Assembly (NCBI GenBank): GCA_946544235.1
Contig: CAMNMC010000091.1
Coordinates: 1-32,714, forward strand
DNA from: an uncultured Lachnospiraceae bacterium
Lineage (GTDB): Bacteria > Bacillota > Clostridia > Lachnospirales > Lachnospiraceae
Length of the DNA: 32,714 nt
Reading direction: 5' to 3'
Part shown: one piece after another, positions 1 through 32,714 of the stretch
How the letters are laid out: each line of letters begins with the position of its first letter
How positions within the stretch are numbered: the first letter of the stretch is position 1
Notes under the pieces: generated by a model
Databases searched by the model: none
The model's input: the letters and a program-made list of their open reading frames with translations, nothing else
What the model was told of the DNA's origin: nothing
Made by a program: the position numbers and the translations under genes

Positions 1-2415
1 ATGTGGAATGTTATGTGGCTTGACTGCATAATGGTACTTCCGCTCATTATTCTCGGCTTCGAGAGGCTGATGGATGATGGTGATCCAAAGCTTTACTGTA
101 TATCACTGGCATATTGTCTGTGGTGCAATTATTATATTGCATTTATGATATGTGTCTTTATGATACTCTGGTTCTTCACGGAATCTCACGGCGGAATTAA
201 GAAGTTCTTCGTGCATGGTGTGAGATTTGCCTGCTATTCGATTCTGGCTGCAGGAATGACCGCAGTTTCGCTGATAACGGCGTATAAGGGTATAATGCAG
301 ACTGCTGCGGGCAAGATGGAGCTTCCGAAATGGAAATGGTATCAGGATATCAAGGAAGTCCTTAAGGCACATCTGTTTTATACCAATCCTATCAAGATGC
401 AGACCTTTGACGGCGGCGTAAATCTGTATTGCGGTATATTTGTCATTCTGCTTGCCTTTGTATATCTGTTCCTGGACAGAGAAAAACTGACGAGAAGGAT
501 AGGTAAGTTCGTGATACTTGTTATCCTGGTAGCAAGCTTTAACAATGAACTTCTGAACTATGTATGGCATGGCTTCCATAATCAGTATGGAATCCCGAAC
601 AGATTCTCTTTTCTTTATATATTTGTCCTGCTGACCATGGCTTACAGGGCAGCTCTCAGACTGAGATATATAAGCGGCTATTACATAACCAGTGCTTTGT
701 TCCTTACGGCAGGCTTCTGGTCATATATAATCTATAATACTGCCGGCAACGGGGCTCAAAGCTCGGGAATCAAGGATTATCTTAAGCCGGAAATACTTTG
801 GACTGTCGGTATCACGATCGGCTGTTACATATTATTCATGCTTAAGAGTGTGAAGCTGAAGAGGTCGAGAGTGCTGACAGTGATCATATCGCTGGCCTTC
901 GTCACGGAAATACTTTTTGCGGCAGATCACAGCATGGACTATATCGGGTCCGCAAATGCAGCTTATTCCATGAGACGTGTCAATGAGATGGAAGAGATCG
1001 TTGATGAGATACACAAGGCTGCCAAGGAGGAAGGAGCCGTATTTTACAGGGAGGATATGATCAATCCTTACGTTCTGGATGAGGCAACACTGAACGGAAT
1101 GAACAGTATCGGAATCTTCTGCTCAACGGTAAGGGGCGAGACCGTTACGGCTGCCGGAAGGCTCGGTTTCTACACCGGTGCCAACGAATATCTCTATTAC
1201 GGTGCCTGCCACGGAACAAACATGCTGCTTGGCATAAGAAATATCTATGCAACCAGAGCGGATTATTATAATCCGGATGATACAACTCCTGTCATTTACG
1301 AGAGTGATGTAATAAATGTTTATCAGAATTTCCATACTCTTCCTGTAGCTTATATGGTTGGCGACAGGGTGGCTTCGGTAAATCTTCTTAAGGGCAGGGA
1401 TATTGACAATGTTAATGACCTTGTAGCCGGTGCTGCAGATAACACCGAGATCCTTTATAAGGATATACACGTTGAGATGGAGGCAAGTGCCGACAGAGCT
1501 TCAGCGTGGGTTGACGGTGCGATAAGTGACCTCGTAGGATATTCAGCAGACGGAACAGGAAAGCCGGTTGTAAATGCAACGTTTATTGTTGATAAGCCGG
1601 CCAGATATGTAGTTGATATCATCGCAAATAATGTTTATAAGGTCAGATATTATAAAAATGACGTTCAGACAGCCTATGACAGATATCAGAGCCAGATATT
1701 TGATCTCGGTGATCTGAAAACCGGAGATAAGGTTGAGCTTTCTATTGAGTTTAATGAAAGCTATTCCAAGAATGGTTCTATAAGATTTGATTATGCGATC
1801 CTGGACAAGAGGGTCCTTGCCATGGATCATCTGAAGCTTAAGCAGGGTGCTATGGATATCAGGACCGCAAAGGACGGCTATCTGAAGGGTACCATCGATG
1901 CGGGAGACGGAGGAATGATGTTTGTCGCAGTCCCTTATGATGAGGGCTGGAGCGCTTATGTTGACGGTAAGAAGGTTAAGATAAAGAAGGTCCAGGAGGC
2001 CTTCATGGGAGTTGACCTTTCTGCAGGCGAGCATACAGTTGAACTCTGTTATACGGCTCCGGGCTTCTGGCCGGGAATACTTCTCACCATGCTGGCGTGG
2101 GGCATATTTGTATTTATCCTTATGGACAGGAAGGCTAAGAAGGCACGGGCTGCGAAGCGCGCCGCACGGGCTGTGAATGCTGCAGGACCTGCGAGAAATT
2201 CCGGAGCTGAAAAAACTGACGGATCAGCTAGAAATATCGAATCTGCGAGAAATACCGGAGCTTCGAGAACTGCTGTGGATGATGAGGATGATTATGATGA
2301 GTCGGATGACGGATATGACGACTCGGAAGATGATGCCGGGGACGGATATGACGACACAGATGACTATGCCGGTGAGGAAAAAATGAACAATGCGGATGAC
2401 AAAAAACAGTCATAA
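1..2415 (+). CDS. YfhO family membrane protein, 5' end cut by window
   Basis: This is the 3' part of a polytopic membrane protein of the YfhO family (GT-C-like fold; in Bacillus linked to lipoteichoic acid glycosylation, exact role here unknown). The Met at base 1 is probably internal: the MWLD motif followed by PLIILGFERL corresponds to a region some 100-150 residues into typical family members, so the true start lies upstream. About eight hydrophobic segments fill residues 1-310. A large extracytoplasmic region follows (about 320-680), ending in the family-typical beta-rich stretch with PYDEGW and VDGKKVKIKK near residues 640-665. A last membrane segment sits at about 690-710. The C-terminal tail (about 715-804) is odd: a Lys/Arg/Ala stretch, short RNxxSA-type repeats, then a run of Asp/Glu/Tyr. 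The family call is from pattern recognition and is fairly secure; the substrate is unknown. Confidence 0.85.
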   Translation: MWNVMWLDCIMVLPLIILGFERLMDDGDPKLYCISLAYCLWCNYYIAFMICVFMILWFFTESHGGIKKFFVHGVRFACYSILAAGMTAVSLITAYKGIMQTAAGKMELPKWKWYQDIKEVLKAHLFYTNPIKMQTFDGGVNLYCGIFVILLAFVYLFLDREKLTRRIGKFVILVILVASFNNELLNYVWHGFHNQYGIPNRFSFLYIFVLLTMAYRAALRLRYISGYYITSALFLTAGFWSYIIYNTAGNGAQSSGIKDYLKPEILWTVGITIGCYILFMLKSVKLKRSRVLTVIISLAFVTEILFAADHSMDYIGSANAAYSMRRVNEMEEIVDEIHKAAKEEGAVFYREDMINPYVLDEATLNGMNSIGIFCSTVRGETVTAAGRLGFYTGANEYLYYGACHGTNMLLGIRNIYATRADYYNPDDTTPVIYESDVINVYQNFHTLPVAYMVGDRVASVNLLKGRDIDNVNDLVAGAADNTEILYKDIHVEMEASADRASAWVDGAISDLVGYSADGTGKPVVNATFIVDKPARYVVDIIANNVYKVRYYKNDVQTAYDRYQSQIFDLGDLKTGDKVELSIEFNESYSKNGSIRFDYAILDKRVLAMDHLKLKQGAMDIRTAKDGYLKGTIDAGDGGMMFVAVPYDEGWSAYVDGKKVKIKKVQEAFMGVDLSAGEHTVELCYTAPGFWPGILLTMLAWGIFVFILMDRKAKKARAAKRAARAVNAAGPARNSGAEKTDGSARNIESARNTGASRTAVDDEDDYDESDDGYDDSEDDAGDGYDDTDDYAGEEKMNNADDKKQS
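2160..2395 (+). repeat. Low-complexity acidic tail of the YfhO-like protein
   Basis: The coding sequence repeats short units such as GARN/SARN and then Asp-Asp-Tyr-Asp blocks, built from GAT/GAC/GAG codons with obvious short direct repeats at DNA level. It lies after the last membrane segment and so is probably cytoplasmic. Such repeats are prone to length change. Confidence 0.6.
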
Positions 2416-2431
2416 AAGTAAAATTGACTGA

Positions 2432-2460
2432 TTGACCGTCGGGAGGAAATATAGTAAACT
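2432..2460 (+). promoter_or_regulatory. Sigma-A type promoter for the hybrid kinase
   Basis: TTGACC (2432-2437), a 17-base spacer and TAAACT (2455-2460) closely match the vegetative consensus. It lies just after the YfhO stop and about 155 bases before the kinase start, which leaves room for a leader containing a short ORF. Confidence 0.55.
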
Positions 2461-2519
2461 ATTTTGTATGGGAATAAATCTGTAAACCCAACATTTTGCG
2501 CTTTTTGCGTGTATTTTAC

Positions 2520-2588
2520 ATGGAGGGTTTCATGTCAGACATGGCCGGAATCATCAGATATACGGATGTGTCGGTCAAAAAAGATTGA
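2520..2588 (+). CDS. Possible leader peptide ORF upstream of the hybrid kinase
   Basis: A short ORF of 22 codons from ATG 2520, or 18 codons from ATG 2532, ends at TGA 2586-2588. The inner ATG has a good ribosome binding site (GGAGG, 2522-2526) at a suitable distance. The peptide starts MSDMAGIIRY and resembles nothing I recognise. It ends 27 bases before the kinase start, so translation could be coupled. It could also be chance; only the ribosome binding site supports it. Confidence 0.3.
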   Translation: MEGFMSDMAGIIRYTDVSVKKD

Positions 2589-2615
2589 GAGGAAAGGACC
2601 GAGAGGGGAATTGTT

Positions 2616-4373
2616 ATGGAGAAATTAAAAGAGATGGACAGCCAGCAGGTTGCGATTGTCACTGCAGCTGCCGTGGGTGTTTTGGGAATCGTTGGAATTG
2701 CTGCGGGCAGCACCGCGATAGGAATAATCATGCTGGTGCTTCAGCTGCTTATTATACTATTCATGATCACCAATATGAAGGGATCGGGCAAGTCTTCCGG
2801 CGGTAAAAGCGATAAATACAGAAAGCTCTTCATGAACCTTCCGATAGGCTTTGCGCAGGCGAAGATCATAACCGATCATGCAGGTGCGGTAGTTGGTTAT
2901 CAGATGGTTGATGCCAACGAGAAGTTTGGAACATATTTCAACCTTGATCAGCCTGATTATCAGGACAAGATACTCGGCGACAGTAATATAGAGGTTCTTC
3001 AGGATATTAACGCATGGTTCAGTGCGTACAATAATTCGGGAACCAAAGAGGGCGACCTCATGGATGTAGAGATCACCATGGAGAAGCTCGGTAAGATATT
3101 TAATACTGTTATGTACAAGTCAGAGGCTGATCATATCAATATGGTAGTCATTGATGTTACAGAGCAGAAGGAAACTGAGATGAAGCTCAGCAAGGCTATC
3201 GAAGATGCCAACGCTGCTTACAAGACACAGGCTGAATTCCTTGCAAATATGAGCCATGAGATCAGAACACCTATCAATGGTATTCTCGGTATGATCCAGC
3301 TTACACTTATGGCTGATGATCTTCAGGCAGATTACAGAGACAACCTCATCACAGCAAAGAACTGTGCTGATAACCTTCTCAGACTTATCAATGATATCCT
3401 CGATATCAGTAAGCTTGAAGCAGGTAAATACAAGATTAAGGAAGAGATCTGTGATATCAAGGCAGCGATTGAGGAAACCGTTGCAGCTCATTATCCGGCA
3501 GCCGATAATAAGGCAATCTCACTTGACCTTAACTTTGGTAATAATATTCCTAAACTCGTCAGAGCAGATGGACAGCGTATACAGCAGGTTCTTAACTGCC
3601 TCCTTTCAAATGCTATCAAGTTCACCTCTGAAGGCGGCGTAAGAGTTAAGATCGCGGCTCTCGATGATACAAATGATACGGTTAAGCTTCGCATAGCTGT
3701 TGCCGATACAGGTATCGGTATTTCCGAGGCTAACATGACAAAGCTCTTCATCAGATTCTCGCAGGTTGACGGTTCCGATACAAGAAAATACGGCGGATCC
3801 GGACTCGGACTCGTTATAAGCAAGCAGATCACAGAGCTTATGAACGGTACTATTACAGTACAGAGTAAGGAAGGCATCGGTTCAACCTTTATCGCAGAGA
3901 TTCCTCTTAAGGTTGTTAAGGCTGCCGAGATCGAAGAAAAGCAGAATGAGGAAAAGGATTCTGCGGCTGTATTTTCTATCACAAATAACGGTAAGAATGC
4001 AAGGATTCTCGTTGCAGAGGACGAGCCGGTTAACCAGCAGGTTATCGGTAAGCTTCTCGGTATGGCAGGCTTCTCATATGATATCGCTGAGAACGGTGAG
4101 AAGGCTATTGAGCTCTTCAAGCAGAAGTCCTATGATGCGGCTCTCTTTGATGTTCAGATGCCTGTTATGGATGGTATCGCAGCTACTCAGGAGATCAGAA
4201 AGCTTGAGCAGAGAGATCATAAGAAGAGACTTCCTATCATCGCGGTAACTGCAAGAGCCATGTTCGGTGATAAGGAGCGAATAATCGAGAACCAGCTCGA
4301 TGATTATATCGCCAAGCCATACAATTTAAACACAGTTGTTGATACTCTTAATAAATACATCGAGAAGAATTAG
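2616..4373 (+). CDS. Membrane-anchored hybrid sensor histidine kinase with receiver domain
   Basis: A 585-residue hybrid two-component protein. Two hydrophobic segments (about 12-31 and 34-53) anchor it with almost no external loop, so sensing is probably intracellular or in the membrane. A PAS-like region spans about 65-180 and a short coiled coil leads into the HisKA domain, where MSHEIRTP places the phospho-accepting His at residue 214. The HATPase domain shows the N box (LLSNAIKFT), ADTGIGI (G1) and GGSGLGL (G2). The C-terminal receiver (about 460-583) has the acidic pair in VAEDEP, the phospho-acceptor Asp in LFDVQMPVMDG at residue 512, and the conserved Lys at 567. No output DNA-binding domain or partner regulator lies nearby, so the target is unknown. 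The start has a GAGGGG ribosome binding site. All catalytic boxes are intact. Confidence 0.93.
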   Translation: MEKLKEMDSQQVAIVTAAAVGVLGIVGIAAGSTAIGIIMLVLQLLIILFMITNMKGSGKSSGGKSDKYRKLFMNLPIGFAQAKIITDHAGAVVGYQMVDANEKFGTYFNLDQPDYQDKILGDSNIEVLQDINAWFSAYNNSGTKEGDLMDVEITMEKLGKIFNTVMYKSEADHINMVVIDVTEQKETEMKLSKAIEDANAAYKTQAEFLANMSHEIRTPINGILGMIQLTLMADDLQADYRDNLITAKNCADNLLRLINDILDISKLEAGKYKIKEEICDIKAAIEETVAAHYPAADNKAISLDLNFGNNIPKLVRADGQRIQQVLNCLLSNAIKFTSEGGVRVKIAALDDTNDTVKLRIAVADTGIGISEANMTKLFIRFSQVDGSDTRKYGGSGLGLVISKQITELMNGTITVQSKEGIGSTFIAEIPLKVVKAAEIEEKQNEEKDSAAVFSITNNGKNARILVAEDEPVNQQVIGKLLGMAGFSYDIAENGEKAIELFKQKSYDAALFDVQMPVMDGIAATQEIRKLEQRDHKKRLPIIAVTARAMFGDKERIIENQLDDYIAKPYNLNTVVDTLNKYIEKN

Positions 4374-4501
4374 CCTAGCTGTTCTTAAATAACACAGGCT
4401 GGCTTGTCGGTTAAAAATATGATGAATGCCTGACGGCGTGATGAAAATGCAACAGATCGTTTCGTCGGATTAGATAAAATCGAATATTGATATTTAACAA
4501 A

Positions 4502-4535
4502 AAAGCATCGGATATGATTGTCCGGTGCTTTTTTT
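4502..4535 (+). terminator. Rho-independent terminator after the hybrid kinase
   Basis: An 11-bp stem (AAAGCATCGGA against TCCGGTGCTTT, one T-G pair) with an 8-base loop is followed by a T run at 4529-4535. It lies about 130 bases past the kinase stop and separates it from the Tad locus. Confidence 0.85.
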
Positions 4536-4546
4536 ATGCACTTTTT

Positions 4547-4561
4547 TGACTGAAACAGTCA
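4547..4561. repeat. Perfect short inverted repeat upstream of the Tad operon
   Basis: TGACTG-AAA-CAGTCA is a perfect 6-bp palindrome. It overlaps a TTGACT that could be a -35 box, but I see no convincing -10 behind it. It could be an operator or chance. Confidence 0.25.
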
Positions 4562-4670
4562 TGAAAAAGAGTGAATCTGAGTGAAATACAAGTGCGGGAT
4601 CGTATTTGAAAAAGGGGGGAAAATACAGGCGGAGACTGCATTTCAGAACTTTTTTGGTGGATGACCGATT

Positions 4671-4838
4671 ATGAAGGAGCTTGAATTTGTAGCGCAACAA
4701 ACCGTGTCGCTTCACGATTTTACTGAGGATTTTGAAAATGATAACCTAACTTCATCAGCAGAAAGCAGACTGACGAAGATGTCAAATGACGCCTACACCC
4801 CCCTGATCGTCGGTCTGCTGAATTATCTGCCGAAATGA
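4671..4838 (+). CDS. Possible 55-residue small protein at the head of the Tad operon
   Basis: An ORF of 55 codons beginning MKELEFVAQQ and ending LLNYLPK. A weak GGTGG (4656-4660) sits 10 bases before the ATG, and an in-frame stop just upstream fixes it as the first ATG. It is acidic in the first half, with no signal peptide and no full membrane segment. It ends 28 bases before the TadZ-like gene, so it could be the first gene of the operon. I do not recognise the family. Chance ORF is a real alternative. Confidence 0.4.
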   Translation: MKELEFVAQQTVSLHDFTEDFENDNLTSSAESRLTKMSNDAYTPLIVGLLNYLPK

Positions 4839-4866
4839 TCTATATAGCAGCTGAAGGGATTGAGAG

Positions 4867-5835
4867 ATGCACAGAATAGGTATTTGTGACAGAAATATAA
4901 GCTTTGCAGTCGGACTGGCGGATCACATTAATCATATGGATCAGAAATATAATGCAGTGATCTTCTCAGATAAAGAGTCTGTGGCGGATTATCTTACGGA
5001 GAATGATCTTGAAATGATCCTGATGGATGATATATCCGGATGTAAGGAGACTGACAGTGGGCTTTTATTTCATAATGTCAGGTGCATATATCTCTCAGAA
5101 AGGAGAAACGGCATTGAGACCTGTCAATATGTAAAGAGTGAGAGCGGAAGCCTGTTACCGGTCAGAGATAATGAGATTATATTCAAATATCAGAGACTGG
5201 GTGACATATTTGCACTGGTGAGGAAAAATATCGCAGACAGTCCTCCTGTTGAAAGTAAAATTCTGACAGAAGCGGTATTTTCTCCTCTCGGACGAAGCGG
5301 CTGTACAACTCTTGCAAGAGCATTGGCCCGATATGCGGTAAGGGGCAGAGGAATCTATGTCGGAATGGAAAACTATTCTCCATGCAAAACTCCCGGAGGC
5401 GGGATACTATATCAGATCAAAGAAAGAATACCCGAACTTGCGGAGACTGTCAGAGGGTGCATTGTATCGTCAGAAGGAGTGGATGTGCTTCGTGCGGGCA
5501 CGATTTATCTGGACCTGAGAAATGTTCAAAAAGACGATATTATATGCCTTTCAGACTGTCTGCTGCAGTCGGGGAAATACGATATGGTCATATATGATTT
5601 CGGGTCTGCGGTGCTGGATGATCTTGGGATTCTTGACTGCTTTGACCGGATATATATGCCGGTTCTTGATGACCCTGTTTCACTCGGAAAGATCGGAAGT
5701 TTTGAGAGTGTTCTGAGAAGTATGGAACAAAGAAGCATAATGACCAGGATCGTAAGGGTTCAGGTTCCTTATAATCTGGAGGATGAGGAGGAAATGGCAG
5801 CTTTTGTCAGGAAAATAAGATATGGAAAGTCATAG
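4867..5835 (+). CDS. TadZ/CpaE-like pilus localisation protein, ParA-like fold with altered P-loop
   Basis: A 322-residue protein in the position of TadZ/CpaE, which in Tad systems places the pilus machine and binds the CpaF ATPase. Residues 1-110 look like a receiver-type N-terminal domain (ICDRN near the start, LMDD around 52). Residues 130-322 look like a ParA/MinD domain: the VFSPLGRSGCTT stretch (about 137-148) sits where the nucleotide-binding P-loop belongs, and YDMVIYDFGS (about 237-246) matches the Walker B-like strand. The P-loop Lys is Cys at 146 and the signature Lys is also missing, so ATP hydrolysis is doubtful; atypical ATPase sites are known in TadZ proteins. The end overlaps the next gene by 14 bases. 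Confidence 0.75.
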   Translation: MHRIGICDRNISFAVGLADHINHMDQKYNAVIFSDKESVADYLTENDLEMILMDDISGCKETDSGLLFHNVRCIYLSERRNGIETCQYVKSESGSLLPVRDNEIIFKYQRLGDIFALVRKNIADSPPVESKILTEAVFSPLGRSGCTTLARALARYAVRGRGIYVGMENYSPCKTPGGGILYQIKERIPELAETVRGCIVSSEGVDVLRAGTIYLDLRNVQKDDIICLSDCLLQSGKYDMVIYDFGSAVLDDLGILDCFDRIYMPVLDDPVSLGKIGSFESVLRSMEQRSIMTRIVRVQVPYNLEDEEEMAAFVRKIRYGKS

Positions 5836-7090
5836 AGAGAGACTGAAGAGAGAAGTAATAAACGAGCTTGATCTTAATTCCGAGATTGAAGATGAAGAGG
5901 TCAGGAGGCTTATAGATAAGTGTATACTCCGAGAATCCGGAGGGGAATATATGCCTCTCAGGGAAAAGCTTGCACTTAAATCAGAGATATATAACTCAAT
6001 AAGAAGGCTTGATATACTATCCGATTTTCTGGAGGATGACAGTATTTCCGAGATCATGATCAACGGTCCTGACAGAATATTTCTTGAAAGAAACGGAGTG
6101 ATCGTGAGGTCAGAGAAATCCTTTGAAAGTCCGGAAAAGCTTCTTTCAATCGTACAGCAGATCGTTGCTTCCTCAAACAGGCTCCTGAATGATACCAGTC
6201 CGATAGCTGACGTTATTCTTCCCGATGGCTCAAGGGTAAATGTTGTCCTGTCCGGCGTATCGCTTGACGGAACCGCAGTAACCATAAGGAAGTTTCCTAA
6301 GGAAAGACTTGATATGCAGAGGCTGATAGAAAAGGAAAGTATTGATAAGGATACTGCGGACTTTCTTAAACTGCTGGTGATGGCGGGGTATAACATATTT
6401 ATCTCAGGAGGCACCAGCTCAGGAAAAACAACCTTTCTCAATGCATTATCAGACTACATCCCAAAGGAAGAAAGAGTGATAACAATTGAGGATGCGGCTG
6501 AGCTCAGTCTGAGAGGGATAGACAATCTCATCAGGCTTGAGGTTAAGACTGCAAACGTTGAAGGGAACAACAGTATAAGGATAAAGGACCTTATCCGGAC
6601 CAGTCTCAGAATGAGGCCGGACCGAATTATCGTCGGAGAAGTCAGAGATGAAGCAGCGATTGATATGCTTGCAGCTATGAATACGGGACATGACGGAAGT
6701 ATCTCTACGGGACATGCAAACTCGGTCAGAGATATGTTACTCAGGCTTGAGGCAATGGTGCTGATGGGCGCTGAGCTGCCGATCAGGGCTATCAGACAGC
6801 AGATTGCAGCTGCTATTGATATCGTGATACATCTCGGGAGACTTCGTGACAGAACAAGAAGAGTACTGGAGATCAGTGAGGTGACCGGAATGGATGAAGA
6901 TGAGATCAGACTGAATACACTTTATATGTTTGAAGAACTGCATGAGGATTCTGAAACTTACGGGAAGGATTCCCGAAACGTTAAATTTGATAAAAAGGTC
7001 AGAGGCAGACTCTGCAGGATAAATGATCTGATAAATGTAAAGAAGCTTGAATCGGCCGGGCTTATCGGAATCTATCGGGAGGGACGCTGA
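5822..7090 (+). CDS. cpaF: CpaF/TadA family pilus assembly ATPase
   Basis: A 422-residue secretion ATPase of the PilT/GspE superfamily, the motor for Tad/Flp pilus assembly at the cytoplasmic membrane. The N-terminal domain (about 1-120) contains ISEIMINGPDRIF, typical of CpaF. Walker A is GGTSSGKTT with Lys 202. The Asp box lies around VITIEDAAEL, Walker B is in RIIVGEVRDEAA, and the His box is ISTGHANS. All nucleotide-binding elements appear intact. It starts inside the end of the TadZ-like gene and its TGA shares one base with the next ATG, so translation is coupled at both ends. Length is normal for Firmicutes members. Confidence 0.95.
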   Translation: MESHRERLKREVINELDLNSEIEDEEVRRLIDKCILRESGGEYMPLREKLALKSEIYNSIRRLDILSDFLEDDSISEIMINGPDRIFLERNGVIVRSEKSFESPEKLLSIVQQIVASSNRLLNDTSPIADVILPDGSRVNVVLSGVSLDGTAVTIRKFPKERLDMQRLIEKESIDKDTADFLKLLVMAGYNIFISGGTSSGKTTFLNALSDYIPKEERVITIEDAAELSLRGIDNLIRLEVKTANVEGNNSIRIKDLIRTSLRMRPDRIIVGEVRDEAAIDMLAAMNTGHDGSISTGHANSVRDMLLRLEAMVLMGAELPIRAIRQQIAAAIDIVIHLGRLRDRTRRVLEISEVTGMDEDEIRLNTLYMFEELHEDSETYGKDSRNVKFDKKVRGRLCRINDLINVKKLESAGLIGIYREGR

Positions 7091-7779
7091 TGATAGTAAG
7101 TATCCTTCTGGTCCCGACGGTTGCATACCTCTTTTATGATTCTCTGATAGGTTTACTGCCGGGATTTGCAGCCGGATTATTGTATTACCTGGAATGGAAA
7201 AAGGAGCAGGAGAAAAAGAAAAGTCGTCGGCTTCTGATGGAATTTAAAGGGTTTATGAGAGCTGTGGATGCCGCATTGGAAGGAGGATACTCGCTGGAAA
7301 ATGCAATTATCCTTGCAGAAAAGGATGTAGAGAAGGAATTTGGAAGAAAGGCTTCAATACTTAAGCATCTTACGGTTGTAAGAAGAAAAATGTCACTCAA
7401 TCAACCTGTGGATACGGTTTTCAGTGATCTTGCCGAAGAAACGGATCTGGAGGAGATAAGGGCATTTGCGGATGTGATCCATATCATAAGATTTTCAGGC
7501 GGAAATACCATACAGATAATAAGGGATTCTGTCAGAACCATCAGTGAAAGGATAGATGTGGAGAATGATATCAGTGCCGTTATCGCCGGAAAGAAGCTTG
7601 AGCAGAAGATAATGGTGCTCATGCCGTTTATCATCATACTTTACTCCAGACTTACCATGAAAAGCTTTATGAACGCGTTGTATGAAGGTTTCACGGGCAG
7701 GGCATTTATGACGGTTATGCTGCTTCTGGTACTGGCTGCCGACAGGATCGGAAGGCATATAACAGACATCAATGTATAG
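7090..7779 (+). CDS. TadB-like inner membrane platform protein (T2SSF domain)
   Basis: A 229-residue type II secretion F-domain protein. An N-terminal hydrophobic hairpin (about 1-36) is followed by a basic stretch, then the helical cytoplasmic F domain (about 45-170) with AALEGGYSLENAI and RFSGGN, both typical of TadB. Two C-terminal hydrophobic segments (about 175-195 and 203-220) finish it. It follows CpaF with a one-base overlap and precedes TadC, the usual order. TadB and TadC together form the membrane platform on which the ATPase acts. Confidence 0.88.
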   Translation: MIVSILLVPTVAYLFYDSLIGLLPGFAAGLLYYLEWKKEQEKKKSRRLLMEFKGFMRAVDAALEGGYSLENAIILAEKDVEKEFGRKASILKHLTVVRRKMSLNQPVDTVFSDLAEETDLEEIRAFADVIHIIRFSGGNTIQIIRDSVRTISERIDVENDISAVIAGKKLEQKIMVLMPFIIILYSRLTMKSFMNALYEGFTGRAFMTVMLLLVLAADRIGRHITDINV

Positions 7780-7809
7780 CAGATATAAGTGTATAACTGA
7801 GGAAAAGAT

Positions 7810-9213
7810 ATGTTGTATATAAGTTTCGTTTTGGTCATGAGCCTGGCTCTTTTGGAAATCCTGAGCAGAAGGTGTATCGGAAAAGAAAGGAAATACAGGT
7901 TGTTTAATCCTTCGGCCGAATTTCTTCTGGGATTTTTTCGTAAGGGGTTTTTATTTGACAGATTCAGGGCAGAGATAAGATGTTCGGAAACCATGAGTGA
8001 GAAGCAGGTTGAGGAAGAGGCTGAGAAGCTGTTTACAGATACTGTTGCTAAGGGGCTGAGAGGTCTGCTGCTGCTGGATATAGTCGTTATGCTTCTGGCT
8101 TTTATGCCTGCAACAGGAGAAGACAGTAATATCCTGAAAAGACCGGGAGTCGGTGAGGAGGCTGTAAAGGTAAATATAAAACTTTCCAAAGGAGGAAGTG
8201 AAAAAACCTACGGTCTTGAGCTTTCTCCCAGAGAATACAGTAAGGAAGAGTTCAGAGAGATATCAGATAACGCCTGTAAATATCTGGATGAGATCATCAG
8301 AGGAGACAATCCGGATCTTAATAATGTTATGTATGACCTGGAGTTACCGGAAACAGATGAAACAGGTACTCTCCGGATAGAATGGTACAGCGATGATACA
8401 GAGCTTATAGGTATTGACGGAAGGGTTAACAGCCATGACATAGTCGGGACAGGAATAGTTAAGCTTTCGGCTGTACTTTCAGATGGTATTCATGACAGAG
8501 AGTATAACCGGACAGTGAGAGTTATTCCATATGAAGAGAGCGGATGGGCCGAGAAAGCCGAAAATGCGCTGAAGGTTATTGAGGAAGGCTCAAGAGAGGC
8601 TGAGAAGGTTGTACTTCCGGATATGGTTGAAGGAGCAGCTGTTAAGGCAGAATCAGATGATGAAATGTCTGCTGCCGGCAAGATACTGATATTCGGAGTG
8701 ATACTCATAGTATGTTATATGATCCTGCAATTCAACAAGGTCAGAAAAAAGGCCATGGCAAGACAGGATGAGCTTCTGGGAAGATATTCATTTTTTGTCA
8801 GCAGTATAGTTCTTAAGGTTGGTTCAGGTCTTTCAATCAGAGAAGCGATGATAAGCCTTCACGCGGAGCTGAAAAAAAGAAATAAAAAAGACAGTCTCTT
8901 TGATGAGATGAATTTTGTTGTGAACGGACTGAAGGCCGGTCGTGATGAAAAGGAAGTGTACGCTGAAATGGGCAGAGCTTCGGGCGTTGAAGAATACAAC
9001 AGACTCATGTCTATGATCACGAGAAATCTGGAAAGAGGAAATTCAAATCTGCTGGAATTATTACATAAGGAGGAAACAGAGGCTTTTAATGAGCGAAAGC
9101 TGAGAGCAAGAAGAAAGGGAGAGGAGGCTGCAGAGAAGCTTCTTATCCCAATGTTTATTTTATTAATAACAGTTATCGGGATCGTGATGTTCCCTGCACT
9201 TCAGAATTTTTAG
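7810..9213 (+). CDS. TadC-like platform protein with an extracytoplasmic insertion
   Basis: A 467-residue TadC-position protein, longer than classic TadC (about 300). Hydrophobic segments lie at about 4-16, 84-100, 290-307 and 446-463. The F domain is about 315-445 with KVGSGLSIREAM and RNLERGNSNL. Between the second and third segments sits a domain of some 190 residues, probably outside the membrane. Its part at about 175-240 resembles an atrophied bacterial Ig-like domain (LELPETDETG, then IEWYSDDTELIGIDGRV, then a TRP-like VRV strand end). Similar insertions occur in Lachnospiraceae TadC relatives as far as I recall. Its job could be contact with pilin or the cell wall, which is inference. 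The stop overlaps the AGGAGG of the pilin gene. Confidence 0.82.
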   Translation: MLYISFVLVMSLALLEILSRRCIGKERKYRLFNPSAEFLLGFFRKGFLFDRFRAEIRCSETMSEKQVEEEAEKLFTDTVAKGLRGLLLLDIVVMLLAFMPATGEDSNILKRPGVGEEAVKVNIKLSKGGSEKTYGLELSPREYSKEEFREISDNACKYLDEIIRGDNPDLNNVMYDLELPETDETGTLRIEWYSDDTELIGIDGRVNSHDIVGTGIVKLSAVLSDGIHDREYNRTVRVIPYEESGWAEKAENALKVIEEGSREAEKVVLPDMVEGAAVKAESDDEMSAAGKILIFGVILIVCYMILQFNKVRKKAMARQDELLGRYSFFVSSIVLKVGSGLSIREAMISLHAELKKRNKKDSLFDEMNFVVNGLKAGRDEKEVYAEMGRASGVEEYNRLMSMITRNLERGNSNLLELLHKEETEAFNERKLRARRKGEEAAEKLLIPMFILLITVIGIVMFPALQNF

Positions 9214-9223
9214 GAGGGAATTT

Positions 9224-9439
9224 ATGGATGAAATTATTTTAATGGACAAGGAAGAAAAAGATGAGGCGATGGAGAACTGCTGCGGGCAGAAGAATAATTC
9301 AGGCGCTATCTCGATCGAGGTCATTCTGATCCTGGTTGTACTGGTTGCGCTGGTGATAATCTTTAAATCCCAGATAGTCAGTCTGGCAAATTCAATCTGG
9401 AAAAGCATCAACAGCGGAGCCAAAAAAGTTTTCAATTAA
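9224..9439 (+). CDS. Flp1-like type IVb pilin, probable major pilin
   Basis: A 71-residue protein with the layout of a Flp-type prepilin: a charged leader of 27 residues ending in NNSG, then AISIEVILILVVLVALVIIF, a hydrophobic helix with Glu at +5 after the predicted cleavage at Gly27/Ala28. The mature pilin would be only about 44 residues, typical for Flp pilins. A strong AGGAGG (9212-9217) placed right after the TadC stop suggests high translation, as expected for the main subunit. The leader holds an unusual CC pair (19-20), which would be removed on processing. No prepilin peptidase gene is in the window. Confidence 0.87.
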   Translation: MDEIILMDKEEKDEAMENCCGQKNNSGAISIEVILILVVLVALVIIFKSQIVSLANSIWKSINSGAKKVFN

Positions 9440-9457
9440 TGATGAGGAGGGGATGGT

Positions 9458-10960
9458 ATGAAGAAAAAGGCTGTGATCAGTAATAAGAATTCCGGCGCGG
9501 TGACTATATTTCTGACACTGCTGCTTCTGGTCATGCTTGTTCTCATGTCGGCGGTAACGGGTGCTGTCAGGTTCAGGTGTGCGAGAGCCAAGGCAGCTGC
9601 TGCGCTTTCCGGCGCTATGTCAAGCATAAAAGCAGACTATAATCCCTATATTTTTGAGGAATATCATCTCCTCCTTTTTGATAAAAACTATTACGGCAAA
9701 GGTGAAGGTAAGACAGAAAAGCTTATAGAGGATTATCTGGCTGAGAATCTTGGGACTGAGTATGAGATAGACAGGGTTGTGATGTCGGGCGTAAATACGA
9801 TGCTTACAAATGATTGTGCTGCCCTGGGAAATCAGATACTGGATCATACAAAGTATTATCTGGTCGAGAGCGCTGCCGAAAAGCTTGTGGATAAGCTGGG
9901 CGGTGATCCGGAAGCGGTTGATAAGGCGTTGGATGATGATGATAAGAATGCCATTGATTCGGAAATAGCCGAGGGTCTTGAGCGTACTGACGGAAAAGGA
10001 GAGGAAGCTGAGGAGGTTAAGAGAGCAGAGGACGAATACTATGAGAAACATCCGGAGGACAAGGATGATAAAAAGAAGGACAAGGATGATCCGAGGATGG
10101 CAACGAGAGCGTTCGGAGGTCTTACTCTGGCGATACTTATTATGCCGGACGATATTTCTTTCAGCGAGAATATTATTGATATTACTGATGTTCCGTCAGG
10201 AAAGAAAATACTGTCCGACTGGTTCGGGGACGAAGATTTAGATACAAGCTTTACCGATTACGGAGCACTGTCCGGAAGCCTGACAAATATGGATGGATGG
10301 GGCAGCGAATTTAAGGATTATATTGCTGCGATCGCATATTGCAGCGACGTATTTAAATGCCTGAAGGATCAGAGCGGGAAGGATACTTATCTGAATATGG
10401 AGAGGGAGTATCTGATATGCGGTGAACCAAGGGATGTTGAAAATTATGTCGGAACAGTAAAGAAGCTTTTAAAGCTGAGGCTGGGGCTTAACTTTGCATA
10501 TATACTGACTGATGCTTCCAAGATGGCAAGGCTGTCTGCTCTTGCAACTACCCTGACTGTACTTGCACCTTATCTGCAGCCGGTCGTGAAATATCTTCTT
10601 GCAGGGTGCTGGGCCTATGTTGAAAGCTGTGCAGATGTGAAATTTCTTGTGGAAGGAAAGAAGGTTCCGTTTATAAAAAGCAGCGAGGACTGGGTTACAG
10701 ATCTTTATGGCATCCATAAGATAATAAATATTGAAAAAGAGGATAACGGAAAGGGACTGGATTACGAGGAATATCTGATGATACTTATGGCGACGGTCGG
10801 AGACAGGCTGTATTACCGTGTGGCAGATCTGATAGAAATGAACACCAGAATGAGATATCCCGATTTCAGAATGGAGAATGCGGCGGTTGAATTTGCGGTT
10901 GATGTTTCAATCGATTTTGATGGAAATACGATAAATATATACCGGGAGGATGGATATTAG
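9458..10960 (+). CDS. DUF5702-like Tad-associated pseudopilin-type protein
   Basis: A 500-residue protein with a class III-like N-terminus: NSGAVTIFLTLLLLVMLVLM (residues 11-30) joins a Gly to a membrane helix. Unlike its neighbours it has Phe, not Glu, at +5. The rest is probably extracytoplasmic, with a highly charged Glu/Lys/Asp block at about 175-210 and a more hydrophobic region around 345-400. The position between the pilin and TadE genes, and the general look, match the DUF5702 family of Firmicutes Tad loci. It is probably a minor, very large pilin-like component or an assembly factor. The start has GAGGGG upstream. Confidence 0.72.
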   Translation: MKKKAVISNKNSGAVTIFLTLLLLVMLVLMSAVTGAVRFRCARAKAAAALSGAMSSIKADYNPYIFEEYHLLLFDKNYYGKGEGKTEKLIEDYLAENLGTEYEIDRVVMSGVNTMLTNDCAALGNQILDHTKYYLVESAAEKLVDKLGGDPEAVDKALDDDDKNAIDSEIAEGLERTDGKGEEAEEVKRAEDEYYEKHPEDKDDKKKDKDDPRMATRAFGGLTLAILIMPDDISFSENIIDITDVPSGKKILSDWFGDEDLDTSFTDYGALSGSLTNMDGWGSEFKDYIAAIAYCSDVFKCLKDQSGKDTYLNMEREYLICGEPRDVENYVGTVKKLLKLRLGLNFAYILTDASKMARLSALATTLTVLAPYLQPVVKYLLAGCWAYVESCADVKFLVEGKKVPFIKSSEDWVTDLYGIHKIINIEKEDNGKGLDYEEYLMILMATVGDRLYYRVADLIEMNTRMRYPDFRMENAAVEFAVDVSIDFDGNTINIYREDGY

Positions 10961-10971
10961 AATGTATTCTG

Positions 10972-11050
10972 CGGGACGAACACTCATATAAAAATCCTTA
11001 AAAAGATTAGCCTCTCCAGGTGCTGTGAAAAAATCCCGGTGTTCGTCCCG
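10972..11050. repeat. Long-range 12-bp inverted repeat between DUF5702-like and TadE genes
   Basis: CGGGACGAACAC (10972-10983) is the exact reverse complement of GTGTTCGTCCCG (11039-11050). The 55-base spacer is A-rich. Transcribed, it would form a stable stem inside the operon. There is no T run after it, so it is not a standard terminator. Confidence 0.55.
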
Positions 11051-11129
11051 GAGAGTATATTTTATTCGTAATTATGATAATACCGGATGGAGGCAGGTTC
11101 TCAGAGAATGGTCAGGTGGCGGGGAGATT

Positions 11130-11900
11130 ATGGAGAAAAGACGGATGAAAAAAAATAACAGAGGTTCGCTTGCATTTGAAGCAGCTATAAGTCTTCCAAT
11201 CTTTATGTTCTGTATGTATGCGTTTATTGTTTTTTGCAGGGTGATCGCTGTAAGAACTGTTATATATGAGGCTGCGGCAGTTGAAGCCACTGAGTATCTG
11301 GCGGAATACGCATACCTGGCCGATAATATCGATAATCTGGAATACTCCAGTCTGATCGTGGCAAATTCAAAGATTGATGATTATCTGGACGACAGGGAGC
11401 TTGTTGAGCGGTATATTTCTGGAGGCACTTCAGGCATTAAACTGATTGGAACGGGAATCCCTGACGAAGAGGGTTATATAAGAATGACTGTATGCTACAA
11501 GGTCAGATTTTCGGCCCCGATAATAGGAAGCTTCGAAAAAACATACAGAGATACAGTAAGACAGAAGGCTTATGTCGGATATAAGGGTACAGATGAAGAG
11601 AAGGACAGTCCGGATGAGGTATATGTCTATGTGGCTGAAAACGGTGAGGTATATCATCATTCCCGTGGCTGTACTTATCTTTATCATCAGACTACATTTA
11701 TCAGAAAAAATGCTGCCGAAAACAGAGGCTATGAGCCATGTTCTTATTGCCATGCATCCGGTGCGGGAACCTTTGTATTTATTACCGGAGATGGAGAAAA
11801 GTACCATAGCAGTCCGAGCTGCTCCAGGCTTATGAGAACTGTGAAGAGAGTAAAGCTCAGTGAGGTTCTGGGGCTTCCGGAATGTACGAAATGCAGGTGA
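11130..11900 (+). CDS. TadE-like pseudopilin with two C-terminal His/Cys domains
   Basis: Start chosen at ATG 11130, preceded by GGGGAG; an upstream in-frame ATG (11025) would add 35 residues unlike a TadE leader and overlap the inverted repeat. The 256-residue product has a class III signal (NNRG, then SLAFE with Glu at +5) and a membrane helix at about 16-38. A pseudopilin body reaches about residue 150. Then come two related units: unit 1 has H176/H177, C181, C204 and C207; unit 2 has H226, C231, C252 and C255. Both follow the plan of YHxxxxC, a helix, then CxxC, which resembles small Ada-like metal-binding modules found at the ends of secreted Firmicutes proteins. Zinc binding is inference. 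It may be a minor pilin or tip component. Confidence 0.78.
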   Translation: MEKRRMKKNNRGSLAFEAAISLPIFMFCMYAFIVFCRVIAVRTVIYEAAAVEATEYLAEYAYLADNIDNLEYSSLIVANSKIDDYLDDRELVERYISGGTSGIKLIGTGIPDEEGYIRMTVCYKVRFSAPIIGSFEKTYRDTVRQKAYVGYKGTDEEKDSPDEVYVYVAENGEVYHHSRGCTYLYHQTTFIRKNAAENRGYEPCSYCHASGAGTFVFITGDGEKYHSSPSCSRLMRTVKRVKLSEVLGLPECTKCR

Positions 11901-11904
11901 ATAT

Positions 11905-12324
11905 ATGAGAATAATTGATTGTAAGCCGGAAAAAAACAGAGGTGTAATATCGGTAGAAGCCTCGGTGGTGATGTTTTTTGTCATGATGATCGTGCTGTTA
12001 TGTATTTATGGAATGATGTATGTGCTGAATTGCGAGACGTTGAGGTCGTATATGTATGAAACGATATACACAGCTCCATTGATCGAGACATCCAGATATA
12101 TTTCTGAAAGTGCGAGTGACAGCGGGCTGGATGAAATACTGGTGTGGTGCGACGAGCATTCACTCACGGGAATGGCAGGCTCGGACGATATTATTATGCT
12201 GGGAAAGATAGATATGATGGGAGTATCCGGAGTGGGCTGCAGTACCGAATTCGGAGTCTGTACAGGCCGGCTTAGGAGGTGGCAGATGTATGATGATATT
12301 GCAGAAGAATCGTTCGGTGAATAA
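11905..12324 (+). CDS. Second TadE-like pseudopilin
   Basis: Start chosen at ATG 11905, four bases after the previous stop, with AGGTGA just upstream. The 139-residue protein has the class III pattern (KNRG, then VISVE with Glu at +5) and a membrane helix at about 18-40. The remaining 100 residues are probably extracytoplasmic and end in an acidic tail. Its four late Cys residues are not in a clear motif. TadE and TadF are minor pilins needed for Tad pilus assembly; this is the smaller of the pair here. It overlaps the next gene by 35 bases, so the two are probably translated together. Confidence 0.75.
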   Translation: MRIIDCKPEKNRGVISVEASVVMFFVMMIVLLCIYGMMYVLNCETLRSYMYETIYTAPLIETSRYISESASDSGLDEILVWCDEHSLTGMAGSDDIIMLGKIDMMGVSGVGCSTEFGVCTGRLRRWQMYDDIAEESFGE

Positions 12325-13651
12325 CTTTTTTGAAATACATGAGATTGATAAGAGAGACTCTCTTCAGATAGAAATGCTTCGGAATAACAGCTTTGAATAT
12401 ATTGCGGACTGCCGTTTCAGAGAGGTGGATAATGATATGGTAATGCTGTGCAAGATAGATGGTATGAGTACACTGTTCAGCATGATACGGAGAGGTGGTA
12501 TGCAGGTCAGGGAAATAATGCTTTTTCTTTTCAGCCTGTCAGAATGTCTGAAGGAGCTACAGGATTATATACTCAGCCCGGAGGCACTTATTATTGACTC
12601 CAGATATATACTTTTTGATCCGGGCAGGGGCTCTTTCAGGTTCATTCTCGTGCCGGGAGCCGGAAGGGATTTTACGGAACAGTTTAAGGCTGTTATGGAA
12701 GAACTGTTATCCGTGATGGATCATAGTGATCGTGACAACGCAATGTATATATATGATTTTTTCTCCGTAAATGTGCTCAGAGACAATTTCACGGCGGAGG
12801 TTTTTATCCGGACTATGGATCGTATGGCTGAAGCATGGAGAAAGCCTCCGATGATCGAAAAAAGCCCTTCTCCCGAAGCTGCGCAGGATAACACAGGATA
12901 TATCGGAGATAGTGTTAACCATGATCCGGCAGCATGTATAAATCATAATGACAATGAATATGTCACGAAAAAAATGAATAAATGTAATGATGATAGTAAT
13001 CATGATAATAGAAATGATGATAATAACTCACCATATCATATTTCAGCAAATGCGAATGAAAGGATTAAAAATATCGGGCTGTATTGTACCGGAGGAGTGA
13101 TCCTTTCGGTCGGAGTGATAATGTCTATCATTTATGGTCTGCCTGCCGTAAAGCTTGCATTTGTGGCTATCCTGATATATACTGCAGTGCTTATCAACCG
13201 GATACTTAAAACGCGTGAAGAAGAAATGATAGAGCATGATATGAATCTGTATTCATCAGGATATCAGAAGGATGGGGGCGATGATTCATATATCAGTGAA
13301 GAGGACGGGATCATGACAGATTCGGCATTTACGGTGAGTCAGTTGACGGAAAGTCCCGTAACAAAGCTTGTACCTGTGGATATAAGCCTGCTTAGAGCAG
13401 ATAACCAGATATTTCTTCTGGGGGACAGGCTGACGGTGGGGAGAACATCCGGTGATGCGGATTACTGTCTTTCTGTTCCGGGGGTCAGTAGAGTGCATGC
13501 CGAGCTGATAAGAAACGGTAACAGCTATATGGTCAACGATCTGAATTCCACCAACGGAACCTATGTGAATTCCGTCAGGATCACGGGACCGACCAGACTA
13601 TGCTATGGTGATATTGTCAGCTTCGCAACAGTCGATTTTTATTGTATGTAA
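12290..13651 (+). CDS. DUF6382-like and FHA domain membrane protein
   Basis: A 453-residue protein closing the Tad operon. The N-terminal part (about 1-190) has the character of DUF6382, commonly found at this place. A linker at about 200-260 is extremely rich in Asn, Asp and His. Two hydrophobic segments follow (about 265-285 and 288-305). The C-terminal FHA domain (about 375-453) shows VGRTSGDADYCL, then SRVHAEL and NDLNSTNGTYVN, all the phosphothreonine-binding signatures. FHA domains read Ser/Thr phosphorylation, so the pilus could be regulated by a kinase encoded elsewhere (inference). AGGAGGT (12274-12280) lies 9 bases before the ATG. Confidence 0.85.
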   Translation: MMILQKNRSVNNFFEIHEIDKRDSLQIEMLRNNSFEYIADCRFREVDNDMVMLCKIDGMSTLFSMIRRGGMQVREIMLFLFSLSECLKELQDYILSPEALIIDSRYILFDPGRGSFRFILVPGAGRDFTEQFKAVMEELLSVMDHSDRDNAMYIYDFFSVNVLRDNFTAEVFIRTMDRMAEAWRKPPMIEKSPSPEAAQDNTGYIGDSVNHDPAACINHNDNEYVTKKMNKCNDDSNHDNRNDDNNSPYHISANANERIKNIGLYCTGGVILSVGVIMSIIYGLPAVKLAFVAILIYTAVLINRILKTREEEMIEHDMNLYSSGYQKDGGDDSYISEEDGIMTDSAFTVSQLTESPVTKLVPVDISLLRADNQIFLLGDRLTVGRTSGDADYCLSVPGVSRVHAELIRNGNSYMVNDLNSTNGTYVNSVRITGPTRLCYGDIVSFATVDFYCM

Positions 13652-13681
13652 AATAAGATTTTCCAATATATCATCTCCTTT

Positions 13682-13716
13682 AAAAAAAGAGACCGGCGTG
13701 ACATACCGGTCTCTTT
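13682..13716. terminator. Bidirectional terminator between Tad operon and EAL gene
   Basis: A perfect 11-bp stem (AAAGAGACCGG against CCGGTCTCTTT) with a 9-base loop. Read on the - strand it ends in seven T, so it is a strong terminator for the EAL gene; on the + strand the T tract is short. Confidence 0.85.
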
Positions 13717-13820
13717 GTCTATGTGCTCATCGCACTATACGATTTATTACTCTATGCGCTCCTTGCATCATATGATGTTTGTACTGTTTTACATTTCGGA
13801 TTGTTTTGATCATTGATGAT

Positions 13821-16037
13821 CTATACCAATCGTTTGATGATATATGTTCCGTTTTGTATCTTCTCGATTATATCATTCAGAGGCATAGGCTTTCCGAAAT
13901 AGTATCCCTGAAGTCTTCCGCATCCGACTTTTGTGAGAAAGTCGGCTTCTTCCTCTGTTTCAACACCTTCTGTAAGTGAATACATTCCGAGGTTTGCAGC
14001 AAGCTCGATGATCATGTTGAGGATGACTTTGGATTTGTCATTTGAATCAAAGCTTGAAAGGAATTTCATATCAATTTTGAGAACATCGAAGCTGTAATCC
14101 TTAAGAACATTGAGGGATGAATAACCTGAGCCGAAGTCATCAAGCCATACAGAAAAACCGTCATCCTTCAGTCTGTTCATTGACTGCCGGAGCATACCCA
14201 TATTATCTGTAAGAGCACTTTCGGTTATCTCAACGTGGATATCATTCTTGCCAATCTGATATTTATCAACGAGCTCCTCTAAAACTGTAACTGTATCCAT
14301 AAGTTCAAAGTCAAGCCTTGAGAAGTTGAGAGAAACAGGAACCGGCTGCATTCCGGAGGCTTTCACATTCCTCAGATCCCTGCAGACGATTTCCCAGATA
14401 CACTTATCCAGCTTGTGGATCTGTCGGTATTCTTCAAGCACAGGGATAAAATCGGCTGGTGACAGAAAACCGTATTTCGGGTCGTCCCATCTCGCGAGAG
14501 CTTCGCAGCCGCAGAGGGTGTGGTTTTCGGACCAGACAACCGGCTGATAGAATACCTTGATATATCCGTTTTCGACAGCGTGGTCGATATTGTTGACGAT
14601 ATACTGACGTTTATGGAAGTCTGAGTCGACTTTTCTGTCGTATGCCATAAAATGCTTGTCGTATTTATTCTTCATAAGGCTGCAGGCAAATCTGGCACGG
14701 TCAATGGCAATACGTGGATCAACCATTTTACCGGCGGCCTTCATATCGTTATCTGTGCCAGAACCATGTGAGGTAAGAATGGTGCTTTCAGACATGTCGC
14801 TGCCCGGAGTATATGCGCCGACCTTGAGGTCGATGTGAATATCGGTATTTATATTTATTATCTGCCTGCGCAGACCTTCAAGCTTCTCCATAAGTCCGTC
14901 ATTATCGGCAAGAACAGCAAAATGATCATAGGCCTGTCTTGCAACAGGGCATCCTGAGAAGGTATCCTTTATCATACCGGCAACCTTTTTAAGGAATTTG
15001 TTTCCGGCCTGATAACCGAACTGGTCATTATAGTTTTTAAAATTCTCGATATTTAAAAAGAGATAAGTCTTGTTACCGGGAGTGTTCAGCATGACCTCTT
15101 TGGCATCCTGAACGAACTGATAGATATTTGAAAGTCCTGTCAGTTCATCTTCAACAGCGAGCTTCTTCAGTCTTGCGTTGGCGGTAACAAGGTTTTCGTC
15201 TTTCTTGGCTTCGGCAAGTCGCTGCTGGTAGATACTGATGCTGACCATTACGAGTGCTATCCAGAAGGTCAGATAGTTGATCTGATTGGCTTCGAGTATA
15301 TTCTGCGCATATGGGGATTCGTTCGCCTTCATGATAGGCTTCCAGTCGCTGTAGAAGTAATTAAATACAACGCTGATGATAATAATCGATACATATGGTT
15401 TCCAGATAAGAAGGCATGCTGCGTAGATGACCATGGTTACGAAGCAGAGAATCTGTCGCTCTCTTGTAACATCGTAGACTGAGGTCTCACATCCGAAACC
15501 GAGACATATAAGGGCAAATAAAAAATTCAGAAACTGACCATAGAGAGCTGTGCTTCTGAGGCTCTTATGTGAAAGAAATATCTCATAAATAAGATAGCAA
15601 ACGATCAGAAGAGTCAGAAGAACAAGATATTTTGATGCTTCAATTAAGTCTTTGAAAGGCATTCCCTTTCTGACATGAAGAAAACGTATGGACATAAGAA
15701 TATCCAGAAGCAGTGTCAGAGAACCGGAGATTATTCCGATTATACTTCGTCCGTGCTTCCGGCCGCTTTCCTTATATTTGAAGCTGATCGAAAAGGTGAG
15801 GATTATCCATGCTGATGACAGGAGTATGAGGTAATTGGTCCATCCATCAAAGTATTTCATGAAAGTGAGACCCGGACGCTTATCGACATATCGGATGAGC
15901 ATCCAGATTTCGAGCGCAATAACTACAACAGCCATGTAGATGGCTGTACGTATATTTGTCTCGTTAATATACTGAGTCTCATATTTTGTATGTCTGTGGA
16001 GACCCAATTCTTTTCTTATCCACCCAATAATTTTCAT
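13821..16037 (-). CDS. Membrane c-di-GMP phosphodiesterase (degenerate GGDEF, intact EAL)
   Basis: A 738-residue protein. Residues about 25-270 hold around eight hydrophobic segments. A coiled linker leads to a GGDEF domain (about 285-430) whose signature is AYDHF (369-373), so it should not make c-di-GMP and may serve as a GTP-binding or structural module. The EAL domain (about 475-730) has E512-A-L-A-R, the Asn in VSLNFS, the Glu in ITES, DDFGSGYSS, the Lys in LKIDMKF and the Glu in EGVE. All residues needed for metal binding and catalysis seem present, so it probably degrades c-di-GMP to pGpG. It lies convergent with the Tad operon; a role in switching surface attachment is inference. A GGGGTAA lies upstream of the start. 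Confidence 0.92.
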   Translation of the reverse strand: MKIIGWIRKELGLHRHTKYETQYINETNIRTAIYMAVVVIALEIWMLIRYVDKRPGLTFMKYFDGWTNYLILLSSAWIILTFSISFKYKESGRKHGRSIIGIISGSLTLLLDILMSIRFLHVRKGMPFKDLIEASKYLVLLTLLIVCYLIYEIFLSHKSLRSTALYGQFLNFLFALICLGFGCETSVYDVTRERQILCFVTMVIYAACLLIWKPYVSIIIISVVFNYFYSDWKPIMKANESPYAQNILEANQINYLTFWIALVMVSISIYQQRLAEAKKDENLVTANARLKKLAVEDELTGLSNIYQFVQDAKEVMLNTPGNKTYLFLNIENFKNYNDQFGYQAGNKFLKKVAGMIKDTFSGCPVARQAYDHFAVLADNDGLMEKLEGLRRQIININTDIHIDLKVGAYTPGSDMSESTILTSHGSGTDNDMKAAGKMVDPRIAIDRARFACSLMKNKYDKHFMAYDRKVDSDFHKRQYIVNNIDHAVENGYIKVFYQPVVWSENHTLCGCEALARWDDPKYGFLSPADFIPVLEEYRQIHKLDKCIWEIVCRDLRNVKASGMQPVPVSLNFSRLDFELMDTVTVLEELVDKYQIGKNDIHVEITESALTDNMGMLRQSMNRLKDDGFSVWLDDFGSGYSSLNVLKDYSFDVLKIDMKFLSSFDSNDKSKVILNMIIELAANLGMYSLTEGVETEEEADFLTKVGCGRLQGYYFGKPMPLNDIIEKIQNGTYIIKRLV

Positions 16038-16169
16038 TTATGCTGTTACCCCATATATACAAAATGAAACGTTGACTAATAAAAAGAATACAGATTAATT
16101 CGCTTCTGCGCTGCCGCCGTAATTATATGATTTCCGGAACTCTTTGTGAATGAGAGCCCCATTGACGTT

Positions 16170-17855
16170 CTAATTATATTCATCCGGCATGCCCAGGAAA
16201 CCTGTTCCGGAGGTCGGATTGTAGATTCCGTAATAAGGGAACGGATCAGGTATATCTGACGGATTCATAACCAGAGGAGAACCTATCCAGCTGAGGAAAT
16301 CTTCAGTCATGCTTTTGGTATCAGCACCCGGACTATAGAGTGTATAAACTGTTGATGTATCTGCTTCGAGACCGTAAGGAGGGGTAACGATATATTTGAT
16401 ACCCTGATCCTGATCAACCCACTCCTGGCCTGCATCATAAGCGAATTCGATAGATTCCATCTTCATGGTATATGTATAGTCAGCGACCTTCTTTACATCT
16501 GTAAAATTACCGTAGAAAACAGAAAGGTAAATTGTTCCGTTCGGATAGTCATCGCCGGTCTCACCGAAGTTTGTGTCAGAGTAGGTACCGGTGAAACTGC
16601 CGTCTGCCATAATGTTCAGAACCGTAGCCCATCCGCCTGCACCGCTTGAGAAGTAAAATATCGGAAGATCCTTGAATACTTCATCTGTATCACCCGGCTG
16701 GTTGTTGTTATTTGAGTTCGGATCGGTGTTGTTACCACCGTTACCGTCAGGATCAACGAAGTTGCCGTTCTGTGAAGCTCCACCGGTCTCAAGCATTGAT
16801 ATACTGCTCTCGTACGAAAGAGCGTTGCATCCATTATTTCTGATGAAATCAAGAAACTCTGTATTTGTCAGGGCACCATTGTACATAAGGATCTCATCAA
16901 TATTATCGTAATAATCCATTGATGCAGTCATAAACTCATTCTGTGTTACCGGATCACCATCAATGTAGCAGAGAATATCAGCTGCGCCGGATGATTCATC
17001 ATAGGTTCTTTCAACTGTCCACTCATGAACCTTGGTGAAAGGATAGGTTTCAAAGGACAGTTCCATAATGGTGTCTGTCCAGTTCTGATCACCATAGCTT
17101 CTGTAGATGAAGAGGTGAGGATTATTCTTTACCCTGAAAAGGCAGTAGCTTGCGGCACCGCCGACCTGAACATCAATATATTCGTTATAGATCTCATATG
17201 CATCACTATCGAAGAAGGTATAGATATTAAGACGTGCGGAATGATCGTTTTCTGCTGTGATAAAGAGCATATCGCGGACACCGCTTCCGTTTACATCCGA
17301 AAATGCAATCGGTCTTGTTGTGTTGTCTTCAGGGACGATATCGCTGTATGCGGCATACGAGAACTGGAAGTTGTAGGCATTTATTGCACTTTCGTGTTCG
17401 GCCAGCACCTTCATATATTTTGTGCAGATTTCAGCGTTAACACTGTCAAATCCGCCGTTTCCAGTGCCGCCGTTAATTCCCATGCCATCCATTCCATCAG
17501 CCATGCCGTTCATGGATATTGCTGATTCGGTGGTATTTCCACCAAAATCGAAGCCGCTGATGCCTGTTCCGCTTTCGGTAGTTACCAGGTCTCCTGTAGA
17601 CGCCTCTGTTGTACCTGTAGAAGCTTCTGTATTTCCGGTGGCTGCTTCCGTGCTGTCGGAAGTGCTTTCTGTATCGTTTGTAGAAGCCTCCGTGTCGCTC
17701 GTTGAGGCTTCTGTTGAAGCATCAGAAGAACTTTCCGTACTTATGGTTGTATCGCCGGTGCCATCGTCCTTTTTATCATCTTTTTTACCGCAGGCCGCAA
17801 GACTCATTATAAGAATCGCGGTTGTCAGAAATGCTTTAATCTTAATTTTTCTCAT
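16170..17855 (-). CDS. Secreted lipoprotein with Ser/Thr/Glu-rich linker
   Basis: A 561-residue lipoprotein: a basic start, hydrophobic core and lipobox LAAC with the lipidated Cys at 22. Residues about 24-100 are a low-complexity Lys/Asp then Ser/Thr/Glu linker built on EAST-type repeats, a likely spacer through the cell wall. Residues about 145-340 and 400-561 look globular, separated by another Asn/Gly/Asp-rich linker. The first globular part includes DVNGSGVRDMLFI, like the FG-GAP/VCBS-type calcium loops of repeat proteins. I do not recognise a family for the C-terminal part. The start has GAGG 8 bases upstream. It could share a transcript with the EAL gene 132 bases downstream, since I see no terminator between them. 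Confidence 0.8.
   Translation of the reverse strand: MRKIKIKAFLTTAILIMSLAACGKKDDKKDDGTGDTTISTESSSDASTEASTSDTEASTNDTESTSDSTEAATGNTEASTGTTEASTGDLVTTESGTGISGFDFGGNTTESAISMNGMADGMDGMGINGGTGNGGFDSVNAEICTKYMKVLAEHESAINAYNFQFSYAAYSDIVPEDNTTRPIAFSDVNGSGVRDMLFITAENDHSARLNIYTFFDSDAYEIYNEYIDVQVGGAASYCLFRVKNNPHLFIYRSYGDQNWTDTIMELSFETYPFTKVHEWTVERTYDESSGAADILCYIDGDPVTQNEFMTASMDYYDNIDEILMYNGALTNTEFLDFIRNNGCNALSYESSISMLETGGASQNGNFVDPDGNGGNNTDPNSNNNNQPGDTDEVFKDLPIFYFSSGAGGWATVLNIMADGSFTGTYSDTNFGETGDDYPNGTIYLSVFYGNFTDVKKVADYTYTMKMESIEFAYDAGQEWVDQDQGIKYIVTPPYGLEADTSTVYTLYSPGADTKSMTEDFLSWIGSPLVMNPSDIPDPFPYYGIYNPTSGTGFLGMPDEYN
17552..17752 (-). repeat. Degenerate repeats encoding the Ser/Thr/Glu linker
   Basis: Coding repeats of a unit close to GAAGCNTCTACN give Thr-Glu-Ala-Ser-Thr steps. 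This is a typical unstable linker region and not a separate element. Confidence 0.55.
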
Positions 17856-17911
17856 ACCATTAACCTCACTGAAATAATATGAATTAGCTGTAAAAATATA
17901 TATTTTCCCTA

Positions 17912-17982
17912 TATTCTACAATAACATATCAACAAAATAATGGCAAATATTTTGACATGCAGATATGCTTTGTTGTAGAATA
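17912..17982. promoter_or_regulatory. Symmetric dyad spanning the divergent lipoprotein/TrpB2 promoters
   Basis: TATTCTACAA (17912-17921) is the exact reverse complement of TTGTAGAATA (17973-17982). The right arm contains the + strand -10 (TAGAAT, 17976-17981), which has TTGACA (17952-17957) 18 bases upstream and should drive TrpB2. The left arm puts a TAGAAT on the - strand about 58 bases before the lipoprotein start, with a poor -35. The same 10-bp sequence therefore covers both -10 regions; either both are plain promoters or a regulator binds both. Confidence 0.55.
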
Positions 17983-18045
17983 CCATTCAGAGTGTATCGA
18001 CAGGTAATTATATACTTATCTTTATTGTTTCATGGAGGTTTTAAA

Positions 18046-19416
18046 GTGGAAAAGAATATACCTTACAAGATCTATCTTGAAGAAAATGAGATGCCGAAGC
18101 AGTGGTACAATGTCAGGGCTGATATGAAGAATAAACCTGCACCGCTTCTTAATCCGGGAACTCTTCAGCCTATGACGGCAGAAGAGCTTGCAGGAGTTTT
18201 CTGTGATGAGCTTATCGCTCAGGAGCTTGACAATGACACACCATACATCGCAATCCCTGAAGAGATTCTGGGCTTCTATAAGATGTATCGTCCGTCACCG
18301 CTCGTTCGTGCATACTGCCTGGAGGAGAAGCTTCAGACTCCGGCTAAGATTTACTATAAATTCGAGGGAAATAATACCAGTGGCAGCCACAAGCTTAATT
18401 CCGCAATAGCTCAGGCTTATTATGCGAAGAAGCAGGGTCTTAAGGGTGTTACCACAGAGACCGGTGCAGGTCAGTGGGGAACGGCACTTTCAATGGCTTG
18501 TGCATATCTCGGACTGGACTGCAGGGTTTATATGGTTAAGGTTTCTTATGAGCAGAAGCCTTTCAGAAGAGAGGTTATGCGTACCTATGGTGCGACAGTT
18601 ACCCCTTCTCCAAGTGATACTACAGAAGTAGGCAGAAAGATCCTTGCCGAGCATCCGGGAACTACAGGAAGTCTTGGCTGTGCTATTTCTGAGGCTGTTG
18701 AAGCTGAGCAGAAGCTTGATGGTTACAAATACGTTCTCGGAAGCGTTCTCAATCAGGTTCTTCTTCATCAGACAGTTATCGGTCTTGAGACCAAGGCAGC
18801 TCTTGATAAATACGGTATTAAGCCTGATGTGATCATCGGCTGTGCCGGTGGTGGATCAAATCTCGGCGGACTTGTATCTCCTTTCATCGGCGAGATGCTC
18901 CGCGGTGAGAATAAATACCAGATAATCGCTGTTGAGCCAGCATCATGCCCAAGCTTCACAAGAGGAAAGTTTGCATATGATTTCTGCGATACCGGAAAGG
19001 TTTGCCCGCTTGCCAAGATGTATACTCTCGGAAGCAATTTCATTCCTTCTGCAAACCATGCAGGCGGTCTCAGATATCACGGAATGAGCCCTATCCTTTC
19101 ACAGCTTTACCATGATGGTTACATGGAAGCAAGAAGCGTTGAACAGACAGCTGTATTTGAGGCTGCTACTCAGTTCGCAAGAGTTGAAGGTATCCTTCCT
19201 GCACCTGAATCAAGCCATGCAATAAGAGTTGCCATCGATGAGGCACTTAAGTGCAAGGAAACCGGCGAGGAGAAGACCATTGTATTCGGCCTTACGGGAA
19301 CCGGTTATTTTGATATGGTTGCATATGAGAAATACAACAATGGTGAGATGGGTGATTACATCCCTACTGACGAGGAGCTTGCAAAGAGCCTTGCAGAGCT
19401 TCCGGTTGTAGAGTAG
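18046..19416 (+). CDS. TrpB2-type tryptophan synthase beta-like PLP enzyme
   Basis: Start chosen at GTG 18046, 7 bases after GGAGG; the longer ORF has no ribosome binding site and reads into the promoter. The 456-residue product is of the TrpB2 type, longer than TrpB1 (about 400), with the N-terminal extension LEENEMPKQWYNVRAD typical of that group. The PLP-binding Lys is K116 in GSHKLNSA, and CAGGGSNLGG binds the cofactor phosphate. TrpB makes tryptophan from indole and serine. No trpA or other trp gene is adjacent, so it may salvage free indole or act elsewhere; TrpB2 is known to work without stable TrpA pairing. It is flanked by its own promoter and terminator. Confidence 0.9.
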   Translation: MEKNIPYKIYLEENEMPKQWYNVRADMKNKPAPLLNPGTLQPMTAEELAGVFCDELIAQELDNDTPYIAIPEEILGFYKMYRPSPLVRAYCLEEKLQTPAKIYYKFEGNNTSGSHKLNSAIAQAYYAKKQGLKGVTTETGAGQWGTALSMACAYLGLDCRVYMVKVSYEQKPFRREVMRTYGATVTPSPSDTTEVGRKILAEHPGTTGSLGCAISEAVEAEQKLDGYKYVLGSVLNQVLLHQTVIGLETKAALDKYGIKPDVIIGCAGGGSNLGGLVSPFIGEMLRGENKYQIIAVEPASCPSFTRGKFAYDFCDTGKVCPLAKMYTLGSNFIPSANHAGGLRYHGMSPILSQLYHDGYMEARSVEQTAVFEAATQFARVEGILPAPESSHAIRVAIDEALKCKETGEEKTIVFGLTGTGYFDMVAYEKYNNGEMGDYIPTDEELAKSLAELPVVE

Positions 19417-19426
19417 AAAGCTGAAT

Positions 19427-19492
19427 AAAAAACAGGCGTACGCTTATGATAACCGATATGGGCATATCATATAAGCGGACGCCTGTTTTTTT
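19427..19492. terminator. Bidirectional terminator between TrpB2 and MMPL genes
   Basis: A long imperfect hairpin: AAAAACAGGCGT pairs with ACGCCTGTTTTT, extended inside by CGCTTAT with ATAAGCG. T runs on one strand and A runs on the other make it work for both convergent genes. Confidence 0.9.
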
Positions 19493-19500
19493 ATAGATAA

Positions 19501-22470
19501 CTATTCAACGTTTTGACTCATGTCATCTGCCTTTGGAAAAGCATCATCATGCTGACCATTCGGTAATTGAGGAATATCTGTGGATGACGGAGTGATATCC
19601 TGCTGCAGTGGCACGTTTGTGACAGGAAGAGATTCAGTTGTTACTTCCTGTGCATTTTTACGCCTCGGGACGATAAGTCGGTCACATACTGTCAGGATGC
19701 CCGGCAGTATGAAGAGTATCATTATGAGTGCGAAGGCAACACCGATCGAGATGATGTGACATATTTCTCCGGAAGAAGGATCCGGGAAGAAATACCCCAT
19801 GATAAGTGTGATAAACATCATGATCATCCCTGATGTAAGTATAGTCCTGATCGAAGCTTTATAAGTAGAGATCAGGGCTTCTTTTTTATCTTTTTCCGCA
19901 CGTTTCTCGATATAGAAGTTCGTGAAAACAATCGCATAATCGATGGTTGCACCCATCAGAAGGCTCTGAACGATAAGGAGAGCAAGGTAGTTCATTGCCG
20001 ATCCGATTATACCCATGGCGGTCATTGTGATATAGACCGAACACTGGATCAGAAGCACAAGGATCAGTGGTATGAGGATATTTCTGAAGGTTATGAGTAC
20101 AACGATAAATATGGCTGCAGCGGTTATCAGAGTTATCTTGTTCAGCTCATCCTTGAAGGTCTTGGACATTTCGCTGGCCATAGGGCTGCTGCCGATAAGG
20201 TAGTACTGATCTTCAAGCTTTTCACTGCAAAGCCTGTCCAGATCGTCAACAAAATCCATTGACTCATCTTCACCATCAACCAGAACCGTATTTATAACAA
20301 AAAGTGAATACTGATTTCCGACAAGCTGTCTCTTACCTGCAATAAGACCGAGCTTTACTGTATTTAACATGCTTCTTGCATCGTCATCTATGAAGCTGCT
20401 GAACGTTTCTGAATCGAGAACATGAGCGAAGAGCTCTTCGAGAGACATCTTCCATGAGCTGTCATAGTTCTTTTCTGCAAAATACAGATCATATACCAGC
20501 TGAGTGTATTTGGCTGTCGAAGCATCAACCTCAGGGATTGCCGTTGATGAAACATCTTCCATACGCTCTGCGATAAGGAGAAGCATGTAAGCCATTTCGG
20601 AGGAGGTGTATTTTTGCTCGGAAATGATGCTGTCAACGATCGCCTTGTAGAAGGTTATGGTATCCTTTTCCTTCCTGCTGAGACCTCCGATCAGTGAAAG
20701 TGCGGTGGAGATATCCGAACGCTGGAGAGCGTCAAGAAGTTCGACGATACTTATGGTATTGACGTTCAGATATTTCATAAGAAGATTCAGAGAATCCTCT
20801 TTGATACCGAACATAGCCGATATTTCAGCCGGTGTTCTGTCACTCTGAAGAGCAGCCTTACTGCAGAGAGGACCGAACTCCTTCAGCTGTGACAGAGTTC
20901 CTTCATCAAGCTGTGAGGCATACATCGGATTAGTAAGTATCTCTGAATTGATAAAGCCAAGGAACTCCTCGAGACTGAGGCCGTCGCCGGTGCTTTCGGC
21001 AAAATGATCATAGTAAAGGAACCTCACCATTGATTCATCCAGAGTGAAGTCGCCGAGGAGGTCTGAGGAACCTCCGAAATCTGAAAGCATTCCGCTAATA
21101 TAACCGTACATTTCACCGGCATCCATCTTGACTCCGAGAGTGTTGGCGTAAGTATTTACGGATACTACCCCATCCTGAGGAGATACATAGTCAAGGATTT
21201 CAGGGATTTTCTCCTCGTCGGTATTACTGTACAGAAGCACTATACGGTTATCATGAGGGAAAACCTTGCTTATCTCATTGTTGTTGGTCGGTGAGCCATA
21301 AGTGATACCGGCCTTATCCTTTGCGATAAATACAGCTGCAAAGATCAGGACAAAGAGGATTGATATGATTATTCTTGCCGAATATTCAAAACGTGCAAGT
21401 CCTCCGGTCGGAATGGTCAGGCTCTTCTTCGAGGTCTTCTGGATGAGCTTGTCGAAGAGGATGATAAGTCCCGGAAGAACGGTAAATACGCAGAGGAGGC
21501 TGATAAATACACCCTTTGCAAGTACTATTCCGAGATCGGCTCCAATCTTGAAATTCATGAAGCAGAGAGCCAGGAGACCGACTATGGTTGTAAGTGATGA
21601 ACTGCAGACTGAAGGGATTGCAGATCGGATCGCGCGGCGCATGGCTTCGCATGGATCGACATTTGCAGCAAAGCCCGCAACCTGCCTGCCTGATTCCGTG
21701 GTCTCTATGGCAGCAGGAGCCTGCGCCTGACCGGAAGACATCTGTCCGGCAAGAGCTTTGCGTGTCTGACGGTAACGATTGGAAAGAATAATTGAGTAGT
21801 CCATTGCAAGAACCAGCTGAAGGATTGAGGCAATGGAATGGGTTGTTTTCGAAACACTCGGCAGGAAGACATTTGTACCCATATTTATCAGTATGGACAG
21901 ACCGATCGAAAAAAGGAAGAGGAACGGCTCTGTCCATGAATTTGTCATGAGGATCAGGATGACCATAAGGATGGCGACCGCACCGGCAACAATGAATGGC
22001 GGAAGAGCGCCGTCGGTAGGATCGTTGGACTTATAGCATACGTCGTAGCTGTCCACAAAATCCTCATCAAGAGCAGACTTGATGGACCGAATCTCCTTTG
22101 AGTCATAATCATATTTTGTGGAAATAACATAAAGGGTATGATCGCCCTTGTTATAATACGGACTGTCCTGGATATAGGTTACGTCATCGACATATTTGAT
22201 GGCCTTAAGCTGAGTCAGAACGTTCTGCTTCTGACTGCCCGAAAGACCGTCAAACATCACGCGTATGGTGCTTGGCTCGGACATATCCGGAAACTCCTTT
22301 GCAAGTTCCTTCGTGCCCTCTTTCATCCTGGACGAATCCGGAAGATATTTTGACATATCGTCATTGATGTTTACCTTCTGCATCATAAAAAAGCTTGCTG
22401 CAGCAAGGAGAAGAAAGAAAGCAAGAAGAATAAATCTTGCTTTGACAAGAAAACCTGATAATTTATTCAT
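19501..22470 (-). CDS. MMPL/RND family membrane transporter
   Basis: A 989-residue RND-superfamily protein of the MMPL group with two repeated halves. Segment 1 is at about 12-30, followed by an external domain; a membrane bundle covers about 160-370. A large external region (about 390-745) contains several helical stretches, and a second bundle follows at about 770-930. Each half has an Asp-Tyr pair in the helix expected for proton relay: MDYSIILSNRY (D224) and IDYAIVFTNFY (D844). Such proteins use the proton gradient to export lipids or hydrophobic compounds; the substrate here is unknown. The C-terminal tail (about 940-989) is polar, Gln/Pro-rich and probably cytoplasmic. An AAAGGA lies 9 bases before the start. 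Confidence 0.9.
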   Translation of the reverse strand: MNKLSGFLVKARFILLAFFLLLAAASFFMMQKVNINDDMSKYLPDSSRMKEGTKELAKEFPDMSEPSTIRVMFDGLSGSQKQNVLTQLKAIKYVDDVTYIQDSPYYNKGDHTLYVISTKYDYDSKEIRSIKSALDEDFVDSYDVCYKSNDPTDGALPPFIVAGAVAILMVILILMTNSWTEPFLFLFSIGLSILINMGTNVFLPSVSKTTHSIASILQLVLAMDYSIILSNRYRQTRKALAGQMSSGQAQAPAAIETTESGRQVAGFAANVDPCEAMRRAIRSAIPSVCSSSLTTIVGLLALCFMNFKIGADLGIVLAKGVFISLLCVFTVLPGLIILFDKLIQKTSKKSLTIPTGGLARFEYSARIIISILFVLIFAAVFIAKDKAGITYGSPTNNNEISKVFPHDNRIVLLYSNTDEEKIPEILDYVSPQDGVVSVNTYANTLGVKMDAGEMYGYISGMLSDFGGSSDLLGDFTLDESMVRFLYYDHFAESTGDGLSLEEFLGFINSEILTNPMYASQLDEGTLSQLKEFGPLCSKAALQSDRTPAEISAMFGIKEDSLNLLMKYLNVNTISIVELLDALQRSDISTALSLIGGLSRKEKDTITFYKAIVDSIISEQKYTSSEMAYMLLLIAERMEDVSSTAIPEVDASTAKYTQLVYDLYFAEKNYDSSWKMSLEELFAHVLDSETFSSFIDDDARSMLNTVKLGLIAGKRQLVGNQYSLFVINTVLVDGEDESMDFVDDLDRLCSEKLEDQYYLIGSSPMASEMSKTFKDELNKITLITAAAIFIVVLITFRNILIPLILVLLIQCSVYITMTAMGIIGSAMNYLALLIVQSLLMGATIDYAIVFTNFYIEKRAEKDKKEALISTYKASIRTILTSGMIMMFITLIMGYFFPDPSSGEICHIISIGVAFALIMILFILPGILTVCDRLIVPRRKNAQEVTTESLPVTNVPLQQDITPSSTDIPQLPNGQHDDAFPKADDMSQNVE

Positions 22471-22565
22471 TTGGTGGTCCTTTCGTTACTACTCATACAG
22501 CTCCGGCACAGTTATAAGGATGGTCCCTGTATGTGTTCCGGAGAGGGTGTTGCTTCATAATCTAC

Positions 22566-22594
22566 AGTATACAGAAGTTTCGTAAAAATGGAAT
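22566..22594 (-). promoter_or_regulatory. Possible promoter of the MMPL gene
   Basis: On the - strand a good TATACT (22566-22571) follows a poor -35 (ATTCCA) with 17 bases between. It is about 95 bases before the start. Only the -10 is convincing. Confidence 0.35.
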
Positions 22595-22637
22595 TAAAAA
22601 ATACGTAAAAATCGTTAGTTTCGGGATGGTTAGTTTA

Positions 22638-22665
22638 TTGACATTCAGGGTGATTGGGGTATATT
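22638..22665 (+). promoter_or_regulatory. Promoter of the surface repeat protein
   Basis: A perfect TTGACA (22638-22643), 16 bases, then TATATT (22660-22665). It is about 57 bases before the start codon, with no other gene on this strand to explain it. Confidence 0.6.
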
Positions 22666-22721
22666 TAAAAGTATCGGTACCATAATATGTTTTGATGTAT
22701 AAGAGAGGAGGTTATATCTTT

Positions 22722-25208
22722 ATGAAACGGAGATTTTTGGCAGGTTTATTACTTTTTGCGATGGCGTTTGGGATTTTTGCGATGCTTCCGGCAAGGAAAG
22801 GTGCGGAGGCGGCTTCCGATCTGAAACCGCTGCCGGCCGATAATACCGGTGAGAGCAATCCGTCCACATTGATACCATTTAGTGATGGATATTATCGTGT
22901 ATTTGCGAAGGACGATTATGTCTGGGTTGAAACATATGACAGCAGCTTCAACATACAGAGCAGGAAAAAGCTGAGTAAGGAACTGGATCTTTACGGCGGC
23001 TGCTTCGCCGGAAAGAATGCTTACTTCCTTGTATTCGGGCAGAATAATACAGAGGAGAGTACCTCAAAAGAAATACTGCGTGTTGTTAAATACAGTAAGA
23101 GCTGGGTTAAGCAGGGAACTGCAAAGATAACCGGAAAAGATCAGTTCGCCATGCAGGTTGGATACATTTTCCATCTCGGATACCCTGATATGGTTGAGGT
23201 TAACGGTACTCTTTACATAACCTGTGGTCACAGAGGATATGTGGATGAATCTGTGGGACAGGGACATCAGGGCATGCTCCTTTTTACCATTGATGAGAGT
23301 ACAATGACGGGCGAGATCACGGATGCCGATCTCTGGCATTCTTTCTCGCAGGATCTGGCGGCGAAGGGAAGCAATGTTTATATTGTCGAGGAAAGTGAAG
23401 GCAGCGAGTATACGAAACTGTCTAAGATCGTGAATAATAAGCGTACCAATGAAGTGGTTGTTTTGGAATACGGAGGAGACAGGACATCAGTCTGGGCTGT
23501 TCCGACTTACGCGACGGCAGATGATATTGAAGTATCTTCGTCGAATATTCTTTGTGTCGGTACATCCATAGATCAGTCGAAATATGAAGACAGATATAAC
23601 GGAGGAACTGTTCCGTATAACGTTTATCTTACAGTAACACCATGCAATAATATGTCTGCAGATTCTACAACTTTAAAATGGATGACCACCGGAGGAGAAA
23701 CAAATAGTGAGTATAAGGGTGTTCATCTTACAAAGATAAATGATGACAGATTTCTTCTGACATATGAAACCGGATATAATGAAGCTTCTGTTGCCAAGAG
23801 CGGTGTGGGGGATTCGTTAAGTACTCATGTACTTCATTACAGATTCATTGATGGTAATGGTAATAAAGTGGGTAGTGAAAAGAAAGCGGCTGCTCCTTTT
23901 ACAGCATGCAGACCGATAGTAAATGACGGTAAGGTTGTATTCTATGCGTCAGATTCTTATAATGTTGGCTTTTATACTATCGATGCCGAGACAGGTGCTT
24001 TTAAGAGCAGGATATATCGTCTTGCCGGTGACAATGCTGCATGGAGTTTTAATGATGGTACACTGACTGTTGCCGGCAGTGGTAAACTCTATGATTCGCT
24101 TGCAACAAAGGGCTTCAGTGCAGTAAAGAAAGATATTAATAAGGTTGTTGTAAAAAAAGGCATAGAAGAGATTTCTGAACAGGACTTCTATTATCTTTCG
24201 TCGCTAAAGGAGGTTGTGATAGAGAATGGCGTAAAAACCATTGGTAAAAATGCATTTTCGCATAACAGCAGCCTTACAACTATCTCTATTCCAAAGAGTG
24301 TGAAGACAATCGGTGAGTATGCATTTTCATATAATGACAGTCTGAGAGAAGTAGTACTTCCTGATGGGGTGACGACTATAGAAAACGGGGCGTTTTATGG
24401 AATGCACGATTTTGAGAAGATAACGATTCCTGACAGTGTTACATCAATAGCCGAAAACGCTTTCCGTACAGGATGGACCTGGGGTGACGGAAGACCGTTT
24501 ATCAATGTGACCATAGTCTGCTATAAGGGTTCTTATGCCGAAAAGTATGCGGATGAAAACAATATCAAGAAGGAGCTCCTTAAGGAAGTAGAAGTTAAGA
24601 AAACCACTTACAAGGGCGTTTCGGGATATTATTATTACAAGAGAGGCAATCTTGATCTGTCATTTAATGGTTTTGCAGAGTATAACGGACATTGGTGGTA
24701 TCTGGAAAATGGAATGATCAATAACGAAAAAACAAGCATTGTAAAGGGAACCGTAGATGGCGAGAAAGCATGGTGGTATTTTGAGAACGGACGAGTAAAA
24801 TATGTTAATACCGTTGCGAAAAATGACACCGGATGGTGGCGTGTAAAAAAAGGAAAGATCGATACGACTTTTACAGGCCTGGCTAAAAATGACAAGGGTT
24901 GGTGGTACTGCGAGAACGGAAGAGTGATCACTAAGAAAACAGGGCTTGTCAAAGGAACTGTGGATGGTGAAAATACATGGTGGTATGTCAAGGATGGCCG
25001 TGTGAAGTTTATTGATACCGTTGCAAAGAATGACAATGGCTGGTGGTGCGTTAAAGATGGCAAGGTTGACAAAACCTTTACAGGTATAGCTAAAAATGAA
25101 AATGGCAGCTGGTACTGCAAAAAGGGTAGGGTTCAGACCGATTTTACCGGAAATATTAGTTATAATGGTAAAACATATAAGATTAAAGCTGGTAAAGTTG
25201 TGCAATAA
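22722..25208 (+). CDS. Secreted surface protein with BspA-like LRRs and Trp-rich wall-binding repeats
   Basis: Start chosen at ATG 22722 after GGAGG (22707-22711); the product is 828 residues. A Sec signal peptide covers about 1-31 with an AEAAS-like cleavage region. Residues about 35-440 form a beta-rich region of no family I recognise, perhaps a propeller. Residues about 470-615 hold BspA/LRR_5-type repeats (NGVKTIGKNAFSHNSSLTTI and relatives). Residues about 627-826 hold Trp-rich repeats of about 23 residues (GWWYCENGRV, GWWRVKKGKI) arranged as a 69-residue super-repeat, resembling choline- or glucan-binding wall-anchoring repeats. There is no LPXTG motif, so attachment would be non-covalent. 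The ligand is unknown. Confidence 0.85.
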   Translation: MKRRFLAGLLLFAMAFGIFAMLPARKGAEAASDLKPLPADNTGESNPSTLIPFSDGYYRVFAKDDYVWVETYDSSFNIQSRKKLSKELDLYGGCFAGKNAYFLVFGQNNTEESTSKEILRVVKYSKSWVKQGTAKITGKDQFAMQVGYIFHLGYPDMVEVNGTLYITCGHRGYVDESVGQGHQGMLLFTIDESTMTGEITDADLWHSFSQDLAAKGSNVYIVEESEGSEYTKLSKIVNNKRTNEVVVLEYGGDRTSVWAVPTYATADDIEVSSSNILCVGTSIDQSKYEDRYNGGTVPYNVYLTVTPCNNMSADSTTLKWMTTGGETNSEYKGVHLTKINDDRFLLTYETGYNEASVAKSGVGDSLSTHVLHYRFIDGNGNKVGSEKKAAAPFTACRPIVNDGKVVFYASDSYNVGFYTIDAETGAFKSRIYRLAGDNAAWSFNDGTLTVAGSGKLYDSLATKGFSAVKKDINKVVVKKGIEEISEQDFYYLSSLKEVVIENGVKTIGKNAFSHNSSLTTISIPKSVKTIGEYAFSYNDSLREVVLPDGVTTIENGAFYGMHDFEKITIPDSVTSIAENAFRTGWTWGDGRPFINVTIVCYKGSYAEKYADENNIKKELLKEVEVKKTTYKGVSGYYYYKRGNLDLSFNGFAEYNGHWWYLENGMINNEKTSIVKGTVDGEKAWWYFENGRVKYVNTVAKNDTGWWRVKKGKIDTTFTGLAKNDKGWWYCENGRVITKKTGLVKGTVDGENTWWYVKDGRVKFIDTVAKNDNGWWCVKDGKVDKTFTGIAKNENGSWYCKKGRVQTDFTGNISYNGKTYKIKAGKVVQ
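24595..25190 (+). repeat. Trp-rich tandem repeats, 69-residue period
   Basis: Two long units, beginning KTSIVKGTVDG and KTGLVKGTVDG, are each made of three 23-residue steps with WW at a fixed place. The DNA of the two units is similar but clearly diverged at third positions, so the duplication is not recent. Confidence 0.75.
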
Positions 25209-25215
25209 ACACTGC

Positions 25216-25244
25216 TTTTCATAGCAGACTATATGTGTTATACT
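25216..25244 (+). promoter_or_regulatory. Probable promoter of transketolase
   Basis: TTTTCA (25216-25221), 17 bases, then TATACT (25239-25244). It lies just after the surface protein stop and gives a leader of about 105 bases. I see no clear terminator between the surface protein and this promoter. Confidence 0.45.
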
Positions 25245-25357
25245 CTGAAATGTTTAAAGAAAATGGATCATCAGTCGTTGCTTTGGGTACAGGATACAGG
25301 GTGACTTCGGATGTTAAGAAGTTTATTTCAAAAACAAGAAAGTGAGAAAAGAACATT

Positions 25358-27337
25358 ATGACAGGTATTGAAACTAAATCAATCAATGCGATCAGAATAC
25401 TTTCGGCAGATGCAATCCAGAAGGCTAATTCCGGACATCCGGGACTTCCTCTTGGTGCAGCTCCGATGGCTTATGAATTATGGGCAAAGCATATGAGACA
25501 TAATCCGGCTGATCCGAAGTGGGAGAATCGTGACAGATTCATCCTTTCCGGCGGACATGGATCCATGCTTCTCTATTCGCTGCTCCATCTCTTTGGATAT
25601 GGACTTACAGCTGAGGATATCAGTAACTTCCGTCAGTTCGGAAGCCTTACTCCGGGACATCCGGAATATGGTCACACAGTAGGAGTTGAGGCAACTACAG
25701 GTCCTCTCGGTGCAGGTATGGCTATGGCTACAGGTATGGCTATCGCAGAGAAGCATCTGGCAACCGTTTTCAATAAGGATGGGTTCCCTGTTGTTGATCA
25801 TTATACCTATGTGCTCGGTGGCGACGGCTGTATGATGGAGGGTATTTCCTATGAGGCATTTTCTCTTGCAGGAACACTCGGACTTTCAAAGCTCATAGTT
25901 CTCTATGATTCAAACAGCATCTCTATCGAGGGCTCAACAAATATAGCCTTCCGTGAGGATGTTAAGAAGCGTTTCGAGGCCTTTGGTTTCCAGACTCTCC
26001 TCGTAGAGGACGGAAATGATATAGATGCGATCGGCAAGGCTATTGATGAGGCCAAGGCTGATACAGAGAGACCTTCCTTCATCGAAGTAAGGACCAAGAT
26101 CGGTGCAGGCTGCCCTGCTAAGGAAGGCAAGGCTTCAGCTCACGGCGAGCCTCTGGGTGTTGACAATGTTGCTGCACTTCGTGAGAATCTCGGCTGGGAA
26201 GAGACAGAGCCTTTCAAGGTTCCACAGGATGTTTATGATAATTATGCTTCTATCGCCAAGGCAAATGCCGCTTATGAAGATGAGTGGAATGCAATGATGG
26301 AGAAATATTTCGCAGCATATCCTGAGATGAAGGAACTCTGGGAGAGATATTATAGCGGAAATGATGCTGAGAAGCTTTATGATAACGAGAACTTCTGGAA
26401 GGTAGTTGATAAGCCTGAGGCAACAAGAAATGTTTCCGGCAAGATCATCAACCTTGTTAAGGACGTTGTTCCAAATATGTTCGGAGGTGCTGCAGACCTT
26501 TCACCTTCAACAAAGACATACATGGCTGATAAGGGTGACTTCTCTAAAGAGACTCCGGAAGGCTGCAATATGCACTTCGGTGTAAGAGAGCTTGCAATGA
26601 CTGCTATCGGAAATGGTATTTATCTCCACGGCGGACTTAAGCCATTCGTTTCAACCTTCTTCGTATTCAGTGACTATGTAAAGCCTATGGCAAGACTTTC
26701 TGCACTTATGCATGTGCCACTTACATATGTACTTACACATGACAGTATCGGTGTTGGCGAGGATGGACCTACTCATCAGCCTGTTGAGCAGCTTGCTATG
26801 CTGAGAGCTCTTCCAAATTTCTATGTATGGAGACCGGCTGATGCTGCTGAGACTGCTGCCGCATGGTATTTTGCACTTACAAAGAAGGACGCACCTTCTG
26901 CACTCGTACTTACAAGACAGAATCTTCCTCAGCTTGATGGCTCAGGAAAGGATGCTCTTAAGGGTGGATATATACTTGCTGATTCTGCTAAGGAAGTTCC
27001 TGATGCGATCATCATCGCTACAGGCTCTGAAGTTCAGCTGGCTGTTGAAGCTAAGGCTCGCCTTGCTGAGGACGGCGTTGATGTAAGAGTAGTAAGTATG
27101 CCTTGTATGGATCTCTTCGAGGATCAGAGCGAAGAATACAAGGAGGCTGTACTTCCTAAGACTGTCAGAAAGAGAGTTGCTGTTGAGGCACTTAGCGAGT
27201 TCGGATGGGGCAAATACATCGGACTTGATGGCAAGTTTATCGGAATGAGAAGCTTCGGAGCTTCTGCTCCTGCAGGAAAGCTGTTCCCTCACTTCGGAAT
27301 TACTGCTGACGCTGTAGTTGAGGCTGTGAAGAACTAA
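25358..27337 (+). CDS. tkt: Transketolase
   Basis: A 659-residue full-length transketolase, moving two-carbon units in the non-oxidative pentose phosphate pathway using thiamine diphosphate. The N-terminal domain has KANSGHPGLPLG and the diphosphate/Mg motif GGDGCMMEG (GDG at 155-157). The central domain has GGAADLSPSTKT and FGVRELAM with the catalytic Glu at about 411, then the substrate loop THDSIGVGEDGPTHQP. The C-terminal domain is about 535-659. All key motifs are present. The ribosome binding site is weak (GTGAG some 14 bases away), which is odd for an abundant enzyme with well-adapted codons. It is a single-gene unit. Confidence 0.97.
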   Translation: MTGIETKSINAIRILSADAIQKANSGHPGLPLGAAPMAYELWAKHMRHNPADPKWENRDRFILSGGHGSMLLYSLLHLFGYGLTAEDISNFRQFGSLTPGHPEYGHTVGVEATTGPLGAGMAMATGMAIAEKHLATVFNKDGFPVVDHYTYVLGGDGCMMEGISYEAFSLAGTLGLSKLIVLYDSNSISIEGSTNIAFREDVKKRFEAFGFQTLLVEDGNDIDAIGKAIDEAKADTERPSFIEVRTKIGAGCPAKEGKASAHGEPLGVDNVAALRENLGWEETEPFKVPQDVYDNYASIAKANAAYEDEWNAMMEKYFAAYPEMKELWERYYSGNDAEKLYDNENFWKVVDKPEATRNVSGKIINLVKDVVPNMFGGAADLSPSTKTYMADKGDFSKETPEGCNMHFGVRELAMTAIGNGIYLHGGLKPFVSTFFVFSDYVKPMARLSALMHVPLTYVLTHDSIGVGEDGPTHQPVEQLAMLRALPNFYVWRPADAAETAAAWYFALTKKDAPSALVLTRQNLPQLDGSGKDALKGGYILADSAKEVPDAIIIATGSEVQLAVEAKARLAEDGVDVRVVSMPCMDLFEDQSEEYKEAVLPKTVRKRVAVEALSEFGWGKYIGLDGKFIGMRSFGASAPAGKLFPHFGITADAVVEAVKN

Positions 27338-27353
27338 AGTTTATCATAATGTT

Positions 27354-27385
27354 AAACAGGCTCGGACAAGTGTCCGAGCCTGTTT
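27354..27385. terminator. Terminator between transketolase and MecA
   Basis: A perfect 14-bp stem (AAACAGGCTCGGAC against GTCCGAGCCTGTTT) with an AAGT loop sits between two convergent genes and can serve both strands. Confidence 0.9.
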
Positions 27386-27416
27386 CATTATATATTATTT
27401 GATTAGTACGAAAAAT

Positions 27417-28424
27417 CTATATAGTTGCCAGCAGCTGCAGTGCGTTCTTCCTGCGGATCACCTTGAAGTGCTCATTGTAGTAAGAGATCGATGCGTAGGT
27501 TGTGCGGCACTTTACCGAATAGCGGACAAGTATCTGCTGCGTTCTGATGTAGTCCTCAAGCGAGTTTGAACTTCTTGTGGTATAGAGGTAGAACCTTCCG
27601 CTTGACTCATCCTTGTAGAGAGTATTGTCGCTGAAATATATTCTGCTGAGTTCCTTTGCGGCAGTTATTACATCCGATATATTTTTGAATATGAATACAT
27701 CGAAAGGAATCTCATTCTCGGATTCATCCTGCTGCGGTTTGTATGCAGGGGATGGAGCCTTGATCGTGATCTCGCCCTCAATGTGTGTATTTCCGGTTCC
27801 GTCACCGGCACCCGTCATATCCATGGCTGACTTGGCGATGCTGGAAATAAGACCCGAAAGCCCTTCTCTTATCTGATCACGGATGGATGAAAGAGTATCC
27901 TCATCCTTGCCTGCCGGCTCATTACCTGCAGGCGCCTTCTCTGTCTTTTCCCCGGCGGCTGCCTTTTCGGCATCTTTAAAAATATCATCCTCTTCGGAAT
28001 CGGCCTTTTTAGCTTTTTTAGAAAGGCCTGTGATATCGATGTCGTTTATATTTAAGAGGTCATCAACCGCAGCGTTAAGCTCGTCATCCTCTTCATCTTC
28101 GTAGTCCTCGATCTCATCTATATCATCTTCAGCGGACAGATGTGTAAAGCGGGAAAAGCGTGAGTCCAGTTCGTCAGGATTATCAACCTTGGTGACAATG
28201 AGGATCAGGCTGTCTTTACCAGTCGGAACCGCTTCTATCATGAGAGGAGACTCGTTGACTTCAAAATCCACCTCAATGGAAGCCTGTTCAAGAAGATCCC
28301 TGAAAAGCTCGCGCGCCTTATCTGTTCCGTAAGCAAGCTCGGAGATACGAATATCCTTCTCGTCGAGATCCTGACGGCTGAGAGTACATTTTATCTGATT
28401 GTCGTTTAATTTCTCTATCTTCAT
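27417..28424 (-). CDS. mecA: MecA family ClpC adaptor protein with long linker
   Basis: Start chosen at ATG 28424 with GGTGGTG just upstream; a start 15 bases earlier lacks a ribosome binding site. The N-terminal domain (about 1-85) begins MKIEKLNDNQIKCTLSRQDL, the MecA hallmark for substrate binding. The C-terminal domain (about 238-335), with FDVFIFKNISDVI and the SxxYYNEHF-like ending, is the ClpC-binding part. MecA hands unfolded proteins and specific regulators to ClpCP. Family members are usually about 215-250 residues; this one has 335 because of a linker (about 95-237) that is first acidic, then Ala/Lys/Glu-rich, and holds an amphipathic stretch (IRDQIREGLSGLISSIAKSA). Partners in this organism are unknown. 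Confidence 0.85.
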   Translation of the reverse strand: MKIEKLNDNQIKCTLSRQDLDEKDIRISELAYGTDKARELFRDLLEQASIEVDFEVNESPLMIEAVPTGKDSLILIVTKVDNPDELDSRFSRFTHLSAEDDIDEIEDYEDEEDDELNAAVDDLLNINDIDITGLSKKAKKADSEEDDIFKDAEKAAAGEKTEKAPAGNEPAGKDEDTLSSIRDQIREGLSGLISSIAKSAMDMTGAGDGTGNTHIEGEITIKAPSPAYKPQQDESENEIPFDVFIFKNISDVITAAKELSRIYFSDNTLYKDESSGRFYLYTTRSSNSLEDYIRTQQILVRYSVKCRTTYASISYYNEHFKVIRRKNALQLLATI

Positions 28425-28969
28425 AGTATTCACCACCATATCATTTGATAACGGCAGCCATGCGAATCGGCCGACCGTACCACGAGTTGCTGCTGAAAAA
28501 ACTGCAAATATGGTTATAACTGTGTTTTTTTTACTTGTTACAGTTGCCTCAATTTAGAATAGTTTAGCACAAAATCTCTATGTGTAAAGCAGAAATTATA
28601 ATATTATGTACGAATTCAAAAAACTTTCACATTTGCGGGGTTGAAAAAGAAGCGGTATTGCGGTACGCTTTGTTTGAACATTTTTCAGAAACGGAACGGG
28701 TCTCACGGATCGGTTCCGACAGATACAATTTGATCGTCCCGCGCACGAAGCCGCGTAGACTGCATTGACTGAAGACAGGAATATATTGGATTATCACGGA
28801 TCAGGTCTTGTCTTTATAACAAACTGTTTTGACAGGCATTTGCAGGTTGCGAAAGGAGGTGCGGCTGGGAAAAGATATTTTTATTCCGGACAGAATTAAT
28901 AGTATGATTATATAGATTCGGAAAAGAAAATATTTATATCAGAACTTAAAACTTTTTGAGCAAAAATCG
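28425..28969. other. 545-base stretch without a convincing gene
   Basis: It holds the mecA leader and possible promoter at its left end. On the + strand an ORF of 62 codons (28580-28768) has no ribosome binding site and no family likeness. A strong AAGGAGG-like sequence occurs near 28854-28860, followed in frame only by an 18-codon ORF (GTG 28859 to TAG). A small inverted repeat CGGAAC/GTTCCG lies near 28693-28720. The stretch ends at a terminator facing right, so a + strand transcript probably crosses its right part. Confidence 0.5.
28561..28588 (-). promoter_or_regulatory. Possible promoter of mecA
   Basis: On the - strand TTTACA (28583-28588), 16 bases, then TAAACT (28561-28566). It leaves a leader of about 130 bases. 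Moderate match only. Confidence 0.35.
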
Positions 28970-29002
28970 AGCGGGCAGTCTGAAGGGGCTGCCCGCTTTT
29001 TT
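28970..29002 (+). terminator. Orphan rho-independent terminator
   Basis: A 9-bp stem (AGCGGGCAG against CTGCCCGCT), 10-base loop and six T. No annotated + strand gene ends upstream; transketolase has its own terminator 1.6 kb away. Confidence 0.85.
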
Positions 29003-29072
29003 AGTACTGAGCGTGTGATATGAAAAATGTAAGTCCGACGGACTCATGAATGTACACTGACGGAATATCAGA

Positions 29073-29101
29073 CAAAAAAAGAACGCTCCGAAGAGCGTTC
29101 C
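29073..29101 (-). terminator. Terminator of the ferredoxin gene
   Basis: On the - strand GAACGCTC-TTCG-GAGCGTTC, closed by a C(TTCG)G-type tetraloop, is followed by seven T. It begins 18 bases past the ferredoxin stop. Confidence 0.92.
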
Positions 29102-29118
29102 TTGATCAGGGATCGTTA

Positions 29119-29289
29119 TTAACCTTCGTTGATAACACCCATAGGGCATGTGCCTGCGCATGCTCCACAGCTTATACATACGTTAGGATCGATAACAAAT
29201 ACGCCGCCGTCCTCAGAGATAGCTCCAACTGGACATGTACCTGCACATGATCCGCATCCGATACAACCATCGCCAATTACAAATGCCAT
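29119..29289 (-). CDS. 2[4Fe-4S] ferredoxin
   Basis: A 56-residue clostridial-type ferredoxin starting MAFVIGDGCI. Two motifs, CIGCGSCAGTCP (Cys 9, 12, 15, 19) and CISCGACAGTCP (Cys 38, 41, 44, 48), bind two [4Fe-4S] clusters; the protein is a low-potential electron carrier in the cytoplasm. The Gly-Thr after each Ala replaces the more usual Ala-Glu/Asp and the sequence is notably symmetrical, as in a gene-duplication product. A strong AAAGGAGGGA sits 8 bases before the start. It is alone between a promoter and a terminator, and divergent from the PFL operon. It could supply electrons for PFL activation, hydrogenase or Rnf; that is inference. Confidence 0.95.
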   Translation of the reverse strand: MAFVIGDGCIGCGSCAGTCPVGAISEDGGVFVIDPNVCISCGACAGTCPMGVINEG

Positions 29290-29343
29290 TTTTCAGTCCC
29301 TCCTTTAAAGAACTTCTGCCGCAGGGGCAGTATCAAAATCATC

Positions 29344-29400
29344 TGCAGCTTATAGATGAACCTATAACTAAATATAGATTATTTATATTCCGCAGCTGCA
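29344..29400 (-). promoter_or_regulatory. Possible three-way-junction leader of the ferredoxin gene
   Basis: TGCAGCT (29344-29350) pairs with AGCTGCA (29394-29400); inside are two hairpins, TTATAG/CTATAA (29350-29355, 29362-29367) and ATATA/TATAT (29372-29376, 29384-29388). All lie in the ferredoxin leader. It matches no riboswitch class I know. The inner helices are AT-rich and could be chance. Confidence 0.3.
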
Positions 29401-29409
29401 TCTGAGTGG

Positions 29410-29439
29410 ATTATATTACATGAATAATCGGTAAGGCAA
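29410..29439 (-). promoter_or_regulatory. Promoter of the ferredoxin gene
   Basis: On the - strand TTGCCT (29434-29439), 18 bases, then a perfect TATAAT (29410-29415), about 120 bases before the start. Confidence 0.6.
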
Positions 29440-29518
29440 GACTAACTTTATTCCATATGACTAACTCTTGTTCAGGAAAAAAACAGACCTTTTGAAAGAT
29501 GTTGGAAATGCGTGATTA

Positions 29519-29537
29519 TTTGTATACTGTATACAAA
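29519..29537. promoter_or_regulatory. 19-bp palindrome upstream of the PFL promoter, operator candidate
   Basis: TTTGTATACTGTATACAAA is a perfect inverted repeat around one central base and contains two GTATAC hexamers. A third GTATAC (29585-29590) lies in the spacer of the PFL promoter, 63 bases from the first. TGTATACA-like sites are typical of dimeric regulators such as the GntR group; the actual protein is unknown. Confidence 0.6.
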
Positions 29538-29577
29538 CTATGTACTAAAAAAAGTACAAAATTGCACCTTTTTTGCA

Positions 29578-29606
29578 TTGACCTGTATACAATAACGATT
29601 TATAAT
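29578..29606 (+). promoter_or_regulatory. Strong promoter of the PFL operon
   Basis: TTGACC (29578-29583), exactly 17 bases, then a perfect TATAAT (29601-29606). It gives a leader of about 220 bases. A TGTATACA element sits in the spacer, so a bound regulator would block RNA polymerase. Confidence 0.8.
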
Positions 29607-29613
29607 GTAATCA

Positions 29614-29815
29614 GACAGGCGGCAAATCTTGTATTTTCGCCATTTTTTCGAAAAAGGCGCTGAAAGATATTGCATACGATAAATTGTTAAAAAAGTATGA
29701 CAAACCTTTGCAAGAGGAGCTCCATCATAAAAATACAATGCCGGGCGGAACCTTATTACCGTCAGGCTAACGTGGGATCGAAAGATCCCGACCACTTAAC
29801 TATATTATATTTTCA
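29614..29815 (+). promoter_or_regulatory. Structured 5' leader of the PFL mRNA
   Basis: Three hairpins are visible: CGCC with GGCG around a T/A stem (29638-29659); GCC...CGG with CCG...GGC (29740-29767); and GGGATC-GAAA-GATCCC (29774-29789), a perfect stem with a GNRA loop, about 27 bases before the AAGGAGG. It does not match the ZTP (pfl-motif) or THF riboswitch cores as I know them. Confidence 0.5.
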
Positions 29816-29831
29816 AGGAGGATTTTGAAAC

Positions 29832-31886
29832 ATGGAAGCAACAGGTTGGAATGGCTTCGTAGGCGGCAAGTGGCAGAAGGAAGTTAATGTTCGTGACTTC
29901 ATCCAGAAGAACTATACTCCATATGAAGGAGATGATTCTTTCCTCGCAGACCCTACACAGAATACTAAGGATCTTTGGCAGCAGGTTCTTGATCTTTCAA
30001 AGCTTGAGAGAGAAAAGGGCGGAGTTGTTGATATGGATACAAAGGTTGTATCAACACTTACTTCTCATCAGGCAGGATATCTTGATAAGAGCAAGGAGAC
30101 AATCGTTGGTCTTCAGACAGATAAGCCATTCAAGAGAGGAATGAACGTTTACGGTGGTATCCGTATGGCTGAGAAGGCTTGTGCTGATAACGGCTATACA
30201 GTAGATCCTGAGATCGTTGAGTTCTTCACAATTCACAGAAAGACACACAATGCAGGTGTATTTGATGTATATGATCCTGAAATCAGAAGATGCCGTTCAA
30301 ATCACATCATCACAGGTCTTCCTGATGCATACGGACGTGGACGTATCATCGGCGACTACAGAAGAGTTGCTCTTTACGGTATCGATTTCCTTGTAGCTGA
30401 CAAGGAGGATCAGAAGCTTTCATTTGGTACAGAGTACACAGATGATGTTATCAGAGGTAAGGAAGAAATCTCTGAGCAGATTAAGGCTCTTAAGGAGCTT
30501 AAGACGATGGCTTCTTTCTATGGCTTCGATATTTCTAAGCCTGCAACAAACGTTCAGGAAGCTATTCAGTGGACATATTTTGGTTACCTCGGAGCAGTAA
30601 AGGAGCAGAACGGTGCTGCAATGTCACTTGGCCGTACAGCTACATTCCTTGACTGCTATGCAGAGAGAGACCTTGCAAACGGTACATTCACAGAGTCACA
30701 GATTCAGGAGTTCGTAGATCACTTCATCATGAAGCTTCGTCTCGTTAAGTTCGCAAGAACACCTGAGTACAATCAGATCTTCGCCGGTGACCCGGTTTGG
30801 GTAACAGAGTCACTTGGTGGTATGGGTGTTGACGGACGTACACTTGTTTCAAAGATGTCATTCCGTTACCTCCACACACTTGACAACCTTGGTACAGCAC
30901 CGGAACCAAACCTTACAGTTCTCTGGTCAACAAGACTTCCTATCAACTGGAAGCAGTACTGTGCTAAGATGTCTATCAAGTCATCTTCTATCCAGTATGA
31001 GAATGATGATATGATGAGAGTTATTCATGGTGATGATTATGGTATCGCTTGCTGCGTATCTTCAATGAGAATAGGTAAGGAAATGCAGTTCTTCGGAGCA
31101 CGTGCTAACCTTGCTAAGTGTCTCCTTTACGCTATCAACGGTGGTGTTGATGAGTGTACAGGTGTTCAGGTTGGCCCTGAGTACAGACCTATCACATCTG
31201 ATGATGCTCTTGACTTCGATGAGGTTATGCACAAATATGATCAGATGATGGATTGGCTTGCTAAGGTTTATGTAAATGCCCTTAACATCATCCACTACAT
31301 GCATGATAAGTATGCTTATGAGAGAATCCAGATGGCTCTTCATGACAGAGACGTAAGAAGATACTTCGCAACAGGTATCGCAGGACTCTCATGCGTAGCT
31401 GACTCACTTTCAGCTATCAAGTATGCTAAGGTTTACCCAATCAGAAATGAGCAGGGTATCGTAGTAAGCTACAGAACAGAGGGTGATTTCCCTAAGTATG
31501 GTAACAATGATGACAGAGTTGACGAGATCGCAGCTAACCTTGTTTCAACATTCATGAAGAAGATCCGTTCACATCATGTTTACAGAAATTCATTCCCTAC
31601 AATGTCAGTTCTTACTATTACTTCAAACGTTACATATGGTAAGAATACAGGTGATACACCTTGCGGAAGAAAGCATGGTCAGCCACTTGCTCCTGGTGCA
31701 AACCCAATGCACAGAAGAGATACACACGGCGCTTACGCTTCACTTTCTTCAGTAGCTAAGCTTCCATTCGAGTTTGCTCAGGATGGTATCTCAAATACAT
31801 TCTCAATCATTCCTAGCGCTCTTGGTAAGGAAGATCAGGTATTTGCAGGCGACCTTGATGTAGATCTCGGACTTGACAAGCAGTAA
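29832..31886 (+). CDS. Pyruvate formate-lyase core, lacking the glycyl radical domain
   Basis: A 684-residue PFL (formate C-acetyltransferase) core. PFL splits pyruvate with CoA into acetyl-CoA and formate. The N-terminus ([20 protein letters not shown]) is normal. The catalytic pair is C407-C408 in GIACCVSSM, followed by [11 protein letters not shown]. The protein ends [22 protein letters not shown], immediately before the point where a normal PFL (740-760 residues) continues into a domain with the RVSGYA radical loop. The stop is followed by about 190 bases of non-homologous DNA, so a single frameshift cannot explain it. Alone it could not carry the radical; the missing domain is encoded at 32379-32618. 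AAGGAGG lies 9 bases before the ATG, and codons are highly adapted, suggesting very strong expression. Confidence 0.95.
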
Positions 31887-31897
31887 TTAACAGAATG

Positions 31898-31940
31898 CAG
31901 CAGTTTTCCGGCTGACGCTCGCGGCAGCCGGGAGCTGAAA
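31898..31940 (+). repeat. Intercistronic hairpin after the PFL core gene
   Basis: CCGGCTG (31908-31914) pairs with CAGCCGG (31925-31931), and TTTT/AAAA plus flanking CAG/CTG may extend it. No T run follows, so it is more likely an mRNA 3'-end stabiliser or partial attenuator than a full terminator. Confidence 0.55.
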
Positions 31941-32071
31941 AGATGTATTTACCATATGTCCTGAGGATCTATGACGGTTTATGAAAACCGGTTATTTACA
32001 CAAAAAGATTCAGCGGGAATGTCCGGTTTATATCAGGCATTCGGCTGCAGTATAGAAACGAGGAGACAAAT

Positions 32072-32293
32072 ATGGCAGATAAGTTAAATGATGTAAATGA
32101 TATAGTTTCAATGCTCGACAACATGGTGGCGAACGGAACAGGTCATATCAATGTGACCATCGACCCTGAGGCAGAGGCCGGAAAAACGGTTGAGACGATG
32201 GGCTGCATAGATTGTGCGAAGGGCGACCTTGCATGCTCTGTTCCGACACTTATGGAAGGCATGGATGATGCATTTGCAGAGGACAATAAATAA
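32072..32293 (+). CDS. 73-residue paralogue of the glycyl radical domain N-terminus, with Cys motif
   Basis: A small acidic protein with its own GAGGAG ribosome binding site. Residues about 8-31 (VNDIVSMLDNMVANGTGHIN) align with residues about 7-29 of the downstream glycyl radical protein ([20 protein letters not shown]); matching positions include V, MLD, V, G, H, NV. After that they differ: here there is GCIDCAKGDLAC (C45, C48, C55) and then VPTLMEGMDDAF, with no RVSGYA loop. It therefore cannot hold the radical. It may bind the PFL core at the same place and act as a placeholder, metal- or redox-linked regulator; these are inferences. I do not know a named family. Confidence 0.8.
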   Translation: MADKLNDVNDIVSMLDNMVANGTGHINVTIDPEAEAGKTVETMGCIDCAKGDLACSVPTLMEGMDDAFAEDNK

Positions 32294-32318
32294 AGCGGAC
32301 AGTGAGTGATCGCTCGTG

Positions 32319-32335
32319 ATCCTGCCTGGCAGGAT
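32319..32335 (+). repeat. Short hairpin between the two small PFL-locus genes
   Basis: ATCCTGC-CTG-GCAGGAT forms a perfect 7-bp stem, 29 bases before the ribosome binding site of the glycyl radical gene. No T run follows. Confidence 0.5.
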
Positions 32336-32378
32336 GCGGATTATGCTCCGTAAAAATATGATTGGAGGTAATATAACA

Positions 32379-32618
32379 ATGGCTAGTACAGCACAGATCG
32401 ATAACTTAGTTGATATGTTAGATGGTTATGTAACAAAGGGTGGACATCACCTCAATGTTAATGTATATAACAGAGAGACTCTTCTTGATGCTCAGAAGCA
32501 TCCGGAGAATTACCCACAGCTTACAATCCGTGTTTCAGGATACGCTGTTAACTTCATCAAGCTTACAAAAGAGCAGCAGGATGATGTTATCTCTCGTACA
32601 TTCCATGAGTCACTGTAA
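32379..32618 (+). CDS. Stand-alone glycyl radical domain of pyruvate formate-lyase
   Basis: Start chosen at ATG 32379, 10 bases after GGAGG (32364-32368). The 79-residue product is a complete PFL C-terminal domain: [21 protein letters not shown] at residues 7-27, [19 protein letters not shown], then [14 protein letters not shown] with the radical Gly at 54, and the terminal ISRTFHESL. It continues almost exactly where the upstream PFL core stops. E. coli GrcA (YfiD) is a known free glycyl radical protein that repairs cleaved PFL; here the same type of domain would be required for activity, not just for repair. It should be activated by a radical-SAM PFL-activating enzyme, whose gene is not in the window. 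Confidence 0.93.
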
Positions 32619-32714
32619 TCATCGTACAATCTGAAATATGTTACAGCAGGCTTAACTGATTATTTGAATCGGGCTGCTGCGATCGTATGAAAATACTATG
32701 ATTATCCCGGCGGG
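32619..32714. other. Downstream end of window
   Basis: No gene is visible. An imperfect inverted repeat (CAGCAG 32644-32649 with CTGCTG 32674-32679) follows the last gene without a T run. Whether the operon continues, for example into a PFL-activating enzyme gene, cannot be seen. Confidence 0.3.

Follow-up and report, generated by a model that had tools for sequence, protein, structure and literature searches.

A naturally split pyruvate formate-lyase in Lachnospirales, with a probable third, cysteine-bearing part encoded in trans or in cis

Organization of the locus

The window analysed here is the complete 32,714-nucleotide contig CAMNMC010000091.1 of an uncultured Lachnospiraceae bacterium (assembly GCA_946544235.1). 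Its end falls 96 bases 3' of the last of three genes, each preceded by its own ribosome binding site, which encode a pyruvate formate-lyase (PFL) core, a 73-residue protein (the middle protein) and the 79-residue stand-alone glycyl radical subunit GrcA3. The features of the locus are as follows:

29815..29821, + strand: ribosome binding site AAGGAGG of the PFL core gene (sequence reading)
29832..31886, + strand: split PFL core, 684 aa, ATG start (open reading frame; TIGR01255, 1086.3 bits, model positions 2-666 of 744)
31050..31055, + strand: codons of C407-C408, the active-site cysteine pair (E. coli C418-C419), invariant in a 40-row core alignment
31887..32071, + strand: 185-nt spacer with strong hairpins (fold z-score -3.46)
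32060..32065, + strand: ribosome binding site GAGGAG of the middle gene (sequence reading)
32072..32293, + strand: middle gene, 73 aa, radical-less GrcA3-like N-terminus and cysteine tail (open reading frame, profile comparison)
32072..32170, + strand: middle protein residues 1-33, similar to the helix and strand that open GrcA3 (hhalign)
32204..32251, + strand: cysteine tail of the middle protein, C45-I-D-C48-A-K-G-D-L-A-C55-S-V-P-T-L60 (motif conservation)
32364..32368, + strand: ribosome binding site GGAGG of GrcA3 (sequence reading)
32379..32618, + strand: stand-alone glycyl radical subunit GrcA3, 79 aa (NF038360, 166.4 bits, cut-off 158)
32538..32540, + strand: codon of Gly54 in RVSGYA, the expected radical site, invariant in a 24-row GrcA3 alignment

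A preliminary description of this DNA had reported a core with an intact C407-C408 pair that lacks the glycyl radical domain, a separate radical gene with its own ribosome binding site and G54 within RVSGYA, and a break that is not a frameshift since another gene lies between. The open reading frames, the coverage of TIGR01255 and Pfam Gly_radical and the NF038360 match all agree with this anatomy. The gap between core and GrcA3 spans 492 nt and contains the 73-residue gene; core and GrcA3 lie in the same frame by chance, with eight stop codons of that frame in between, which, together with the recurrence of the same layout in many genomes, rules out a frameshift or an assembly error. We take the ATG at 32379 as the start of GrcA3, giving 79 residues, where a mechanical list of reading frames begins upstream at a GTG and gives 100. 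The spacer between core and middle gene ranges from 13 to 230 nt across 67 named loci and, because its length differs among relatives, is not regarded as a conserved part of the locus; no known RNA element scores above its gathering score in the window.

The core and GrcA3 as probable halves of one enzyme

The core alone passes the TIGR01255 cut-off (1086.3 versus 994.2 bits), yet matches the model only to position 666 of 744, and GrcA3 supplies positions 665-744. Similarly, the core covers positions 2-51 and GrcA3 positions 51-106 of the 106-position Pfam Gly_radical model, so that the two genes jointly cover it. The glycyl radical domain is thus not found in the same chain as the core, which aligns with residues 8-682 of E. 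coli PFL (1h16) and reaches its C-terminus about 20 residues past the ALGK motif. Against the E. coli-type GrcA family (TIGR04365), GrcA3 falls below the cut-off (98.3 versus 170 bits), with model positions 65-126 alone being matched.

Exactly one PFL above the family cut-off, the split core, is present in each of the 14 split genomes searched (the source genome 82% complete, the rest 96–100%); this was the search for a full-length PFL that the preliminary description had proposed, and none that GrcA3 could rescue was found over the cut-off. Low-scoring other glycyl radical enzymes are also encoded in two of these 14 genomes, and the source genome, an 82%-complete assembly of 119 contigs, yields no further Gly_radical match at E 0.001 or better. 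The PFL search joins some cores and GrcA3 into one long frame; stop codons lie between the two in the window and in the three loci checked. The activase gene pflA is found elsewhere in the source genome (G000:C69), not adjoining the operon, and in all seven tested genomes of the genus including this one, while an activase motif falls within the fetched stretch at 62 of 80 named loci.

NCBIfam places GrcA3 with the autonomous glycyl radical cofactors, as would be expected if GrcA3 merely served as a spare part, as GrcA does in E. coli, beside a PFL core that is truncated or in decay. This reading is very unlikely given the 14 genomes with no second PFL over the cut-off, the low dN of the core (0.005–0.009, against a dS of 0.13–0.27, in two pairs) and the recurrence of the split across families and outside the order. 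Rather, the conservation of the split, the purifying selection and the lack of a second PFL over the cut-off in the genomes searched indicate that core and GrcA3 very probably form a working enzyme. In addition, seven genomes (L190-L196) carry extra GrcA3 copies with no PFL core in the surrounding 4.3–7 kb, and such copies would fit the earlier proposal of a small, replaceable radical subunit.

Distribution of the split

Adjacent halves in the same order occur in the source genome, in six more genomes of the genus and in two from other families of the order, among 61 genomes; thus the split is not a chance event. In the order sample of 392 genomes, 80 or more have a stand-alone GrcA3, scored as a match in a short frame; among 391 genomes of the class, 16 from outside the order have one (E 1e-40 or better). 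The nearest named host is Eubacterium ruminantium FB3002, whose middle protein is 97% identical; the operon is also present in Eubacterium ruminantium ATCC 17233 (L094) and Kineothrix alysoides (L167). Across the 80 named middle-gene loci, which are the best 80 of 477 relatives and so favour near relatives, the order core-middle-GrcA3 is seen at 78, the contigs of the remaining two stopping before GrcA3, and a fused PFL at none. These comparisons and the dN and dS values support a split that is conserved, under purifying selection and, as had been proposed, natural.

The middle protein resembles the start of GrcA3 and ends in a cysteine tail

The gene between the two halves was overlooked in the two-part reading of the preliminary description. 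That reading very probably holds for core and GrcA3, but it leaves out a further conserved protein, whose cysteine tail can be carried on the core instead in relatives. Pfam gives no match for the middle protein up to E 1, and its only NCBIfam match is a sub-threshold one to NF038360 GrcA3 (13.3 bits). In a profile comparison with hhalign, residues 1-33 align over 33 columns with those that open GrcA3, at 96.6% probability and E 6e-10, whereas the tail stands in the place of the GrcA3 radical loop and last helix. Indeed, the RVSGYA loop is absent from all 21 aligned middle proteins, which have the cysteine tail there instead. These 21 diverse members share G24, H25, N27, C48, A54, C55, V57, P58 and T59, although the conservation of the tail among them is partly by construction, since they were collected via the cysteine motif. 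The motif C-x(3-8)-A-C-x-[VI]-P-T-[LI] nevertheless fits all 30 loci fetched by similarity alone, and a looser form is seen outside the order (ACGVPTE at L213, ACGIPNE at L216).

Within the order sample of 392 genomes, 60 carry the middle gene. The genome_contigs collection gave 493 candidate stretches, of which 477 encode a relative of the middle protein. A viral middle gene was considered and rejected, as none of 167 pattern-matching stretches in viral_contigs encodes a relative. In genus g61, the middle gene is located outside the operon.

The N-terminus common to the middle protein and GrcA3, and the truncation of one middle-gene copy by a stop codon (L084), could be taken to mean that the middle gene is a functionless, decaying duplicate of GrcA3. 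However, the gene is under strong purifying selection (dN 0.012–0.053, dS 0.5–2.4, five same-genus pairs), its tail is conserved across families, and it is linked with the split and alternates with cysteine tails on the core, which leaves decay extremely improbable.

The cysteine element is encoded in trans or in cis

All 60 middle-gene genomes in the order sample of 392 also have a stand-alone GrcA3, and a further 20 genomes of the order have GrcA3 without the middle gene. We looked at 18 of these 20 and observe that the core itself carries a tail with at least two cysteines after ALGK at 17 of the 18 loci, for example ECGNQACNIPN (L173), ECGVDSACAIPNL (L174) and DCACCEPN (L170), with no cysteine in G224 (L184). 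The 16 split loci outside the order comprise three with a middle gene (L202, L213 and L216), which at L202 is placed behind GrcA3, nine with a cis tail, such as DCSNGACSTPTLFEGLD (L204), and four with neither (L206, L214, L215 and L217); at least two core cysteines are thus found at 9 of the 13 loci there that lack the middle gene. When both samples are pooled, a cis cysteine tail is present at 26 of 31 middle-less split loci.

Where a pattern-found middle gene is adjacent, the core has no cysteine after ALG (125 of 125 loci), whereas 26 of the 35 cores without a pattern-found middle gene have at least two. Among the other nine cores, L085 and L084 do have a middle gene, shortened by its stop in L084; for L188, L189 and L197 it is encoded at another place in the genome, and it is lacking for L184, L206, L214 and L215. 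These counts include all loci from L033 on, with some genomes counted twice, and leave 11 further loci, L217 included, at which no core was detected by pattern. A whole-genome search of 20 genomes (10 cis, 5 neither and 5 fused; two incomplete, G576 at 82% and G719 at 88%) found no true middle gene; the matches were to the starts of GrcA3 or PFL, apart from one to the cis tail itself in G719, and G162 had no match at all.

The cysteine element therefore follows the split in most loci, but not all. It is lacking at 5 of the 31 middle-less split loci (L184, L206, L214, L215 and L217), and since the whole-genome search found no middle gene in those five genomes, the element is not strictly required. 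The likeness between the two forms of the element is also uneven: of the 26 cis tails, a profile built on the middle-protein tail detects 9 at E <0.01, where the lowest E among 700 shuffles was 0.83, and the 17 missed at E 0.01, the CACCEPN kind included, share only place and cysteines with it.

The two states alternate on the tree of cores

The phylogeny of the cores was assessed with a quick maximum-likelihood tree, with SH-aLRT support only, of 76 out of 118 unique cores, for which roughly every fourth named middle-gene locus was retained and cores shorter than 600 residues were excluded. The trans and cis states alternate repeatedly on this tree: the middle-gene label requires nine changes, with at least five forced by well-supported branches, and the cis label eight, with at least two forced. 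Shuffled labels are nevertheless far less clustered than either. Since the tree was rooted at its midpoint for drawing, any direction of change is a reading of the tree and not a result. Three fused PFLs sit among the split cores, and one of these (G410) carries CGCEEVTC in the joint of core and radical domain, as if a cis-tail core had been re-fused to GrcA3. The split core of G612 (L217) clusters with fused PFLs on a long branch, and thus a single origin of the split is not to be assumed.

Relation to known glycyl radical systems

The core shares with PflB (TIGR01255; E. coli 1h16) its sequence to residue 682 and the Cys-Cys pair, and the radical domain sequence is likewise shared; what is one chain in E. 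coli is here two genes and a cysteine element. GrcA/YfiD (TIGR04365; 6owr) is, like GrcA3, a small stand-alone glycyl radical domain with RVSGYA. In the E. coli protein, which rescues damaged PFL, the N-terminal half is a disordered stretch of 60 residues, as described in the excerpted sections of PMC8683613, whereas GrcA3 has 18 residues ahead of the part shared with GrcA. By its profile score, the window protein is a member of the named NCBIfam family NF038360.

The preliminary description had therefore overstated the newness of the split. In addition to the named GrcA3 family, two PDB chains named 'Formate acetyltransferase' (38la_A and 38lb_A; PFLs of 687 and 739 residues) match the core and are absent among the 34 sequences matched by GrcA3, and thus appear to lack the radical domain, either as natural split cores or as constructs. 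A DNA pattern for the 38lb tail, read to residue 704, has no match in the 392 genomes. Foldseek with the first AF2 model lists 50 matches (structures to 8 April 2026), which are PFL and other glycyl radical enzymes, with 38la and 38lb missing among them. No description of a split PFL was found among the matches listed in open-licence PMC papers; given the named family and the two PDB chains, the split alone is hardly new and is probably known to some specialists. In the open-licence PMC literature, no prior description was found of the middle protein or of how it alternates with tails on the core.

The closest comparisons for the middle protein are BSS-beta, HPAD-gamma and MASS-delta, small metal- or cluster-binding proteins of other glycyl radical enzymes. 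The excerpted text of PMC11194802 names accessory subunits for fumarate-adding enzymes and aromatic acid decarboxylases, and that of PMC12358834 for HPAD, BSS and MASS, and neither excerpt names one for PFL. In benzylsuccinate and alkylsuccinate synthases, the position of the glycyl radical domain is thought to depend on small cysteine-bearing subunits, BSS-beta and MASS-delta (PMC12590467; PMC12358834, both as excerpted). By analogy, the middle protein might bind together with GrcA3 and act as a gate that closes or positions the radical subunit, with its cysteines binding iron or zinc, perhaps shared by the protomers of the dimer. The strict tracking of the split by the middle gene within the order sample would suit such a role, but the gate leaves the GrcA3-like start unexplained, and BSS-beta, HPAD-gamma and MASS-delta serve other enzymes and bind clusters or iron, whereas the profile of the middle protein has no solved structural relative at E <0.1. 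The cysteine count is a further difficulty. HiPIP-like subunits hold a [4Fe-4S] cluster, for which four cysteines are needed, whereas the window middle protein has three, and the 102 unique middle proteins have three in 83 cases, two in 16 and four in 3, so that 99 of 102 have fewer than four. On balance, we consider the gate rather unlikely, while counting it as a close rival of the guarding role favoured below.

A model for a three-part PFL

In E. coli, GrcA substitutes for the strand and loop lost from damaged PFL, and PFL cut at residue 695 reaches full activity once the radical is on GrcA; in the same excerpted sections of PMC8683613, however, PFL without residues 696-733 shows no detectable GrcA binding and a 32-fold lower activation. 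The natural core terminates near the same residue, a form that works badly in E. coli, and so the natural split seems to need something more. One possibility is that the cysteine element is an aid to recognition or assembly, letting the shortened core bind GrcA3 or PflA find its substrate, with no redox role. The position of the core terminus speaks for such an aid, but the cysteine-centred conservation of the tail (the 30 of 30 similarity-fetched loci) goes beyond what docking seems to require; we regard it as unlikely, though, as with the gate, a close competitor of the guarding stand-in.

We favour a naturally split PFL in three parts as the probable arrangement: the core, an exchangeable radical subunit and a cysteine element located where the radical domain docks. 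The core, with C407-C408, would provide the barrel and the thiyl chemistry, and GrcA3, with G54, would be the exchangeable radical subunit, docking where the C-terminal domain lies in an ordinary PFL. The pair would be activated by PflA, whose gene lies away from the operon. The cysteine element would be supplied in trans by the middle protein here, and by the core tail in many relatives.

What the middle protein does within this arrangement is less certain. It keeps the stretch of GrcA3 that would complete the barrel but has no radical loop, suggesting that it stands in for the radical subunit, and its cysteines suggest a redox or metal role. Through its GrcA3-like start, the middle protein may occupy the vacant radical-domain site of the core, presenting its cysteines there in place of the radical loop, and so hold and guard the active site at C407-C408 while GrcA3 is absent, be it during activation or replacement after oxygen damage; under reducing conditions, GrcA3 would displace it. 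Docking in the place of GrcA3 is weakened by the cis tails, which have no GrcA3-like start. AF2 models of single chains read through the stops (mean pLDDT 55.7 and 50.5) are too poor to place the middle protein. An arrangement with GrcA3 on one protomer of the dimer and the middle protein on the other was dropped, since in vivo data in the excerpted text of PMC12338860 oppose half-site reactivity in E. coli PFL. We tentatively suggest, as a possibility short of probable, that across a large group of Clostridia two rival guests, both descended from a single domain, serve the PFL site, namely GrcA3, which brings the radical, and a radical-less sister with redox-active cysteines that locks or guards the site, with similar cysteines on the core where the sister is absent.

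Implications

In fermenting bacteria, PFL is a main route for turning pyruvate into formate and acetyl-CoA, and it is a textbook example of an oxygen-sensitive radical enzyme. The swap of its radical domain, an emergency repair in E. coli, would here be the standing design of the enzyme, and this would apply to no fewer than one in five of the genomes sampled in the order (80 of 392). For annotators, a PFL of about 680 residues is not necessarily a broken gene. The middle protein and the cis tails would constitute an accessory part for PFL, and their alternation makes the role of the element testable via small proteins and simple mutants. If the two rival guests are real, the cell could switch its main pyruvate-splitting enzyme on and off, or shelter PFL from oxygen, by the exchange of small subunits.

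Variants of the split PFL operon

The arrangement of the split PFL operon differs in genus g61 (loci L188, L189 and L197; L088, L082 and L083), where the core is followed in order by the activase and by GrcA3, the stand-alone glycyl radical subunit. The middle gene, which encodes the small protein with a cysteine tail, is intact in this genus and is located away from the operon, elsewhere in the genome, near genes that resemble proB and proA. At L084 (genome G350), a stop shortens the middle gene just past the first cysteine pair, and despite this the frames of both the core and GrcA3 are open.

Fused, one-chain PFLs were also encountered. In a quick maximum-likelihood tree of 76 PFL cores, the fused PFL of L198 (G410) is placed among the split PFLs and carries a cysteine stretch, CGCEEVTC, where its core meets the radical domain, appearing as if the two parts had been rejoined. 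In some other genomes assigned to the genus of the window (L041, L042 and L045), an ordinary fused PFL that belongs to a distant clade is present in place of the split PFL.

The middle gene was additionally found in three MAGs titled Bacteroidales, Bacteroides or Muribaculaceae (L100, L108 and L145). The cores placed on the tree, those of L100 and L108, group within Lachnospiraceae, so the titles of these two are probably mistaken; L145 is a short stretch. At L046 (G053, contig C94), two overlapping Gly_radical pieces, one with an internal stop, were detected with no PFL core seen at this site, and probably represent a broken glycyl radical enzyme of another kind.

Spacer and additional GrcA3 copies

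The spacer between the core and the middle gene (window positions 31887-32071) has a fold that beats 199 of 200 shuffles (z -3.46). Such folding might control how much core is made relative to the small subunits, but the spacer varies in length between relatives and is not a conserved part. Seven split-operon genomes bear a second GrcA3 copy (L190-L196), around which a PFL core is absent within the 4.3-7 kb fetched per locus, and these copies resemble a store of spare radical subunits.
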